Shown piece by piece: positions 1-64,000 of a DNA stretch of 64,000 nucleotides. The DNA lies in contig CADBZW010000009.1 of NCBI GenBank assembly GCA_902799345.1, positions 120,563 through 184,562 of the forward strand. Direction: 5' to 3'. The DNA comes from an uncultured Bacteroidia bacterium (lineage in GTDB: Bacteria > Bacteroidota > Bacteroidia > Bacteroidales > F082). The stretch's first letter is position 1. Each line of letters starts with the position of its first letter. A program made the position numbers and the translations under genes. The notes beneath the pieces were generated by a model that made no database searches, had not been told where the DNA came from, and saw nothing but the letters and a program-made list of their open reading frames with translations.

Positions 1-391
1 GCATGGCAGCATGTAGACTGGGAACGCCCAATCGACTGAGTTTGCCATGAAGCACCGTTCCGTCACTGAAACCAGCAACCCACTTGGGATGTTGCAAAAA
101 CTTGGTGAAATCCAACTTGTCGATGATGCGGATGCTGCCATAGCCGCCACGGGCCAACCAAATGGCTTCAATATCCTCATTGTCAAGATATTGTTGGAAT
201 ACAGCGGCGCGAAAATCATCGTCGCCGGCAAAGATATAATGCTGCGCAAATAGCCTGTCGTCATAAACGGGGACAAAACCTTTCTCTTTCAGCCAGTTGA
301 TGGCGAACTGCATCTCTTCTGGCGTCACCATCCGCGCTGGCGCAGCAAGGGCTACTTTTGATCCTTGATGTAAATAAGGTATGTGCTTCAT
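1..391 (-). CDS. LD-carboxypeptidase (peptidase S66), N-terminal part
   Basis: This is the first 130 residues of a muramoyltetrapeptide (LD) carboxypeptidase, which trims the terminal D-alanine from peptidoglycan tetrapeptides during wall recycling. The visible part has the family landmarks: an early VALAAPA strand (residues 13-19), the ARGGYG loop (80-85) and the GFSD element (107-110), whose Ser109 is the expected nucleophile. The catalytic Glu and His lie beyond the window edge. The ATG overlaps the stop of the upstream MORN-repeat gene in an ATGA arrangement, so the two are translationally coupled. The fold assignment is from motifs alone, but they are characteristic. Confidence 0.88.
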   Translation of the reverse strand, partial: MKHIPYLHQGSKVALAAPARMVTPEEMQFAINWLKEKGFVPVYDDRLFAQHYIFAGDDDFRAAVFQQYLDNEDIEAIWLARGGYGSIRIIDKLDFTKFLQHPKWVAGFSDGTVLHGKLSRLGVPSLHAAM

Positions 392-1902
392 TCTCTGATG
401 ATTTCATCCTCATCCAAGGCCTCACCGTCATACTTCACTTCCTTGCCCTGGTCGTAGGTAATGGTGAAATACAACTCACCTGTGTCGAGATATTTCTTCC
501 AGTCGCCGTGTTTCACGCCTGCGGCATAGCTTTGGATCTCCCGAATCTTACCGTTTTGATAGTAGAAATAATGCTCTCCGTCGGGATAGCCCGCATTGAA
601 AGTGCCTTTGAACGCCATCTTGTTGTTGTCATAATACGACACCCACTCCCCCACTTGCTTGTCGTTGCGGTACTCGCCTTGCGTGCGAGTATCGCCGATT
701 TGCTCAGTCCATTTGCCGTTTTTCATGCCGTCGAAATAGGTGCCCGTGACGATGGTGTTTCCTTTGGAGTCGTATTCCACGTAAGGCCCGTTCACCTGAC
801 CTTTGAAGAACTGTTCCTCAATCTGTTTTTGACCGTTGTCGTAGTACCATGTCCAGGGACCATCAGGCTGACCCTCAGTGTAGTTACCTATCTCTTGCAC
901 TTTTCCGTCTTGATAGTAGAACTTCCATTCTCCTGAACGCTGTCCATCCACGAAGACACCCTCGGCACGCAAGCTGTTGTCGGGATAGAACTCCTTAAAC
1001 AAACCACGACGCTTGCCGTCGGTGTCAACAATGCCTTGTCCCACCAAAACATCTTTTTTATAGGTCTGTGAATTGATCACATTGCCATTTTCGTCAAACT
1101 CACGCCAAACGCCTTCTTTCTTGCCATCGCGGAACGAAGCCTCACGTTTTACTTTTCCGTTGGGATAGTATTCATGCTGCACGACGAGCGGCTTCATCTC
1201 ACTCTCCAACACCTGTTCCACATCGTTCACAAACTTGGTAATCTTCTTTAGATTACCTTTCTCGTCATATTCTTTGTAGAAGCCATCACGCAAGCCATGA
1301 CGATAATAACACTCGGTTTTTACGCTCCAGTCGTCGTAGAACGTCTTCCAATAGCCATGTTTTTTACCTTCACGGTCAAAACGGTTCAAGGCCTCGCGGG
1401 TCATCACAAAGCCCTTGCGATAGTTGACAATTTCTCGTAAGAGTCCGGTAGTATCGAAAATCGGTGAGATGCCTTCCTCCAAGCCGTTGACGAAGTTCAT
1501 GGTCTGGAGCACATGCCCTTTCTTATCTGTCCGTTTCCCTTTGCCTTGCCTCACGTCATTGACGAAAGGCTCCATCATCACTTCCGTTTCACTATAAGTG
1601 AAACGAGGCCCGTTCTTCAAATCCCTCTTGTAGTTGACAATCAGACTCGTGTCACCATTCTCGTTCAAAAACACCCAAGTGCTGTCCAAAAGGAAGTCTG
1701 TGCGCTTGCCGATGGACTTCAGCTGACCGCTCTCATAATAGGTCTTCCAAAGCCCGTCAGGTCGACCGTCGCGCAACGTTCCCTCGCTCGCAATCTGACC
1801 ACTAGGATAGGTAAAAGTCTTGTATTCAGTCTGGGAGAATACTTCACTACTGAACAACAAACCTATGAAAACCAAAGATATAACGCTAAAAACTCGCTTC
1901 AT
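388..1902 (-). CDS. MORN-variant repeat (YwqK-like) secreted protein
   Basis: A 504-residue protein with a signal peptide (hydrophobic residues about 5-21, ending VFSQ) followed by about 20 short repeats of the pattern YY-x-N/S-G-x(3)-x-G-x(5-6)-G-x-W, such as YYDNGQ and YPNGKVK. This is the MORN-variant repeat family whose members are often labelled YwqK-type antitoxins; that label comes from database naming and there is no toxin gene here to support it. The C-terminus is acidic (ALDEDEIIRE). A cell-envelope or exported role is inferred from the signal peptide. A TAATTTTG promoter box lies 20 nt upstream. It is coupled to the LD-carboxypeptidase gene downstream, which suggests a link to the wall. 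Confidence 0.8.
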   Translation of the reverse strand: MKRVFSVISLVFIGLLFSSEVFSQTEYKTFTYPSGQIASEGTLRDGRPDGLWKTYYESGQLKSIGKRTDFLLDSTWVFLNENGDTSLIVNYKRDLKNGPRFTYSETEVMMEPFVNDVRQGKGKRTDKKGHVLQTMNFVNGLEEGISPIFDTTGLLREIVNYRKGFVMTREALNRFDREGKKHGYWKTFYDDWSVKTECYYRHGLRDGFYKEYDEKGNLKKITKFVNDVEQVLESEMKPLVVQHEYYPNGKVKREASFRDGKKEGVWREFDENGNVINSQTYKKDVLVGQGIVDTDGKRRGLFKEFYPDNSLRAEGVFVDGQRSGEWKFYYQDGKVQEIGNYTEGQPDGPWTWYYDNGQKQIEEQFFKGQVNGPYVEYDSKGNTIVTGTYFDGMKNGKWTEQIGDTRTQGEYRNDKQVGEWVSYYDNNKMAFKGTFNAGYPDGEHYFYYQNGKIREIQSYAAGVKHGDWKKYLDTGELYFTITYDQGKEVKYDGEALDEDEIIRE

Positions 1903-1921
1903 TGTCTTTCAAAATTCGGGT

Positions 1922-1929
1922 CAAAATTA
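1922..1929 (-). promoter_or_regulatory. Bacteroidetes -7 box for the MORN-repeat gene
   Basis: On the minus strand the sequence reads TAATTTTG, matching TAnnTTTG, 20 nt from the ATG at 1902. No convincing -33 TTG is seen at the expected distance. Confidence 0.5.
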
Positions 1930-2455
1930 GACAAATTAATCGGAATACAGACAGCCTTTTTTCAATTCGCAAAAATCGCCTCGAAGTTATCAACACTTCA
2001 AAATATCAAAATCATATTTTTTAGTTTTTAATGATTAATTTTAAAAAGAATGTTACGGATGATAATAGGCTTGTGAATTGGTTGAAAAAAAAACAATAAA
2101 GTTCTTGCATTAATGGTTTCCAATTTGAGAAGACCATTTTGAAAAAATTCAAGAGACTATTTTTCAGCCGAATTTCTCCTTTTTCACTTATCCGACGAAA
2201 AACGAAAAAATGGATAAAATGAGGTTATTTTTTTCGAAAATTTGTTCATTTATCCCCTATTTTTCGGTTCAGATCTGTTGATTAAAAACACGCTGTTTTT
2301 TATACACCTCAATGAAAAAGTTATCAACAGAAACGTTGTTGATAACTCACAATATATTGATTATCATTTAGTTATTAAAAAATTAGTGAAACATTATCAA
2401 TGGGTAAGTGGTTCAGAAATAGTGTGTTCTAAAGATGGCGAACAATGAAAATGCG

Positions 2456-2463
2456 TAATTTTG
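2456..2463 (+). promoter_or_regulatory. Bacteroidetes -7 box for rpiB-lutB
   Basis: TAATTTTG fits TAnnTTTG and lies 27 nt before the rpiB ATG at 2491. A DnaA-box-like TTATCAACA (2473-2481) sits in the short leader between them. Confidence 0.55.
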
Positions 2464-2490
2464 CGACATCTTTTATCAACATCTGAAAAA

Positions 2491-2934
2491 ATGGAACGCA
2501 TCATACCCATAGCGAGCGATCATGGCGGCTTCGAGATGAAGCAGTTTTTAATTGAAAAACTGACCGAAGCCGGTTTTACTGTTGACGATTTTGGCACCTA
2601 TAGCAATGAGAGTGTCGACTATCCCGATTTCATCCATCCTTTGGCTTCGGCTATCGCAGTCGGCCAATATCCCTTGGGTATCATCCTTTGTGGTAGCGGT
2701 AATGGTGCCCAGATGACGGCTAACCATCATCATAACGTGAGGGCTGCGCTGTGCTGGAATGTGGAGTTGGCCAAGCTGGCGCGTCAGCACAACGATGCCA
2801 ACATCCTTGCCTTGCCTGGTCGTTTTATACCCAACGAACTGGCTTGGGAGATGGTGCAGGCCTTCCTGAGCACCGACTTCGAAGGCGGTCGTCATACGAG
2901 AAGGGTGGAAAAGATTGAATCTTATGAATTATGA
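2491..2934 (+). CDS. rpiB: ribose-5-phosphate isomerase B
   Basis: A 147-residue RpiB/LacA-family sugar-phosphate isomerase interconverting ribose 5-phosphate and ribulose 5-phosphate in the pentose phosphate pathway. Family landmarks: ASDHGG at 8-13 with Asp10-His11, the catalytic-cysteine loop ILCGSGNG at 65-72 (Cys67), RAALC at 84-88, QHNDAN at 99-104 and the phosphate-binding GGRHTRRV at 132-139. The loop is CGSGNG rather than the common CGTGIG. ATG at 2491 is chosen over the upstream TTG at 2461 because residues before MERII do not align and the TTG lies within the promoter. The stop overlaps the lutB start cluster, so the two form an operon. Confidence 0.93.
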   Translation: MERIIPIASDHGGFEMKQFLIEKLTEAGFTVDDFGTYSNESVDYPDFIHPLASAIAVGQYPLGIILCGSGNGAQMTANHHHNVRAALCWNVELAKLARQHNDANILALPGRFIPNELAWEMVQAFLSTDFEGGRHTRRVEKIESYEL

Positions 2935-4301
2935 TGATGAGCGAACCTAAGACCATATTCAAGCAAGGCTGTGAGGTGGCTTTCGATGAGGAACACTGGC
3001 AGAAAATCAACTACAGCACGGGATGCCATGAGCAAAATTTTGCCAAAGGCAAGGTGAATTACCGTAACCTCGACCTCGAAAAGCAGCGTGCCTACACCTT
3101 GCGTAACAAGTCGCTGCTGAATTTGGAGAAACTCTTGGTTGACTTCGAGACGCATTTCACCGACAATGGCGGCAAGGTGCTCTGGGCCCGCAACGCCGAC
3201 GATGCATTGACGATGGTTTTCGACCTCATCCGCAAGGAGAAAGCCAATACCATCACGCGTTCCAATTCCACCGTGCTTGACGAAATCGAGCTGAATGGCT
3301 TTCTGGAGCGTAACAACATCCGTGTGGTGGAGACAGAAGTCGGACGTTTCATCTTGCATCTGGCCAAGCAAAAGTCATATCACCCGCTGTCGCCTTCCAT
3401 TCATCTCTCCAAGGAGGAAAACAATGCCATCCTTACGGAGAACTTCAAGCTGAAGTCCGACAGTTCCATCAAACAGATGGTCAACTTTGTGCGGCATGAG
3501 GTGGCTGTCGAAAGCCAGGAGGTCAAAATCTGCATCACGGGTGCCAACTTCCTGATTTCGGAAGCTGGTGGCGTGGTGCTCACCGAAAACGAAGGCAACA
3601 TCTTGAAGTCCACTTCGACGGCTAAAGTCCACATCGTGGTGGCCGGCATCGACAAGATGATTCCTACGGTCGACGATCTTGGCGTGTTGCTGCCTTTGCT
3701 TTCGCTCCATTCCAATGGACAAAGCATGGCTGCCTGCAATAGCATCACCTTTGGTCCGGCCAAACACGACAACGGTCCCGAGCAGGTGTATGTGATCTTG
3801 CTCGACAACAACCGCTCTTCGTTGCTTTCGCACGAAAAACAACGTCAGGTGATGTCGTGCATCCAATGCGGGGCTTGTGTGAGTGTGTGTCCCATCTATA
3901 AAAACATCGGTGGCTATTCTTATGGCACCAAACACATCGGTCCGGTGGGCACGGTGATGACGCCCTTGATGGAAGGCTTGGAGGAATACAACCACCTCAA
4001 TGCGGCCTGTTCGCTCTGCGGTCGATGTGTCGAAATTTGTCCCGTGAAGATTCCGTTGGACGACCTCATCATCGAAAACCGCCATTTGGCCATCACGGAA
4101 AAAACGGGCAATTCGCGGTACGATACCTTGCTGAAGACCATGATATGGCACTGCAAGTCGCGCAAGAAGATGGATGGTCCGCTGTTTTTTAAAAAGGTGG
4201 AGATGAAACGATTGTTGGCGCCGCTTTGGGGCGATAACAGACCCATGCCCGAGTTTGCCTCCAAGTCGTTCAGCCAGCAGTGGAGAGAACGCAATCTATA
4301 A
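2931..4301 (+). CDS. lutB: LutB-type lactate utilisation Fe-S protein
   Basis: A 456-residue LutB/LldF/YkgF-family protein. The N-terminal LUD (DUF162) domain spans about residues 60-290, and two 4Fe-4S motifs follow: C310-x2-C313-x2-C316-x3-CP and C360-x2-C363-x2-C366-x3-CP. The C-terminal 80 residues match the usual family tail. In characterised operons LutB works with LutA and LutC in cytosolic L-lactate oxidation to pyruvate. Neither partner gene is adjacent here, so the donor and electron route are unknown. Three in-frame ATGs (2931, 2934, 2937) overlap the rpiB stop; any could be used. The gene converges on the reverse transcriptase gene across a shared hairpin. Confidence 0.88.
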   Translation: MMMSEPKTIFKQGCEVAFDEEHWQKINYSTGCHEQNFAKGKVNYRNLDLEKQRAYTLRNKSLLNLEKLLVDFETHFTDNGGKVLWARNADDALTMVFDLIRKEKANTITRSNSTVLDEIELNGFLERNNIRVVETEVGRFILHLAKQKSYHPLSPSIHLSKEENNAILTENFKLKSDSSIKQMVNFVRHEVAVESQEVKICITGANFLISEAGGVVLTENEGNILKSTSTAKVHIVVAGIDKMIPTVDDLGVLLPLLSLHSNGQSMAACNSITFGPAKHDNGPEQVYVILLDNNRSSLLSHEKQRQVMSCIQCGACVSVCPIYKNIGGYSYGTKHIGPVGTVMTPLMEGLEEYNHLNAACSLCGRCVEICPVKIPLDDLIIENRHLAITEKTGNSRYDTLLKTMIWHCKSRKKMDGPLFFKKVEMKRLLAPLWGDNRPMPEFASKSFSQQWRERNL

Positions 4302-4303
4302 TG

Positions 4304-4375
4304 AGAAATTGACCGTTTATGTCATTCCTGCAAAGGCAAGTGCGATGGATGGGAATCTATAAACGGTCAATTTCT
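4304..4375. terminator. 17-bp inverted repeat between convergent lutB and RT genes
   Basis: The arms 4304-4320 and 4359-4375 are perfectly complementary over 17 bp with a 38-nt loop. The right arm contains the last codons of the reverse transcriptase gene, and its TAG stop begins at the loop edge. The hairpin can terminate transcription from both sides. Arms this long, with one inside a coding end, are unusual for a simple terminator. Confidence 0.55.
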
Positions 4376-5568
4376 TTAAACCTATAATACTCATTGACCA
4401 GGCTTCGATATCCTAACGCCTTCAGTTGGTCGTAATCAACCTTGTAATTGGCTTTATTGTGTTTTCCCGTGCTTAAAAACCTGATGTTCTGTTGCAAGTA
4501 ATGGTCGATTTCCTTCAGTCCGTCCGTTTGGGTGATGACGGGGAAAAACCATCGTGACCAGGTCAAAGTCTCCGGGTCGTCGCTCTCGAAGAACTTGCGG
4601 TTGAAATAGTTGATGAGCGCTTTCATCGCCTTTTCGGGTTCGATGTGCTTCTTGTGGCTCCAGCGCAACAAAGACCTGGCTTGGCGCGAAATCTTGCCTT
4701 TCATCTTCTTTTTCGTTGCCTCCGAGATGTCGACGTCGTGGCCGTGACACTTGAACCCCAAGAACTCGTAAGCCTCATCGGGCGAATAGATCTTCTCCTT
4801 GTCGGGATTGACTTCCAGATGAGCCTGTGCCAAAAAGTTGCACATCTGATTTTTGTATTCTTCAAGGGTCTCATAATCAGTGGCGAACATGATGATGTCG
4901 TCGGAATATCGGGCATAGACGACACCTTTATTATAATAATAGCGGTCGACTTCCTTCAAGTAGACATCGGCGAGGAAAGGTGCGGTGGGTGTGCCAGCCA
5001 TCACGCCGTGATGTTCCTCAATGACTTGTTCGTTGCTGATGGCGAGGTTGGTGGTCAGCAGCTTTTCGAAGAATAAGTACAAAGGCGGGTCGTTGGCCAG
5101 CATCTCTTTCAGCATGGGCAGCAGGAGGCCGATGTCGATGGAGTTGAAATAGTCGTGGATGTCGAGTTTGTAGGCCCACATCTTCTGTCCTTGGATGGCC
5201 TTGTTGATTCTGTGAACGGCATCATGGGCTTTCAGTCCTCGGCGGAAGGCGTAGCAGTTGGGTGCAAACTGGTCGTCGTATTTATAAAGCAGAAAGGCGA
5301 TGACTTTGAGGATGAGCATCTCTTCGGGGGCAAAGCTATAGACGACGCGTTTCTTACCCGATCCCATCTTGTTCACCAGCTTTTTCGTTGGGATGCCGAG
5401 TCCTTCGCCTTGAGCGATTTTGGTGGCCAAGGGCAGATAGTCTTCCCGTTCCACGAAGGCATCGGCCTCATCGAACTCATGCCAGCTGAAGCGGCCTTTC
5501 ATGAGGCGATAGGCAAGAAACTCTTCCCAGGTCTCCTGACGGGTCAGTTGAGAGATGATACTTTCCAT
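4357..5568 (-). CDS. stand-alone reverse transcriptase, unclassified group
   Basis: A 403-residue RNA-directed DNA polymerase without maturase, HNH or protease domains. Visible RT motifs: KKRVVYSF at 72-79, the CYAFRRGLKAHDA fingers element (105-117), KLDIHDYFNSID with catalytic Asp136, GVMAGTPTAPFLADVYL (188-204) and the active site YSDD (221-224), followed by the LGF element at 270-272. Residues 300-403 are a basic thumb-like domain ending in LGYRSLVNEYYRFKE. Motif 4 reads GTPTAP, neither the PQG-SP of group II introns nor the xGxxxSQ of diversity-generating elements. ATG 5568 is preferred to an upstream GTG. It follows a small gene and a hairpin-rich spacer; antiphage or retroelement function is inference. 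Confidence 0.85.
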   Translation of the reverse strand: MESIISQLTRQETWEEFLAYRLMKGRFSWHEFDEADAFVEREDYLPLATKIAQGEGLGIPTKKLVNKMGSGKKRVVYSFAPEEMLILKVIAFLLYKYDDQFAPNCYAFRRGLKAHDAVHRINKAIQGQKMWAYKLDIHDYFNSIDIGLLLPMLKEMLANDPPLYLFFEKLLTTNLAISNEQVIEEHHGVMAGTPTAPFLADVYLKEVDRYYYNKGVVYARYSDDIIMFATDYETLEEYKNQMCNFLAQAHLEVNPDKEKIYSPDEAYEFLGFKCHGHDVDISEATKKKMKGKISRQARSLLRWSHKKHIEPEKAMKALINYFNRKFFESDDPETLTWSRWFFPVITQTDGLKEIDHYLQQNIRFLSTGKHNKANYKVDYDQLKALGYRSLVNEYYRFKEIDRL

Positions 5569-5598
5569 GATAAAAAAGAAAAAGGGGAAAGATTTTGA

Positions 5599-5706
5599 AT
5601 CGGTAAAATTACCGATCACGAGAGGGTACCTTGTCGGGTTGCCTGCAAAACCGAGAAATGAACGACAAGGCTGCCTCCTTCGGCAGGCGAGGCGCGGTGA
5701 TGCCGC
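5599..5706 (-). ncRNA. hairpin-rich spacer upstream of the RT, candidate structured RNA
   Basis: The spacer between the 173-residue gene and the RT holds four stems in about 110 nt: ATCGGTAA/TTACCGAT (5599-5616), an 8-bp perfect stem CCTTGTCG/CGACAAGG (5629-5636 with 5663-5670), CTGCC/GGCAG (5671-5686) and GCGG/CCGC (5694-5706). Many bacterial RTs use an RNA encoded next to them as template. The structure is seen; the role as an RT partner is inference, and it could be a palindromic repeat. Confidence 0.35.
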
Positions 5707-5726
5707 ATCCCCTTTTTCTTGTGTTT

Positions 5727-6248
5727 TTAGTTCAAGAACTTACGGATGCGCCCGATGACGTAGTCGCGTTCGTTGGGCATCTGCGTGTAGAAGTTGATGT
5801 AAGGGATGCCGGCTTTCTTGGCGTACATCCTCGCTATCAGGTACTTCACGTTGCTGTCGTGGCTATGGCCTTTGCCGAGCATTACCACGCCTTTGGCGCT
5901 GCCCATTTGTTCGAGCACGAAGGTATAGGGCTGTCCCCATTCGGCTTTGTAGGCCTGACGCGGGCGCGTCTTGTAGAGTTGGAACTCATCGTTGGCGAAG
6001 CCTGCGATGTCGGTCACCGGCACGTTTTCCCTGACTGTGTATTGCGGGAATGCCGTGGCCAGAATCTCGCGGAAGTAGGCCAGCCATTCTGAGTCGGTCC
6101 GCACGATTTCTTCTTCGTAGTGCGGTGTGGCAGGCTGTGGTGTAGGTTTAGGCTGTGCCGAGGGTTGTGATGCAGGTTTGGCTGCTGCGGTTTCGATGTT
6201 TTCTTTCACGACATCGACCAGTTTCGAGAATAGTTTTCCGAAGTCCAT
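5727..6248 (-). CDS. hypothetical protein paired with the reverse transcriptase
   Basis: A 173-residue protein I do not recognise. Residues 1-22 are a probable amphipathic helix, 23-43 a Pro/Ala/Gln-rich linker, and 48-173 a compact alpha/beta domain. The last 60 residues (VVMLGKGHSHDSNVKYLI then AKKAGIPYINFYTQMPNERDYVIGRI) resemble the tail of small nuclease-like or DUF2726-like domains, where a KKAGIPYI strand follows a charged helix. No complete PD-(D/E)xK signature can be read, so nuclease activity is only a guess. It is first in a unit with the RT (spacing 158 nt) and has its own TATCTTTG promoter. There is no signal peptide. Confidence 0.7.
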   Translation of the reverse strand: MDFGKLFSKLVDVVKENIETAAAKPASQPSAQPKPTPQPATPHYEEEIVRTDSEWLAYFREILATAFPQYTVRENVPVTDIAGFANDEFQLYKTRPRQAYKAEWGQPYTFVLEQMGSAKGVVMLGKGHSHDSNVKYLIARMYAKKAGIPYINFYTQMPNERDYVIGRIRKFLN

Positions 6249-6276
6249 GATATTAAAGTTTTTATGTTATTCGAGG

Positions 6277-6284
6277 CAAAGATA
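6277..6284 (-). promoter_or_regulatory. -7 box for the RT-associated operon
   Basis: TATCTTTG on the minus strand, 28 nt before the ATG at 6248, matches TAnnTTTG. No clear -33 element. Confidence 0.5.
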
Positions 6285-6302
6285 TATCTTTTTGTTGAAA
6301 TC

Positions 6303-6416
6303 TTATTTTTCTTTTTCAATTATTTTCATCATCTCGGCTGGTGTGACTACAAAATCCACTTTTGGATAATGTTTCATCTTGCCTGTAACTAGACGTTTCG
6401 CATTACAAATGCTGAT
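6303..6416 (-). pseudogene. C-terminal remnant of a PIN-domain toxin gene
   Basis: Reading the minus strand from 6416 gives ISICNAKRLVTGKMKHYP, then about 19 more residues containing VVTPAEMM and a TAA at 6303. This matches the end of PIN-family toxin components, where the metal-site region reads A-D-x-LVTGN-x-KHFP, followed by V-x-TPxEF. The acidic residue before LVTG is missing (AKRLVTG) and there is no start codon or N-terminal two thirds. It is a decayed toxin-antitoxin relic of about 37 codons in the 392-bp gap between 6249 and 6640. Confidence 0.55.
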
Positions 6417-6502
6417 ATTTGGCGGATGGCAAATCCGCAAGGTTTTTTGCTTCCAAACTTCGATAGATTACAAGTTTTCCTTCCCGGCGAATTTGCAAAA
6501 CC

Positions 6503-6556
6503 CATAACATGCTTGTTTTCCGGGCAAAGATAATGGATAGTTTGCTGATAAGCAAG
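6503..6556 (-). repeat. promoter cassette repeat, copy A
   Basis: About 50 bp repeated at 8529-8582 and 10197-10237. On the minus strand it includes TTG-N20-TATCTTTG, a consensus Bacteroidetes promoter (-7 box at 6525-6532). Copy A points toward the PIN remnant with no intact gene directly behind it. Confidence 0.6.
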
Positions 6557-6640
6557 CCTTAGCGTGAAAATGCCTTTTCCTTTCGGAAAACCTATATCTT
6601 AGGAGAGGAAAGGGAACGTCTGGTGGCGGGAAGGGATTTT

Positions 6641-7372
6641 TTACAAATCAGGATAATATTTGTGGAGCTCGTTAAAGCAGGAACCATATGTGTCAATTAG
6701 ATTGTATTCGATTTTATGCTGGTCATCGTAAAAGAAAAAGAGTTTCTTGTTGTTTGGACTAATACCTATCATAGGATTATATGCATAAGGTCTTCCTTTT
6801 TTTGTGACAAAAGGATTCATTTGAAAGCGCTTTTGTTTTACAATATATTTATAGCCTGGAACAGTTGGGATTGTGATTTCGGTTCGAAAAGACTTACCAT
6901 CAACAAATACAAACAAAGATAAAGTGTCTCCCAGTTTCTTTAATTCCTCTTTGTTAAAAGAGATTTTTCCTGTTGTGTCCGAAACCCTAAACTGATTGTC
7001 ATTATCGAAAAAGGCGACGATCCGTTCTGCTCGTTCAAGATAAAGATTTGTATCAGTATTAGCTACATAACCATATCCCCAGTGTTTTTCAAGCGAAAAC
7101 ATTTCAATCTCCATCGTAGAAGTATCACATTCACAAATTTCTATATGATGATTTCTATCTGAGAAAAGATTATCAGAAACAATAATTAGACTATCGCGTT
7201 TTTGGTAGAGGCCATAATAGTAATCTCCTTGCGGAAGAACAAATGAGATTGTGTCATCTGTAACACAGGCAAAGCCTTGATTATGCACTTCTTTGTACAG
7301 CAGAGAATGTGGCTGTTGACATTGAGTAAAACCGCATATTATTAAAAGTATTATGGTAGCGTAGTTTTTCAT
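6641..7372 (-). CDS. small lipoprotein, candidate immunity protein
   Basis: A 243-residue protein starting with a hydrophobic segment and a probable lipobox (residues about 5-19, FTQC), so probably a lipoprotein. The rest is strand-rich with many aromatic residues and no family I recognise. The gene begins 13 nt after the stop of the Rhs toxin tip and is co-directional, which is the usual place for the cognate immunity gene. If the toxin acts in the periplasm or envelope, a lipoprotein immunity factor would fit. This is inference from position and localisation. The low GC of this gene and of the adjoining toxin 3-prime half contrasts with neighbours and suggests horizontal acquisition. Confidence 0.65.
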   Translation of the reverse strand: MKNYATIILLIICGFTQCQQPHSLLYKEVHNQGFACVTDDTISFVLPQGDYYYGLYQKRDSLIIVSDNLFSDRNHHIEICECDTSTMEIEMFSLEKHWGYGYVANTDTNLYLERAERIVAFFDNDNQFRVSDTTGKISFNKEELKKLGDTLSLFVFVDGKSFRTEITIPTVPGYKYIVKQKRFQMNPFVTKKGRPYAYNPMIGISPNNKKLFFFYDDQHKIEYNLIDTYGSCFNELHKYYPDL

Positions 7373-7385
7373 TGGGGTTATTGAA

Positions 7386-8531
7386 TTAAGGGTTAAGTTT
7401 GTATTTTATGAAATTCATTGTACTATATTCTTTTGGCATCCAAATAAAGTCGGTATTTGGTGCTCTGTATGTTTCCATAAATCTAGTACCTTCAGGTTCT
7501 ATAAAACCTATTTCAACTGATCCATCTTGATACGGAATGTAACATGAGATATTAGCAAAATGGCCTATGATTCCAGAATTTCTTTCAATGTCATCTTGGT
7601 TTTTTAAATATACACAAACACCAACAGCATAATCATTCTCCAATGCTTCCTTGATTTGAGATACATTAATTGCGGCTGCTTGATATGAAGAATAACTTCC
7701 TTTGTCATCATTCCATTGGATGAATTCTACAATATCTAACAATTTTATATTAAACTCTTTGCCGGATTTATTTTCATAATCATTGATCTTTTTCGCCCAT
7801 TTTTTTGTCTTATCACCATATTTTTGCATTGATGCGAACCAATATGTATTAGTGCTGCCTAATGCAGTTATAACGCATTTTCCTTTAGCATCAATTGGAG
7901 AATTTAATTGAATCTCGTTAAAACTACCATAATACGGATGACTAGGTGTTATCTCTTTGGGTGATATAATAACGTCAACACCAGATATGGTTCCGCCCTC
8001 TGACAGCGATACAAAACCACTAATACTACAACTATTCCCAACCATATAAGATGTTAGTATGGCGGATGCAACTTTACTTCTTACGGATGGGTCACAGATG
8101 TCTCTCCATTCATATACAGGAGCAAAATTAGTGCCCCATCCGAATGGTCCTTGAATAGGGGTGCCGAGGCTCGCTCCCGAAATCCTCCATCCACTCGGAT
8201 CGGTGTATTTCAGCGGGTTGTTCAGGCAGTAGGCGTAGCGGTTGAAGTTCTGTGAGTTGTCGGGGCTTTGCACGTAGGCATCCACCGAGAGGAACGACGA
8301 CATCATGGGGTCGTAGCAACGGCCGTTCATGTTAATCAAGCCGAAGGCATAGAGGTGCTCGTGCCCTGTGTAACCACGGTCAAACATCGGCTCTTCAAGG
8401 GCGGGGTTGTACCAGTTGCGCAGCCAGGTGTCGGGGTCGCGCCGGTTGCCCCAGGCGTCGTAGCTCAGCTCTTGCTCAACGGCGCCGTTGCAGTCGGTGA
8501 TGGTGGACCAATATGTTTCACGCCTTACCAT
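7386..8531 (-). CDS. orphan Rhs core tip with C-terminal papain-like toxin domain
   Basis: A 381-residue C-terminal piece of an Rhs/YD-repeat protein. Residues 10-114 are the Rhs-associated core, with SYDAWGNRRDP, GLINMNGRCYDPMMSSFLS and ending at YTDPSG, the usual boundary before a variable toxin domain. Residues 115-381 are that variable domain. It has a GKC (Cys219) element, a GHFANI (His324) element and a downstream FIEPEG, an order reminiscent of C39/papain-like peptidases (Cys, His, acidic-Pro). That reading is inference. A full Rhs protein would be over 1,000 residues; the N-terminal repeats are absent, so this is an orphan tip placed directly behind promoter repeat copy B. The GC content falls sharply after residue 114. 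Confidence 0.8.
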   Translation of the reverse strand: MVRRETYWSTITDCNGAVEQELSYDAWGNRRDPDTWLRNWYNPALEEPMFDRGYTGHEHLYAFGLINMNGRCYDPMMSSFLSVDAYVQSPDNSQNFNRYAYCLNNPLKYTDPSGWRISGASLGTPIQGPFGWGTNFAPVYEWRDICDPSVRSKVASAILTSYMVGNSCSISGFVSLSEGGTISGVDVIISPKEITPSHPYYGSFNEIQLNSPIDAKGKCVITALGSTNTYWFASMQKYGDKTKKWAKKINDYENKSGKEFNIKLLDIVEFIQWNDDKGSYSSYQAAAINVSQIKEALENDYAVGVCVYLKNQDDIERNSGIIGHFANISCYIPYQDGSVEIGFIEPEGTRFMETYRAPNTDFIWMPKEYSTMNFIKYKLNP

Positions 8532-8582
8532 AACATGGTGGTTTTGTGGGCATAGATAATGGATAGTTTGTTGATATGCAAG
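8529..8582 (-). repeat. promoter cassette repeat, copy B
   Basis: Nearly identical to copy A over about 50 bp and fused directly to the orphan Rhs ATG. The -7 box is degenerate here (TATCTATG instead of TATCTTTG), although the -33 TTG-N20 spacing is kept. A fragment GGCGGATGGCAAATC is shared by the flanks of copies A and B. Confidence 0.6.
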
Positions 8583-8636
8583 TTTCTCGCTTTTATTCGA
8601 TGCTGGCGGATGGCAAATCTGCCAGAGAGGATGTGC

Positions 8637-10172
8637 TTATTCTTTTACAAACTTACCGCTTGCCAGTTCTCGTTTTCCCGACACTACTTTGTAGACATAC
8701 AAACCAGCATCGAGGTTATGAACGTCAAGCGTAATTAGATTGCCCGTGCTTCCCACTTCACAGTCAAGGCATTTCATTCCCTTGGCATCGAAGATTTGGA
8801 TACGGGCCTCGTGGGATAGGGTTTCGTCGATAGGGATGTTGATGGAATTTGCTGTGGGATTGGGATAAGCAACACTTGTCGGTTTTGCTTCCGTTTCGTT
8901 CACTATATCCCAAGTGATTTCAATGTCCTCGCGACGGAATTTCATCAGTTCGTAACGGGCAAACGGCTCTCCCGGATACTGGTTGCCATTGTAGGAATAA
9001 ACCATGACCAGACAGCCGTCGTCGTTGAAAGCGGCAGGCTGACTGACCTGTTTCAACACATTGTCTTCTTTGAGCACTTTTCTGCCCAATAGGTTCAAAT
9101 CCTTGTCAACCAGCATGATATTAGTCTGATAAGCCACCATAGAGGACATGGTCTCGCTACAGTAACTGACCGCAAAGATGGTTGAGTCGTTGGCATAAGC
9201 CGTGTTGGTGCCACGGGGAACCCATGTGCATGAATCGTAAGGAGGAAGCGGAAGCGCTGCTGTGACGTTCATCGAGGCATCCATCTTAAATAAGGTATGA
9301 TACGTAAAATGACTGCCTTCGTATTGCTCGCCGTCAACAATAAGATATTGTCCGTTGATCCAATACCCCTCACATGCAACATCGTCAATGCAATCCACAC
9401 CGTTGAGATGAACCATCATCTGCCGATCAATGATATTAAGTTCCGTATCAACGACATACCAACCTACCACGCCTGAGTTGTATCCAAAGACTCCACCGTC
9501 CAACAGTATCATCAAATTGTCGGTACCGGGAATGTAGGTGATTTCATTGATGGAACCTATTTGCAGTCGGGGTGTGTCGTGCATTCTGAGAATCGCTCCC
9601 GTTTCATCCAGCTCATATAAACGCAACGCCGGCGCATAACAGTTCCATGTTTCATTATAATAAGACAGTCTGGCCGCCAATACCACAGTGCCCGAATGGG
9701 TGACAATGGATTTCATGATCTGACCTTCATGCGGGTAAGAAAAGTTGTCAAAAACATCATCATCAACACTATAGGTTCGTGACACAATGGTGTCCAGTTG
9801 TTCGTCAAACACATCTATGCGAATGTATTTTTGGTAATGATAGTCACACAGACTGTCGTCGCAAACGCCAAACGCCATGAAGTTCCCATTGGGTAGTTGC
9901 ACGGCACTATAGTATTCCAGTGTCATGCCTGGAAGATGGACGACCCTAGTCAAAATGTTTCCTTCTTTGTCGGCCTTGAAAACGAATCCGTCTTTGCATT
10001 GGGACAATGCGATGTTGTGCGTGCCTATCCCTACGACATGTTCGCCCTCGTCCACATGGATTAGGTCATTCAGCCAGCCAGTCCTTTCCTCTTCCAGCTG
10101 TATGGACCACTGTTGGCCCATCAAACAGTGGCAGAGAGCAAAAAGCAATATTGTAAAAAGCCATTTGTTCAT
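8637..10172 (-). CDS. T9SS type A sorting domain-containing secreted protein
   Basis: A 511-residue exported protein. Residues 1-20 are a signal peptide ending LMGQ. Residues 21-420 are strand-rich, with repeated phrases of the type G-N-F-M-A-F-G and N-L-M-I-L-L-D-G-G, suggesting a beta-propeller. The last 80 residues are a typical type IX secretion C-terminal domain: YPNPTANSINIPI, then IQIFDAKGMKCLDCEV, LDVHNLDAGLYVYKV and GKFVKE. The protein should therefore cross the outer membrane through the T9SS and be surface-attached or released. The substrate is unknown. Promoter repeat copy C, with an intact TATCTTTG box, lies 47 nt upstream. No other T9SS component is in the window. Confidence 0.85.
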   Translation of the reverse strand: MNKWLFTILLFALCHCLMGQQWSIQLEEERTGWLNDLIHVDEGEHVVGIGTHNIALSQCKDGFVFKADKEGNILTRVVHLPGMTLEYYSAVQLPNGNFMAFGVCDDSLCDYHYQKYIRIDVFDEQLDTIVSRTYSVDDDVFDNFSYPHEGQIMKSIVTHSGTVVLAARLSYYNETWNCYAPALRLYELDETGAILRMHDTPRLQIGSINEITYIPGTDNLMILLDGGVFGYNSGVVGWYVVDTELNIIDRQMMVHLNGVDCIDDVACEGYWINGQYLIVDGEQYEGSHFTYHTLFKMDASMNVTAALPLPPYDSCTWVPRGTNTAYANDSTIFAVSYCSETMSSMVAYQTNIMLVDKDLNLLGRKVLKEDNVLKQVSQPAAFNDDGCLVMVYSYNGNQYPGEPFARYELMKFRREDIEITWDIVNETEAKPTSVAYPNPTANSINIPIDETLSHEARIQIFDAKGMKCLDCEVGSTGNLITLDVHNLDAGLYVYKVVSGKRELASGKFVKE

Positions 10173-10196
10173 GCGTTAAGAGTATTAGAGATTAAC

Positions 10197-10237
10197 CATA
10201 TCATGTTGGTTTTCTGGGCAAAGATAATGGATAGTTA
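10197..10237 (-). promoter_or_regulatory. promoter cassette repeat, copy C, for the T9SS cargo gene
   Basis: About 40 bp shared with copies A and B, with an intact -7 box TATCTTTG at 10219-10226. The upstream -33 part differs from A and B. The adjoining stretch to 10349 carries three ATTACGAAC direct repeats (10254, 10319, 10341). Confidence 0.55.
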
Positions 10238-10341
10238 AAACCAGTATAATCCCATTACGAACTTTTTCAATAGAAATTTTTTGTAATATTTTGATACTAA
10301 TAAAGTTACAAATTACAGATTACGAACTATTTTACGTAGAA

Positions 10342-12075
10342 TTACGAACGTTTGTCGTTTTCTCCGCCCTGTTCTTCTTTGTGTGCTTGCATTTTTTTCC
10401 TTCCACTATTACGCCATTTGTCCACCATGTGGACACTCTTGTTGAATAAAAGGGCTTCTTCGTCGCGCGACACATTGAAATACGACAGAATGAAATCCTT
10501 TTGTTCCATTTCGGTAAGTTCGGGATATTGGACCGCCAGGTTCTTCCTGACTCCAGGATATAGCGTATCGAACACTTTCATCAGGGCTTCCCAGGGGTCG
10601 TTGTTGCCGAAGACGGCAGTGTTGAGTGCCGATAAGCAGAGTTTGTCGCCTTTGTTGCCAAGATAGATTTCAAGTCTTCGCATGACCAAAGCGTCCTTGT
10701 TTAGTGCGTCAGAAAGATGCTGGGCGTAGTCCATGACCGCTTTTTCGCTGGTTTCGTGCTTTTGCTGCAGTTCCTTGTTTTGCTGCATGAAGTGAAACAG
10801 CCTAGTTTTGGCCTCGGCTTCTTGCTTACGGATTTTGGCCAACCGTATTTTCGATATGGTTAAAGCGACCAAGCCGAGAATAGCCAAGACGCTTACCACA
10901 ATGATGATATGATGCCGATGGATGAGTTTCTGGTTCATCCTGTTTTGCAAGGACTCGTAATCGTATCGTTTTTGAATGTTATAAATCACTTGTTCTTGTC
11001 GTTGGCTGAATATCTGGGCGATTATTTTTTCGCACTTTTCACGATAATACAAGGCCTTGGCGGAGTCACCCTGCTCTTCTGCAAAACGGGAGATTGTGCT
11101 GTATGCCGATACTTGGGTTTCTATTTTTGTATGGCTATCAGGCAGGATGTCTTCCAAATGATTGTAATATACCTCCGCTGAATCAATTAGACCTGCCGCC
11201 ATATAGGTTTTACCCATATTGAGGTAATACAAAAATATGGTGGCCTCATCTGAATCAGACATGTCGGCTATTTCCCTCAGTTTATCGATGGCCGAATCAT
11301 ATTCTCCCCTTATTCTATGAAGCACCGCAAAATTGTTCAGCACTTTCAGTTTTGCCTTGGAATAGTCTGCCATTTTGGCGAACACCAAGCTTTTTTTCAA
11401 ATAGATCTCTGCATTGTCGTATTGATTGAGTAACATATAGGCAGTGCCCATTATATTCTGAGTCAAGGCTCTATCTATTGGTCTGTTGCCAAATCCTTTG
11501 TCGGCGGCCTCAAACATAGTAAGCGCTTCCTGTTCCATGCCTTCATTGAGCAGCAACTTGCCCATCCAGTATTGCGCTTGCGCCACGATAAGGCTGTCGG
11601 CAACAAGGGTGCCATATTGTTCTGCTTCCTTAAACGAGCACATGGCGGCTTCTTTCTCATTGTAATGTTGTTGCACAAAACCGCAATAAAGCGCTGCGTG
11701 GGCAGCCTTGTCATACTGTTTTTTCTTGGCATAATAGGCGGCGGCACGTTCCAACTCGGGGTTGGTATAAACGGTTTTCGTGCTGTCGTCAAAGAAATCG
11801 TCATCCATAATGGGTGAGATGGTAGAGACGGTGTGCACACCGTCTTTACAACCAAAGAGGATTTCGGCCTGTAGCAAAGCCATGTCCACACGCTCCCGCT
11901 CGCTGAGATTCGCAGGCATGTTTAACATGCTATCAATTAGCTTAACGGTGCTGTCGGGCAAGGTGTCGGCCAGTCTCTCGGCATCGGCCACCATGCGTCT
12001 CGCCTCTTGTGTGGGTGTGTGGCAGGCTGCACAAAGTAACAGCAATAGAGTACCTATAAAGAAAGACCTTTTCAT
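10342..12075 (-). CDS. TPR lipoprotein with transmembrane helix and HTH-like C-terminus
   Basis: A 577-residue protein of a Bacteroidales-type regulator family. It starts with a lipoprotein-like signal (LLLLCAAC, Cys18), then about 300 residues of tetratricopeptide repeats (YYAKKKQYDKAAHAAL, ALTMFEAADKGF and similar), one transmembrane helix near 385-405 (IIIVVSVLAILGLVAL), a coiled coil and a C-terminal segment with LTEMEQKDFILSYFNVSRDEEALLFNKS-type spacing. That end resembles a degenerate LuxR-like helix-turn-helix. The topology suggests a periplasmic TPR sensor with a cytoplasmic effector, but DNA binding is not shown. Its -7 box ends only 5 nt before the ATG, so the message may be leaderless. 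Confidence 0.75.
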   Translation of the reverse strand: MKRSFFIGTLLLLLCAACHTPTQEARRMVADAERLADTLPDSTVKLIDSMLNMPANLSERERVDMALLQAEILFGCKDGVHTVSTISPIMDDDFFDDSTKTVYTNPELERAAAYYAKKKQYDKAAHAALYCGFVQQHYNEKEAAMCSFKEAEQYGTLVADSLIVAQAQYWMGKLLLNEGMEQEALTMFEAADKGFGNRPIDRALTQNIMGTAYMLLNQYDNAEIYLKKSLVFAKMADYSKAKLKVLNNFAVLHRIRGEYDSAIDKLREIADMSDSDEATIFLYYLNMGKTYMAAGLIDSAEVYYNHLEDILPDSHTKIETQVSAYSTISRFAEEQGDSAKALYYREKCEKIIAQIFSQRQEQVIYNIQKRYDYESLQNRMNQKLIHRHHIIIVVSVLAILGLVALTISKIRLAKIRKQEAEAKTRLFHFMQQNKELQQKHETSEKAVMDYAQHLSDALNKDALVMRRLEIYLGNKGDKLCLSALNTAVFGNNDPWEALMKVFDTLYPGVRKNLAVQYPELTEMEQKDFILSYFNVSRDEEALLFNKSVHMVDKWRNSGRKKMQAHKEEQGGENDKRS

Positions 12076-12080
12076 GTTTG

Positions 12081-12088
12081 CAAAGATA
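12081..12088 (-). promoter_or_regulatory. -7 box directly abutting the TPR gene start
   Basis: TATCTTTG on the minus strand is followed by 5 nt and then ATG at 12075. With initiation about 5-8 nt beyond the box the transcript would have almost no leader. Confidence 0.55.
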
Positions 12089-12089
12089 T

Positions 12090-12126
12090 AAAAAACCCCG
12101 CCACGGCAACCGCAGCGGGGAAAAAA
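12090..12126. terminator. rho-independent terminator after the EF-G-like gene
   Basis: Stem CCCCGC (12096-12101) with GCGGGG (12115-12120) flanked by A-runs on both sides, giving a T-run downstream of the hairpin in either direction. It directly precedes the promoter of the TPR gene. Confidence 0.75.
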
Positions 12127-12152
12127 TGCAATACTTATGAAAAAATACTCTT

Positions 12153-14292
12153 TTATTCTTCTTCCTTCTGGCTTTCTTCGTACTCCTTGAGGAGGCGGTT
12201 CTGCACATCGGTGGGCACTTGCTGATATTCAGCATACTTCATCGTGAAGGTGCCACGGCCTGAAGTCAGCGAGCTCAGTGAGGTGGAATAGCGGTCCATC
12301 TCGGCCAACGGAACCTTGGCGTGGATGGTCTGGTAATTATGGTCGCTGTCCATACCCATGACGATGGCGCGACGGCCTTGCAGGTCGGTCATGACGGCAC
12401 CCATGAGGTCGGCGGGCATGCGCACGTCGAGGTCGTAGATGGGTTCCATGATCGATCTTCGGGCCAGCGTTCTTAAAGGCGGCGCTGAAGGCCATACGAC
12501 CGGCGATCTTAAAGGCCATTTCGTTGGAGTCGACCGGGTGCATCTTACCATCGTAGATGTAGACGATGATGTCGCGGGCGTAGGAACCCGTCAGCGGGCC
12601 TTGCTCCAAGCGTTCGTTGACACCCTTCAGGATGGCGGGCATGAAGCGGGCGTCGATGGCGCCACCGACGACACAGTTGGCGAAGATGAGCTTACCGCCC
12701 CAAGGCAGTTCGTACTCCTGCTTGTCACGCACCTGCAGTTCGCTCGGGTCGGTGTAACCCTCGAAGTAAGGAGCCAGTTGCATGTGCACCTCACCGAACT
12801 GACCGCTACCACCGGATTGTTTCTTGTGACGGTAGCTGGCGCTGGCGCTCTTGGTGATGGTCTCACGATACGGGATCTTCGGCGAAGCCGTCTCGATGGC
12901 GATCTTATAGACGTTGTCGAAGTACCACTTCAGGGTGTTGAAGTGATATTCGCCTTGGCATTGCAGGATGTTCTGGCGCAGCTCGCGCGACATACCGGCG
13001 ATGACGGTCGGGTCGGTCTTGTGGATGTCGTTGAGGATGCTGCCGAGCTTTTCGTCTTCTTGTGAGTTGACGGCCTTGACGGCAATCGAGAAGATCGGGG
13101 TCGGGAATGGGATCTCGGGGAAGGTGGCTTCGGCTGCCTTGGCGTCGACCAGCGAGTCGCCGATGCGGCCGTCCTTCAGCTTGATGGTGCAGATGATGTC
13201 GCCAGCGTTGACTTTCTCGACCTCTTCACGGTTTTTACCACGGAAGGCGAGCAACTGGGAGATACGCTCCTTGTTGCCAGTACGCGGGTTGATGAGGTCT
13301 TGGCTCTTCACCACGGTGCCGCCATAGACGCGCATCCATGCCACGTCGCCGAGGTTCTGCTCGGTGGTCACCTTGAAGATGAACAGGGCGGTCGGGTCGT
13401 CGTTGCTGTTGTGGAACTCTTGTCCGTTGTTGGCTTTGATGGCCGGCATGTCGGCAGGCGACGGGCAGGCGTTGATGAGGAAGTCCATCAGACGGGTGAC
13501 GCCCACGCCACGCTTGGCAGCGCCGCAGATGACGGGGAACATCTCACGGTTGACGATACCCAGGTGGATACCGCGTTCCATGTCTTCTTCGCTCAGGGTC
13601 ATCTCTTCGAAGAACTTCTCCATCAGGGCCTCTTCGCCTTCGGCGGCGTGCTCGATGAGGTTGTTGTGCAGCTCTTCGGCCTTGGCCATCTCGGCGGCGG
13701 GGATGTCCTGGATCTCAGGAGCACCGTTGCCGTTTTTGAAGACCAACATCTTCATCATGATCAAGTCGATGACGGCGTTGAAGTCCTCACCGGCGTTGAC
13801 GGGATATTGGATGGGCGTGACCTTGTCGCCGAAATACTCTTTCAGCTCGCGGATCGTGTTGTCGAAGTTGGCGTTGCTGTGGTCGAGTTGGTTCATGAAG
13901 AACACAACAGGCTTGTTGGTGTTGGCAGCATGACGCCAGGCGTTTTCGGTGGTGGCTTCAACACCCGACTGGGCGTTGACGGTGCACACGGCGATGTCGG
14001 AGGCATAGAGGCAGCTGACGATGTCGCCAGAGAAGTCGCTGAAACCAGGGGTGTCCAGGATGTTGATCTTCTTGTCGTTGTAGATGGTGTACATCATGGA
14101 GGCGTTCACCGAAATCTGACGCTCCATTTCGATAGCACGGTAGTCGGAGACGGTGTTCTTCTCGTCAGTGCTACCCTTTCTGTTGATGAGCTTGCCTTCG
14201 AAAAGCATGTTTTCGGCAAGCGTGGTCTTACCCGACTTTGCTGCGCCGATGAGGGCAACATTGCGGATGTCTTTTGTCTGGAATTCCTTCAT
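12153..14292 (-). CDS. elongation factor G-like GTPase (FusA2 type), split by a frameshift
   Basis: The gene would encode about 711 residues of an EF-G paralogue. G-domain motifs are GAAKSGKT (16-23), DTPGFSDF (80-87) and NQLD (134-137); domains II-V follow, with the C-terminal domain reading EPIYDLDVRMPADLMGAV in another frame. Canonical EF-G has DTPGH; here the catalytic histidine is Phe84, as in FusA2-like paralogues whose GTP hydrolysis is weak or absent. The frame is lost at 12450-12457, where GATC is duplicated; removing one copy restores K-I-M-E-P-I. Upstream frame ends as 651 codons, and the last about 100 residues lie in the second frame (to 12153). It is either a recent inactivation or an assembly error. 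Confidence 0.85.
12450..12457. other. GATC duplication causing the EF-G-like frameshift
   Basis: GATCGATC replaces a single GATC within the codons for P-K-I-M-E-P. The +4 insertion is the only disruption in an otherwise intact 711-codon frame. Confidence 0.8.
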
Positions 14293-14351
14293 TTTATCTA
14301 ACTAGCTAATTATTAAATATTTACTTTTCGCGAAAAATACTTAAGTGGGCG

Positions 14352-14359
14352 CAAAGGTA
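14352..14359 (-). promoter_or_regulatory. -7 box for the EF-G-like gene
   Basis: TACCTTTG on the minus strand, 59 nt before the ATG at 14292, fits TAnnTTTG. Confidence 0.5.
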
Positions 14360-14403
14360 TAAAAAATAACGATACTCTAAGCAATATGTTACAAATTAAT
14401 TCG

Positions 14404-14482
14404 GAATGCAGAATGCAGAATGCAGAATGGAGACGAGTTTCTACTCCGCTTCGCGTTATTCTGCATTCTTAATTCTGCATTC
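14404..14482. repeat. GAATGCAGAAT inverted-repeat hairpin
   Basis: Three tandem GCAGAAT units (14404-14429) face their inverted copies (14457-14482) around a 27-nt loop. It lies just past the PfkB stop codon and may act as its terminator. Confidence 0.6.
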
Positions 14483-14489
14483 AATATTT

Positions 14490-15464
14490 TTATAATTTTG
14501 CTATGGCCTTATGAATTTTATCCCACCTCGCATCATCCATCTTGGTTCCTAAGACCTCAATGACATTGGCGGCTACGATGCCTCCCATTTGGCCGCATTT
14601 TGTCAAGCTTTCGCCTTTGACGAGACCTGCAAGGAAGCCTGCAGCCCACATGTCACCAGCGCCATTGGTATCGATGACGTTGGCTTTCATGGGTGGGACG
14701 GTCACCATTTCATTGCCACGCTTGATGTAGGCACCTTTGGCGCCCACTTTCACCACGGCGATGTCGCAATGCGAGGCGAGAAAATCCAAGGCTTGGAGTG
14801 GCTCCATGCCCGTCAAGGCAAAGGCTTCTTTCTCGTTGGCGAAAACGTAATCCACGTAGTTTTCGATCAGCTGCATGAAGTAGTCGCGGCTTTCTTCCAC
14901 CACATTGTAGCTAGCGAGGTCAATGGCGATTTTCAATCCAGCCTTTTTGGCGGTCTCAAGGGCCTTATCCAACATGGTGGGGTTGGCCACGAGGTAGCCT
15001 TCCACGTAGAAGATGTCCCAGCCTTCAAAGAGTTCCGGCTTGATGTCGTCGGCACACATCTCGGCTGCGGCGCCAAGACAGGTGGCGAAGGTGCGTTCGC
15101 CGTCGGCGGTGACGAGGGCTTGCACGCGTCCCGATGGCGTGTCGCTCTTCAGCATTTGGGGTTTGACGTGGGTTTCGGTCATCTGTTTTTCGAAGAAACT
15201 TCCAACTTCGTCTTTACCAATTTTGCTGAGGAAACCCGCTTCCACGCCCAGTTGTGCCAAGCCGCTCATGGTGTTGGCCGCCGAGCCACCCGAGGCCATT
15301 TGGTTGCCGAGATGGGCCAGCTTCTCCCCTATTCCCACAGAGGTTTTGGCATCGACGTAGGTCATACTGCCTTTGGGAAGGTTCAGGTCTTTAAGGATGT
15401 TTTCGTCAGGAACCTGGGTCACGATGTCGACCAAGGCGCTCCCTATACCGAGGATTTTTTTCAT
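14490..15464 (-). CDS. PfkB-family carbohydrate/nucleoside kinase
   Basis: A 324-residue ribokinase-fold kinase phosphorylating a sugar or nucleoside with ATP. The N-terminal signature is GGSAANTMSGLAQLG (59-73), and the ATP/anion-hole motif is DTNGAGDMWAAGFL (265-278) with Asp271 as catalytic base. The family usually has DTTGAGD; Asn replaces Thr, a change also seen in adenosine-kinase-like members. Length fits adenosine kinase or a generic sugar kinase; the substrate cannot be told from sequence. It is monocistronic, with a TATCTTTG promoter 48 nt upstream and an inverted-repeat hairpin after the stop. Confidence 0.9.
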   Translation of the reverse strand: MKKILGIGSALVDIVTQVPDENILKDLNLPKGSMTYVDAKTSVGIGEKLAHLGNQMASGGSAANTMSGLAQLGVEAGFLSKIGKDEVGSFFEKQMTETHVKPQMLKSDTPSGRVQALVTADGERTFATCLGAAAEMCADDIKPELFEGWDIFYVEGYLVANPTMLDKALETAKKAGLKIAIDLASYNVVEESRDYFMQLIENYVDYVFANEKEAFALTGMEPLQALDFLASHCDIAVVKVGAKGAYIKRGNEMVTVPPMKANVIDTNGAGDMWAAGFLAGLVKGESLTKCGQMGGIVAANVIEVLGTKMDDARWDKIHKAIAKL

Positions 15465-15511
15465 GGTGGATTCAAGGATTTAAATTCAAGATTCAAAATT
15501 TAAAATTGGTG

Positions 15512-15519
15512 CAAAGATA
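15512..15519 (-). promoter_or_regulatory. -7 box for the PfkB kinase gene
   Basis: TATCTTTG on the minus strand, 48 nt upstream of the ATG at 15464. Confidence 0.55.
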
Positions 15520-15625
15520 AGAAAAAAATAGATACTCCGAGGGGATACTACATTCTAAGGGGCATAAATTCTCCACTGATTATCAAACAGATATAAAATA
15601 TTTCAAAAAATTTATCGGAAAAACC

Positions 15626-15655
15626 TTGTCAGTAATGGAAAAAGCCGTATTTTTG
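15626..15655 (+). promoter_or_regulatory. consensus Bacteroidetes promoter for tRNA-Asn
   Basis: TTG (15626-15628), 19 bp, TATTTTTG (15648-15655): an exact match to the TTG-N19-TAnnTTTG form, 39 bp before the tRNA. Confidence 0.8.
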
Positions 15656-15694
15656 CAGCCGCAAAACAGAGAATTAGTTCTGTGACATTGTGCA

Positions 15695-15768
15695 GCCTCC
15701 TTAGCTCAGTTGGTCAGAGCATCTGACTGTTAATCAGGGGGTCTCAGGTTCAAGTCCTGAAGGGGGCG
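15695..15768 (+). tRNA. tRNA-Asn (GTT)
   Basis: A 74-nt cloverleaf. Acceptor GCCTCCT pairs with AGGGGGC (one T-G pair), the D arm reads GCTCAGTTGGTCAGAGC, the anticodon loop is CTGTTAA with anticodon GTT, and the T arm is TCAGG-TTCAAGT-CCTGA. The discriminator is G and CCA is not fully encoded. It is followed by a rho-independent terminator. Confidence 0.96.
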
Positions 15769-15814
15769 CAATTTTTATGTTTCATGTTATTAATTTTTTG
15801 GCCTCGTAGATTCT

Positions 15815-15838
15815 CCCCGTTTCTACGGGGTTTTTTTT
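15815..15838 (+). terminator. terminator after tRNA-Asn
   Basis: Stem CCCCGT/ACGGGG with loop TTCT followed by eight T residues. Confidence 0.85.
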
Positions 15839-15853
15839 ATGTGGTTGGCTCGT

Positions 15854-17341
15854 TTAGTCTTTTCGGCAGTAGAAATACACGGTGTGTGACTCTCCCATGT
15901 TCAGACGCTTCACGTATTGCGCATTATGGTCGAATTGGTATTTCATTTCATAGTTTTCCGCAATGAATAAGAGGTCGTTTTCGTCGTATTCTTCGTGGCT
16001 AGCAATCATGATCCATTTCGGTAGCGTAAGGTGCTTTGCAGCTTCCTCTTTTTTTAGTCCAGGAAGGTGGAAGGCCAAAGGCGAGAAAAACACCCTATTG
16101 CATTGCAACAAGCCTTCGTGCTGCATCATTCCGGCCCCGATGCCCGACAGGTTGTAGTTATAGATGGAATCGCGTTCCGTTTCGGGAATGCCTTCGATGC
16201 AGCGGTGAAACTCGCTGTAGCTGGTCTTGAACCTTTCTTGCTGCAGAATCAGGTCGTTGAAGAAGAATCCTACGGGTCGGGCGAGATAGCTCAACAATGG
16301 CATGACGGTCAGTAAGGCCAGAACGAGGTGGATTTTACGATGTTTTTCAAAGTCAAGGGTCATCAGGCCGACCACCAGCAATGGCGTAGTGGCCATGAGA
16401 TAATGCGTAAAACAACGGTTGCCCGACGTGCCAATGAAAATGGCGTACGAAAGCAGCGTTGGAATCAATACGTCCTTGTTTTTGTAGTTGTTTAAGCAAA
16501 TAACAGATATACAAACGGCTACGAATAATATATAGAAAACATAGTGATACAAGGTTTGGGGAATTTGGTAGTCGAAGTATTCGAAATACGACAAGAAAGT
16601 GCCATAAAGCATCTCATTTACCCCGTGACTTCCGGCTTTGAGGTAGAAATACAATACACATCCCCCCGTAACTAAGGCGATGCCGAGGAGTACAAACAAC
16701 GCATTGATAATGAACTTTTTGAAGTTTTTATTCAACAGAAAAGCGACAAACAAATAAATGACAAATCCTAAAAACGCGCTGGCATTGTTGATGCGGATGA
16801 AGGCGATGATGCCAAAGCACAAGCCGATGGCCAACATCTCCCATTTGTTGATTTCTTTTTTGGTATTCAATGACCTGAAATACAAATATATAGGATAAGA
16901 GGCAAAAGGCAGACTCCATTCTTCGGAGAGGTCGCCGCCGTCGTAGAAACACAGCACTAAAAACAACGCCAAGGCGAGACAGATGAGCCGCGAACGTCCC
17001 TCACGATAAAAAGTGATGATTTTGTCCCAAAGGCTGAGTGTGACGGTCAATGAGAGGGCCTGCATCAATAGAATGGCGAAGTTGCCGCCTAAAAACAGCC
17101 CCAAAGCTTGGATGAAATACAAAATACAGCCTTTGTTGTCGAAATAGTCGACATACAAGGTCTTGCCGCGCAAAAAGGCCAAGCCCATCTGTTTGAAGAT
17201 GGCGGCGTCGAAGCCTTCGTAGTAATAGAGGAACGAAGTGGAGCGTGAGAACAGTGTCACGAAGACGAAAGACACCAAAAAGAGCAGCAATGGATAATAG
17301 CCCTTCGAGAAAATGGCGATATGGTGCTTATTGTTTTCCAC
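15854..17341 (-). CDS. polytopic membrane glycosyltransferase-like protein (GT-C type)
   Basis: A 495-residue inner-membrane protein with about ten hydrophobic segments between residues 15 and 365 and a soluble C-terminal domain (about 370-495). The first periplasmic loop contains YEGFDAAIF and a DYFDNKGC element, placed like the acidic residues of GT-C/family 39 glycosyltransferases that use lipid-linked sugars. No exact family match can be claimed. It is the last gene of a polysaccharide operon and overlaps the preceding gene by 14 bp. A role in adding a sugar or phospho-sugar to a surface glycan is inferred from this context. Confidence 0.65.
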   Translation of the reverse strand: MENNKHHIAIFSKGYYPLLLFLVSFVFVTLFSRSTSFLYYYEGFDAAIFKQMGLAFLRGKTLYVDYFDNKGCILYFIQALGLFLGGNFAILLMQALSLTVTLSLWDKIITFYREGRSRLICLALALFLVLCFYDGGDLSEEWSLPFASYPIYLYFRSLNTKKEINKWEMLAIGLCFGIIAFIRINNASAFLGFVIYLFVAFLLNKNFKKFIINALFVLLGIALVTGGCVLYFYLKAGSHGVNEMLYGTFLSYFEYFDYQIPQTLYHYVFYILFVAVCISVICLNNYKNKDVLIPTLLSYAIFIGTSGNRCFTHYLMATTPLLVVGLMTLDFEKHRKIHLVLALLTVMPLLSYLARPVGFFFNDLILQQERFKTSYSEFHRCIEGIPETERDSIYNYNLSGIGAGMMQHEGLLQCNRVFFSPLAFHLPGLKKEEAAKHLTLPKWIMIASHEEYDENDLLFIAENYEMKYQFDHNAQYVKRLNMGESHTVYFYCRKD

Positions 17342-18131
17342 GCTGCATGGCCTCCATGTTGAGAACTGCCTTCACGCGAGGCATGGTGATGAATGGTCTG
17401 AAGGGATACAACACCTTGACAGCGAACTTTACCCATCCTTGGTAATACACCGCAAGTCGACAATAGGCCTTTCTGAAGCCGAAATTCTCGATGAGAAAGT
17501 CCTGGATGTTGGAGTGTTCCGTGATGGTGCGTGCGCTGTCGCTCACGTAATTGAAATGCTGCTCTTCAAGGTAATGTTGATTCAGGAGCTGATACAGGCC
17601 GTAGTAGGGATAAAAGCCGCCTTTCTTGTATTTCGATACGATGCCCGTCACCTCGTATTCGCAGCAATGGTCCCACACGCGCACCGTGCAAAAACCGACC
17701 ATCTGTTGTGATTCCTTTTCAAAGATGCCCCAATAGTCGAACTGCCGTTTTTTGCAGTGGTTGAGATATTCTTCAAATACCGCTGGGTTCATTTTTTTGT
17801 CGCGGACGGCATAGTCGTCATAGGTCTCTTTGAGGATGGGATAGGCCTTTTCCTGTATCGTTTCAAACGAAACCCGTTGGTAATCAAAGTATTGTTCAGC
17901 ATGTCGAACTTTGTTTCTCGTCCTTGTCGGCAGCTCATCCATGCCTTGATATTGGTCTTTGATGACATACCAAAAGGATGTTTCTTGCTGACAATCAAAA
18001 TTATAGGTGTTTCTCACCATCAACCCGCCTTGCTTGAGCAGGTTTTTCCATTCCGGCTCTTGCAGTTGCGGCTCTTCATGCGGTGCGCCGTCGAAACGCC
18101 AGGCTTGTCGGTAGAGGAAAAAGTCGTTCAT
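17328..18131 (-). CDS. GNAT/FemAB-like acyltransferase of the polysaccharide operon
   Basis: A 267-residue soluble protein with GNAT-like features: RTRNKVRHAEQ near 70-80, a central FDYWGIFEKESQQMVGFCTVRVW strand pair and a later EVTGIVSKYKKGGFYPYYGLYQLLNQHYL segment resembling the acyl-CoA loop and helix. It could transfer an acyl or amino-acyl group to a glycan. I cannot name the substrate. An in-frame ATG at 18167 exists, but ATG 18131 forms a TGATG overlap with the upstream glycosyltransferase stop and is preferred. It sits between two glycan-synthesis genes in one operon. Confidence 0.65.
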   Translation of the reverse strand: MNDFFLYRQAWRFDGAPHEEPQLQEPEWKNLLKQGGLMVRNTYNFDCQQETSFWYVIKDQYQGMDELPTRTRNKVRHAEQYFDYQRVSFETIQEKAYPILKETYDDYAVRDKKMNPAVFEEYLNHCKKRQFDYWGIFEKESQQMVGFCTVRVWDHCCEYEVTGIVSKYKKGGFYPYYGLYQLLNQHYLEEQHFNYVSDSARTITEHSNIQDFLIENFGFRKAYCRLAVYYQGWVKFAVKVLYPFRPFITMPRVKAVLNMEAMQRGKQ

Positions 18132-18886
18132 CACAAGCGTTTTTTGATGGCGTTGAAGGCATAGCATAAGAAGTAACGGACTGCTTTAGGCCACGACAGT
18201 TTTTCGTGTTGGCGATACACCGTCCAGAGGTCAAACGAGGCCTTGAATTTGTTGGAGCTCGCCGACTTTCTCCTTATTCTGTATGAAACCAAAGGCTCAT
18301 CGATGGCGTATGCCAGGTGCCCTTGTTTCAGGATGTCGAGCCAAGTGGCGGTGTCTTCGCTGGTGCGGTAGATGGGCACCACGACGTCACCTACAACATC
18401 TTTGTCGACCATGACGGTGGAGCAGCCGATAATGGTGTTGCGCAGGTAGGCTTCATAATCCAAGTTGCCCGCCGCCTTGACGGATTTGTTCAAGGGCTGT
18501 CCATTTTCGTCGATGCAGTCGTAGGTCGAATAGGTGAAGCCGACTTGTTTTTCGGTCATGAAGCGCAGCTGTGCCTCTAACTTGCCCATGTGCCAGATGT
18601 CGTCGGCGTCGAGGAAAGCCAGGTAGCGACCCTGTGCCATTTTTATGCACATGTTACGTGAGTCGGCGATGCCTGAATGAAGGTCTTTGACGGTGTAATG
18701 GATCCTGTCGTCCTGTTGGCTATGGCTTTTGATGACGTTCACCGTGTTGTCGGTCGAGGCATCGTCAACGATGAGCAATTCCCAATGTGGATAAGTCTGC
18801 CGTCGCACCGAAACGATGGCGTCGGAGATGTATTTCTCCATGTTGTAGCAGGGCATGATGACCGATACCAACGGCTGACTTTCCAC
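18131..18886 (-). CDS. family 2 glycosyltransferase
   Basis: A 251-residue GT-A-fold enzyme. Motifs in order: VSVIMPCYNMEKYI (7-20), the UDP-site ELLIVDDASTDNT (36-48), the metal-binding FLDADDIW (about 91-98) and a later SEDTATWLDI acceptor-site element. It transfers a sugar from a nucleotide donor to a growing surface glycan at the inner face of the membrane. The C-terminus is basic (FNAIKKRL). It lies 13 nt after manC and touches the acyltransferase gene by one base, so it belongs to the same operon. Donor and acceptor are unknown. Confidence 0.9.
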   Translation of the reverse strand: MESQPLVSVIMPCYNMEKYISDAIVSVRRQTYPHWELLIVDDASTDNTVNVIKSHSQQDDRIHYTVKDLHSGIADSRNMCIKMAQGRYLAFLDADDIWHMGKLEAQLRFMTEKQVGFTYSTYDCIDENGQPLNKSVKAAGNLDYEAYLRNTIIGCSTVMVDKDVVGDVVVPIYRTSEDTATWLDILKQGHLAYAIDEPLVSYRIRRKSASSNKFKASFDLWTVYRQHEKLSWPKAVRYFLCYAFNAIKKRL

Positions 18887-18899
18887 GGCGATAAGGTTT

Positions 18900-19952
18900 T
18901 TATTTCAGACCTTCGATCCAGACTTTGATTTGCTGCTCGTCATGGAGGCGACAAACGAGGAGTGAGTGGTCGCGATAGGCCACCAGATAGTCTTCCAGTC
19001 CTTCCACAACGGCTTCGGTGCCTTCCTCGATGTTGATGATGGTGTTTTTGTTGTCCACCGAGACCACCTTGCCGCGTTTGGCGTTGCCGTTGTCGTCTTT
19101 CTTGGCGTGGGTGAACAGCGAGCCCCAAGTGCCGATGTCGCTCCAGCCGAAGTCGGCGGGGATGGTGTAAGTATTGGGCGACTTCTCCATCACGCCGTAG
19201 TCGATGCTGATGTTGGGGCAGTCGACGAAGTGGTCGTTGATGAAGTCCTGCTCCTCGGGCGTGCCGAAGTTGTAGATGCCTTTTTCGAACACCTCGACCA
19301 TCTCGGGCAGGTATTGCTTGAAGGCTTTCATGATTCCGTCCAAAGTCCAGAGGAAGATGCCGCTGTTCCAGAAGTAGTTGCCTTCTGCGACGAACTTCAC
19401 GGCGGTGTCGTAGTCGGGTTTTTCCTTGAACATCTCCACTTTCACCACCTCGGGCAATAGGTCTTGCTTCGGTACTTGGATGTAGCCGTAGCCGGTTTCG
19501 GGACGAGAAGGTTTGATGCCGATGGTCATCAAGGCATGGTGTTGTTTGGCCAAGAAGTCGAAGCCTAAGCGAATGATGCGTTGGAACTCGGTTTCGTTGG
19601 TCACCAAGTGGTCGGCAGGCGTGACGACGATGTTGGCATCTTGGCAGCGGCTTTGGATGTGATAGGCAGCGTAGGCAATACAAGGAGCCGTATTGCGTCG
19701 TGCAGGCTCGCACAACACCTGGTCGGGATGGAGCATAGGCAAATGTTCCAAGACGAGGTGTTTGTAGGCCTTGTTGGTCACCACGAGGAAGTTCTCGTCG
19801 GGGATGACGGGGCTGAAACGCTCGTAGGTGCTACGGATAAAGCTCTTTCCCGTTCCAAGGATGTCGAGGAATTGCTTGGGATAGTTATCTTTGCTGAGAG
19901 GCCAGAAGCGGCTACCGATGCCGCCGGCCATGATGATGCAATAGTTGTTCAT
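18900..19952 (-). CDS. manC: mannose-1-phosphate guanylyltransferase
   Basis: A 350-residue GDP-mannose pyrophosphorylase making GDP-mannose from GTP and mannose 1-phosphate. The nucleotidyltransferase signature is AGGIGSRFWPLSKDNYPKQF (9-28), followed by EPARRNTAPCIAYAA (about 82-96), VTPADHLV and the sugar-site PETGYGYI. The bifunctional ManC/ManA fusion is absent, since there is no C-terminal isomerase domain; the length fits the short bacterial form. GDP-mannose feeds mannosylation and GDP-fucose formation, consistent with the glycan operon downstream and the fucose locus nearby. The start overlaps the stop of the lipoprotein gene by 4 bp. Confidence 0.95.
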   Translation of the reverse strand: MNNYCIIMAGGIGSRFWPLSKDNYPKQFLDILGTGKSFIRSTYERFSPVIPDENFLVVTNKAYKHLVLEHLPMLHPDQVLCEPARRNTAPCIAYAAYHIQSRCQDANIVVTPADHLVTNETEFQRIIRLGFDFLAKQHHALMTIGIKPSRPETGYGYIQVPKQDLLPEVVKVEMFKEKPDYDTAVKFVAEGNYFWNSGIFLWTLDGIMKAFKQYLPEMVEVFEKGIYNFGTPEEQDFINDHFVDCPNISIDYGVMEKSPNTYTIPADFGWSDIGTWGSLFTHAKKDDNGNAKRGKVVSVDNKNTIINIEEGTEAVVEGLEDYLVAYRDHSLLVCRLHDEQQIKVWIEGLK

Positions 19953-20692
19953 TGTTGGTCAAATAAAATCGATTTACCTTTCTCGCTCAGATAAGGCAGC
20001 AGGTCTGTTTTTGAGATTTTACACAAGGGCATTCCTGATGAATAGGGTGCGATTTCGAAGGTCTGGTAGCAAAACACGACGCTGTCGGTTTCAATCCAGG
20101 GGTCGTTGATGGGCAGGATGAAGTTTTCGTCGCCCATGTCTTCCATCTCTTCGACCAGTTCCAAACTGTTGAAATACAGCTCCTGGAAATGCGGGGCGAC
20201 GATTTCGGTCAGTTGTTCAAGGTCGTTGAACATGTCATAGCCTACCAGGCTACCGTCTTTTTTGCTGAAGGTGGCGCCATAATACCAAGGAACGTCATGT
20301 GCACCGCCAGTATAGATATAACCTTCCGAGATGTAGGTCACATAGCGGTCGTTTTGTTCCGAAAGGGTGTAGTTGCTTTCGATTACCGACCTGGGTTCAC
20401 TGCCTTCCTCGCTGAAGAATTGGTCTTTGTCGTTTTCAAAATAGCTCTTGTAGTCCTCCGTCTCGGGTGAGAGCATCCAATGCAGGATATTCAAGCGCAG
20501 AGTGTCGTTTTTGGTGACTGGCAAGTCGAGGTTGGCGGTGTAATGGGAATAGCCTTCCTCGTATTCGTTTTCCATATACAGGCTGTCGCTGAGGGTATAG
20601 GTCTCCACTTCTACCTCATTGTTTTTTGGGGTATGTTTGCAGCCCACGACGAGCAAGAGAAGCAACGCGAAGGGAATGAATAGCTTTTTCAT
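19949..20692 (-). CDS. DUF3298 (RsiV-like) lipoprotein
   Basis: A 247-residue lipoprotein with signal and lipobox LLLVVGC (Cys18). Residues 30-245 match the DUF4163/DUF3298 architecture: SHYTANLDLPV, a YISEGYIYTGGAHDVPWYYGATF element and the terminal FEIAPYSSGMPLCKISKTDLLPYL, typical of RsiV-like domains. In Bacillus RsiV binds lysozyme and restrains a sigma factor; most Bacteroidetes members have no known function and here no sigma factor is adjacent. It is the first gene of the polysaccharide operon, with a consensus promoter 27 nt upstream, and overlaps manC by 4 bp. Confidence 0.85.
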   Translation of the reverse strand: MKKLFIPFALLLLLVVGCKHTPKNNEVEVETYTLSDSLYMENEYEEGYSHYTANLDLPVTKNDTLRLNILHWMLSPETEDYKSYFENDKDQFFSEEGSEPRSVIESNYTLSEQNDRYVTYISEGYIYTGGAHDVPWYYGATFSKKDGSLVGYDMFNDLEQLTEIVAPHFQELYFNSLELVEEMEDMGDENFILPINDPWIETDSVVFCYQTFEIAPYSSGMPLCKISKTDLLPYLSEKGKSILFDQQ

Positions 20693-20718
20693 AGGGTGTG
20701 ATTTAAGGGTTGATTTCG

Positions 20719-20748
20719 CAAAGATAATGCTTTTTAATAGAACGGCAA
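20719..20748 (-). promoter_or_regulatory. consensus promoter of the DUF3298-manC-glycan operon
   Basis: On the minus strand TTG (20748-20746), 19 bp, TATCTTTG (20726-20719): exact Bacteroidetes form, 27 nt before the first ATG. Confidence 0.8.
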
Positions 20749-20758
20749 TGTTTGCCGA

Positions 20759-23700
20759 TTATTTCATCCAACGGTAGAGGATTTCGATGGGATGCACGGC
20801 ATGGACGCCGGTGCCGTCAAGGATTTGTTGGCGACAGGAGGTACCTGGTGCCGAGACGATGCATGGCGTGACGTTGTCAGCATTGGCGATGGCCTTGCGA
20901 ACGGTGGGGAACAGCACCATCTCGCCGATGGCCAACGAGGTTTGGTAATGCTCTTTTTCGTAGCCGAACGAGCCTGCCATGCCGCAGCAGCCGCTGGGGA
21001 TGACGTGAATCTTGGCCCCCGTGAGCAGATGTAAGGCTTGCACTGTCTTTTCCGTGCCCACCAAGGCTTTCTGATGGCAATGGCCATGGAGCCATATCTC
21101 CACGGCGTCGGACTTGAAGTCGTTGGAGGTGATGCGTCCCGCTGCCACCTCACGCATGATGAACTCGTCGAACAGCAAGGCGTTGCGGTCCAATTGTTGG
21201 GCTTGTGGCCTGAGTTCTGCCGGCACCAAGTCGGGGTATTCGTCGCGGAAGCTGAGGATGCACGAAGGCTCGATGCCGACCAATGGCGTCTCCTCCGATA
21301 TTTTGTCTTTCAACAGGTTGACATTCTTCAAAGCAAACTTCTTGGCCAGTTTCAGGTTGCCTTTAGAGATGGCGGCACGACCGCTTTCAACATGTTTCGG
21401 GACCTCCACTTCATAGCCTAGATGCAGCAATAATTTGGCGAAAGTGAGGCCGATTTCCGCTTCTTGGAAGTTGGTGAACTCGTCAGCGAAGAGATACACT
21501 TTGCCTTTGGAATGGTCATGATGCTTGCGGCACTCGCGTTGCACGGCTTTGCGCATGGTCACACGGCTCAACGTTGGGATGTCGCGTTCGGTGGAAAAAT
21601 TGATGATGCGCTTGATGATATTGGACGAGAACTGCCACGAGGCGAAGAGGTTGTAGATGGGCCAAACGAGGTGTCCCAACTGCTCCACCTGAGCCATCCT
21701 CGACACGGCAAAAGAACGAAATGACATACCGTCGATGTCGTACTTCTGCTGTAAGATCTCAGAGCGCAGACGGGTCATGTCGACGTTGGATGGGCACTCG
21801 CTGCGGCAGCCTTTGCAGGCCAGGCAGCTATCCAACACCTCAGCCAGTTCCTTGGATTTCAGAATGTTTTTGTCTTTGTTGAGGGCTTGAGAAAACGCAT
21901 CACTCCCCCACCCTCTCGTCAGGATTTCGCGGAGCACGTTGGCGCGTGCGCGTGTGGCTTTGGTCTCGTCGCCGCTGACCTTGAAGGCCGGACAGAGTGT
22001 GCCGCCAATCAAGTTCGACTTACGGCAATCGCCGGCACCGTTGCATTGCTCGATGCTACACATCAAGGCGTGGAGTTGGTTTTTGGCCCCTGTGGCGCCT
22101 TCCACCTTACATTCATCGAAGGCAGCCTTCCAGTTGTAATAAGTACAGGTCCCTGAGCCCTCGGTTCCTGAGCTTGTCGAAGGAGTCGAAGGGCCGTCTT
22201 TGCCACATAATTCCTTTTCTATGGCATACTGTTGTCCCACCTCAAATCGTAGCATGCTGTCCATCGGCAGCGTGTCGACAATCTTATGCAGGTTGAAGAC
22301 TTGTTGCGGATCCCAGCATTTCTTGAGGTCTTGCATCAAGGCATAGACTTCGTCGCCATACAGCAATTGGATAAACTCGCCGCGTAAACGGCCGTCGCCA
22401 TGCTCACCGCTGAGCGAGCCTTTGTATTTCTTGACCAGCAAGGCGGTTTGGTAGGCCACCTCACGGAACTTGCGCTTGCCTTCCGCCTCCTTGATGTTGA
22501 TGATTGGGCGCAGATGCAGTTCCCCCGTGCTGATATGCGCATGATAGACGCAACTCAAGCCGAGGCTTTCGAGCATCTGGGCGAAGTCGGCCATGTAAGC
22601 CGGCAGTTTCTCGGGCGCCACGGCCGTGTCTTCGATGACGCCGATGGGCTTGGCATCGCCTTTCATGCCGGTGAGCAGGCCCAAGCCAGCTTTACGCAGG
22701 CTCCACACCTTGCTGATTTCGGAGCCATAAACGCGCGAACAAGCATACACCAAATGTTCCTCGTTTCCCATTAATGCCTTTTCCATTTGATCGGCGATGG
22801 CATCGATTTCTTCACGGGTATTGCCGCGCAGTTCGATGATGAGGATGGCGGCAGGGTCGCCTTGGACGAAGAAGCGGTTTTTCTGCTGTTCTACATTTTG
22901 TTTACTGATTTCCAGAATGTTACGGTCCATCAATTCGACGGCAGTAGGGTGGAATTTCAATGCGACCAGATTACCCCAAAAACTCTTTTGCAGGGTGTCG
23001 CAATGGGCGCAGACCACCATTTTCTCCTTGGGCGGCAATGGGTCGAGGCCGACTTTGATTTCGGTGATGAAGGCCAAGGTGCCTTCGCTGCCTGCCAGCA
23101 CTTTGCAAAGGTTGATGGTGCGGTCTTCAAGTGGTTTGGTGGCGTTGTGCAGGTCCTCGATTACCTCGTCTATGGCATAGCCACACGAACGGCGGCGTAG
23201 GCTCTTGTCGGGGTAGTTTTCCTCAATGCGTTGTACCGTCTTTTCATCCAGGGCCCAGCGGATGAGTTGGGAATAAATGTTTTGGATGACAGAATTATGG
23301 TTGGTTTCCCAAAAACGCGAGCCAAACCGCGTTTCCAGTTCACGGATGCTGTATTCCTTGAACACTTCGATGCTGCCGTCGCAAAGCACGCCTCGGGCTT
23401 CGATGACATGGTGTCGGGTGCTGCCGTAAATCAGGGAGTGGGAGCCGCAGGAGTTGTTGCCGAACATACCTCCGATGCAACAACGGTTGCTGGTGGAGGT
23501 CTCGGGGCTAAAGAAGAGTCCGTAAGGCTCCAAGGCAAGGTTTAACTCGTCGAGGACCACGCCGGGTTGCACTCTTGCCCAGCGTTCTTCCTTGTCGATT
23601 TCCAGTATTTTCTTGAAGTGTTTGCTGATGTCGACCACGATGCCGCTCCCTACCACTTGTCCGGCGATGGACGTACCGCCCGCCCTTGGGATGAGGTGGG

Positions 23701-23845
23701 TCTTGCGCTCGCGTGCCGTTTCTATTAGGTAGACGATATCCTGCTCGTTTTCGGGGAAGGCCACGCCTTGTGGCACCTCACGATAGGCCGATGCATCGGT
23801 GGCGTATGCGATGCGATGGAGCGGGTCGGTGTGGATGGTGAACAT
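20759..23845 (-). CDS. FAD-binding / Fe-S oxidoreductase fusion (D-lactate or glycolate dehydrogenase type)
   Basis: A 1028-residue protein fusing a GlcD-type flavin dehydrogenase to a GlpC-like Fe-S subunit. Residues 20-160 are the PCMH FAD domain (RAGGTSIAGQVVGSGIVVDI); about 270-535 the FAD-oxidase C domain ending in SGEHGDGRLRGEFI. Cysteines from about 580 include CSIEQCNGAGDCRKS and CLACKGCRSECPSNVDMTRLR. The C-terminal part carries HGHCHQKAL and GCCGMAGSFGYEKEHY of the CCG domain. It likely oxidises D-lactate or a similar 2-hydroxyacid and passes electrons to quinone. A Ser/Thr/Gly linker between the halves is encoded by an interspersed repeat. It follows the dehydratase gene by 6 nt. 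Confidence 0.9.
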   Translation of the reverse strand: MFTIHTDPLHRIAYATDASAYREVPQGVAFPENEQDIVYLIETARERKTHLIPRAGGTSIAGQVVGSGIVVDISKHFKKILEIDKEERWARVQPGVVLDELNLALEPYGLFFSPETSTSNRCCIGGMFGNNSCGSHSLIYGSTRHHVIEARGVLCDGSIEVFKEYSIRELETRFGSRFWETNHNSVIQNIYSQLIRWALDEKTVQRIEENYPDKSLRRRSCGYAIDEVIEDLHNATKPLEDRTINLCKVLAGSEGTLAFITEIKVGLDPLPPKEKMVVCAHCDTLQKSFWGNLVALKFHPTAVELMDRNILEISKQNVEQQKNRFFVQGDPAAILIIELRGNTREEIDAIADQMEKALMGNEEHLVYACSRVYGSEISKVWSLRKAGLGLLTGMKGDAKPIGVIEDTAVAPEKLPAYMADFAQMLESLGLSCVYHAHISTGELHLRPIINIKEAEGKRKFREVAYQTALLVKKYKGSLSGEHGDGRLRGEFIQLLYGDEVYALMQDLKKCWDPQQVFNLHKIVDTLPMDSMLRFEVGQQYAIEKELCGKDGPSTPSTSSGTEGSGTCTYYNWKAAFDECKVEGATGAKNQLHALMCSIEQCNGAGDCRKSNLIGGTLCPAFKVSGDETKATRARANVLREILTRGWGSDAFSQALNKDKNILKSKELAEVLDSCLACKGCRSECPSNVDMTRLRSEILQQKYDIDGMSFRSFAVSRMAQVEQLGHLVWPIYNLFASWQFSSNIIKRIINFSTERDIPTLSRVTMRKAVQRECRKHHDHSKGKVYLFADEFTNFQEAEIGLTFAKLLLHLGYEVEVPKHVESGRAAISKGNLKLAKKFALKNVNLLKDKISEETPLVGIEPSCILSFRDEYPDLVPAELRPQAQQLDRNALLFDEFIMREVAAGRITSNDFKSDAVEIWLHGHCHQKALVGTEKTVQALHLLTGAKIHVIPSGCCGMAGSFGYEKEHYQTSLAIGEMVLFPTVRKAIANADNVTPCIVSAPGTSCRQQILDGTGVHAVHPIEILYRWMK
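22151..22193. repeat. CTTCGACAAGCTCAG-type repeat inside a coding region
   Basis: A 43-bp element with CCTGAGC and GTCGAAGG units, of a short palindromic type common in diverse bacterial genomes. It stays in frame in the oxidoreductase gene and encodes about 14 Ser/Thr/Pro/Gly residues between the flavin and Fe-S modules. Confidence 0.6.
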
Positions 23846-23851
23846 TTCGTA

Positions 23852-25765
23852 TTATTTGTCCAACTGGCTGAAAATGCTGTTGTTGCTCTTGAACTCGGGC
23901 ACGATGACCTTCATCTGCGCCACAATCTTCATCTCGTCGCAAGTTTCAAGTTCGTTGTGGAGTTTCTCGATCATGCTGTCCACTTCAGAGGTCTCGTATT
24001 TCCTCACGATGGCGTGCATAATCTTCTCATTTTCAGTCTTGATGGTGTTTTCTTCGTTGGCCAAGACCTCTTCGTAGAGTTTTTCGCCCGGACGGAGACC
24101 TGTCTCGACAATTTCGATTTCGGGACGGTGGGCCAATTTGCGCATCTTCTCGGCTAAGTCCCAGATCTTCACCTTCTCGCCCATGTCGAAGACGAAGATA
24201 TCACCGCCTTCGCCGATGGAGCCAGCCTCGAGGACGAGGCTACAGGCCTCGGGAATGGTCATGAAGAAACGGGTGATACGACGGTCGGTGACGGTGATGG
24301 GTCCGCCTTGTTCGATTTGCTTGCGGAACAGCGGCACCACTGAGCCATTCGAGCCCAACACATTGCCAAAGCGCGTGGTGATGAACTTGGTGTTGCCCTT
24401 GCGACTTTGCGTGTAAATCTCGGCGATGCGTTTGGTCGCGCCCATCACGTTGGTCGGGTTGACGGCCTTGTCGGTCGAGATCATGACGAACTTCTCCACG
24501 CCGTATTCGATGGCCAAGTCGGCCACGAGTTTGGTGCCGAACACATTGACAAACACAGCCTCATAGGCGTTTTCTTCCATGAAAGGCACATGCTTGTAGG
24601 CAGCGGCATGGAACACCACTTGAGGATGGTACTGCTCAAACACCTCTCTCATGCGAATCGGGTCTTTCACGTTGGTGATGACGAAAGCCATCTTGTCGCG
24701 TTTTTCCTTGAATTCGGGCGTGTTGTTCATCTCAAACTGGAAGTCGTACATCGGCGACTCGGCCTGGTCGAGCATGATGAGTTTGGTGGGGTTGTATTGT
24801 ATCGCCTGGCGGCAGATCTCGCTACCTATGGAGCCTGCGGCACCTGTCACGAGCACCACTTTGTCCTTGATCTCGCGGGTCACGTTTTCCTTGCCTAAGA
24901 TGATGGGCTGACGGCCCAAAAGGTCTTCAATCTTGACGTCTTGGATTTGATTCGATTTGATTTCGCCATCGACCCATTTGGTGAATGGAGGTATGGTTTT
25001 CACGATGAGGTTGAGGGCAAGCCCTTGTTCTAGGATTTCCTTCGAACGCTTCACATCCAGACTCGGGATGGCCAACACCATCACTTCCACTTTGTGTTTC
25101 TTGATGAATTCTTCCGTCATGGCTGTGGCGGGCGAAAGAATCTTTATGGTATTAATCTGGGAACCAACGCGTTTCGGGTTGTCGTCGACGAAGGCAATCA
25201 CACGCAGCTTGGAGGTAGTGTCTTGTGAGAGCGTTCTCAAAAGCATGGTGCCGCCGTCGCCCGCGCCATAGATGATGGTATTCTGTTTGACAGTGGGCGT
25301 CTTGTAGTTTTCATTATACATTCGCCTGATGACTAAACGCAAGATAATCATCATCACCATTGTGATGAGATAGTGGTAGAAAATGATGACGAAAGGGGGA
25401 TACAGTTCTATGGCAACCCACGGGTAGAACTTGATAAACAAAATCTTACTGGCAACGTAAAAGACGAAAGTCCAAGTGCATGATGTCAGGATTTTACGGA
25501 TGTCGTTAAAGCCTGAGTAACGCAACATTCCGTCGTAGGTCTTGCTGATCAAAAACGCGATGAGATAAGGGAGCGGATAGATCCAGATGAACTTCCAGTT
25601 GATTTTCAGGTTGGCGATGTCTTTGGAAAAGTACATCAACACAGCAATAAGATAGGCGAAAACGACAATACCCATGTCCACGGCCAGAATCCAGATGCGG
25701 GGCAAGGTGTTGTTTTTGTGTTTTCCAAAGACGAAGTCGCAGAAATGTCGAATCAATTTGCGCAT
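23852..25765 (-). CDS. membrane-bound nucleotide-sugar 4,6-dehydratase/epimerase (CapD/WbpM family)
   Basis: A 637-residue enzyme of capsule or O-antigen synthesis. Four transmembrane helices lie in residues 25-150, a CoA-binding-like Rossmann segment near 165-280 (YGAGDGGTMLLRTL), and the SDR catalytic domain from about 305 (VTGAAGSIGSEICRQ). The active-site region reads ISTDKAVNPTNVMGATKR, with Met in place of the usual SDR Tyr, as is normal for WbpM/FlaA1-type UDP-GlcNAc 4,6-dehydratases. It probably makes a UDP-4-keto-6-deoxy sugar for surface glycans. It has a TTG-N19-TAGTTTTG promoter. Confidence 0.92.
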   Translation of the reverse strand: MRKLIRHFCDFVFGKHKNNTLPRIWILAVDMGIVVFAYLIAVLMYFSKDIANLKINWKFIWIYPLPYLIAFLISKTYDGMLRYSGFNDIRKILTSCTWTFVFYVASKILFIKFYPWVAIELYPPFVIIFYHYLITMVMMIILRLVIRRMYNENYKTPTVKQNTIIYGAGDGGTMLLRTLSQDTTSKLRVIAFVDDNPKRVGSQINTIKILSPATAMTEEFIKKHKVEVMVLAIPSLDVKRSKEILEQGLALNLIVKTIPPFTKWVDGEIKSNQIQDVKIEDLLGRQPIILGKENVTREIKDKVVLVTGAAGSIGSEICRQAIQYNPTKLIMLDQAESPMYDFQFEMNNTPEFKEKRDKMAFVITNVKDPIRMREVFEQYHPQVVFHAAAYKHVPFMEENAYEAVFVNVFGTKLVADLAIEYGVEKFVMISTDKAVNPTNVMGATKRIAEIYTQSRKGNTKFITTRFGNVLGSNGSVVPLFRKQIEQGGPITVTDRRITRFFMTIPEACSLVLEAGSIGEGGDIFVFDMGEKVKIWDLAEKMRKLAHRPEIEIVETGLRPGEKLYEEVLANEENTIKTENEKIMHAIVRKYETSEVDSMIEKLHNELETCDEMKIVAQMKVIVPEFKSNNSIFSQLDK

Positions 25766-25789
25766 ATTAATGCTCTTTAATTAATGCCG

Positions 25790-25819
25790 CAAAACTACTA
25801 CTTTTTTCTTTTGTCTCAA
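25790..25819 (-). promoter_or_regulatory. consensus promoter of the CapD-type dehydratase gene
   Basis: Minus strand TTG (25819-25817), 19 bp, TAGTTTTG (25797-25790), 25 nt before the ATG. The -33 element overlaps the end of the mutarotase gene. Confidence 0.75.
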
Positions 25820-26139
25820 AAAATCTTTTCCATCAGATGCCATTTGCTTGTAGAGGGCAATTTCGGGTCGGCGCCCTGACACTGAGCGACATAGGCTTCC
25901 CACTCCGCTTGGCGAGGCAAGGTGGCCAGTCGTGTCATATCACGTTCCCAGTCAAACTCATCCACCGTGTCGCATATCATGAACAATAGGTTTTCAAAAC
26001 GATAGATTTGCATATCAAGGATGCCGACTTGACGTTGGCCTTCGATTACTTCGGGCCACACATGGGCGTGTAGCTCGCAGTATTTTGCGATGAGTTCGGG
26101 GTCGTTGACGAGTTGTAGGGTTTGGCAATAACGTTTCAT
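25816..26139 (-). CDS. L-rhamnose mutarotase family protein (RhaM/DUF718)
   Basis: A 107-residue dimeric ferredoxin-fold enzyme converting alpha and beta anomers of a 6-deoxyhexose. Family marks are LVNDPELIAKYCELHAHVWPE (10-30) with the conserved His, and DMQIYRFENLLFMIC (42-56), plus a C-terminal W-x-x-M-E-x-x-F. The ATG at 26139 overlaps the fucP stop (ATGA), so it is coupled to the transporter. Given FucP, the physiological substrate is more likely L-fucose than rhamnose; this is inference. An upstream in-frame extension is antisense-free fucP sequence in another frame and was not used. Confidence 0.88.
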   Translation of the reverse strand: MKRYCQTLQLVNDPELIAKYCELHAHVWPEVIEGQRQVGILDMQIYRFENLLFMICDTVDEFDWERDMTRLATLPRQAEWEAYVAQCQGADPKLPSTSKWHLMEKIF

Positions 26140-27437
26140 TGTTTCTCGGTTTTGGTGATGAAAAAGCCGTAAAGCACGATGACGACAAAGCAAATCAGCG
26201 GCAAAACGAAACTCAGATTCACAGAAGCGATGCTTCCTAGTCCGTTGCCGTCGATGATGCGGGCTTGCAAGGGTGGCAGCACCGAACCGCCCAAGATGGC
26301 CATGATGAGCCCAGCCGCTCCCAGTTTGGCGTCCTCGCCCGTGTCGGTCAGGGCGATGCCGTAAATGGTCGGGAACATGAGGCTCATGCAAGCCGAGACG
26401 GCCACAAGGCAATACATTCCGGCTCTGCCGTCAAGGAAGATGACACCCAGCACCAACACCGCTCCGGCGATACCCAGATAGGTCAACAGCTTGGAAGGGT
26501 GGATGTATTTCAGCAAGAAGGTGCAGATGAAGCGGCTCACGCAGAAGATGGCCATGGCAACGATGTTGTAGCGTTGCGAGAGCACCTCGGCGGCTTGCTC
26601 GGTCATGCCTTCGCTCATGAAGACGCGCGTGCCGTATTGGATGATGAAGGTCCAGCACATGATTTGCACGCCGACGTAGAAGAACTGTGCCACCACGCCG
26701 AAGCGGTAGGGTTTGTTCTGCCACAGGCGTTTCAGGGTGGGGCCAAAGTTTTGGTCGGTGGTTTCTGCCACCTTGGGCTGCGTCTTCACCAACAGCAAGA
26801 TGATCACGAAAAAGACCACCAAGACGGCACCGATGACGACATAAGGGCGGCTCAACACGGCGAGGTCGGCGTTTTTGACGGCTTCAAACTGGTCTTCCGA
26901 CAGCAGGGCGCGTTCCTCGGTGCTCAAGGGGTTGAGTTTGGCTTGGATGAACTGCATCGCCACGAACATGCCTGCCAGCGAGCCTATGGGGTTGAAGGCC
27001 TGGGCGAGGTTAAGGCGGCGCGTGGCGGTGTCTTTGTCGCCCAAGGAGAGGATGTATGGGTTGGCCGTGGTTTCAAGGAACGAAAGGCCGCAAGTGAGCA
27101 CGAAATACGCTATCAGGAAGGGATAATAGTTGCCTGTGGCCTTGGCGGGAAGAAACATCAGGGCGCCGAGGGCATAGAGGCCGAGGCCCATGAGCAGACC
27201 GGCTTTATACGAGAACTTGCGCACAAACAAGGCGGCGGGCAAGGCCATGCAGAAGTAGCCGCCATAGAAGGCCAACTGCACCAGGGCGCCGTCGGTGACG
27301 TTCATGCGGAAGATCTTGGAGAAGGCTTTCACCATGGGGTTGGTGATGTCGTTGGCGAAGCCCCACAAGGCAAAGCAACAGGTCACCAGCACGAAGGCTA
27401 AGAGATGTCTCTTTTCTACTATTTTATTCATTTTCAA
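26136..27437 (-). CDS. fucP: L-fucose:H+ symporter (FucP family)
   Basis: A 433-residue major-facilitator transporter with 12 predicted helices. FucP-family signatures are FALWGFANDITNPMVKAF (17-34), AFYGGYFCMALPAALF, GLSFLETTANPYIL and RLNLAQAFNPIGSLAG. The Asp near residue 25 and the Glu in FLETTANP correspond to residues important for proton and sugar binding in E. coli FucP. Members also carry glucose, galactose or N-acetylglucosamine, so fucose is supported mainly by the neighbouring mutarotase. The gene is followed by the overlapping mutarotase and preceded by a 180-bp gap with a terminator. Confidence 0.87.
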   Translation of the reverse strand: MKMNKIVEKRHLLAFVLVTCCFALWGFANDITNPMVKAFSKIFRMNVTDGALVQLAFYGGYFCMALPAALFVRKFSYKAGLLMGLGLYALGALMFLPAKATGNYYPFLIAYFVLTCGLSFLETTANPYILSLGDKDTATRRLNLAQAFNPIGSLAGMFVAMQFIQAKLNPLSTEERALLSEDQFEAVKNADLAVLSRPYVVIGAVLVVFFVIILLLVKTQPKVAETTDQNFGPTLKRLWQNKPYRFGVVAQFFYVGVQIMCWTFIIQYGTRVFMSEGMTEQAAEVLSQRYNIVAMAIFCVSRFICTFLLKYIHPSKLLTYLGIAGAVLVLGVIFLDGRAGMYCLVAVSACMSLMFPTIYGIALTDTGEDAKLGAAGLIMAILGGSVLPPLQARIIDGNGLGSIASVNLSFVLPLICFVVIVLYGFFITKTEKQ

Positions 27438-27514
27438 GTATTTTTGTTTATCAAGAATTAGAGAATTGAAGAATTTTCATTTTGGGTCGTATTTTTTGAA
27501 TTATTGGAATTTGA

Positions 27515-27540
27515 AAAGAAAATCGTTCACGATTTTCTTT
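27515..27540 (-). terminator. terminator after the nucleotidyltransferase-kinase gene
   Basis: Perfect hairpin GAAAATCG-TTCA-CGATTTTC followed by T-rich sequence on both strands. It is enclosed by a wider inverted repeat, TATCAAGAATT (27449-27459) with AATTCTTGATA (27602-27612). Confidence 0.6.
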
Positions 27541-27617
27541 CATCCCATTCCCAGCACTGCAGGTGCAAAACTTCAGTAGACTATCCATTTCTCTAATTTC
27601 AAATTCTTGATAGATAA

Positions 27618-28823
27618 TTACTTCCTTCTGATAACTAAAGAGATTGCTTCTTGATGGTTTTTAATAAACGATGGTGCCTCCTTGACCACACAGGCGAGAT
27701 AGCCGCCACCGCCGGCGCCGGGCATCTTCCAGGCCAGCACTTCTTCCATGGCGGAATACTTGTCGATAGAGTCCTTTATTGTGGGAGATTGCGGCTTGGA
27801 GGCCGCAATGACCCCAGAGGGGTGAATCATACCTGGGAACATGGCGGTTTGGGCATCGAACGAGGCTTTGTAGGCCGCTGCAAAGGCATCCAAATTCTTG
27901 TTCATGATGGCGTTCCAGCAGTCGTCGGCAGCCTTGGCCAAGGCCTTGACCTTCGACTCGGTGATATCCTTCCCTTCCACCACTGAGCATCCCGGACGAC
28001 GCGGCTCCATGGGTATCATGACGAGATGGCTTTCGAGCCAGTCAAGGATGGCATCGTCTAGGCACGTCTCAATCTTGACGGGCCAGTAGAGTTTGTCGTA
28101 GTAATGCCTCACCAAGCCGGGCATACAGATGCCGATGCTGTCTTGTGCCCCACTGATGATGCCGTCGCTGCGTTCGGGGTCGTTTTCGAAGCAGAAGACG
28201 AGTTTGGCGAGGGTCTCGGGGTCCATGTCGGGCAGGCGCATGGGCCAAATCTTCTTGATCATGTTGCGCGTCGAGGTGGAGAGGCCGCAGCGTTCACGGA
28301 TTTCAAAGGTGGGTTTCAATGAGATGGTGATGGCCCAGCCAGGGGCAAAACATGATACATACGGCTGGTCGATCCAGGTGCCGGCAAGATCCAAGCGTGT
28401 TGGAATCTCGCAGAGATCTTGTTTCAACGCCGTCGAAGAACGGGCCTCCAAGCCCTCTGAGGGCGTGCGTTGCAGCACCACGTATTCGATGCCGCGCTCT
28501 TCGCAAAAACGCCGTTTTTCGTCCGACGATCCGTCTTCGTTGACCACAAAGATGTCGGGTTTGAGCCTGTCGACGGTATTCACAAAATCCATCACGCCAT
28601 CGCCGTCGTTGATGAAGGCGTCTTTCACATAGCGGATGGCTTTCACCATGAAGAGGCGTTCTTTTTCGGGATACAGCGTCTTGTGGTTTTTGTAGTGCAG
28701 GATGGTCTCGTCGGAGCCGATGCCGACATAGAGGTCGCCATATTGCGCCGCTTGTCGGAAGAACTCGATGTGACCGCTGTGTAAGAGGTCGTAGCAGCCC
28801 GAGACAAATACTTTTTTCGTCAT
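27618..28823 (-). CDS. bifunctional nucleotidyltransferase / GHMP sugar kinase
   Basis: A 401-residue fusion. Residues 1-130 are a cytidylyltransferase-type domain: VFVSGCYDLLHSGHIEFF with the HxGH-like HSGH, and VGIGSDETI. From about 145 a GHMP-kinase domain follows: motif 1 PTRLDLAGTWIDQPY, a GLSTST element in the P-loop position, ISGAQDSIGI (compare the QD motif of heptose kinase HddA) and motif 3 KMPGAGGGGYLACV. It probably phosphorylates and then nucleotidylates a sugar. Near fucP and a mutarotase, a deoxyhexose is plausible, but heptose is possible. ATG 28823 is chosen; the GTG at 28841 lies in the promoter. Confidence 0.8.
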   Translation of the reverse strand: MTKKVFVSGCYDLLHSGHIEFFRQAAQYGDLYVGIGSDETILHYKNHKTLYPEKERLFMVKAIRYVKDAFINDGDGVMDFVNTVDRLKPDIFVVNEDGSSDEKRRFCEERGIEYVVLQRTPSEGLEARSSTALKQDLCEIPTRLDLAGTWIDQPYVSCFAPGWAITISLKPTFEIRERCGLSTSTRNMIKKIWPMRLPDMDPETLAKLVFCFENDPERSDGIISGAQDSIGICMPGLVRHYYDKLYWPVKIETCLDDAILDWLESHLVMIPMEPRRPGCSVVEGKDITESKVKALAKAADDCWNAIMNKNLDAFAAAYKASFDAQTAMFPGMIHPSGVIAASKPQSPTIKDSIDKYSAMEEVLAWKMPGAGGGGYLACVVKEAPSFIKNHQEAISLVIRRK

Positions 28824-28840
28824 GAGTCTAATTTTGGGCA

Positions 28841-28848
28841 CAAAGATA
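28841..28848 (-). promoter_or_regulatory. -7 box for the nucleotidyltransferase-kinase gene
   Basis: TATCTTTG on the minus strand, 17 nt before the ATG at 28823. Confidence 0.6.
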
Positions 28849-28863
28849 GGGAATTGTTGAGAA

Positions 28864-29481
28864 CTACATCATTTGTACTTCTGCCAAGGCTGACACGAAG
28901 TACCAACGGCCGTTAGTTTCGCAGTAGCATTTGTAGCGGGTGCGTTGTTTCTCTCCTTTTTGGAAGACGAGGCCGTTTTTCAATGTAAAACGGGCGCCAT
29001 CGGGCAGGCTTTCCACTGTGACGGCAGCGGTAGTGTTTTTGTCGTATTGCCTTAAAACGCGTTGCAGGTTTTGGTCGGCAGTGCTGCTGGCCTTGATATG
29101 TTGCAGGTGTTTTTGCAAGGCAACCCGTATGTCGTTTGGGAAGATGGAATCGGTCATGAAAGGCTGCAACAAAGCTGCAAATTGTTGTTGCCATTCTGTT
29201 CCATGGGGTTGCACTTGTCGTGATCCATATTGTTGATACACATCATAATGCGCCACTTCATGGACGTAAGTGATGAGCATCTGATAAGGGTTCAAGTCCA
29301 GGTTAAGGGTGATGGAACAGATGCCGTTTGGGGTCCGGGGCGTACGGAAGTCGCCGAGTTTGGAGCTGCGTGGTCGCTTGAAATGCAGCTTGAACCTGCG
29401 TTGCTCGTAGATCGCGCCTACCATAAGCACGGCGGCCTCGGGGAAATAGCGTTTCAGCAGTTCCTGTTCCTCAACCTTCAT
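28864..29481 (-). CDS. SprT-like zinc metalloprotease-fold protein
   Basis: A 205-residue SprT/WSS1-like domain protein. The zinc site is HEVAHYDV (His74, Glu75, His78) with a third ligand in QPHGTEW (His93). In eukaryotes SPRTN cleaves DNA-protein crosslinks; bacterial relatives are poorly characterised and this role is only family analogy. The C-terminal part has a KCYCETNGRWYFVSALAEV strand with two cysteines, a short zinc-ribbon-like element. The gene starts 2 nt after the stop of the small lipoprotein gene, so both are co-transcribed. No signal peptide is seen. Confidence 0.85.
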   Translation of the reverse strand: MKVEEQELLKRYFPEAAVLMVGAIYEQRRFKLHFKRPRSSKLGDFRTPRTPNGICSITLNLDLNPYQMLITYVHEVAHYDVYQQYGSRQVQPHGTEWQQQFAALLQPFMTDSIFPNDIRVALQKHLQHIKASSTADQNLQRVLRQYDKNTTAAVTVESLPDGARFTLKNGLVFQKGEKQRTRYKCYCETNGRWYFVSALAEVQMM

Positions 29482-29483
29482 CG

Positions 29484-29717
29484 TTATTCATTCTGATAGA
29501 ACCTTTCAGCGCATAGATTTCCTCCTTCCTCCGTCGGTCGAAATGACATGCACTGAAAGTTGAATGTATCTACGGTTTCCTGCGGCACATAGCTCCACTT
29601 GGTGCAAGAGTTGCAATGGCGCGGTGCCCTGACGCGGCCAGGCACATCCTTGATCTTGCAAGCGGTTGTCAATAAAACCAGGCTTAATGATAATAGTATG
29701 AACAACTTACTTTTCAT
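29484..29717 (-). CDS. small cysteine-containing lipoprotein
   Basis: A 77-residue protein with a lipoprotein signal (LVLLTTAC, Cys20) and five further cysteines or nearby residues (HCNSCTKW, FQCMSF, NLCAERF). The mature part is only about 57 residues. The spacing of cysteines could form disulfides or bind a metal. I do not recognise a family. It precedes the SprT-like gene by 2 nt. Upstream, 29724-29746 matches part of a repeat near 63470 (21 of 22 bases). Confidence 0.6.
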   Translation of the reverse strand: MKSKLFILLSLSLVLLTTACKIKDVPGRVRAPRHCNSCTKWSYVPQETVDTFNFQCMSFRPTEEGGNLCAERFYQNE

Positions 29718-29752
29718 TTCCTTGGGTTTTGTAAGTTTTGTGACATAATACG

Positions 29753-31156
29753 TTAATTTGATAACCAGTTGGCAGGGTTTTGCCGGTTTTGTTCTTTTAA
29801 GAGTTCGAAATGCAGTTCCGTTTTGTTTTCGGTCTTGTTGGTATGGACGGTGCCCAGGTTTTGTTTGGTCTTCACCTTGTCGCCACGTTTCACGGTGACG
29901 TTTTCGAGGTTGGAATATACGGTGAAATACTCGCCGTGGCGCAAGATTACCACGGTGTTGGCTCCCGTCAGTTTGGTGACGCTGGCCACCTCGCCGTCAA
30001 AGACGGCACGGGCCAAGGCGCCCTCTGTCGTGGCGATGTCGATGCCGTTGTTGGTCACGGTGACTTTGTCGGACACCACGGACGTGTGTTTTCCGTATGA
30101 CGAAGAAATCACGCCGCGTTCCACGGGCCAGGGCAGTTTGCCCTTGTTGTTGACGAAGTTGGTCGACAGGGTCTTCTCGGCGGGTGTCAGGGCCATGCCT
30201 TTTTCTTTGGGTGCTGGCGTGGTGGTTTTGCCTTTGGTCTTTTCCTCTTCCCTGCGTTTGCGTGCGGCTTCTTCGTTGGCCTTGCGGATTTCCTCGGCGA
30301 TGATGTCGTCAATGGCTTTTTGCAGCTTTTTGGCCTGCTGTTGCTTGTCCTTGATGTCTTGTTGTATCTTTCCTTCTTGTTTTTTGAGTTTCGCCACCTG
30401 ACCGTTCAGCTCTTCCTTCTCATTTCGCAACGCCTCTTGTTGTGCCTTTTCGTCTTTCAGCATCGTGGCTTGTTGTTCGCGCGCTTGTTGGCTGGCTTCG
30501 ACCGCATTGCTGATCTCGCGTTCGGTGTTGGCGATTTGGTTCATCTTGGTTTTTCTTGCGTCGGTGAACTCACGGATGTAACGCAGTCGGCTGAAGGCTT
30601 GGTTGAAGTCCTTGGAGGCGAAGATGAAGCCTAGGCGGTCGTAATGGCTCCGGTTCTTGTTGGCGAAGACGATCATCTTGGCGTATTCCTTTTGCAGCTT
30701 GCTGAGGTCGGAATTCAAGGATTTGATGTTGTTTTGGCCTTGGTGGATTTCTTCGTCGAGGAGGGCGATTTGTTCGTTGTAGGCTTTGATGAGCTTTTCG
30801 CGCTGCTTGATTTTCTTGTCCAAGAGGTTGACTTCGTTGAGGGTCATCTCCCTGTCTTTTTTGGTCTTTTTCAGCAGCTGGTTGGCGGTCGAAATCTCTT
30901 TTTGTAGCGTGTTGATTTCGGTTTCTAACTGCTGTTTCGACTTGCCTTTCGTTTTTTGGCAATAGGCGGGGTTGGAGACAAATAGTAAAAACAATAGAGC
31001 AAAAACAGAGACAAACCACCCTTTGGCGTCATGGCGGAGGAACATCCGCCATCTCCTACACTTAGGAGATTGCGGGTCAATCGCGGTTCTGAGACCGCGA
31101 TGAAGACCGCAATGACGGCTTGGGTTGGGTTTTTCTATGTTTGTTCTTTTGTTCAT
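29753..31156 (-). CDS. EnvC-like murein hydrolase activator (degenerate LytM domain)
   Basis: A 467-residue protein. The signal-peptide core is at about 48-66, then a long coiled coil (70-300, containing QLETEINTLQKEI-type heptads) and a C-terminal LytM/M23 domain (about 345-467). Zinc ligands are missing: the HxxxD site reads NNGID, the second His position is YSNL, and only one His remains in ELHFEL. This matches EnvC, which activates amidases rather than cutting peptidoglycan. The start overlaps the DUF4292 stop (ATGA). Residues 13-46 are encoded by an interspersed repeat, which leaves an unusually long positively charged N-terminus before the hydrophobic core. Confidence 0.87.
   Translation of the reverse strand: MNKRTNIEKPNPSRHCGLHRGLRTAIDPQSPKCRRWRMFLRHDAKGWFVSVFALLFLLFVSNPAYCQKTKGKSKQQLETEINTLQKEISTANQLLKKTKKDREMTLNEVNLLDKKIKQREKLIKAYNEQIALLDEEIHQGQNNIKSLNSDLSKLQKEYAKMIVFANKNRSHYDRLGFIFASKDFNQAFSRLRYIREFTDARKTKMNQIANTEREISNAVEASQQAREQQATMLKDEKAQQEALRNEKEELNGQVAKLKKQEGKIQQDIKDKQQQAKKLQKAIDDIIAEEIRKANEEAARKRREEEKTKGKTTTPAPKEKGMALTPAEKTLSTNFVNNKGKLPWPVERGVISSSYGKHTSVVSDKVTVTNNGIDIATTEGALARAVFDGEVASVTKLTGANTVVILRHGEYFTVYSNLENVTVKRGDKVKTKQNLGTVHTNKTENKTELHFELLKEQNRQNPANWLSN
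31027..31117 (-). repeat. three-hairpin interspersed repeat, copy 1 (inside EnvC-like gene)
   Basis: A 91-bp element with CGTCAT/ATGACG ends and internal stems such as ATCTCCTA/TAGGAGAT and ATGGCGGA/TCCGCCAT. It is translated as RHCGLHRGLRTAIDPQSP and more. Other copies: 33342-33453 and 52849-52959. Confidence 0.85.
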
Positions 31157-31695
31157 TTCAATCTCATTCGTTCTATCTTGTCGGTGATCTTCAGCGGGAA
31201 GGTCGTTTTCTCGTCGAGTTTTACGTTTTTGTATCTGATTTTGGCCGCCATGTTACCCATCACGAAGGTTTTCAGCTGTACCATTTGGTTTTCAACGGGC
31301 GGAACGCCTTCGTTATTGTCCAATAGTAAAGTTTGCACCAAAGGCAGGCTGAGCGGCATTCCGACTTTTGCGCAAAGGCTGTCCAAAGGCTCGGCGAGGT
31401 AGGTCTTTTCCATGCGGTTGAGCACCCAAACCGAGTCGTTGCTGACTTTTGCGCGCAGCACTTCCACGCCCATGGTGGCGGTCACGCTGAGCCAGACGAT
31501 GCTATCATTGCGCATCCTAAGCTGTCCCGTCAGGTTATCGAATGACATGCCGTTGCCTTCGGCTTGGATGTCGAGGTTGGCGGTCATCCACTCGAAGGCT
31601 TGTGGCGGCGTGGGCGCAACGGTTTTCTTGCGCGAGGCGCAGGAGGTCGCTGCCAGCAGCAAGGCCAACAATGCTATCGTCAATCGGATTTTCAC
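31153..31695 (-). CDS. DUF4292 lipoprotein
   Basis: A 180-residue lipoprotein with lipobox LLAATSC (Cys19). The mature part fits DUF4292, a Bacteroidetes family of LolA/LolB-like or outer-membrane-lipoprotein type fold: FDNLTGQLRMRNDSIVWLSVTATMGVEVLRAKVSNDSVWVLNRMEKTY. The SIVWLSV-MGVEVLRA phrase is characteristic. Function is unknown; its constant position between a TPR protein and an EnvC-like protein suggests envelope biogenesis. It overlaps the EnvC-like start by 4 bp. Confidence 0.85.
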   Translation of the reverse strand: MKIRLTIALLALLLAATSCASRKKTVAPTPPQAFEWMTANLDIQAEGNGMSFDNLTGQLRMRNDSIVWLSVTATMGVEVLRAKVSNDSVWVLNRMEKTYLAEPLDSLCAKVGMPLSLPLVQTLLLDNNEGVPPVENQMVQLKTFVMGNMAAKIRYKNVKLDEKTTFPLKITDKIERMRLK

Positions 31696-31725
31696 AACAT
31701 GTTTTGTTTCAAATACCGTTCCAAA

Positions 31726-33480
31726 TCAGTTCTTTCCGAGTTTCTTCACAATGGCGTCATAATGCTCCTGATAGGTGGCGTCGGGTTCTTTCAGTAGTTT
31801 CAAGGCTTTCTTCATGTACTTTTCGGCTTCCTGATATTCGCCTTTCTTGTAGAGCACCCAAGCGTGCGTGTCGAGGTAAGTCGGGTTGTCGGGTTCGGCT
31901 GTGATGGCCTTCGTTGACATCTCAAGGGCCTTGTCGAGGTCTTGGCTTTTCACGGCGAGGTAATAGGCGTAGTTGTTGAGCACCAACACGTTGTCGGGGT
32001 CGTTGCGCAGGGTGCGTTCGTAGGCATCAAAGGCCTTTTCCTCCTCGCCTTGTTCATGGTAGATGTCGCCCAAGAAAGCGTCGAAGTTGGCCATCTGCAC
32101 CTTGTCCGTGGTGTATCTCCTCCCCTTCTCCAGGTAGGTGATGGCGTCGTCGTTCATCTTGAGCACGGCACTGGCCACGCCCGCGTACCAATAGAACACG
32201 GGCTGCATGGGATAGTATTTCAAGGCGGCGATGGCGTGTTCGCGAACGGCCTCGTTCTCGTTGAGGTGGCTCTCGCTGACGATGAGGTTTTGCCATGAGT
32301 AGAAGTCGGTGCTGTCGATGGCCAAGGATTTTTGGTATTGTTCCTTGGCTTTCACGGCGTTTTCCTCGATGAGGTAATACGAGCCAAGGATGAGGTAGCC
32401 GAGTTTGTTGTCGGGGTGGGTCTCGACGAAGGCCTCACCGCATTGCCGTGCCTGCTCGCTGACGTTGGGCGCGCTTTGGTATTTGTTCATCCAATAGTCG
32501 TAGGTGTTGGCTTTGGTGGTGAGGTCGAGGTTTTTGTTGCGGATGGCATTCAGCAGCTCGTTGAAGGCTTTGTTCGTCTCGCCGTTCATCTCATAGAGTT
32601 CGAGCAGCGAGATGTTGATATACGGATGCTCCGGGTTGACTTCCTTCATCCTCTCGTAGGTCTTCAGCGCGTCTTTGGTTTTACCATTTTCGGCGTAAAG
32701 CTGTGCCAACAGGCCGTAGTAGCGAAGGTTGTCGGGGTTTTGCTTGATGAGTTTCTCCAGCTCAGTGACCACCTTTTTTGTGTTGCCTTGGCGTCGGTAG
32801 ACGCTAAGGCGTTGCTCGGTGATTAACTCGTTCGCGCCCACCATCTCTTCCAGGACATCCATCTTTTTCAGTGCCTTGTCGTATTGCTCGGTGACGAGGT
32901 AGGCATCGATGAGCTCGCTCAGCATGTCGGGGTCGTCGGGGTAGGTCTTGGTGAGACCTTCATAGAGTTTGATGAAGTCGTCGTATTGCTCCAGGTTGCG
33001 GTAGAATAAGCCCAACCGCATCTGGTACCATTTGTTCTCGGGGTTGAGTTGTGCGGCTTTCTGGATCATGTTGAAAGCCTCTTCGATGCGACCGGCGTTG
33101 TAGTACTGTTCGCTCAACTCGTACATGGAGGCGTGGTCGTTGGGCCCAAAACGCAGCGCCTGCTCGAAGTTGCGGATGGCGCCGTCTGTATCCTCACGGT
33201 ACTTGCTTTGCAGGCCATCGGAGAAGTAGTTGGCATTTTTGCGCTTGTCAGGTAGGTCTTGGAACAAGGAGCCTATGTCTTGGGCCGCGACACTGGCTGA
33301 AAGAGCGAATACAAACAGTAAGGAGAATATCGACCTTTTACCGTCATGGCGGAGGCACATCCGCCATCTCCTGCGCATAGAGACAAGACTCTTCTGCTCA
33401 GGAGATTGCGGGTCAATCGCGGTTCTGAGACCGCGATGAAGACCGCAATGACGTTTAAAGGGGTTGTTTTGGTTTTTCAT
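31726..33480 (-). CDS. secreted TPR protein
   Basis: A 584-residue protein made almost wholly of tetratricopeptide repeats from about residue 70 onwards (NFEQALRFGPNDHASMYELSE, KAAQLNPENKWYQMRLG, KALKLLKEP). The signal-peptide core is at 48-64 (IFSLLFVFALSASVAAQ), preceded by a 47-residue N-region, 36 of whose residues come from an interspersed repeat. A periplasmic scaffold role is likely. It stands in the conserved order dut, TPR, DUF4292, EnvC-like. ATG 33480 is used; the upstream in-frame extension is antisense to dut and has no family character. Confidence 0.85.
   Translation of the reverse strand: MKNQNNPFKRHCGLHRGLRTAIDPQSPEQKSLVSMRRRWRMCLRHDGKRSIFSLLFVFALSASVAAQDIGSLFQDLPDKRKNANYFSDGLQSKYREDTDGAIRNFEQALRFGPNDHASMYELSEQYYNAGRIEEAFNMIQKAAQLNPENKWYQMRLGLFYRNLEQYDDFIKLYEGLTKTYPDDPDMLSELIDAYLVTEQYDKALKKMDVLEEMVGANELITEQRLSVYRRQGNTKKVVTELEKLIKQNPDNLRYYGLLAQLYAENGKTKDALKTYERMKEVNPEHPYINISLLELYEMNGETNKAFNELLNAIRNKNLDLTTKANTYDYWMNKYQSAPNVSEQARQCGEAFVETHPDNKLGYLILGSYYLIEENAVKAKEQYQKSLAIDSTDFYSWQNLIVSESHLNENEAVREHAIAALKYYPMQPVFYWYAGVASAVLKMNDDAITYLEKGRRYTTDKVQMANFDAFLGDIYHEQGEEEKAFDAYERTLRNDPDNVLVLNNYAYYLAVKSQDLDKALEMSTKAITAEPDNPTYLDTHAWVLYKKGEYQEAEKYMKKALKLLKEPDATYQEHYDAIVKKLGKN
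33342..33453 (-). repeat. three-hairpin interspersed repeat, copy 2 (inside TPR gene)
   Basis: A 112-bp copy, 21 bp longer than copy 1 in its middle, translated in the same frame (KRHCGLHRGLRTAIDPQSP). It sits between codon 9 and the hydrophobic core of the signal peptide. Confidence 0.85.
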
Positions 33481-33505
33481 TATGATGATGTTATTTGTTT
33501 GGTTT

Positions 33506-33943
33506 TTAGTTTTTACCAGTGTGTCCAAAGCCTCCTGCGCCACGCTCGGTCTCCGAAAGGACCTCCACTTGCTCGGTCTCGACTTGTTCGCAACGGGCGA
33601 TGACGAGCTGGGCGATGCGGTCGCCGCTGTTGATGACAAAGGCCTTATCCGACAAGTTGATGAGGATGACGCACACCTGTCCGCGGTAGTCGGCATCGAT
33701 GGTGCCGGGCGAGTTCAAGACGGTGATGCCGCTCTTGATGGCCAGGCCGCTGCGGGGACGCACTTGTCCTTCGTAGCTTTCGGGGATTTCCATATAGAGG
33801 CCCGTGGGCACCAAGGAACGTTGCATGGGTTCAAGGGTGATGGGGCCTTCGGGCAGGTAGGCGCGGAGATCCAAGCCGGCTGAGTTTTTGGTCTCGTAGG
33901 CGGGCAGGGGGTTATTGGATTGGTTGACGATGCGGAGTTTCAT
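33506..33943 (-). CDS. dut: dUTP diphosphatase
   Basis: A 145-residue trimeric dUTPase hydrolysing dUTP to dUMP and pyrophosphate, keeping uracil out of DNA. All five motifs are visible: NSAGLDLRA (20-28), [11 protein letters not shown] (62-72), [18 protein letters not shown] (77-94), GDRIAQLVI (106-114) and the C-terminal [10 protein letters not shown] (134-143). The substrate Asp is in GTIDADYRG. It is first in the dut-TPR-DUF4292-EnvC-like set, 25 nt before the TPR start. Confidence 0.96.
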
Positions 33944-33975
33944 ATTTGAGATTCAATATTTAAAGATTCAAAGAT

Positions 33976-35478
33976 TTAGGATTTAGAGATTTTTCTTTTG
34001 GCGAATGCGACAACGCCCTTCACCAAGTCCTTCTCCCTCCAGCAGATGAAGGCGAAGAAGACCAGCAACAGGGCGGTGTTCACGACCAAGGTCCATACGG
34101 TGCTCTCGATGTGGATATATTTTTGGGCGAAATATAACGCAATAGCCACGGCAAAATAGAGGAATGCAGATTTCAAATCGTATGGTATAGGAGCCTTTTT
34201 CTGCCCAACAAAATAGGACAGCACCATACAGGTGGCATAACCCGCAAAACCTCCCCAGGCGCAAGCCATGTAGCCGTATTGTGGCACAAAGATGAAGTTA
34301 ATGGTGAGCAACACTGCACAACCGATGCCAGAGAAGATGGCGCCCCACCAGGTCTCATCGGTGAGCTTGTACCAAAACGACAAATTGAAATAAATGCCCA
34401 TAAAGATTTCGGCCATCATCACGATGGGCACCACGCCCAGACCTTCGCGATAGTCGGCTCCAACGAGATATTGCAACAGGGGCATATACATTACTACGGC
34501 GAGGAAAGCCAATAGCGTGAAGATTATGAAATACTTCATCACGGTGGCTTGGGTCTCCTTGTCGGCCGTGTCGCGCTTGCCGCCGAAAACGAAGGGCTCG
34601 TAAGCATAGCGGAAGGCTTGCGTGATCATCGCCATAATCATGGCTATCTTGACGCAGGCGCCATAGATGCCGAGTTGTTCCTCGCCTTCGAGACCCGGGA
34701 CGATTTTCTTGAAGACAATCTTGTCGGCCACTTGGTTGAGAATGCCGGCTAAGCCTAAGAGCAGAATAGGCCAAGTGTATTTCAGCATTTCTTTTAGCAG
34801 GTCACGGTCGATGCCGGTGCGCAGTTTCTTGATTTCGGGGATAAAGCCCAAAAACACCAGCGTGGTGCAAATCAAGTTGGCGATGAAGATATAACCCACT
34901 TGATAGCTGGTGTGATACCATTCCATTATTGTTGGGAAGCGACCTTGGAGATAGGGCGCTACGTAGAAAATGAAGATGTTGAGCAATAGACTCAAGACAA
35001 TGAACGAGAGTTTCAGCGTCATGAACTTGATGGGACGGTTTTCATAGCGAAGCCTCGCGAAAAGGATGGACTGAAAAGCATCAAAAGCCACGATGATGGC
35101 CATGATCTCCACAAATTCGGGATGTAAGGCATAATCCAAGGCTCCAGCGATAGGTTTCAAGAATACAGAAACCAAGATGAGGAAAACCAGCGAGACAAAA
35201 CCGACGGAAAGCCCTGCCGTTGAAAACGCCTTGTTTGGATTCACGTTCTCCTTGTTGGAGAAGCGGAAAAAGGTGGTTTCCATGCCAAAGGTAAGGATGA
35301 CGAGAAGCAAAGCGGTATAGGCATAAAGGTTTGTCACGATGCCATATCCACCGGATTCTGCGGCCATCCTATGGGTGTGGATGGGCACCAGCATGTAGTT
35401 CAAGAACCTGCCGATGATGCTGCTGAGGCCGTAGATGGCGGTTTGCTTCGCCAAGGATCCTAATCTGTTTTCTGCCAT
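33976..35478 (-). CDS. oligosaccharide flippase (Wzx/MATE-like)
   Basis: A 500-residue polytopic protein of the MOP superfamily with about 14 helices. The N-terminus reads SLAKQTAIYGLSSIIGRFLNYMLVPIHT, typical of polysaccharide exporters, and residues 60-90 carry FGMETTFFRFSNKEN. It should move undecaprenyl-linked oligosaccharides across the inner membrane. ATG 35478 (MAENRLGSLAKQ) is preferred to one at 35499 because the latter adds only a basic 7-residue tail. It is co-directional with dut but has its own 32-nt gap. The glycan it carries is unknown, although the manC operon is nearby. Confidence 0.87.
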   Translation of the reverse strand: MAENRLGSLAKQTAIYGLSSIIGRFLNYMLVPIHTHRMAAESGGYGIVTNLYAYTALLLVILTFGMETTFFRFSNKENVNPNKAFSTAGLSVGFVSLVFLILVSVFLKPIAGALDYALHPEFVEIMAIIVAFDAFQSILFARLRYENRPIKFMTLKLSFIVLSLLLNIFIFYVAPYLQGRFPTIMEWYHTSYQVGYIFIANLICTTLVFLGFIPEIKKLRTGIDRDLLKEMLKYTWPILLLGLAGILNQVADKIVFKKIVPGLEGEEQLGIYGACVKIAMIMAMITQAFRYAYEPFVFGGKRDTADKETQATVMKYFIIFTLLAFLAVVMYMPLLQYLVGADYREGLGVVPIVMMAEIFMGIYFNLSFWYKLTDETWWGAIFSGIGCAVLLTINFIFVPQYGYMACAWGGFAGYATCMVLSYFVGQKKAPIPYDLKSAFLYFAVAIALYFAQKYIHIESTVWTLVVNTALLLVFFAFICWREKDLVKGVVAFAKRKISKS

Positions 35479-35535
35479 AAGGTTTTTCTTTCCTTTCACA
35501 AACGCTAAATTACACTTTATATTGGGTTGATTTCA

Positions 35536-38526
35536 TTATTTCGGTAGTTCGATGACAAACGTCGCCCCCTCCCCTTCTTGGCTTTCGAAGGTAATCGTTC
35601 CACCGGCGGCCTGCACGATGTTGTAGGTCAGCGAAAGCCCCACGCCCGAGCCGCCCGACTTGGTGGTGAAGTTAGGCAGGAAGATGCGTTCTTTGTCGTC
35701 TTCCTTGATGCCCTTGCCGTTGTCTTTTACACTGATGACAAAGGCCTTCCCTGTGTCCTTCAAGCTCACCTCAATACGGCCGTTAGGTTGCGTTCCGGTG
35801 GCCTGCGTGGCATTCTTAATGATGTTGCCAATGGCACTGTTGAGGTTAGTCTTGTCGCCGTTGTAGGTATGGTCTTTGGCCTTGTCGTAGTCGTAGATAA
35901 ATTCAATGTTGTCCGCGTTGTCGTAGAGGTTCACCACGTTTTGGACCAACTCTGCCAGGTCCAAAGGCGCGGGATGGTTTTCGGGAAGTTTGGCATAGGT
36001 CGAGAACGACGAGGCGATGTCGGAAAGGGCATCGATTTGCTCGATGAGCGTGTTCGTGGTTCGCTGTATCTGTTCGGGTGTGGCCTTGCCGTTTTCGATG
36101 TTGCGTTGCAGCAACTGCACGCTTAACCGCATCGGGGTGAGTGAGTTTTTGATTTCGTGGGCCACCTGTCGCGCCACACCTCTCCATGCCGACTCTGCCG
36201 TGGTCCTTTTCAATTCTGCTGCACTTTTTTCCAGCTCCACGATGAGTTGGTTGTACTGCTTCACCAAGGCCCCGATTTCGTCATTGTCGTTCCATTCGAT
36301 AGGCTCGTTTTTCTGGTCGATTTTGATGTCGCCGAGTTTGTTCTGAATCAAGGCCAAGGGTTGTGTCAGTCGTTGGGTAAGGTGCAAGATGAGAATGAGC
36401 GCTACGCCGAGCAGTATCAATATGATGTTGATATAGGTAAGCATAAAGTCCTTGATTTCTTTATGCAGGTCCGTGGTGCTCGAGAAGTAGGGCGTGTTGA
36501 GGTAGGCTAAAGTGTTTCCGTTTTCGTCAGCGACAGGGATGTAGGCCGACTCGTATGCACCCTTGCCAAGATTTTCTTGATGTGTGAAATAGAGTTCTTT
36601 GTTTCTGTAAAGGTTTTGATAGGCTACGGCGTTCATCAAGGGCGCTTGCAGGTTGAGTTCGTAAATCTCGGGTCGGGTGGTAGCCAGGAGCTGACCGTTG
36701 AGTTGGTATAGATTGAGGTCGGTGAAGAAAGTGCCTGCATAGTGACGTAAAATCTCGTTCCAATCGTCTTTCGTCGCCGTTCGCAACAAGGTCTTGAAGT
36801 CCAAGTCGTTACGCATCTCCATGCAGAGGGTTCTCGTGGTCTCGAATTGTGTGTCGCGTGTCTTTTGATTGTAGATGCTTCGCATGTAAATCACTGAGAC
36901 GGGTCCGATGACCACCACCGAGATGCCGATGGTCATTAAAATGATGGCTTGTAGTCGTTTGCGGAAGCTCTTGTTGTGTCGTTTCTCCTCTTTGGGTTTC
37001 GTTAGTAAAACGATGGCCAAAAACGGGATGGTGAGACCGAGGAAAAAGACGGCAAAAGGTGCGGTTTTCTCCGAGAAGGCTTTTGTCGGGGTGCTGATGA
37101 CCAACGCGTTGTTTTCGTTTTGTATGGTGGCGTAATGTTTGTACCGTTTGCTATAGGCAAAGTCGTGGTCCTTGAGTTTCAAGCCATTGAGGAAATTTGG
37201 ATACACATAGCGCCCGTATTTGTAGACGAGTTGGTTCTCGCGGTAGCTGGCCACCGAATAGTCATACGGCGTTTGGTTATTCGTCTCTTGCAGTAGTTGT
37301 GGGAATCCGAAGCCTTCTGGTGCTATGGGTTTGTAGAACTCAAAATACAGTGTCTTTTTCTGTAAAGAGTCTTTGGAGACGATTACAATCTCTCCGAGAT
37401 AGTTCGGATCGAGTGTGTAGTATTCGATAAAATGCAGCCCCGCCCCTACCCTTTTCTGTTTGTTATTGGCCAGTTTTTCCATGAAATAGGCGTCACATTC
37501 GGTGATGTAGCCCTCAGGTTGTATGGCGATCTCTTCGCCTGGCGCACAAAGGGTCAGTGTGGCGTTATAGGCCTGCATGGTTTCGTCGAAGAGAAATTCT
37601 TTGGAGTAGCCCAGGATGACTTCCGAGAGCACGTTGCTTTCTGCAAACACCATCTGCCTGATGTTGGTGTCGGCTTTGATTTGCTCCGCAAAAATGGTAT
37701 AGCTGTCTTCGAAATCGGTATCGCGTTTCTCCATGAGTTTTTCTGCCAACTGTTTCATCTGCTCGTTCTCTTGTTTCACGCTTATCTTATAATAAACGTA
37801 GGTGCCTAAGATTGCCACCAGTAGGATGATGGCCATCCCGATTTCTACAATTTTATATAGGTTTCTTTGTTTCTTTGCCGATTTCTTTTGTCCGCCAAAG
37901 ATGAGAATGAGGCTTATGATGAGAAGTAGGACGAAAGGTACTGGCCACAGATAACGGTAGGGTTGTTTGAGTTGCGGTTTTCCTTCGATTTGGTATTGAC
38001 CGATGACCTTGCCTGCGCTGTTTATGATAGGTACTCCTGCGCTGTTTTCTTGAAGGACGAAATGAGCGTCTATGTATCTTGGCAGGACCTGGTTTTGGTT
38101 GGCGAAGTATGGGTTTTCGATTTGGTAGTTGGTGTTGATCTGCTTGTAGACATAATACGTCATTGCCCCGCTTTGGTATGATTTCACGTAATAATTGCCC
38201 GATAGCAAAGAACAGATTGTGTCGTGTCCTAGCAAAGCCTTGCGTTTCATCAGCTTCGCGTTGACGTCGTTTCGGTTCCAGAACACCAGGGTGTCGCTCA
38301 TGAACACGGTGAGTCCGGTTTGGTTTTTCTCCAGCTCCTCGTGGTTGAGGCCTTTCGAAATCAAGGTTTGCATTTCCTTGTCCATTCCGAGCACCGACTT
38401 TTGGATGTTCTGCTGAATGTGGTTTTTTTTCAGGGAGAGCCAAAAGAAGCATCCGAGCAAAACACACAAGGTGATGCTCAGTGCAAATAGGAACCATCCG
38501 ATTTTCTTTCTTTTCCTACTCTCCAT
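35536..38526 (-). CDS. membrane sensor histidine kinase, NtrY-like
   Basis: A 996-residue kinase. Transmembrane segments are near 12-30, 200-215, 232-250, about 495-520, 535-560 and 690-715, with sensor domains between them. A HAMP-like segment follows, then the H box RQVAHEIKNSLTPMRLSVQLL (His near 770), the N box NLNSAIGNIIKNATQATG, G1 ISVKDNGKGI and G2 FTTKSGGSGVGLSLTYNIV. The H box with HEIKNSLTP is typical of NtrY/NtrB-like kinases that partner sigma-54 activators. No response regulator is adjacent. It could drive the sigma-54 promoters near 55.4 and 57.5 kb, but that link is speculation. Confidence 0.9.
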   Translation of the reverse strand: MESRKRKKIGWFLFALSITLCVLLGCFFWLSLKKNHIQQNIQKSVLGMDKEMQTLISKGLNHEELEKNQTGLTVFMSDTLVFWNRNDVNAKLMKRKALLGHDTICSLLSGNYYVKSYQSGAMTYYVYKQINTNYQIENPYFANQNQVLPRYIDAHFVLQENSAGVPIINSAGKVIGQYQIEGKPQLKQPYRYLWPVPFVLLLIISLILIFGGQKKSAKKQRNLYKIVEIGMAIILLVAILGTYVYYKISVKQENEQMKQLAEKLMEKRDTDFEDSYTIFAEQIKADTNIRQMVFAESNVLSEVILGYSKEFLFDETMQAYNATLTLCAPGEEIAIQPEGYITECDAYFMEKLANNKQKRVGAGLHFIEYYTLDPNYLGEIVIVSKDSLQKKTLYFEFYKPIAPEGFGFPQLLQETNNQTPYDYSVASYRENQLVYKYGRYVYPNFLNGLKLKDHDFAYSKRYKHYATIQNENNALVISTPTKAFSEKTAPFAVFFLGLTIPFLAIVLLTKPKEEKRHNKSFRKRLQAIILMTIGISVVVIGPVSVIYMRSIYNQKTRDTQFETTRTLCMEMRNDLDFKTLLRTATKDDWNEILRHYAGTFFTDLNLYQLNGQLLATTRPEIYELNLQAPLMNAVAYQNLYRNKELYFTHQENLGKGAYESAYIPVADENGNTLAYLNTPYFSSTTDLHKEIKDFMLTYINIILILLGVALILILHLTQRLTQPLALIQNKLGDIKIDQKNEPIEWNDNDEIGALVKQYNQLIVELEKSAAELKRTTAESAWRGVARQVAHEIKNSLTPMRLSVQLLQRNIENGKATPEQIQRTTNTLIEQIDALSDIASSFSTYAKLPENHPAPLDLAELVQNVVNLYDNADNIEFIYDYDKAKDHTYNGDKTNLNSAIGNIIKNATQATGTQPNGRIEVSLKDTGKAFVISVKDNGKGIKEDDKERIFLPNFTTKSGGSGVGLSLTYNIVQAAGGTITFESQEGEGATFVIELPK

Positions 38527-38672
38527 TTTGTCGTTTTCTTGATAACTACCCTTTTTTGTTGATATTGCGCAAGTTACAAAATATTGTTTCTAATCGTTTT
38601 TCTATGACTTGTCCAATTCCCTTTACAAAAATCGTTCAAAACCCGTTAAATTGGCTAAAAACGGCCAAATTT

Positions 38673-39557
38673 TTAATTTTCCCGTTTTTTCTTAAAAATA
38701 TACACCATGCTTGACCACTCTCCTGAGCGTCTTGCTTTGCAGTTGGAGACTAATCCCCTGTATGCCCCTTTAATTAGCGGGAATTTATGGTGTTTGTATT
38801 GTTCGCTCATATAGGAAATGTAGTAGGCATCCCAAATGAGTTTATCCGTTTTCTTTAGTTCTAATCCGCTGGCTTTGAATATCTTAGTTATGGTTTGTTT
38901 GTTGAAATGGTTGAGATGTCGTGGCACGTCGTATGCTGCCCAGTGCTCCTTATAGTATTGTCCGTCATAGGATTTATAGTTGGGTACAGCGATGACGATT
39001 CTTCCTTTGGGCTTTACAAGTCGTTGTAATTGTGTTACTTGCCATTTTAAATCATCCACATGTTCCAATACATGCCACATGGTGATGAGGTCGAATGATG
39101 CATCCGGCAGGTTTTCTAGTTCTTCGCTTCTTATGATATCAGCTTTTACTCTTGTCTTGGCTATGGTTTTGGCGTCGTCCGCCGGTTCCACTCCTAAGCA
39201 TTGCCACCCCTTCTCTTCTACTGTGTGGATAAAATCGCCTACTCCACAACCGATATCCATCATGCTCCCAGTTTCTATTCCTTCTGTTGACAATTTGTAT
39301 TTATGCTTCAAATTGACTTTTTTGACGCTTTCATAAATGTTTGGAATGAATCCTTTTTTGTTTTCTTGGTGGCTATAATACTCTTTGGATTTATAGTAAT
39401 CCCCTATTTTATCTTTGGACGGTCTGGGCATGGTGTATAACAATCCGCAGTTGAGACATTCACAAATATGGAAGTCTTCTTTGCTCAGGAACTCGTCTTT
39501 CAACCATAGGTTGATTTGCGCTTTATCTGATTCGCACCATGGGCATTTGTTATTCAT
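38673..39557 (-). CDS. zinc-ribbon class I SAM-dependent methyltransferase
   Basis: A 294-residue protein with an N-terminal zinc ribbon (CPWCESDK, then CECLNCGLLY) and a Rossmann methyltransferase domain of the Methyltransf_23 type. The SAM motif is MMDIGCGVGDFIHTV (about 99-113), with motif II GVEPADDA and later LITMWHVLEHVDDL. It is soluble. Relatives are common in surface-sugar loci, where they methylate sugars. The substrate here is unknown. It follows mnmG by 31 nt, with a parS-like site in the gap. Confidence 0.87.
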   Translation of the reverse strand: MNNKCPWCESDKAQINLWLKDEFLSKEDFHICECLNCGLLYTMPRPSKDKIGDYYKSKEYYSHQENKKGFIPNIYESVKKVNLKHKYKLSTEGIETGSMMDIGCGVGDFIHTVEEKGWQCLGVEPADDAKTIAKTRVKADIIRSEELENLPDASFDLITMWHVLEHVDDLKWQVTQLQRLVKPKGRIVIAVPNYKSYDGQYYKEHWAAYDVPRHLNHFNKQTITKIFKASGLELKKTDKLIWDAYYISYMSEQYKHHKFPLIKGAYRGLVSNCKARRSGEWSSMVYIFKKKREN

Positions 39558-39566
39558 TTTCTCTTG

Positions 39567-39582
39567 TGTTTCATGTGGAACA
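39567..39582. promoter_or_regulatory. parS-like site, downstream of mnmG
   Basis: TGTTTCATGTGGAACA matches TGTTNCACGTGNAACA except for one base (T for C at position 8). It lies 7 nt past the mnmG stop. Confidence 0.55.
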
Positions 39583-39588
39583 ATTGTT

Positions 39589-41460
39589 CTATCTTCCTAA
39601 GAATATGGCTAATACGTTGATGTCCGCCGGAGAAATGCCACTGATTCTTGAGGCTTCTCCAAGGGTTTTAGGTTGGTATTTGTTGAGCTTTTCTCTCGAT
39701 TCGTAGGATAACGATTGTAAACTATGGAAATCGAAATTTTTGGGAAGTTTTACGTTCTCCAGTCGTCTGAGTTTATCTGCTAGCTCATTTTCTTTTTCTA
39801 TATAACTCGCATATTTGATTTCAATCTCGGCTTCCTCCAGACATTCTTTTATGAATCTGTCTTGGGTTCTGTAATTCTCTAATGAGGATAGCACCTCTAT
39901 CATTTCGTTTAAATTGATTTGTGGTCTCAATAAGAGATAGGACAGCTTCTTTTTTTGGTCTATCTTGGAGCTTTCCTTCTGCTCTAACAATCCGTTGATC
40001 TCGTCGGGATAGGCGTAGCTTTCGTTCAGGAATTGTTTTATGTCTTCGACTTTTTGGCGTTTCTCAAGGTATTTTTCATACCTGTCTTCTTTTGCTAATC
40101 CGAGCTTATAAGATAATTTTGTCAATCGTGCATCAGCATTGTCTTGTCGTAAGAGGATGCGATATTCTGCACGGCTTGTGAACATTCTGTAGGGCTCATC
40201 CACGCCTTTGGTGATGAGGTCGTCAATTAACACACCGATATAGGCCTCTGTCCTTGACAAAACCAGAGGCTCTTCATCGCGTAGTGCCAATGCTGCGTTG
40301 ATACCGGCCATCATTCCTTGACATGCTGCCTCCTCGTATCCTGTGGTGCCGTTGATTTGTCCGGCGAAATACAAGCCGTGCCTCAACCTTGTCTCTAATG
40401 AATGGTGCAGCTGCTCTGGTGGAAAATAGTCGTATTCTATGGCATAGCCAGGCCTGAAGATTTTGGCGTTTTCGAAGCCTTCGATTTGTCGCAGTGCTTC
40501 ATATTGGATGTAATCTGGCAAAGATGAGCTGAAGCCGTTGAGATAATATTCTTCCGTGGTCCAGCCTTCAGGCTCCACAAAGAGTTGGTGGCTGTCTTTT
40601 CCTGCGAAACGCTCGATTTTATCCTCGATGCTCGGGCAATATCTTGGCCCTACACCTTGGATTCTGCCGTTGAACATAGGTGAGTATTTGAAGCCTTTGC
40701 GTAGGGTTTCGTGTACTTTTAATGACGTATGTGCTATCCAGCAGCTTCTTTGTTTCTGTATCTTGAACGGCTCGGTATAAGAGAACCCCACGACTTCATC
40801 GTCGCCCTTTTGTTCTATGAGCTTGCTGAAGTCTATGGTTCTGCCGTCGATGCGGACGGGCGTACCTGTCTTCAGTCTCTTGGCTTCAAAACCGAATTCT
40901 TTCAGTTGTTCCGTGATGCCGTGGCTGGCCACTTCGCCCATCCTTCCCCCGGGAAAATGCTGTTCGCCGATATGAATCAAACCGTTGAGGAAGGTGCCGT
41001 TGGTGAGGATGACCGCCTTGCTTTCGATGTCGCCACCCATCATGGTTTTGACGCCTTTCACTTGGTCGCCGTCGATGATGAGACCCAACACAGTGTCTTG
41101 CCAGAAGTCTACGTTGGGCGTCTTTTCAAGTAGGCTTCGCCATTCGGCGGAGAACATCATCTTGTCGCTTTGGCAACGGGGACTCCACATGGCGGGTCCT
41201 TTCGACTTATTGAGCATCCTGAATTGGATCATGGTGCGGTCGCTGACGATGCCCGAGTAGCCTCCCATGGCGTCGATTTCGCGCACAATCTGTCCCTTGG
41301 CGATGCCGCCCATGGCGGGGTTGCACGACATGGAGGCCATCAGCCGCAAGTCCATGGTGACGAGCAGGACCTTGCTGCCCATGTTGGCCGCCGCCGCTGC
41401 CGCCTCGCATCCTGCGTGACCGGCGCCTACAACGATGATATCATACGGTTCAAAATACAT
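39589..41460 (-). CDS. mnmG: tRNA uridine-5-carboxymethylaminomethyl(34) synthesis enzyme
   Basis: A 623-residue MnmG (GidA) protein. With MnmE it modifies the wobble uridine of several tRNAs, using FAD and methylenetetrahydrofolate. The FAD-binding GAGHAGCEAAAAAANMG lies at 12-28; further signatures are SCNPAMGGIAKGQIVREID (46-64), the KSKGPAMWSPRCQ loop and ATGTFLNGLIHIG-like TNGTFLNGLIHIGEQ. The C-terminal helical domain that binds MnmE is complete (ISGISPADINVLAIFL). Length is normal for the family. mnmG lies close to the replication origin in many bacteria, and here it is bracketed by two parS-like sites. Confidence 0.97.
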   Translation of the reverse strand: MYFEPYDIIVVGAGHAGCEAAAAAANMGSKVLLVTMDLRLMASMSCNPAMGGIAKGQIVREIDAMGGYSGIVSDRTMIQFRMLNKSKGPAMWSPRCQSDKMMFSAEWRSLLEKTPNVDFWQDTVLGLIIDGDQVKGVKTMMGGDIESKAVILTNGTFLNGLIHIGEQHFPGGRMGEVASHGITEQLKEFGFEAKRLKTGTPVRIDGRTIDFSKLIEQKGDDEVVGFSYTEPFKIQKQRSCWIAHTSLKVHETLRKGFKYSPMFNGRIQGVGPRYCPSIEDKIERFAGKDSHQLFVEPEGWTTEEYYLNGFSSSLPDYIQYEALRQIEGFENAKIFRPGYAIEYDYFPPEQLHHSLETRLRHGLYFAGQINGTTGYEEAACQGMMAGINAALALRDEEPLVLSRTEAYIGVLIDDLITKGVDEPYRMFTSRAEYRILLRQDNADARLTKLSYKLGLAKEDRYEKYLEKRQKVEDIKQFLNESYAYPDEINGLLEQKESSKIDQKKKLSYLLLRPQINLNEMIEVLSSLENYRTQDRFIKECLEEAEIEIKYASYIEKENELADKLRRLENVKLPKNFDFHSLQSLSYESREKLNKYQPKTLGEASRISGISPADINVLAIFLGR

Positions 41461-41472
41461 GCTCTCGTTTGG

Positions 41473-41488
41473 TGTTTCCCGTGAAACA
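41473..41488. promoter_or_regulatory. parS-like site, upstream of mnmG
   Basis: TGTTTCCCGTGAAACA is one base from the Bacillus parS consensus TGTTTCACGTGAAACA, with the A-to-C change also seen in some bacterial parS sites. It lies 12 nt upstream of the mnmG ATG. Confidence 0.7.
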
Positions 41489-41513
41489 ATATGTTTAATA
41501 TTTTGATAATCAA

Positions 41514-41933
41514 TTAACTAAATAATAATTTTAACGATTCTTCCTCTTTTTCACGCATTTCTTTTTCGTCTTCTTCGGTATGGTCGTCGAAGCCGATGAG
41601 GTGCAGCACGCCATGGATGATGACCCGATGCAACTCGCTCTCATAACTGCGGCCAAAAGTCTCAGCGTTCTCCTTGATTCTATCTGTGCTGATGCAGAAC
41701 TCGCTTGAAAGCACCGTTTCACAGTCCGTCAGGGGGAAGGTGACGATGTCGGTATAGAAGTCATGGCCCAGGCGTTCTCTGTTGATTTCCAATAATTTGT
41801 CGTCGCTACAAAAATAGTAGTACAACTCCCCAATCGTCTTGCCGTGTTTCTCCGCCACTGCCTCAATCCATGCCTTGTCGCGCCTGGGGTCGATGGGTGG
41901 CATCTCCACGTCCAATGTGCTGAATCTGATCAT
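41514..41933 (-). CDS. ybeY: rRNA maturation endoribonuclease YbeY
   Basis: A 139-residue metal-dependent RNase acting in 16S rRNA 3-prime processing and ribosome quality control. The zinc motif HGVLHLIGFDDH (107-118) supplies the His ligands, and TDIVTFPL (61-68) is the conserved substrate-groove strand. The stretch between, CISTDRIKENAE, fits the family. The gene lies between DUF4175 (2-nt gap upstream) and mnmG (53-nt gap), an order common in Bacteroidetes. Confidence 0.95.
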   Translation of the reverse strand: MIRFSTLDVEMPPIDPRRDKAWIEAVAEKHGKTIGELYYYFCSDDKLLEINRERLGHDFYTDIVTFPLTDCETVLSSEFCISTDRIKENAETFGRSYESELHRVIIHGVLHLIGFDDHTEEDEKEMREKEEESLKLLFS

Positions 41934-41934
41934 C

Positions 41935-44900
41935 TTAATGCGAGTTTTTCTTCAAGTAATAGTCGTTGATTTTTTCCTTGTAATAAGGCGCGTATTCGAC
42001 TGGGTTGGTGCGCAGGAACTCTTGGTTTTTCTTGAGTGTCTGCTCGTACAGGTATTCGTCGATCTTGCGGTCGAAATGCGGGCCTTTATATTCGTTCGAC
42101 TTGCGTTTCTCCTCTTGGTCGCGTTTCTCTTGTGCCTTCTGCGACTCCAGCATCCTCGATTCAATGCGTTTGCTGCGCTCAATCATCTGCTGGTTGTTTT
42201 TCTTGTTCACAAGGTCCTCTTCCAGCTTCTCCATGTCCTTGATGATCTCGTTGAGGCCATCGTCGCCGATTTGTCCGTTTTCCTTCATCTCGTTGAGCAT
42301 CTGCTGCATGCCTTGACGCAACATCTCTTGCTCGGCGGCCATGCGTGCAAACTGTTCGCTCATGGAATTGGGCGTCTGCTGCCCCGACTGTTGCATCTGC
42401 TGCTGCATCTGTTTCAGTTGCTGCCCCAGTTGCTGTTGCAGCTGTTGCATGCTCTTCATGTTTTTGCTGCTCTGTCCAGAGTTGTTCTTGCAGCTTTGCA
42501 TCGGCATACCCATTCCCATCGACGACATGCTGTTTTCCATGTTTTCAAGCGACTCAGCCAACATCAACGCCAGGTTGTTCATCGACATCATGGCGGTCTG
42601 TTGATGGCGCGTGGCTGGCGCCAGATTCAGGTTGTTGAGTTGCTTCATCGCGTTTTCCGTCTGGCTTTCAATGGTATGGAGCTCGTCGAAGACGAAATTC
42701 TGTATCATAGGTTGGCGCATGGCCATGTTATGCAACGAGTCGCGGACCATGAGGAAGTTGTCGGCAATCTCTTTTTGTGCGATGATTTTCTGCACCAACG
42801 ACGGGTCGTCGCTGCGCATGCTGCCAATCTCTGTCATCAGGGCTTCTTGTTCGTGCGAGGCGTGCACTACGTTTTCGAGCAAGATACGCGTCAGCTGGGC
42901 GTCTTCGGCCATCTGTTCCATGCCTCCCATCTGCATTTGCATCATCATCTTGTTGGCCATCTGCTGCATCTTGTTGCCGGCGCTTTGCTTGCTTTGCTGC
43001 GACTGCTGCTGCTGGTTGTTTTGCTCGTTTTGCATGGCGTTGTCTAGGTCCTGGTCGATGCTTTCTTCCATGGCCTCGTCTTTTTCCATGTCGAAGGGTT
43101 CTTGCAGGTCTTTGTTTTTCTCCAGGAGCTGGTCGAGTTCGTCCATCATCTTGTCGAATTCCTCTTTGGCTTCCTCGGCTGTTTTTTCATCACTCTTCTC
43201 CCCTGCTTCTTTATTCTGATTATCAGAACCTTGATTATCAGATTCTTGCTTTTGTAACTCCTCGCCAAGTTTGTCCAATTTGTTGGCTAGGTCAGTGAGG
43301 TCTTTTTCCATCTTGAGTTGTTCCAGCAGCGCCAGGTTACGGTCGAGCAGGTCTTGCATTGACTGGTTGTTTTGCTTGATGTTTTGCATCATCTGCTGCA
43401 TCTGCTCGCGTGGCATCTCCTCAAGCAGCTTGTCGATTTGCTCCATGAGTTTCTGCAGCTCCTCGGGAATGACCTCGTCGAAGAGTTTGTTGATTTGCTC
43501 TTGTTTTCTGAGAAGGTCTTCGTTGGCGATGTCGTGCTGTTTCATGAAGTCGGACAGTTGTTCCTGCTCTTGTTGCAACTTGTTCCATTCCTCCTGCATC
43601 TGTTGCTGTCTTTCCAGCAGGTCTTTCATCTTCTCTTTGTCCGACCAGTCCAAGTCTTTCTTTTGGATGAGGTCTTGCAGCATCTTCTCGATTTCATCTT
43701 GCAGTTTGTTGGCTTCGTCCGACTTCTCCGAAAGGCGGTCCATAATGTCTTCCGACTGCTGGTCGGCGATGCTGTCCAAGGCCGATTCCGAAGGCTTGTA
43801 ATAGGTGAACGTCTCCGAGCGCTTCGACTTGGGTCCGTGGAAGCCGTCGTTGTCCCAAATCACGAAATACACCTCCATGTTTTGTCCGGGCATGATGCCG
43901 AGGCTGTCCATGTTGAAGCTGTAGAAGAACGAGGTGCGTGTCTGCTTGTGGTCCAAAGGCACGGTCTTGACGATGGTCTTTTCGACAGGCTCTTTCACCA
44001 GGCAGTTGAAGGTGAGCTTGCTGAAGCCATAGTCGTCGGTGACGAGACCCGAGTAATACACGTCGGTGGACAATTGTTCGTCGAACGATTCGATGCGGAT
44101 GTCGGGATAGGCATCGGGCAGCACGTCGACGGAGAAGGGTAGGGGGTCGATGTTTTCGTTCCAGGCGTTCTGCACCTGCACCTCAAACTTGGTGGACTGT
44201 GCCGCCACGAATTGGTATTCAAAAACGTCGTCGTTCGCCGTCAAGTCGGTGGTCAGCGAGTCGTGGCTGACGGTCATCTGTTCCGTGTCGCGGGTCGTAA
44301 AGCTGAAGGTGAGTTGTGTGCCTTGCGGGACGATGAGTCGCGTCTTGGCCTCCATGGTCTCGTTGCTGCGGTGGATATATGATGGATAGTGCAACTCGCA
44401 GCGGTAGGAGAGTAGGGTAGGGTTGGGGTGTACCGTGATGTGAAGCGGACGACTGGTGTATTCTCCGCCAATGACGTTAAAGGAAAGGTCGTTGAACAAG
44501 TTCTTGAAGGTGTAGCTGAAATCGTTGGCCGAGCCGCGGGTCATCAGCTGTTGCCCCAATTCGCTCTTCACATAGAAGGCGTCGGGGATGCGGTCGCCCG
44601 TGACGCGGATGTTGAACTTCACCTCTTGTCCTTGTGTGGTCTCGATGTCGTCCTGTTCGATTTCTACCTGATAGGGGAGGGGCTTCTCGAAATGTTGCTC
44701 ATAGTTGACGATGCGCTGGGTGGGTTGCACGGCGAAAGACGGCAGAAACACCATCAAGGCTATTAATACAAGGAGCAACCCGAAAAAGATGCCGAGATAT
44801 TTGAGGTTGCCGCGCAAGTCGACGGCCTCGGAGAAGCGGATAGGGGAGAGGCGGACGCTTCGTTGCTCGATGGTGGCAGCCAAGAGGGCGTTGTCGGCAT

Positions 44901-45261
44901 CTGTGGTGGCTTGGTTGCTCAACTGTATCGTGTTCAACAGCTTGTCCTTGATTTCGGGGAAGAACTTGCCAATCATCATTGAAGCTTGTTCCACCGACAT
45001 CTTTTTTCGGAAGCGGATCAGGTTGACCAGTGGGATTAGGAAATGGTACACCAACACAAAGGCGCTACCCGCGAGCAAAAACAGGAACAGCACAAAGCGT
45101 CCTTTGGGTGGGAACCAAGAGAAATACTCCAGTCCATTGATGAGCAGATAAAAGACAATCCACAGCACGGCACCTACCAACACGCCTTGTATCAAGCGGT
45201 TAAGGTAGTACTTCCTCGTGAAGCCTTCGATTTTCTCTATCAATTTGTTTGGTGCAGGCAT
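41935..45261 (-). CDS. DUF4175 family large membrane protein
   Basis: An about 1108-residue protein. Transmembrane helices lie near 28-45, 58-80 and 155-175; a periplasmic beta-rich part follows (200-500, with DIETTQGQEVKFNIRVTGDR and DFSYTFKNLF). From about 510 to 1010 the chain is a very long coiled coil rich in Gln, Met, Glu and Lys (QQMQEEWNKLQQEQEQL; MQQQMQQSGQQ). The C-terminus is basic. The function of the family is unknown; length and topology suggest a periplasm-spanning or scaffold role. A GTG at 45267 is in frame, but ATG 45261 is preferred. Confidence 0.85.
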   Translation of the reverse strand: MPAPNKLIEKIEGFTRKYYLNRLIQGVLVGAVLWIVFYLLINGLEYFSWFPPKGRFVLFLFLLAGSAFVLVYHFLIPLVNLIRFRKKMSVEQASMMIGKFFPEIKDKLLNTIQLSNQATTDADNALLAATIEQRSVRLSPIRFSEAVDLRGNLKYLGIFFGLLLVLIALMVFLPSFAVQPTQRIVNYEQHFEKPLPYQVEIEQDDIETTQGQEVKFNIRVTGDRIPDAFYVKSELGQQLMTRGSANDFSYTFKNLFNDLSFNVIGGEYTSRPLHITVHPNPTLLSYRCELHYPSYIHRSNETMEAKTRLIVPQGTQLTFSFTTRDTEQMTVSHDSLTTDLTANDDVFEYQFVAAQSTKFEVQVQNAWNENIDPLPFSVDVLPDAYPDIRIESFDEQLSTDVYYSGLVTDDYGFSKLTFNCLVKEPVEKTIVKTVPLDHKQTRTSFFYSFNMDSLGIMPGQNMEVYFVIWDNDGFHGPKSKRSETFTYYKPSESALDSIADQQSEDIMDRLSEKSDEANKLQDEIEKMLQDLIQKKDLDWSDKEKMKDLLERQQQMQEEWNKLQQEQEQLSDFMKQHDIANEDLLRKQEQINKLFDEVIPEELQKLMEQIDKLLEEMPREQMQQMMQNIKQNNQSMQDLLDRNLALLEQLKMEKDLTDLANKLDKLGEELQKQESDNQGSDNQNKEAGEKSDEKTAEEAKEEFDKMMDELDQLLEKNKDLQEPFDMEKDEAMEESIDQDLDNAMQNEQNNQQQQSQQSKQSAGNKMQQMANKMMMQMQMGGMEQMAEDAQLTRILLENVVHASHEQEALMTEIGSMRSDDPSLVQKIIAQKEIADNFLMVRDSLHNMAMRQPMIQNFVFDELHTIESQTENAMKQLNNLNLAPATRHQQTAMMSMNNLALMLAESLENMENSMSSMGMGMPMQSCKNNSGQSSKNMKSMQQLQQQLGQQLKQMQQQMQQSGQQTPNSMSEQFARMAAEQEMLRQGMQQMLNEMKENGQIGDDGLNEIIKDMEKLEEDLVNKKNNQQMIERSKRIESRMLESQKAQEKRDQEEKRKSNEYKGPHFDRKIDEYLYEQTLKKNQEFLRTNPVEYAPYYKEKINDYYLKKNSH

Positions 45262-45370
45262 TTCCACATTAGATTAATCTGCAAAAATAGTGAATTTCCA
45301 CGAAAGAGAAGGAATTATAGTCGCTTTTGGGCAACAAAAAAAGAGTTTCGGAACGAAACTCTTCTGCATG

Positions 45371-45443
<73 letters not shown>

Positions 45444-45457
45444 GTCTTTTGCGGCTG

Positions 45458-45465
45458 CAAAAATA
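45458..45465 (-). promoter_or_regulatory. -7 box for tRNA-Thr
   Basis: TATTTTTG on the minus strand, 14 nt before the tRNA. No clear -33 TTG at 19 bp. Confidence 0.6.
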
Positions 45466-45515
45466 CAACTTTTTGGGAAATTGGAGGAAAAATTATTTAA
45501 AAAACTGATTTTTTG

Positions 45516-45546
45516 GATTGCTTCGCAAGAAATCTTTCCAAAATCA
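45516..45546. repeat. GATTGCTTCGCAAGAAATC repeat, single copy
   Basis: About 31 bp matching each arm of the inverted element at 56241-56356. Confidence 0.6.
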
Positions 45547-45605
45547 TCAAAAAAATATATTGAAAATCAATGAAATAGAAAAAATATAACGTAAATAACA
45601 ATAAA

Positions 45606-45650
45606 ATAACTAAAAAAATAGTTATATATTCAAAATAATCTATATATTTG
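45606..45650 (+). promoter_or_regulatory. BlaI-type promoter with palindromic operator
   Basis: A perfect palindrome ATAACTA-N6-TAGTTAT (45606-45625) overlaps the -33 region, and TATATTTG (45643-45650) is the -7 box, 31 nt before the repressor ATG. Autorepression by the BlaI-like product is inferred. Confidence 0.55.
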
Positions 45651-45681
45651 CAGCGTTAAACCTTTAGAAACGGAGGATAAA

Positions 45682-46098
45682 ATGGCTAGAAAGAAAGAAA
45701 ATATCGAAGATAACTCCATCAAGATGAAGGAGTTGACCAAAGCCGAGGAACAAGTGATGCAAGTCATCTGGAACATCGGGCAAGGCTTCGCCAACGAAAT
45801 CATGGCGGCATTTCCTGAGCCGAAGCCGGCCTACAACACGGTGCTTTCCATCATCAAGATTTTGGAAAACAAGGGCTTTGTGAAGCATGAGACCTTTTGC
45901 CGCGCGCATCGCTATAGTCCCGCCATCAGCAAGGAGGATTACTCGCAACGCTACCTTGGTAGCGTGGTGGAACGCTATTTCAACAACTCGTATCTCGACC
46001 TCGTATCGGCCTTCGCCAAAAAGGAGAACTTCAGCATCGAAGAGCTTGAGGAGATGAAGAAAGCCATCGACGAGGCCATCACCGCCGAAAAGAAATAA
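45682..46098 (+). CDS. BlaI/MecI/CopY family transcriptional repressor
   Basis: A 138-residue winged-helix repressor. The DNA-binding part (15-75) reads KMKELTKAEEQVMQVIWN, then PKPAYNTVLSIIKILENKGFV, the classic BlaI pattern of PxxNTVxTxLxRLxxKGxV. The C-terminal helices (95-138) give dimerisation. In the beta-lactam system the repressor is cleaved when BlaR1 senses drug; here no beta-lactamase gene is nearby, so the inducer is unknown. It is followed after 3 nt by the BlaR-like gene and likely binds the palindrome at 45606-45625. Confidence 0.93.
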   Translation: MARKKENIEDNSIKMKELTKAEEQVMQVIWNIGQGFANEIMAAFPEPKPAYNTVLSIIKILENKGFVKHETFCRAHRYSPAISKEDYSQRYLGSVVERYFNNSYLDLVSAFAKKENFSIEELEEMKKAIDEAITAEKK

Positions 46099-46101
46099 GC
46101 C

Positions 46102-48090
46102 ATGAACGCGCAGCAACTCATCATCGGTCACCTGCTGCCCATCGGGGCGGCCATCGCGGTGCTTTGGTTGGCCTATAGGCTGCTGTTTATCAATAGCAAC
46201 AGATTGAGGTTCAACAGATTGTTTTTACTATCGGCGATGCTTTTCTCGTTGGTCTTACCTTTGCTTGGCCTATGGGTGGGCACGGAAGCGCCGCAGATGG
46301 TCAGCCTGAAGCAGAACCTGCTCGGCGGCACGATGCTCGGCGAGATCGTTGTCACGCCCGGCGGGCAAACGGCATTGCCCGAAGCCGAAATCGTGGCCAA
46401 TGCAACGCTGCGACCGCAAATCTCGGTTTGGCAGGTGCTGGCCGTCATTTATTTAATAGGTGTTGGCATCGCCGCGCTGCTTTTCCTTTTCAAGTTGGGC
46501 AAGTTGGCAGCCTTGGTCATCCGCTCGCCCAAAGAGAAGCGCGAGGGCTACACGGCGGTGTTCACGGGCAGGGAGCAAGGCTCGTTCTCCTTTTTCCGCT
46601 ATGCTTTTTTTCCCAACGAAAACGTGGCACCCGACATCATGTGGCATGAGATGAGCCACATCGCCCACCACCATTCGTGGGACATACTTTTCGTCGAGTT
46701 GATGATGGTTTTGCAATGGTTCAATCCGTTCATCTATCTGTACAAGAAGGAGTTGCAAAGCCTTCACGAATACCAGGCCGACCGCGACGTGGTGGCCACC
46801 GGCGTTGACAAAAGAAACTATATGATGCTGATTTTGCAGCAGTGCACGGCTGTCGATTTCAGCGGAATTGGTAATAACTTCAGTTTAATCCTAACCAAAA
46901 AAAGAATCAAGATGATTACAAAGAATGAAAAGGCCAAGGGTCTCTGGTGGAGGCTCTTGGCCACATTGCCGGTGCTAGCCGTCCTGCTGATTGCCAACAC
47001 GAAAGTGACGGCACAGGAACAAAAACTCGACGCAAAACCTATTGCAGTGGAAATGGGAGCTTTTGAGATTCGCGACGACAACGGTAATTCGGTCCAATTG
47101 ATGGACACCGTTGTTTATAATGAAGACGGCAGCTATGTCAAGTGCGAGTCGTCAGACGGCGTTGACCCGAAAACGGGCGAGCCATGCAAGAAGTTTAAGA
47201 TTACCACGCACAATGCTGACGGCACGCCCAACGGCTCCATCATGAACCTTCGCTGGGAGAAGGACGGTGATGTGGTCCAATACACCGCCGAGCCTTTCAA
47301 CATCACGGAAGAATCTCTGGGAACTCTTTTGGGCGGCCTTTCGACATTGGGCGACAAAACGGAAAACGACAGCATCTATCAAATCGTTGACGAAATGCCT
47401 CAATACCCAGGTGGAGAAAAGGTCATGATGGAATACGTCGCCAAAAATGTCAAATATCCTCAGGAGGCAAAAGACAAGGAAATCCAAGGTAGGGTGTTTG
47501 TGAGTTTCGTCGTTGAAAAAGACGGCAGCGTTTCCACTGTGAAAGTCTTGCGGGGCATCGGCGGTGGCTGCGATGAAGAGGCTGTTCGTGTTGTCAGTTC
47601 TATGCCAAAATGGAAGCCTGGTATTAAAGATGGCAAGCCTGTCCGTGTTAGCTACATGATGCCGCTTAATTTTAAGTTAACGGATGGCCAACCTGCAAAG
47701 CCTTCAAAAAAAGCTGACGCAAACAAACCGGATATGAAACCTGATAAAGACGGTGTCTATCAAATCGTTGAGGAGATGCCTCGTTTTCCCGGCGATGAGA
47801 AAGCCTTGATGGAATATTTGAAGAGTAATTTGCAGATGCCCGAAAAATATAAAGGCGACGATGCAGAATTTCGTTTGGCCGAATACCGCACTTTTGTCCG
47901 ATTTGTGGTTACCGAAGATGGGTCAATTTCAGATGTCAATTTGATAAAGAAAACGGAAGGTTTCAAGGATTTGGATGACGAGGCGTTGCGTGTGGTCAAA
48001 GCCATGCCGAAATGGAATCCAGGCAAGATGGACGGTAAACCTGTGAAGGTTTATTTTCATCTTCCGGTTGTGTTCAAATTCAATAAATAA
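46102..48090 (+). CDS. BlaR1-like M56 metallopeptidase with two TonB C-terminal domains
   Basis: A 662-residue membrane protein. Transmembrane helices lie near 8-28, 40-60, 112-132 and 290-305. The M56 zinc site is HEMSH (182-186) followed by the third ligand in HEYQADR. Past the last helix, two periplasmic TonB C-terminal domains replace a penicillin-binding sensor: about 430-535 (MPQYPGGEKVMMEYVAKNVKYPQEA) and about 550-662 (MPRFPGDEKALMEYLKSNL). This arrangement is common in Bacteroidetes. The protease probably inactivates the upstream BlaI-like repressor; the signal may relate to outer-membrane energy transduction. Confidence 0.92.
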   Translation: MNAQQLIIGHLLPIGAAIAVLWLAYRLLFINSNRLRFNRLFLLSAMLFSLVLPLLGLWVGTEAPQMVSLKQNLLGGTMLGEIVVTPGGQTALPEAEIVANATLRPQISVWQVLAVIYLIGVGIAALLFLFKLGKLAALVIRSPKEKREGYTAVFTGREQGSFSFFRYAFFPNENVAPDIMWHEMSHIAHHHSWDILFVELMMVLQWFNPFIYLYKKELQSLHEYQADRDVVATGVDKRNYMMLILQQCTAVDFSGIGNNFSLILTKKRIKMITKNEKAKGLWWRLLATLPVLAVLLIANTKVTAQEQKLDAKPIAVEMGAFEIRDDNGNSVQLMDTVVYNEDGSYVKCESSDGVDPKTGEPCKKFKITTHNADGTPNGSIMNLRWEKDGDVVQYTAEPFNITEESLGTLLGGLSTLGDKTENDSIYQIVDEMPQYPGGEKVMMEYVAKNVKYPQEAKDKEIQGRVFVSFVVEKDGSVSTVKVLRGIGGGCDEEAVRVVSSMPKWKPGIKDGKPVRVSYMMPLNFKLTDGQPAKPSKKADANKPDMKPDKDGVYQIVEEMPRFPGDEKALMEYLKSNLQMPEKYKGDDAEFRLAEYRTFVRFVVTEDGSISDVNLIKKTEGFKDLDDEALRVVKAMPKWNPGKMDGKPVKVYFHLPVVFKFNK

Positions 48091-48096
48091 TTCGGT

Positions 48097-48171
48097 TTGT
48101 AGGGCTGACGTACCACGTCAGCCGCAAATGGGAAAACCCAGTGCGGCTGCCACGGTGTGACAGCCCTACAA
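48097..48171. terminator. cruciform repeat between convergent genes
   Basis: An outer 11-bp perfect repeat TTGTAGGGCTG/CAGCCCTACAA encloses GGCTGACGT-ACC-ACGTCAGCC and GCCGCA/TGCGGC stems. No T-run is present, so termination is likely but the element is also a repeat-type palindrome. Confidence 0.55.
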
Positions 48172-48173
48172 GT

Positions 48174-48815
48174 CTATTCAATAATCAACTGCTCCCAACG
48201 GATCTTCGGTACAAACTGCACCCCATCCGCATCACGGTAATAAGCCAATTTGTCGCCCGCATCCACAGGCTCCAGCTTGATTTTTTCCGCACCCTTTCCG
48301 ATGGCGAGCATCAGCAGCGGATCGTAGGGCAGCGCAAAGTGTTCCGTAATCTTCGCCTTGTTGAAGGCACCAATCATAATGCCGTTCAAGCCCATTTCGG
48401 TGGCTTTCAGCAACATGCTTTGTGCCGCAATACCCAGGTCGATGTCAACGAACTTGTTTTCGGGTATCGTGCTGCAAATGATGATGAATGCCTCGGGCTC
48501 GGTGCCAGGGAAGGGCAAATGCAACTCGGGCAGCAAGCCGCCGAGTTTCATGTTTTGCAGGATGAAGTCGGCACTCGTTTCCTTGGTCACCACCTTGAAA
48601 CGAAGCACCTGCTGGTTTTTCGCTGAGGCGATTTTGGTGTTCACCGCCACGATGCGTTCCAGCATCTCGCGTTTCACCACAAAGCTTTGGTCATAGCCAC
48701 GATAGCTGCGGTTTTTCTCCATTATCGTTTCCAATGAGGTGTGCTTCACCACGGTTTTCTTGGCGCCCTTGCCAAAGACTTCTTCATAGCGTTTTTCTAA
48801 GTATCCGTCGGCCAT
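48174..48815 (-). CDS. nitroreductase family protein
   Basis: A 213-residue FMN-dependent nitroreductase. The N-terminal substrate part reads MEKNRSYRGYDQSF (about 30-43, cf. RRSxRxF), with MLERIVAVNTKIASAKNQQVLRF for FMN binding, then IDLGIAAQSMLLKATEMGLNGIMIGAFNKAKI (about 132-163) matching the DxGIAxxnmxLxAxxxGLG helix. Physiological substrates are unknown. ATG 48815 (MADGYLEKRY) is preferred over an upstream in-frame start because the longer frame runs through a repeat hairpin. The leader carries a 12-bp hairpin. Confidence 0.88.
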   Translation of the reverse strand: MADGYLEKRYEEVFGKGAKKTVVKHTSLETIMEKNRSYRGYDQSFVVKREMLERIVAVNTKIASAKNQQVLRFKVVTKETSADFILQNMKLGGLLPELHLPFPGTEPEAFIIICSTIPENKFVDIDLGIAAQSMLLKATEMGLNGIMIGAFNKAKITEHFALPYDPLLMLAIGKGAEKIKLEPVDAGDKLAYYRDADGVQFVPKIRWEQLIIE

Positions 48816-48850
48816 TGTATGTTGATTGTTGAACTGTTTAATTGTTGTTT

Positions 48851-48877
48851 GTAGAGATGAGGCGCCCTCGTCTCTAC
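48851..48877. repeat. 12-bp hairpin in the nitroreductase leader
   Basis: GTAGAGATGAGG pairs with CCTCGTCTCTAC (one T-G pair) around CGC. It may be a short palindromic repeat or affect expression. Confidence 0.5.
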
Positions 48878-48985
48878 AGTTGGAATTGTATAAACAACGC
48901 TGCGAAGATACGGTTTTTCTTCCATACCCGCGAATGTTTCTCTTAACACTTCTGAAACATCTGCAAGCCTGCTGAAATTTTTTTG

Positions 48986-48993
48986 TATTTTTG
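48986..48993 (+). promoter_or_regulatory. -7 box for the MMPL exporter gene
   Basis: TATTTTTG, 20 nt before the ATG at 49014. Confidence 0.6.
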
Positions 48994-49013
48994 CAGCCTG
49001 AAATTGGCAAAGT

Positions 49014-52000
49014 ATGACCTTGCGTCAACGATATAAATACCTATTTGATCTGTTTGTCAGGAAACGCTTCGTGTTTTTTGTTGCAGCGGTAGCAGTGGCT
49101 ATCGCTTGTGTGTTTTTGATTCCTCGCACGAGGATCAACACCGACATGACGCGATATCTGCCTGACGATTCTCCGATGAAGCAAGGCATAGAGCAAATGG
49201 CGGAGGAATTTGGCGAAGATGGGGTTGGTGCCAGTATGGTCAGGGTGATGTTTTGGTCGCTCCCCGACAGCCTACGAGCCGCAACCAAGGACGAGCTTTC
49301 CACCATGGACGGCATTTCCAATGTCATGTATCAAGACGGCAGCGAGGAGTACAACCAAGGCGAGAAGGTGCTTTACGAATTGTTGTGCAGCAACCAGCGT
49401 AGCCAACAGGATTTGGCCAAGGAAATCACGGGGAAATACGGTAGTAGCATTGTTATTGAGACAGGCGAACAAGATACAACGGCGCTTATCGGCGTGATAC
49501 TCATCGCTTTCGCTTTGCTCCTTATCGTGCTGTTCATCATGTGCGAGTCGTGGCTCGAACCGCCGATATTCCTTGTCGGCATCGGCGTGGCCGTGGCCAT
49601 CAACATGGGAACGAATGCCTTGCTCAATAGCGTGTCGGCTACCACCAACTCGATTGCCGGCATCCTTCAGCTTGTCCTTTCCATCGACTACTCCATCATC
49701 CTCATGAACCGCTATAGGCAGGAGAAGGCCTTGGGCGACCACGACAACATCACGGCGATGATCCAAGCGCTCAAAAAGGCTTCATTGTCCATTGTCAGCA
49801 GCGCCTTCACCACCATCGTCGGACTTATGGCCTTGGTGTTCATGAAGTTTAAGATCGGTGCCGACATGGGTATTGTCCTGGCCAAAGGCGTGCTCTGCAG
49901 CTTGGTATCGATATTCGTCGTGCTTCCGACGTTGATTTTGGCTTTGGACCATGCCATCGAGAAGTCGACAAAAAAAGTGTTGCGAATCAGGACCGACCGC
50001 CTTTCGGGTTTCAGCATGAAGTTCCGCATTCCACTGGTTTTGTTTTTCGTGACCGCATTTGTGGTATCATACTATTTCCATAAAAAGACGGAGATTTCAT
50101 TCTTCCCCGAACAAAAATCCGAGATTGCAAAGTATTTCCCGCCCAAAAACATCGTCGTGCTTTTGTACGAAAACAATGATTCCGAAAGGGTGATAGGCTT
50201 GGCCGACAGTCTTTCGACTCATCCGAACGTGAAGACTTTCATTTCATACCCCTCGCTGATGCAGAAGCGACATACGGCATCCGACATCAAAGGCATGGTG
50301 GGTGATTTTTCGGTCATGGCAGGCGACTCAGGGTATGACCTTGCCAACTTTGACATCAATACCGTCGTGGACGCCATCTATTACCTGGCCTCCCATAATC
50401 CCGGCGACGAGAGGATGAGCCTCCATGACTTTGCCTCGCTTGCTGCCGAGCTGAGCACCGACAGCACCTTATTGGCGCAGTTGGGAAGCCCCATGGATAT
50501 CGACAAAGAAGCCTCGCAATACCTTGACGTCCTCGTTGCGCTTACCGACACGAGCTTGATTGACAAAAAGTTAACCCCGGATGAGATTGCCGACATCGTT
50601 GGCGTTGACAAGGAAATGGTTTTGCTTTTGTGCCCTGCCAACCAAAAGACCTCCATCCGCAGCGTAATCAAATTGTCAAGGGAACTGCTTAACGGAAGCA
50701 TGACGCCTGTCCGTCCAAAAGTCAAAAAGCCAGAGCCTCAGCTTGTTGAGCATCAGGAAGACCTTATTGTCGAAAATGACACCCTTGCAAATACAGCTAT
50801 TGTCCAATCCGAAGACGCCGAGGTGGTTGCCGACGAGGACTTGATTTTCAGGGATTCGACGGCATTCATGAATCAATATTCAGCCTCCGAAATCGCAGAA
50901 ATCATTGGGATGGACGCAAAAAGCGCATCGGTCATATTCAACTTGTACGGACGTAGCACGGGGCATAAGACCAAGACCATGTCGCTCTACGATTTCATCC
51001 ATTTCCTCAACAGCGACCTCTCCAAGAGGAGGATTTTTGCCTCGCGCTTTGACGATGAAAGCCTCAAGTGGCTGAGACAGAAAGAAGATATCATGGTGGC
51101 GACCTTGCAAGCGGGTACATCCGAGAACGTCGAAGAAGAAGCGGTAGAAGATTTGGTGGAAGAACGAGAAGAGGTGGTCGTCGAGGTGGCCGAAACACGG
51201 GAAGAGCCGGAGCCTTCCATGGCGACGCCTGTCGTCGACAAGGAGAGCCTGGACAAACTCAACAAGGCAGAGATGCTCATGGCTATTGCCACGGATGGCA
51301 ACAGCTTTGATGCAGCCGAAATGCACGCCCTGCTTGCTTCGCTGGGCGCCAAAATGGAATTGCGTGACATAGAACTTGCATACCTGTATAATGGCATCAC
51401 CCATTTCGAGGACAACAGCCTGAAATTGTCGGTGGAAGAGATTTTGGAAACCTTGAAAGATTCCATTATCGGTAGTCCAAGGTTTGCCTCGATGGTTGAT
51501 GACGAAGTTAAGGTTGAGTTCGACAAAATCGACGCAATGGTTGTTGAAAACCTTGGCAGGTTGCAAGGTCCAAATTATTCACAAGCTATCATCATGACCG
51601 ACCTGCCCAAAGAATCCGATGAAACCAGCCAATTCGTGGATGTCCTTTCCGCACGATGCGACGGTAGCCTTGCAGGCAGCCATTATCTGATTGGCGAGTC
51701 GGTGATGATGAACGAGATGCGCTCACAGTTTGGAGGCGAGATGCGTCTCGTCACGCTGATCACCGTCCTGTCCATTTTCCTTATCGTGGCCATTACCTTC
51801 CGCTCGCTCGTCGTGCCCGTCATCCTCGTGATGACGGTGATGACAGCCGTGTATATCAACGTGGCGGTGAGCGGACTGAGCGGCAGCCTGCTCTACATGG
51901 CCTACCTTATCATGCAAAGCATACTGATGGGTGCGACCATCGATTATGGCATACTCTTTACCAACAACTATCGTGAAGCCAGGGCGTCGGAATGTAAGGT

Positions 52001-52241
52001 GGAGTCCATTCGTAGGGCGTATAAGTCGTCGACGCACACCATTCTCACCTCGGGCATGATCATGACCTTGGCGCCGCTGGTCATGTCGCTGCTGATTGAC
52101 GATCCGATGATTGGGTCGATACTGCGGTGCATTGCTGCCGGGGCTTTGGCCGCCGTGTTGCTGATCATATTCGTGTTGCCTGCGCTGCTTGCCTCGTTCG
52201 ATAGGTTTGTCGTTAGACGACGACCAAAGCAAAACACTTAA
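49014..52241 (+). CDS. RND/MMPL-family exporter
   Basis: A 1075-residue integral membrane protein with the RND layout in one chain: helix 1 near 18-36, a periplasmic loop, helices 2-6 near 155-310 (SIDYSIILMNRYRQE, typical of MMPL helix 4), a second half with a helix near 345 and helices near 905-1065 (YLIMQSILMGATIDYGILFTNNYREA). The large second periplasmic loop (about 370-900) holds an acidic, low-complexity piece (EEEAVEDLVEEREEVVVEVAE) and repeated tail-like segments ending in EIADIVGV and EIAEIIGM. It may move lipids or hydrophobic molecules. It is transcribed from its own -7 box. Confidence 0.88.
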   Translation: MTLRQRYKYLFDLFVRKRFVFFVAAVAVAIACVFLIPRTRINTDMTRYLPDDSPMKQGIEQMAEEFGEDGVGASMVRVMFWSLPDSLRAATKDELSTMDGISNVMYQDGSEEYNQGEKVLYELLCSNQRSQQDLAKEITGKYGSSIVIETGEQDTTALIGVILIAFALLLIVLFIMCESWLEPPIFLVGIGVAVAINMGTNALLNSVSATTNSIAGILQLVLSIDYSIILMNRYRQEKALGDHDNITAMIQALKKASLSIVSSAFTTIVGLMALVFMKFKIGADMGIVLAKGVLCSLVSIFVVLPTLILALDHAIEKSTKKVLRIRTDRLSGFSMKFRIPLVLFFVTAFVVSYYFHKKTEISFFPEQKSEIAKYFPPKNIVVLLYENNDSERVIGLADSLSTHPNVKTFISYPSLMQKRHTASDIKGMVGDFSVMAGDSGYDLANFDINTVVDAIYYLASHNPGDERMSLHDFASLAAELSTDSTLLAQLGSPMDIDKEASQYLDVLVALTDTSLIDKKLTPDEIADIVGVDKEMVLLLCPANQKTSIRSVIKLSRELLNGSMTPVRPKVKKPEPQLVEHQEDLIVENDTLANTAIVQSEDAEVVADEDLIFRDSTAFMNQYSASEIAEIIGMDAKSASVIFNLYGRSTGHKTKTMSLYDFIHFLNSDLSKRRIFASRFDDESLKWLRQKEDIMVATLQAGTSENVEEEAVEDLVEEREEVVVEVAETREEPEPSMATPVVDKESLDKLNKAEMLMAIATDGNSFDAAEMHALLASLGAKMELRDIELAYLYNGITHFEDNSLKLSVEEILETLKDSIIGSPRFASMVDDEVKVEFDKIDAMVVENLGRLQGPNYSQAIIMTDLPKESDETSQFVDVLSARCDGSLAGSHYLIGESVMMNEMRSQFGGEMRLVTLITVLSIFLIVAITFRSLVVPVILVMTVMTAVYINVAVSGLSGSLLYMAYLIMQSILMGATIDYGILFTNNYREARASECKVESIRRAYKSSTHTILTSGMIMTLAPLVMSLLIDDPMIGSILRCIAAGALAAVLLIIFVLPALLASFDRFVVRRRPKQNT

Positions 52242-52312
52242 TTTTCAAGGTGCTTTTGGGGTTCCGGAAGCTTTTTTGTGGACCATCACGCCATCCACAC
52301 ATCGTTTTTTAC

Positions 52313-52320
52313 TATTTTTG
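52313..52320 (+). promoter_or_regulatory. -7 box immediately before the HYC gene
   Basis: TATTTTTG is followed by only 4 nt and then ATG at 52325, so the transcript probably has almost no leader. Confidence 0.55.
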
Positions 52321-52324
52321 CAGC

Positions 52325-52780
52325 ATGAAAAAGCAGTGGTTGCAGATAGTTTCCTTCGTGATGGCATTTGTGGTGCTCTTCGTCTCGATGGGTTGGGACG
52401 TGAAGTTCCACTATTGCACGGAAGACCAACATCTGTCGGGCAGTTTCGTCGATGCGGCAGAGTCGTGCTACCATTGTCTGGAGCATGAGCACGAGATCCA
52501 TTTCATGCCTCACGATGCCGTCCAACTCAACGCCAAATGCTGCTGTGAGGACTTCGACAGCAAGATCCAGTTTACTGACAACTTCGTTTTTTCACCCGAC
52601 AAGCACCTGGTTGTCGATTTGCAATCTTTTGTCCTGCCGCATCTCGACTTGACAGAGCTTTGCGCCCATGTCAGCACGGTTTTCAGCAACCACTCCCCAC
52701 GAAAGACATCCAAGTTTCTTTCCGGGCGGGAGAGGACCGTCTTTTTTTCCTCGTTGAGGGTTAATCCTTTGGTTTTCTGA
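52325..52780 (+). CDS. HYC_CC_PP-type small membrane-anchored protein
   Basis: A 151-residue protein with a signal anchor (residues 6-25), a conserved HYCTEDQH (about 30-37) and an AKCCCEDF element (about 75-82), plus CYHCLEHEHEIHFM. This HYC then CC pattern matches a Bacteroidetes family often encoded before TonB receptors; metal handling is plausible from the Cys/His content. The family naming is from memory of that pattern. The start was set at 52325 because the TATTTTTG box precedes it by 4 nt. The TonB receptor follows after 224 nt. Confidence 0.65.
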   Translation: MKKQWLQIVSFVMAFVVLFVSMGWDVKFHYCTEDQHLSGSFVDAAESCYHCLEHEHEIHFMPHDAVQLNAKCCCEDFDSKIQFTDNFVFSPDKHLVVDLQSFVLPHLDLTELCAHVSTVFSNHSPRKTSKFLSGRERTVFFSSLRVNPLVF

Positions 52781-52848
52781 TAAATACAATTGACGCTTTG
52801 CGTCACTGCGAGGCACGAAGCAGTCTAGGGATGCCTCCGAGCCTTAAT

Positions 52849-52959
52849 CGTCATCGCGGTCTTCATCGCGGTCTTAGAACCGCGATTGATCCGCGATCTC
52901 CTAAGCATAAGGGAAATCCCTTTTGCGCAGGAGATGGCGGATGTTCCTCCGCCATGACG
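52849..52959 (+). repeat. three-hairpin interspersed repeat, copy 3
   Basis: A 111-bp copy in the 224-bp gap before the TonB receptor gene, same orientation relative to the following gene as copies 1 and 2. Its ends are CGTCAT and ATGACG, and its reading frame is not joined to a gene. An adjoining GCGTCACTGCGAGGCACG unit at 52799 belongs to another repeat type. Confidence 0.8.
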
Positions 52960-53004
52960 GTAAAAGGCAAACCATAAAACACAAACCATCAACGCTATTA
53001 CAAA

Positions 53005-55284
53005 ATGAAAACCAAACAAATATTCCTAATCACTTTATTATTATTGTCTTTCGTCTCCACTGCCTTTGCCCAGGGTTTCATCGAAGGCACGGTCTATGAA
53101 GAGGACGAAAACGGCAAGCGCACGCCTATCCCTGGCGTCAATGTCTATTGGAAAATCGTCAACGAAGGCACCACGACCGATGCCCACGGATACTATAAAA
53201 TCCCATTGCATGAAACCATCTGTTGTCTTGTGTTCAGTTGCATCAGCTACGAGAACGACACAGTGCATCACATGGCAGAGCCTGCGCATTACGACCACGT
53301 TTTCCATTCCGCCCACATGCTGAACGAGGTAGAAATACAGGCTCGTGAGAGGGCCTCTTTCATCTCTTCCATCAAGCCGATGGCTGTGCAGGAAATCACC
53401 TCTGAAGGCTTGCGCCGCGCCGCCTGCTGCAGCCTCGCCGAGAGCTTCGAGAACAACGCCTCGGTGGATGTCAGCTACAGCGATGCCGTCACGGGAGCCA
53501 AACAAATCGAACTCTTGGGTCTGAGCGGACTTTACACCCAAATGATGGCTGAAAACATGCCCAACTTCCGTGGTCTGGCTTCGGCATTTGGCCTCAACTA
53601 CGTGCCTGGCACATGGATGAACGCCATCCAAATATCAAAGGGAACCTCCTCGGTCAGAAACGGTTACGAATCCATCAGCGGACAGATCAATGTCGACTAC
53701 AAAAAACCCGAAGTGGGCGAGAGCGAGAAGCTCTTCCTCAACCTTTACGGCAACACGATGGGTATGGCCGAATTCAATTTCAACACGCGTTGGAATGTGG
53801 GCCAACATGGTAGCATGATGATACTCGGTCACGTCAACCATAACTTCATGACGATGGACAGCAACGGTGACCATTTTGTCGACGACCCTCGTGTGACGCA
53901 ATACAATATCTTCGCCCGTTTCAACTATGCCAAAGACTGGTTTGAGGGCATGTGGGGTGTGAAAGCCTTGAAAGAAGACCGTTACGGTGGTCAAATCGGT
54001 TTCGTTCCAGGTGCACATGTGCATGAAGGTACGGCAGGAGATAGCTTGGGTTTTGTCATCAATACGGAACGCTATGAGGCTTTCTCGAAGACAGGTTTTC
54101 TCTTTGACCGCGACGACACCAGCCTCGGCATTCAGCAGCAGTTCACCTATCACAAAATGCACTCGGCCTATTTCAACACCAACCTCTATCATGCCGAGCA
54201 GTATTCCTATTATGCCAATATCTTGTTCAACTCATACATTGTCAATGAGATGCATAAATACTCGGTGGGTGCCAGCTATTCCTTTGATAAATACAAGGAA
54301 CATCTGCGTCGTACCGAACGGGGGCTTTCCGACCAGGTTTTGGCCGACAGCCTTTATGGTCGCATTGAGCATGTCCCAGGTGTTTTTGGTGAATACACTT
54401 TCGACGACAACCACCATTGGAGCGTCATTGCTGGCATGAGAGTGGATTACAACACCTATTACCAGAAATTGCTCTACACACCGCGCTTGCACGTGCGCTT
54501 CAAGACCCATGACGACCTCACCCTTCGTGGCTCGGCTGGCAAAGGTTATCGCTCGCCCAATGTCTTGGCCGAATACTCCACGATGTTGGCTTCGGCACGC
54601 GAACTGGTCTTTGTGGAAACACCCAAGATGGAAGAGGCTTGGAACTACGGCATTAATCTGACCAAGACCTTCAGTCTCGGCTGGCGCGAACTCACTTTGG
54701 CTGCCGACTTCTACCGCACCGACTTCGTCAACCAAATCGTCCTCGACCGCGACGCCGATGCGCACCAAATCCGCATCTACAACCTTGACGGGAAATCCTA
54801 TTCCAACAGCGCCCAAATCGAAGCCAACTGCGAGATTTTCAAGGACTTCGACCTCACTTTGGCCTTCCGCTACAACGACGTGAAAATGACCATCAACGAC
54901 ACTTTGCGCGAGAAGCCTTTTGTCAACCGCTATAAGGGTTTGGTAACGCTGTCGTACGCGCCAGGCACTTGGCAGTTCGACGTCACGACGCAGTTCAATG
55001 GCGATACCCGCGTGCCTAACCTGAACGGCAATGCCACCGCGGTGGCCCACCAGCAGAATATAGAACGTTCTCCGTTCTATGTCATCATGAATGCGCAGAT
55101 TACCAAGAAGTTGGGCAAGTGCTGGGAACTTTATCTCGGCGGCGAGAACCTGACCAACTACAAGCAGAAATACCCCATCATCTCAGCAGAAAATCCCGCC
55201 AGCGAAGATTTCGATGCTTCGATGGTATGGGGGCCGCTGAGTGGCATTAGGGCATACTTGGGTGTTCGCTTCCAACTGAAATGA
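53005..55284 (+). CDS. TonB-dependent receptor
   Basis: A 759-residue outer-membrane receptor. Signal peptide 1-22 (LSFVSTAFAQ), carboxypeptidase-regulatory-like domain (about 24-100, GTVYEEDENGKRTPIPGVNVYW), plug (about 105-220: AESFENNASVDVSYSDAVTGAKQIELLGLSG) and a barrel ending GIRAYLGVRFQLK. The internal CCS and HETICC/CCLVF cysteines are unusual for such receptors. The plug phrase QIELLGLSGLYTQMM is typical of receptors for small ligands or metal complexes. With the upstream HYC/CC protein, copper or another metal is a reasonable guess. No TonB-box is obvious. It ends 39 bp before the first sigma-54 upstream site. Confidence 0.92.
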   Translation: MKTKQIFLITLLLLSFVSTAFAQGFIEGTVYEEDENGKRTPIPGVNVYWKIVNEGTTTDAHGYYKIPLHETICCLVFSCISYENDTVHHMAEPAHYDHVFHSAHMLNEVEIQARERASFISSIKPMAVQEITSEGLRRAACCSLAESFENNASVDVSYSDAVTGAKQIELLGLSGLYTQMMAENMPNFRGLASAFGLNYVPGTWMNAIQISKGTSSVRNGYESISGQINVDYKKPEVGESEKLFLNLYGNTMGMAEFNFNTRWNVGQHGSMMILGHVNHNFMTMDSNGDHFVDDPRVTQYNIFARFNYAKDWFEGMWGVKALKEDRYGGQIGFVPGAHVHEGTAGDSLGFVINTERYEAFSKTGFLFDRDDTSLGIQQQFTYHKMHSAYFNTNLYHAEQYSYYANILFNSYIVNEMHKYSVGASYSFDKYKEHLRRTERGLSDQVLADSLYGRIEHVPGVFGEYTFDDNHHWSVIAGMRVDYNTYYQKLLYTPRLHVRFKTHDDLTLRGSAGKGYRSPNVLAEYSTMLASARELVFVETPKMEEAWNYGINLTKTFSLGWRELTLAADFYRTDFVNQIVLDRDADAHQIRIYNLDGKSYSNSAQIEANCEIFKDFDLTLAFRYNDVKMTINDTLREKPFVNRYKGLVTLSYAPGTWQFDVTTQFNGDTRVPNLNGNATAVAHQQNIERSPFYVIMNAQITKKLGKCWELYLGGENLTNYKQKYPIISAENPASEDFDASMVWGPLSGIRAYLGVRFQLK

Positions 55285-55322
55285 CGGTATAGTCCTTTTT
55301 GATTGTAAATACGTTTTCCCAT

Positions 55323-55360
55323 TGTAAAGATTCTTTACACCGCTGTAAAGAATCTTTACA
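55323..55360 (+). promoter_or_regulatory. tandem upstream activator sites of the ABC-ATPase gene
   Basis: Two perfect 17-bp palindromes, TGTAAAGATTCTTTACA (55323-55339) and TGTAAAGAATCTTTACA (55344-55360), with centres 21 bp apart. The second centre is 64 bp upstream of the -24 GG. Binding by a sigma-54 enhancer-binding protein is inferred. Confidence 0.75.
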
Positions 55361-55414
55361 CTTTTTACAAATGCGAATTTTTGTAGTTTATTGATTGTTA
55401 GGTGTTTATAATTT

Positions 55415-55430
55415 TGGCACGATAGATGCT
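55415..55430 (+). promoter_or_regulatory. sigma-54 promoter of the ABC-ATPase gene
   Basis: TGGCACGATAGATGCT: GG at 55416-55417 and GC at 55428-55429 with the required 10-bp spacing. Expected start about 55441, giving a leader near 110 nt. Confidence 0.7.
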
Positions 55431-55549
55431 ATGGCTGTTTTGATTGAATGAATAATGATTTTCTTGAAATTGATACTCCCGAAAGGAAAGCTCAAACCAG
55501 AAACAACATTTCAACAAATAAACAGTTAAACAATTAAACACTTAGAACT

Positions 55550-56218
55550 ATGATCAAAGTAGAAAATCTAAGGAAGGTCTTCAGAACGGAAGAGATTGAA
55601 ACCCTCGCATTGGACGGCGTTTCGTTCGAAATCAACGACGGTGAGTTCGTCGCCATCATGGGGCCTTCGGGATGCGGCAAGTCCACCTTGCTCAACATCC
55701 TCGGCCTTTTGGACAACCCCACCGAGGGCCGTTACGAACTCCTCGGCCATCAGGTCGGCGACCTCAAGGAAAAGGACCGCACCCAGTTCCGCAAGGGCAA
55801 CATTGGCTTCGTGTTTCAAAGTTTCAACCTCATTGATGAGCTGAATGTGTATGAGAACATCGAATTGCCGTTGCGCTACATGAACGTCCCTGCTGCCGAG
55901 CGTAAGGAGCGTGTGGAGGCCATCATGGCCCGCATGGACATCAGACATCGCAAAGACCACTTCCCGCAGCAGCTATCGGGCGGTCAGCAGCAAAGGGTGG
56001 CCATCGCTCGTGCCGTGGTCGCCAACCCCAAGCTCATCCTCGCCGACGAACCGACAGGTAACCTCGACTCGAAGAACGGTCGCGAGGTGATGGACCTGCT
56101 CACCGACCTCCACAAGGAAGGCACCACCATCGTCATGGTGACCCACTCGCAGCGCGACGCCGGCTACGCCGACCGCATCATCAACAAGATTGTGGAAGAG
56201 GTGTTGTCGCAGTTGTAA
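55550..56218 (+). CDS. ABC transporter ATP-binding protein (MacB/LolD type)
   Basis: A 222-residue ABC ATPase. Walker A GPSGCGKSTLLN (38-49), Q-loop FVFQSFNLIDEL, signature LSGGQQQRVAIARA (about 141-154), Walker B LILADEPTGNLD and H-loop VTHSQ are all present. It is of the class that powers FtsX/MacB-type permeases and lipoprotein release, not bulk import. Its most likely partner is the FtsX permease at 60930-63347, which shares the same control design. It is monocistronic, read from a sigma-54 promoter and followed by an inverted repeat. Confidence 0.95.
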   Translation: MIKVENLRKVFRTEEIETLALDGVSFEINDGEFVAIMGPSGCGKSTLLNILGLLDNPTEGRYELLGHQVGDLKEKDRTQFRKGNIGFVFQSFNLIDELNVYENIELPLRYMNVPAAERKERVEAIMARMDIRHRKDHFPQQLSGGQQQRVAIARAVVANPKLILADEPTGNLDSKNGREVMDLLTDLHKEGTTIVMVTHSQRDAGYADRIINKIVEEVLSQL

Positions 56219-56240
56219 CTTTCGTTCTGTTGTGGAAAGG

Positions 56241-56356
56241 GATTGCCTTCGGCAAGAAATCTTTCAAAATCGAAATTAAAATCTTTCAAAATCTTGGAAA
56301 TCATTTTTTGAATGATTTTGAAAACAGATTTTGTTAGATTTCTTGCGAAGCAATTC
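56241..56356. repeat. long inverted repeat between convergent genes
   Basis: Arms GATTGCCTTCGGCAAGAAATC (from 56241) and its inverted copy (to 56356) enclose an inner AAATCATT/AATGATTT palindrome. One arm also occurs at 45516-45546. It could terminate both flanking genes. Confidence 0.6.
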
Positions 56357-56372
56357 GAACAAATCATGGTTT

Positions 56373-57278
56373 TTAGATTATCCGTCCCGCTTCCTCAAGC
56401 AAAAACGGAATGACACCCACATACATGATGCCGTCTTCATCGGTCCACGGCTTCGCGTTTCCGTCGAGAATGACAATCTTGCGGAAAAAATCGCCCGAGT
56501 TCTTCAACGAGAAAGTCTCTTGATTCTTTTTCACTTCCGTATCCACATTTAGCGCGGATTGGATATACACCTTCTCGCGACCTGTATTGACGACGAAGTC
56601 GATTTCATACTGTGACTGTTGCTTTTTGCCGTCCTTTACGAGGGTCATTTCCACCACACCCACATCCACGCTGTAGCCTCTGCGGATGAGCTCGACGAAG
56701 ATCACGTTCTCCATCAGATGCGATTTCTCCTGCTGTCGAAAATTCAACTTGGCGTTCCGCAGTCCGATGTCCATCGAATAGTATTTCTGTGTGTTCTCGA
56801 AATACCGTTTCCCCTTCACATCGTATCGCTGTGCACCCAAAAACAGGTAGGCTTCCTCCAAATAATCCAGATAGTTCTTTATGGTATGGTCCGAGGTGTT
56901 GCGCTTCATCAGCGAGCCTGCTGCATTGGCCAGATTGTGCGGATTGGTTAGTGAACCAACAGCCGAAGACAATGCATCAATCAAGGCTTCAAGCACCTCG
57001 TCATCTTTCAGCTTGTATCGCTCTACAATATCCTTGATGTAAACCCTCTTATGGAGTCCTTTCAGGTATTTGCGCTTCTCCGTCTCGTTCTTTTCCAGCA
57101 CTGCTAATGGCATACCGCCGTATGTAAGATATTCCTCCATTGCATCCACCTTCTCAAGTCCGGAAACGGGATAGAACTCCTTGAACGACAGCGGATAGAC
57201 CTTTATCTCCGATCCGCGGTCTCGGAAATTGGTGACAATGTCTTTCGAAAGCATCTTGGAGTTCGAGCCAGTGACGTA
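56373..57278 (-). pseudogene. truncated DUF4143-family ATPase gene
   Basis: The reading frame gives about 300 residues of an ATP-binding protein with a DUF4143 C-terminal domain. It begins at TGSNSKMLSKDI, the sensor end of the AAA core, and runs through EFYPVSGL, FENTQKYYSMDIGLRNA and QYEIDFVV. An in-frame TGA lies directly before this segment (57279-57281), and the Walker A and B parts are gone. A TACCTTTG promoter box survives at 57392-57399 on the same strand. So an internal deletion removed the P-loop half. An intact N-terminal relative starts at 63675. The DUF4143 ATPases are of unknown role and spread widely. Confidence 0.75.
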
Positions 57279-57471
57279 TCATTGTTTGCTTATTAACTCA
57301 CTGATATACTAATCTCTTTGTATGACCATAGCATTTCTTTTTATGCATTTTACTGCAAAAATAGTCGCACTATTCGACCTTTTTTGCAGTACAAAGGTAC
57401 GACTTTTCCATAAACCTCCAAACAATCAGAAAAAAAGATGAACAATTTCGATCCAAAAGTGGATTAGCCAC
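57279..57471. other. intergenic segment with hairpin and orphan promoter
   Basis: This gap contains an imperfect 16-bp inverted repeat (57352-57390, ACTGCAAAAA to TTTTTTGCAGT) and the minus-strand -7 box TACCTTTG (57392-57399) of the lost DUF4143 gene. Nothing else is recognisable before the activator sites. Confidence 0.5.
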
Positions 57472-57509
57472 TGTAAAGTTTCTTTACACCACTGTAAAGA
57501 AACTTTACA
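57472..57509 (+). promoter_or_regulatory. tandem upstream activator sites of the outer-membrane operon
   Basis: Palindromes TGTAAAGTTTCTTTACA (57472-57488) and TGTAAAGAAACTTTACA (57493-57509), centres 21 bp apart, the second 64 bp before the -24 GG. Spacing is identical to the 55.3 kb set. Confidence 0.75.
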
Positions 57510-57563
57510 CTTTGTCTTTAATCTTTGAATTTTAAATCTTTGAATTTTAAATACTTACATTTT

Positions 57564-57579
57564 TGGCACGGCGATTGCC
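57564..57579 (+). promoter_or_regulatory. sigma-54 promoter of the outer-membrane operon
   Basis: TGGCACGGCGATTGCC: GG at 57565-57566 and GC at 57577-57578, 10-bp spacing, close to the TGGCAC-N5-TTGC consensus. Expected start near 57590, leader about 27 nt. Confidence 0.78.
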
Positions 57580-57616
57580 ATGCTAAAAGGCAGTAAAATT
57601 ATAAACCTGTAAAGCT

Positions 57617-59914
57617 ATGGCAAAGAAATCGTTTTTGACCGCACTGCTGGTTTTTATGGCGGTGCTGTGTGCTGAGGCGCAGAACTTGAATGGCCATTTG
57701 GCCGATGAAAACGGCGAGCCTGTGGCTTTCGCCAACATGACGTTGAAACAGGCCGTTAACGACAGCATAGTTGCTGGTCTGACCTCTGACGAGAACGGCA
57801 ACTTCTCCGTCGATGTGAAAGATGGAAGGTACATTCTCACTGCCTCCGCCATCGGCTACGAGCGGCTGACCGTCCGTTGTGGGGCGACTGCCCTCGGAAC
57901 CTTACTGATGCCCAAAACCACTGAACAATTGGACGAAGTAGTAGTTGAGGCTTCGAGGGTCACCGAAGAGGCGGGACGTTTCGTAGTGCTGCCCGACCCC
58001 AAGGAGGCGGAAGTCTCGGGTCGTGGTCTGACCTTGCTCGACATGCAACAGTTACCTGGCTTGGAGGTGGATGTGGCCATGCAAAACATCACCATTGACG
58101 GTGGCACACCCATCCTGCAAATCAACGGGAAGGAAGTGCCGCTCAACCGCTTCATCAATGTCAGGCCTGAACAAATCCTGCGTATCGAGTACAGCAATGA
58201 ACCTGGAATCCGCTATTTGGACCGTAACGCGTCGGGTGTCATCAATCTTGTGCTAAAGGAATCGGACGACGGCGGGAACGTGATGGCGAGGATTCAGTCG
58301 GCTTTCACGACGGGCTTCGTGGATGGCTATCTCATGGCCGCCCACCACAAGGGCAAGTCGGAGTTTTCATTGCAGTACAACTTGAGCCACCGCAACTACA
58401 AGAACGTGCCTTACGAGATGACAGACAGTTATATCGCGGAAGATCGCACGGTGGAGCGTTATCAAGAAATGAATTTCCCGTTCAATTACATCACGCACAA
58501 CATCACAGGAGAATACACCTACCAGCCTAACGACAGCACCATGTTCGTGGCCACCTTGCGCGACTACATCGACAACAACCATTGGTACGGCACGGGCACC
58601 ATCAACGAAACGGAGAACGGCATAACCACGCAGATGGACATGAACAAACAGACTGACAGGAAAGGCAACTCGCCGACGCTGGACTTGTTCTTCACGCACA
58701 AGATGCGCAACAAACAGAAAATCGAACTCAACGCAGTTGGGCTGTATTCGCACAGCGAGTATTTCAACAACTTGATTTACAGGGATTCGGAGAGCGAATG
58801 GCAATATCCTACCAAGGTGATTAACAAGGGTTACCTGATAGGCGGCGAGGCCGTTTACAGCAAGCAGTTCAAGAAGGCGGAAGCCCGCATCGGACTGCAA
58901 TACCAGCACAACTTCGCGAGCAACGACTACGTGATTTACGAGACGCAGACCGAGATGACCAAGGACAACACCTATCTTTATGCCGGCATTGAAGGCAATT
59001 TTAGCGACAATGTGATGTATTCTTTAGGAACGGGCGCCAAGTTGTTCACCGTGACCGACGGCATCGACACCAAGCGATACCTCCGCAACTTGAGCACGGC
59101 GGGCCTGTTTTGGCGCATCAACCAGCGTTGGTCGGTGACGGTCAACACGCAGTTTGTCCCTTACCTGCCTTCGTTGAGCGACATGTCGCCCGTGTTGCAG
59201 CGTGTGGACGATGTGGAGGCCATCTGTGGCAATGAGTCGTTGCGGCCTTATAACACCTTGTTCGGTGCACTGCGGTTGCGCTACAATAATAAGGGATGGT
59301 TTGCCAGTATGATTCCAAGTTATTACAGGAACTTTTCCCCCACTGTCCGCTTGTATCATTACGATCCTGACCTTGATCTTTTCGTCGGCACACGGCAGAA
59401 CACCGACTATTACCAGCGTTTTCAGTTGAAAGCCGAGGTGGGCGTGAAGCAACTGTTTGGCCGATTGAATATTACGCTGAACGCCAAACTGAAGAAGGAG
59501 GAAGCCAAAGGCGAGGAATTCTATCACGACAACCTCAATTTCAGCAGCGGCATCAAGGCGCAGTTTGTCTGGAAGCAGTTGGTGGTCGGCTGCAATTTCG
59601 ACTTCACGCCCGAATGGTCTTTGTTCGGCGAGGATTTGTCGGGAGGCGAGATGTCGCAAAGCATCTATGCCGAATACAACTGGAAGAGCCTGAATGCGAG
59701 CGTAGTATGGCATTGTCCATTCAACAAGAAGGGCTATATGTACCAGACCAGCAACCTCTCGGCGGTGCATCCCTACAGCCACACCAACTGGACCAGCGAC
59801 AACGGCAACATGGTTGTGTTGGGTCTCACATGGAAGTTCAACTACGGAAAGGCGTTCAACAAAGGCCAGAAGACGCTTTGGAACGGTGGATATGATGACG
59901 GTATGGTGAAGTGA
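57617..59914 (+). CDS. outer-membrane beta-barrel protein (OMP_b-brl_3 / TonB-receptor-like)
   Basis: A 765-residue outer-membrane protein. Signal peptide 1-21 (LCAEAQ), carboxypeptidase-regulatory-like domain about 23-100 (GHLADENGEPVAFANMTLK), a short plug (TEQLDEVVVEASRVTEEAG; DMQQLPGLEVDVAMQNITIDGG) and a barrel ending in GLTWKFNYGKAF. Family members with this layout resemble TonB receptors but often lack full plug motifs. Substrate unknown. It is first in the operon with the GIN protein, the 47-residue ORF and the FtsX permease, so it may act in an envelope-stress or export response. Confidence 0.9.
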   Translation: MAKKSFLTALLVFMAVLCAEAQNLNGHLADENGEPVAFANMTLKQAVNDSIVAGLTSDENGNFSVDVKDGRYILTASAIGYERLTVRCGATALGTLLMPKTTEQLDEVVVEASRVTEEAGRFVVLPDPKEAEVSGRGLTLLDMQQLPGLEVDVAMQNITIDGGTPILQINGKEVPLNRFINVRPEQILRIEYSNEPGIRYLDRNASGVINLVLKESDDGGNVMARIQSAFTTGFVDGYLMAAHHKGKSEFSLQYNLSHRNYKNVPYEMTDSYIAEDRTVERYQEMNFPFNYITHNITGEYTYQPNDSTMFVATLRDYIDNNHWYGTGTINETENGITTQMDMNKQTDRKGNSPTLDLFFTHKMRNKQKIELNAVGLYSHSEYFNNLIYRDSESEWQYPTKVINKGYLIGGEAVYSKQFKKAEARIGLQYQHNFASNDYVIYETQTEMTKDNTYLYAGIEGNFSDNVMYSLGTGAKLFTVTDGIDTKRYLRNLSTAGLFWRINQRWSVTVNTQFVPYLPSLSDMSPVLQRVDDVEAICGNESLRPYNTLFGALRLRYNNKGWFASMIPSYYRNFSPTVRLYHYDPDLDLFVGTRQNTDYYQRFQLKAEVGVKQLFGRLNITLNAKLKKEEAKGEEFYHDNLNFSSGIKAQFVWKQLVVGCNFDFTPEWSLFGEDLSGGEMSQSIYAEYNWKSLNASVVWHCPFNKKGYMYQTSNLSAVHPYSHTNWTSDNGNMVVLGLTWKFNYGKAFNKGQKTLWNGGYDDGMVK

Positions 59915-59936
59915 AACTATTTAAAATCAATAGAAT

Positions 59937-60803
59937 ATGAAGAATTTGATAATTTATACCTTGCTTGCAACCCTGTTAATGATGGACGGGTGGAACGTGC
60001 AAGCGCAAAACAACAATGTATGGAAAGTGGACACCGTAACTGACGGGAAAGGTAACAAAACCATTACCGTGTACATGCAAAAAAACGTTGTGGAAGGCAA
60101 CGGCAACATCGTCACGCGTGACATCGATGTGGCGGCGTTCAAGGAAATCAGCATGATATTGCCCGCAACGGTAAACTACAAAGTGGCGGACAACTACTCC
60201 TGCCGTGTGACCCTCGATGAGAACCTTTTCGAGTGGGTCGACATCTATCAGAAAGGCGATTGCTTGAAGGTCGAGATGGTCAAGACCTTTCAGCAATCCG
60301 ACGTGAAGCCGACGAAGTTCCTCATCGAGCTCACCGCCCCGACCTTGGAGGAAATCAGTATAATGGGTAGCGGTGACTTTAATTTCGTTACGCCGTATGA
60401 AGCCAAAGAGTTGAAAATCAAATTGACGGGTTCGGGCGATGTGGTTTTCGAGAAAACAGCAAACATCCATGATTTTGATGTGGATGTTGCAGGCTCGGGA
60501 AATGTGTTGAGTAAAGAGTTTCTTGCTGACTACATGGATATAAGCATCGCCGGATCGGGGAAGATGGTTTGCGAACACCTCCAAGCCAATCACCTGCGTT
60601 CAAGTGTCGCTGGTTCCGGCGATGTCATTATCAAGGATGGTAAGGTGAAAAAAGCGAACCTTACTGTGGCGGGTTCGGGCTCCATTGAGGCACGCTGCCA
60701 GATGGAATCGATGGACTACAGCGTTGCTGGCACGGGTAGTATCTCATACCCAGGCGATGTCAAGGCGGTAGGCACCGTAGTAGGCGGCAAGATCAAGTTG
60801 TGA
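59937..60803 (+). CDS. GIN-domain (DUF2807) exported protein
   Basis: A 288-residue protein with a signal peptide (1-22, WNVQAQ). Residues 60-285 are the head GIN domain: a right-handed beta solenoid with repeated GSGD/GSGN/AGSG turns (IMGSGDFNFV, LTGSGDVVFE, VAGSGNVLS, IAGSGKMVC, VAGSGSIEA). The domain is common in Bacteroidetes envelope proteins, and its function is unknown. It follows the barrel gene by 22 nt and its stop overlaps the start of the next small ORF (TGATG). Confidence 0.92.
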   Translation: MKNLIIYTLLATLLMMDGWNVQAQNNNVWKVDTVTDGKGNKTITVYMQKNVVEGNGNIVTRDIDVAAFKEISMILPATVNYKVADNYSCRVTLDENLFEWVDIYQKGDCLKVEMVKTFQQSDVKPTKFLIELTAPTLEEISIMGSGDFNFVTPYEAKELKIKLTGSGDVVFEKTANIHDFDVDVAGSGNVLSKEFLADYMDISIAGSGKMVCEHLQANHLRSSVAGSGDVIIKDGKVKKANLTVAGSGSIEARCQMESMDYSVAGTGSISYPGDVKAVGTVVGGKIKL

Positions 60804-60946
60804 TGAAAAACCGTAATAAAACGAGAATCAACCAAACGCTTTTCGAAAAGTTGGTAAAGTTCTTCGGACTTGAAAAAGCAGAGAAAATATACAAAAGACT
60901 TGATCGTTTAAATAATAACTCAACGACTTATGGCTCGAATCTATAA
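60803..60946 (+). CDS. small basic ORF (47 residues) between GIN and FtsX genes
   Basis: The ATG at 60803 overlaps the GIN stop (TGATG), and its TAA at 60944 lies 17 nt inside the permease coding region. The product is strongly basic: MKNRNKTRINQTLFEKLVKF, then FGLEKAEKIYKRLDRLNNN, ending at TYGSNL, with a likely single amphipathic helix. The tight coupling on both sides argues that it is translated, but its only evidence is position and open frame. No function is known. Confidence 0.5.
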   Translation: MKNRNKTRINQTLFEKLVKFFGLEKAEKIYKRLDRLNNNSTTYGSNL

Positions 60947-63347
60947 AAAAGGCAAGACCTCCCTCGTGTCTTCCATCCTGAACATCTTGGGCTTGACGGC
61001 AGCCTTTGCCGCGCTCTACATCATCCTCGTGCAGGTGCACCACGACCTCACCTACAACAAGGCGCTTAAGGACAGCGACAGGATTTATTGCATGATGGTC
61101 GGCGACCGATTTGCCGACTACGGCGCCTCATGCTGGATTAACCGACCGATTTCTGAGGCGGTCATTGCGGCCTCGCCCGACGTGGAAGCGGGCGGCTGCG
61201 GCTATGTGGGCAAAAACTGCTCGACCGCCACCGTTTTGCTTGACGACGACCGTCAAATGAGTGTGAAAATCGGTGCCTTCAGCAATGGCGGCAAGGATGT
61301 TTTCGGCTTCGAACTCGTTGCGGGCAACTGGGACGACTGGATTAACGGCATCACCTACGCCGTTTCGGAATCGACGGCGCGACGGCTTGGTGTGGAAGTG
61401 GGCGACGTGGCCAAACTTCGGACGAACAGTTGGCAGGGACTGCAACTTGAAGACGCCGTCATCGTCGCCATTTACAAGGACATGCCCGCCAACAGCGACG
61501 GCACCACTTTCGATATGTTTTACAATATCGGCAATCGGGGTTTGGACAATTGGAGCGAATGGGGCTTCAACTATTTCGTGAAACTTCGCGAAGGCGCCGA
61601 CCCGAAAGCGTTTGAAGAGGCCGCGAAACCTGCCATGAAGGACGCCTTTATGCGGCTGAACGGCATTGACCCGACATCGCTCAGCGAGGAGGAAAAGGCT
61701 CTGTGTGAGGAGTCGGTGGGTGGCACCAATCTCCAACTGATAAAACTCACCGATATGTATTTTGCCAAAAACATCAATGCGTCAGGAAAGACGGGCAACC
61801 GTACTACGACGATGACCTTGCTCGCCATTGCTATTGCGGTCATTGTCATCGCGTTCATCAACTACATCAACTTCTTCTTCGCTATGGTGCCCATGCGATT
61901 AAAGAGTGTCAACACACGCAAGATATTAGGCAGCAGTCGTTTCCAATTGGTGATGTCGTTTGTCGGCGAGTCGGTGACGATGGTGGTCATTGCCTTGGCG
62001 TTGGCCGTGGCCGTGGTTACGCTGTTCAGGCAGTCCACCTTGGCCTCGCTGATTGAAACGCCGTTGGACTTCGGCCAAAACCAGGGCCTTGTTGCCTTGA
62101 CCGTCGGCCTTGGGTTGTTCATTTCGGTGGCAGCCAGCATTTATCCCGCTTTGTTCGCCACCTCGTTCAATCCTGCCTTTGCCTTGAAAGGTACGCTCGG
62201 CACCACGCAAAAAGGCAAGGCTTTCCGCATTGGTTTGATTGGATTGCAGTTTACGGTGTCTATCGTGCTGATTATCTGCGCTATATTCATCCACGAGCAA
62301 CGCCAGTTCATGCTCAACCGCGACATGGGCTTCGACCACGAGCAACTGCTCACGCTGCAGACCACGGCTAAAATCGCCTACCTCGACCGTGAAACCTGTG
62401 AAAACCGTCTCAAATCCGATGCCGCCATTAAGGATGTGGCTTGGGGCGATGGTGGGTTTGTCAAAGACGAGCGCATGGGCTGGGGCAGAAAATACAAGGA
62501 TGCCAATGTGAATTGGCAGTGCTATCCAGTTTCTTGGAACTTCTTGGATTTCATGGGAATAGAAATCGTGGAAGGCCGCAGTTTCACCCCCGCCGACGAG
62601 CAATCGGAAAACGGTGTCTATATCTTGAACGAGACCGCCCAAAAAATGTATGACATCACTGTAGGCGACCAAATCCAAGGCCACACCGACGGCTTGGCCG
62701 AGGTTGCCGGCATCTGCAAGGACTTCAACTACTCGGCCTTGCGCAACGAGATTGGGCCGTTTGCCTTGTATGTCTTCGGCAAAAAACCGTGGCGGCCTTG
62801 TATGCAATTGTTTGTCCGCACCGAGGCTGGCGTGGACATCCCCGAAGTGATGAAGCGCATCCAAAACACCCTGAACGAACTTGACCCGAGCATTGCCGCC
62901 GCCGATTTCGATGTGCAACTCTTCGACGAAACGCTTCAAAACCAATACAAAAAGGAGCAAAACCTCTCGAAGTTGATTACTTTATTCACGATTTTGGCCA
63001 TCGTCATCTCGCTGATGGGCGTGTTCGGCTTGGTGATGTTCGAGACAGAGCACCGTCGCAAGGAGATTGGCATCCGTCGTGTGCATGGTGCCACCGTGGG
63101 GCAGATTTTGGCCATGTTCAACTCGCGCTTTGTAAAAGTTGTGTTGGTGTGCTTCATCATTGCCGTACCCGTGAGCATCGTCATCATGCGGCGTTATTTG
63201 GAAGGATTTGCCTATCAGGTGCCGCTGCATGTTTGGGTGTTTGCCCTTGCGCTGTTGGCTGTCTTGGGCGTAACTATAGCGGTGGTCACCTTGCGCAGTC
63301 TGAGGGCGGCTACGATGAATCCGGTGAAATCCTTACGAAATGAATAG
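60930..63347 (+). CDS. FtsX/MacB-type ABC transporter permease
   Basis: An 805-residue permease with duplicated FtsX architecture. Helices lie near 18-38, 290-312, 340-362, 385-408, 430-450, about 690-712, 735-758 and 770-795. Periplasmic MacB-PCD-like domains occupy about 50-280 and 460-680 (VAWGDGGFVKDERMGWGRKY region). The helix phrases INYINFFFAMVPMRLKSVNTRKILGSS and FETEHRRKEIGIRRVHGATVGQILAMFN are typical coupling-helix regions. It lies in the sigma-54 operon and probably uses the ATPase at 55550. Such permeases act in mechanotransmission or export, not bulk import. Confidence 0.92.
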   Translation: MARIYKKGKTSLVSSILNILGLTAAFAALYIILVQVHHDLTYNKALKDSDRIYCMMVGDRFADYGASCWINRPISEAVIAASPDVEAGGCGYVGKNCSTATVLLDDDRQMSVKIGAFSNGGKDVFGFELVAGNWDDWINGITYAVSESTARRLGVEVGDVAKLRTNSWQGLQLEDAVIVAIYKDMPANSDGTTFDMFYNIGNRGLDNWSEWGFNYFVKLREGADPKAFEEAAKPAMKDAFMRLNGIDPTSLSEEEKALCEESVGGTNLQLIKLTDMYFAKNINASGKTGNRTTTMTLLAIAIAVIVIAFINYINFFFAMVPMRLKSVNTRKILGSSRFQLVMSFVGESVTMVVIALALAVAVVTLFRQSTLASLIETPLDFGQNQGLVALTVGLGLFISVAASIYPALFATSFNPAFALKGTLGTTQKGKAFRIGLIGLQFTVSIVLIICAIFIHEQRQFMLNRDMGFDHEQLLTLQTTAKIAYLDRETCENRLKSDAAIKDVAWGDGGFVKDERMGWGRKYKDANVNWQCYPVSWNFLDFMGIEIVEGRSFTPADEQSENGVYILNETAQKMYDITVGDQIQGHTDGLAEVAGICKDFNYSALRNEIGPFALYVFGKKPWRPCMQLFVRTEAGVDIPEVMKRIQNTLNELDPSIAAADFDVQLFDETLQNQYKKEQNLSKLITLFTILAIVISLMGVFGLVMFETEHRRKEIGIRRVHGATVGQILAMFNSRFVKVVLVCFIIAVPVSIVIMRRYLEGFAYQVPLHVWVFALALLAVLGVTIAVVTLRSLRAATMNPVKSLRNE

Positions 63348-63353
63348 TAATAA

Positions 63354-63487
63354 TCACAAAACCTGCAAAACTATGCAAAACCTCAATCATTTCAGGTGCG
63401 GCTCGGCAACCGCCTTGCCGCCGGAAAGGAGCCGGTTGGCGACTTTCCTTACAAGAAATTGTTTTGCGGGTTTTGTAGGTTTTGTGA
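63354..63487. repeat. inverted repeat element after the FtsX gene
   Basis: Arms of 17 bp (TCACAAAACCTGCAAAA, 63354-63370, and its inverted copy, 63471-63487) with one mismatch and a 100-nt loop that has its own GCGG/CCGC-rich stems. It may terminate the operon. Its right arm is found again at 29724-29746. Confidence 0.5.
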
Positions 63488-63533
63488 CAAAAACATCAAC
63501 ATGACCTTGTCTGTTTTTGCAAGCAGTACGACT

Positions 63534-63616
63534 TTCGTTCAGAAAAGTGGGTTATAATCCAATATTCGTTCAGAAAAACGGGTTGTAAGTCAATTATTCA
63601 TTCAGAAAAATGGGTT
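63534..63616 (+). repeat. three direct repeats upstream of the final gene
   Basis: Three copies of TTCGTTCAGAAAARYGGGTT (63534, 63565 and 63597; third starts TTCATTC) with periods of 31 and 32 bp, about three helical turns. They end 29 bp before the -7 box of the ATPase gene and may be an operator array. Confidence 0.65.
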
Positions 63617-63622
63617 AGGTAG

Positions 63623-63653
63623 TTGTTTTTTCGTTTGGAAAAGTGTATTTTTG
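63623..63653 (+). promoter_or_regulatory. promoter of the DUF4143 ATPase gene
   Basis: TTG (63623-63625), 20 bp, TATTTTTG (63646-63653), 21 nt before the ATG at 63675. Confidence 0.65.
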
Positions 63654-63674
63654 CAGCGAAAATTCGTTTGAAAA

Positions 63675-64000
63675 ATGCTGAAAAGAAGAATCGAAAACAC
63701 CCTGCGGGAATGGAAAGACACTCCAGAACATTTGCCACTCGTCATCATGGGTCTGCGCCAATGTGGCAAGACCTTTATTGTGCGAAAGTTTGCGGAGGAA
63801 AACTACAAGTATGTCTATTACATGAACTTCACGAAGCAGCCCAAACGCATTGGCGCGTGTGTGGGCTCTAAAGAAGTCGATGCGATTCTTTTGGAACTCT
63901 CCGCACAAATAAAAGGTGCCAATTTCGTCCCAGGGCAAACTTGCTTCATCTTCGACGAGATTCAAGACTGCCCCGATGCCCGTACCTCCTTGAAGTTTTT
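63675..64000 (+). CDS. ATP-binding protein, N-terminal part (probable DUF4143 family)
   Basis: The first 108 residues of an AAA-type ATPase. Walker A is GLRQCGKTF (about 26-34), followed by VRKFAEENYKYVYYMNF, and Walker B is CFIFDEIQDC (about 88-97). The pattern (short N-terminus, GxRQxGKT, then FDEIQ) is that of ATPases ending in DUF4143. The window ends inside the AAA domain. It is the intact counterpart of the truncated gene at 56373-57278. Three direct repeats precede its promoter. Confidence 0.85.
   Translation, partial: MLKRRIENTLREWKDTPEHLPLVIMGLRQCGKTFIVRKFAEENYKYVYYMNFTKQPKRIGACVGSKEVDAILLELSAQIKGANFVPGQTCFIFDEIQDCPDARTSLKF

Follow-up and report, generated by a model that had tools for sequence, protein, structure and literature searches.

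The window analyzed here, a 64,000-nucleotide stretch from the genome of an uncultured Bacteroidales bacterium, includes two transporter gene units, each preceded by a pair of short palindromes and a sigma-54 promoter:

55323..55360, + strand: module 1, twin 17-bp palindromes (7-3-7), proposed binding sites (UAS) of an enhancer-binding protein (EBP)
55384..55396, + strand: IHF-consensus-like element, 8/9 positions of YAANNNNTTGATW, starting 32 bp before GG
55414..55429, + strand: sigma-54 (-24/-12) promoter TTGGCACG-N4-ATGC
55550..56218, + strand: ABC transporter ATPase, the first gene after module 1
56373..57254, - strand: DUF4143-type gene, truncated, separating the two units
57472..57509, + strand: module 2, twin 17-bp palindromes
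57533..57545, + strand: IHF-consensus-like element, 8/9 positions, starting 32 bp before GG
57563..57578, + strand: sigma-54 promoter TTGGCACG-N4-TTGC, exact consensus
57617..59914, + strand: CarboxypepD_reg protein, presumed outer-membrane beta-barrel (Pfam: CarboxypepD domain only)
59937..60803, + strand: head GIN domain (DUF2807) protein
60930..63347, + strand: MacB_PCD/FtsX permease

All four palindromes (55323-55339, 55344-55360, 57472-57488, and 57493-57509) are exact, and in both window pairs the second palindrome equals the reverse complement of the first, down to and including the centre. The centres lie 21 bp apart, and the GG of each promoter (55416 and 57565) follows the second centre (55352 and 57501, respectively) at 64 bp. 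The promoters match TGGCAC-N5-TTGC (GG-N10-GC) at 11 of 12 and 12 of 12 positions, respectively, so that the pairs, spacings, and promoters given in the preliminary description made from the sequence are borne out; the reverse complementarity within each pair is an addition to that description. The genome encodes RpoN (PF04552 at C14, E 5e-52). Searched genome-wide, the sigma-54 motif alone yielded 28 matches versus 21 in the reversed control, with no clear enrichment, and was accordingly dropped as evidence by itself; the weight therefore rests on the palindrome pair and its fixed distance from the promoter.

This geometry was analyzed in 23 loci (3 from the window's own genome and 20 from relatives) containing 49 pairs, with promoters called at a score of at least 9/12 within 200 bp. 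Such a promoter follows 47 of the pairs, 62-65 bp past the second palindrome centre (62 bp in 9 pairs, 63 in 23, 64 in 12, and 65 in 3), compared with 22 of 20,000 random positions that have one at 62-65 bp. The distance of exactly 64 bp reported initially thus holds for both window modules but widens to 62-65 bp across the genus loci. The gap between the two palindromes is 2 bp (5 pairs), 4 bp (22), or 5 bp (20), and the distance from the first centre to GG is 83 bp (2), 84 bp (24), or 85 bp (21): the variation of the gap is compensated, and the first, distal palindrome is the one better locked to the promoter. Relative to the inferred transcript start, the palindromes are located at about -88 and -109. 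Many of the 47 promoters are related by descent, with 23 left at <75% identity over 120 bp; across the 23 non-redundant promoters, aligned at GG, the GG, CA, and TG dinucleotides are invariant, and the spacer diverges while the palindromes persist. The promoter search (at least 9/12, 200 bp) was negative for two pairs, L017:4209 and L066:7298. The former (L017:4209-4247) is an orphan: the flanks of this twin palindrome are 93-96% identical to two complete modules over 75 bp and then pass into unrelated sequence; judged by this alignment, it is a module severed from its promoter.

The two modules of the preliminary description are real but belong to a larger set. In the window, 6 sites match the palindrome with at most three mismatches (2.24 expected), 4 of them exactly. 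With at most one mismatch, the whole genome contains 14 sites, and all 14 occur in pairs; of the resulting 7 pairs, 6 have a promoter. Two pairs lie at the end of contig C9 (in the window), three on C46, and two on C32, and the genome-wide search found no site with at most one mismatch off these three contigs, in place of the many unrelated copies that would have spoken against a dedicated regulator. At most two mismatches gave 21 sites genome-wide versus 9 for the pattern read backward. A repeated or mobile (REP-like) element copied along with duplicated permease genes is a scarcely credible origin of the pairs. Duplication of cluster segments is indeed seen, with 96% identity between C46:4207-4281 and 5934-6008, and one copy lacks its promoter, but the palindromes were kept while the spacers diverged to the extent given above, copies with at most one mismatch are confined to the three cluster contigs, and other lineages hold different half-sites at the same position.

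The three pair-bearing contigs hold parts of an FtsX/MacB-type ABC transporter cluster. The gene order on C32 is response regulator, kinase, pair, TolC, permease, pair, permease, HlyD, and C46 carries further permeases along with DUF4143/AAA and Fic genes. The ends of C46 and C32 overlap by 53 bp, so these contigs probably adjoin; no end overlap of this kind was found between C9 and C46. A permease with MacB_PCD and FtsX domains, the ATPase, HlyD, and TolC are all present in one cluster. In canonical MacB, the ATPase is fused to the permease; here, no ATPase domain was detected in the six own permeases scanned, and the ATPase gene is separate. An open reading frame of at least 100 aa begins within 600 bp of 46 of the 47 promoters, and the Pfam domains found in these 46 first frames are MacB_PCD (19), FtsX (17), OEP (9), DUF2807 (GIN; 8), ABC_tran (4), CarboxypepD (3), and HlyD_3 (1). 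Provided that MacB_PCD, OEP, GIN, ABC_tran, CarboxypepD, and HlyD do not overlap, 44 of the 46 first genes represent transporter-cluster families. The beta-barrel gene, initially assigned with the other driven genes to one transporter, is probably co-regulated with the cluster, but its membership in the transporter is putative.

The gene between the two window units, initially described as decayed, indeed encodes the C-terminal part of a DUF4143 protein without the AAA_14 domain of its full-length relative. In four other species (L058, L067, L069, and L072), copies of this region with 97-99% DNA identity contain an additional 363 bp at about position 57279, toward the missing N-terminal side. 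The identity is higher than that of the neighbouring GIN gene (95-96%) and of the ATPase (87-90%, in the two species with it in the stretch compared); judging from these values, a recent spread of the region within the genus is possible. DUF4143/AAA_14 and Fic-domain genes occur between permease units at L017:2813-5906, L017:11569-12333, and window 56373-57254. Elsewhere in the window (4357-5619, - strand), a reverse-transcriptase-like open reading frame containing YARYSDDI was recognized by eye.

Five of the genome's 7 pairs begin 5-39 bp past the stop codon of the upstream gene, and the two window pairs could form perfect 17-bp RNA hairpins (-20.6 and -20.2 kcal/mol). Furthermore, in 25 of the 47 pairs, the triplets at the two centres are reverse complements of each other, versus 17.2 in shuffles (P 0.0014). 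These features would fit 38-bp inverted repeats whose main role is to end the upstream gene, as transcription terminators or RNA hairpins, with the promoter nearby for other reasons. Nevertheless, the hairpin is not retained throughout (-10.9 kcal/mol, z -1.9, at L016:4064-4118), 22 of the 47 pairs lack complementary centres, the stem is AT-rich, each half of a repeat is palindromic in its own right, and the promoter distance is fixed within 2-3 bp although the spacer diverges. We consider this explanation very unlikely and, given the inconstant hairpin and the pairs with non-complementary centres, rejected the hairpin as the main function; the pairs may also serve as terminators in a side role.

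C32 encodes an NtrC-type response regulator (L016:1901-3210) followed by its partner histidine kinase (L016:3207-4064), the latter directly before a pair. The Response_reg, Sigma54_activat, and HTH_8 domains of the regulator are all detectable, on two pieces of its gene; the orthologue P0001 is a single open reading frame of 446 aa. At L016:2683 (C32), the gene is 31 nt short of the G057 orthologue and out of frame, and no intact AAA+ domain of this regulator is encoded in this assembly of the window's genome. The kinase gene behind the broken regulator stays open, and relatives carry intact regulator copies. With 31 nt missing out of frame, this break may be a real loss that left the switch dead in this strain, or else an assembly error. 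The kinase lacks a periplasmic domain and has a single hydrophobic stretch at its N terminus, so that sensing within the membrane or via the transporter, by analogy with BceS/BceAB, is plausible. The contact loop is GAFTDA in P0001, and among 163 EBPs, it is GAFTDA in 131, GSFTDA in 22, and GAFTGA in 3.

The presence of the strict pair was compared with that of the regulator across the family. The pair was found in 61 of the 99 genomes of the window's genus, which account for all 61 positives among the 173 family genomes; the other 15 genera had none (0/74), and the reversed control pattern had no match in the 173 genomes. We divided the genus orthologues into class A, with at least 64% identity to P0001 (range 64-100%), and class B, with 52-58%; the class A count includes the partial genes of G113 and G130 and the own broken gene, and G076, which has a regulator fragment (80% identity), was counted as having none. 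By these definitions, 51 of 62 class A genomes, 0 of 16 class B genomes, and 10 of 21 genomes where neither was detected carry the strict pair. In at least 3 of the 11 class A exceptions (G050, G058, and G063), pairs are present but their half-sites are variant, and of the 10 genomes with pairs and no regulator match, 3 contain A-type fragments and 7 do not. The recognition helix, where read, is SRPTLY in class A and S/TRQTLY in class B (8 loci for the latter). Pairs of the TGTAAAC half-site variant number 4 in G050 (C4) and 6 in G063 (C78, C82, and C109), which seems to reflect, as far as sequences tell, a half-site drift common to a whole regulon.

Linkage was assessed in 10 genomes with both pair and regulator, chosen as relatively contiguous: 20 of 25 pairs are on the contig of the regulator orthologue, all within 27.4 kb, and the other 5 lie on different contigs. 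In G095, a single contig holds the regulator and, 21 kb from it, the GIN unit with its pair, which supports one cluster. Binding of the palindromes by another regulator, either a different EBP of the genome or a repressor unrelated to sigma-54, is also very unlikely. The cluster's EBP is out of frame in the assembly, the genome has two other full EBP genes, and the 7 genomes mentioned above have pairs and no detected A-type regulator or fragment. However, the recognition helices of the two other EBPs are different (DRKTLYNK and SERTLYRK), both the presence of the pair and the type of half-site follow the class of the cluster's EBP, and the position of the pair is typical of an EBP enhancer. 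The single dedicated activator proposed in the preliminary description fits the regulator and kinase found in the cluster, RpoN, the class tracking, and the linked pairs; the broken regulator gene, the pairs in genomes with no regulator match, and the two pairs with no promoter match are exceptions that count against it.

Aligned at GG, the 23 promoters share a conserved block in the stretch from enhancer to promoter, a third element overlooked in the preliminary description of a twin-palindrome control module. The block agrees with the IHF consensus of E. coli, YAANNNNTTGATW, as given in the portion of PMC5963220 available to us, and starts 32 bp upstream of GG. With a threshold of at least 7/9 positions, 24 of the 28 non-redundant promoters of the genus have the element at one offset (mean 0.72 and maximum 5 in 2000 shuffles), a count behind which stand spacers of common descent. 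Among 15 distant promoters, taken with no palindrome filter and including doubtful loci such as L237, L253, and L262, there were 7 matches (shuffle mean 0.32, maximum 3). In an anagram control, 7 of 2000 motifs reached 24, all 7 being close variants of the IHF consensus, and the consensus in the opposite orientation was found at another offset in 17 of 28 promoters. The window's genome encodes two full proteins of the HU/IHF family (PF00216) and a weak partial match, the Pfam match being one that does not separate HU from IHF. In Bacteroides, an IHF-like host factor is known for CTnDOT, although it did not appear among the literature matches listed for it. An IHF-like bending is probably part of the regulon.

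Related arrangements were detected in other lineages. Four of the 8 class B loci (L111, L112, L114, and L116) contain TGTCCAA-type pairs 62-64 bp from GG, and L113 contains a TGTCTAA-type pair. Paired TGT-N11-ACA was found in 32 of 100 EBP loci (L105-L204, which include both genus classes and in which L110 and L149 are one stretch) and not once in 1.58 Mb of reversed control. In this survey and in that of the 163 loci below, promoters were sought in set distance ranges; the search was later repeated without that limit, up to 200 bp. In the unlimited repeat (100 + 60 loci, 37 pairs), the best promoter scored at least 9 in 20 cases, 17 of them at 62-66 bp and 3 at 72-74 bp, about one helical turn apart; at a score of at least 8, 29 of 33 were at 62-68 or 72-75 bp and 4 elsewhere. 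In an independent phylum sample, pairs turned up in 2 of 60 EBP loci, which belong to the 4 whose helix reads S/TRQTLYNK; the other 58 had none, and most of these have LYRR-type helices, whose sites were not found. This low frequency rules out generality across the phylum and points to a subfamily feature rather than a phylum rule.

Among the 163 EBP loci, a pair with a promoter (at least 7/12, at 60-67 or 70-76 bp) accompanies 12 of 40 regulators with P at the variable helix residue, 18 of 40 with Q, 3 of 33 with T, 1 of 11 with S, and 0 of 39 others; for 28 of the 40 P-type loci, there was no pair in the sequence stretch examined. The fourth base of the half-site is A with P, mostly C or A with Q, and T with T. 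The P label changes 4 times on the EBP tree, and of the 4 independent contrasts, 3 are concordant in most pairings and none is opposed (sign test p 0.25), too small a number to decide the residue-to-base question. A strict rule is opposed by the Q-type loci L113, L119, L120, L123, and L161, which mostly have A. It is possible, if on balance doubtful, that a Bacteroidota EBP subfamily runs export-pump clusters by a rigid three-part enhancer (twin TGT-N11-ACA, IHF-like bend, and sigma-54 promoter), with the distal palindrome locked to the promoter and one helix residue (SR-P/Q/T-TLY) helping to set the half-site (TGTAA, TGTC, and TGTTC). If so, a regulon would be readable from the protein, given the role of the helix residue, and a sequence-specific IHF-like bender in Bacteroidota would be implied.

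For the cluster itself, the observed sites, distances, co-occurrence, linkage, and gene families make it very likely, in our assessment, that it constitutes a dedicated sigma-54/EBP regulon, in which the cluster's NtrC-type regulator would act on the twin sites with IHF-like bending and sigma-54 activation. Each twin palindrome would be the UAS for two dimers of the regulator, which would pair with the kinase at L016:3207-4064 and, in the phosphorylated form, assemble on the palindrome pair. Once an IHF/HU-like protein had bent the spacer at its conserved element, the sigma-54 polymerase complex bound to GG-N10-GC would be opened by the AAA+ ring. The six promoters of the cluster would be switched on together, co-activating the shared ATPase, several MacB-type permeases, TolC, HlyD, and the barrel/GIN proteins. 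The binding, phosphorylation, bending, co-expression, and signal in this scheme are what we infer from sequence.

Uncultured gut and rumen bacteria thus appear to switch on an export-pump cluster via one rigidly spaced, repeated module. To our knowledge, few binding sites of Bacteroidota sigma-54 activators have been described; here, the regulator, site, distance rule, likely bending site, and targets can be named together. The locked geometry bears on how EBP rings reach the polymerase across a short bent loop, and the lack of an outward-facing sensor in the kinase suggests a possible role of the pumps in sensing.

The NtrC sites at glnA are the tandem 17-bp palindromic enhancers of NtrC-type two-component sigma-54 regulons. 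The module described here shares with them a regulator with receiver, AAA+, and Fis-type HTH domains and tandem 7-3-7 palindromes but differs in the half-site (TGTAAAG), in the targets (FtsX/MacB transporter genes), in the GAFTDA loop that most of the EBPs read have in place of GAFTGA, and in the distal site locked 83-85 bp from GG. In BceRS-BceAB, a transporter works with an intramembrane-sensing kinase and an OmpR-type regulator. Here, likewise, an FtsX-type permease cluster adjoins a kinase without a periplasmic sensor domain, with a putative coupling between the two, but the output is a sigma-54 EBP. With respect to the third element, the parts available of two reports describe close counterparts: an IHF consensus lies between enhancer and promoter of Vibrio fluvialis tssD2, at a 16-bp interval from the sigma-54 site (PMC5963220), compared with 17 bp before TTGG here, and Desulfovibrio orp2 has the EBP at -88, IHF at -43, and sigma-54 at -11 (PMC3897727), a layout close to that of the module. 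In contrast to both, the host here belongs to Bacteroidales and has two full HU/IHF-family proteins, a dedicated IHF among them being putative. Predicted sigma-54 promoters before FtsX-like permeases (COG0577), enriched in Bacteroidia among other classes, have been reported (PMC12316311), with no enhancer motif, regulator pairing, or IHF-like element named for COG0577 genes in the part of that report available to us. Among the literature matches listed, which cover few subscription papers, none describes a regulator or enhancer for sigma-54-driven FtsX permease genes. Compared with these known systems, the type of switch is classical, and the regulon and its exact geometry look undescribed.
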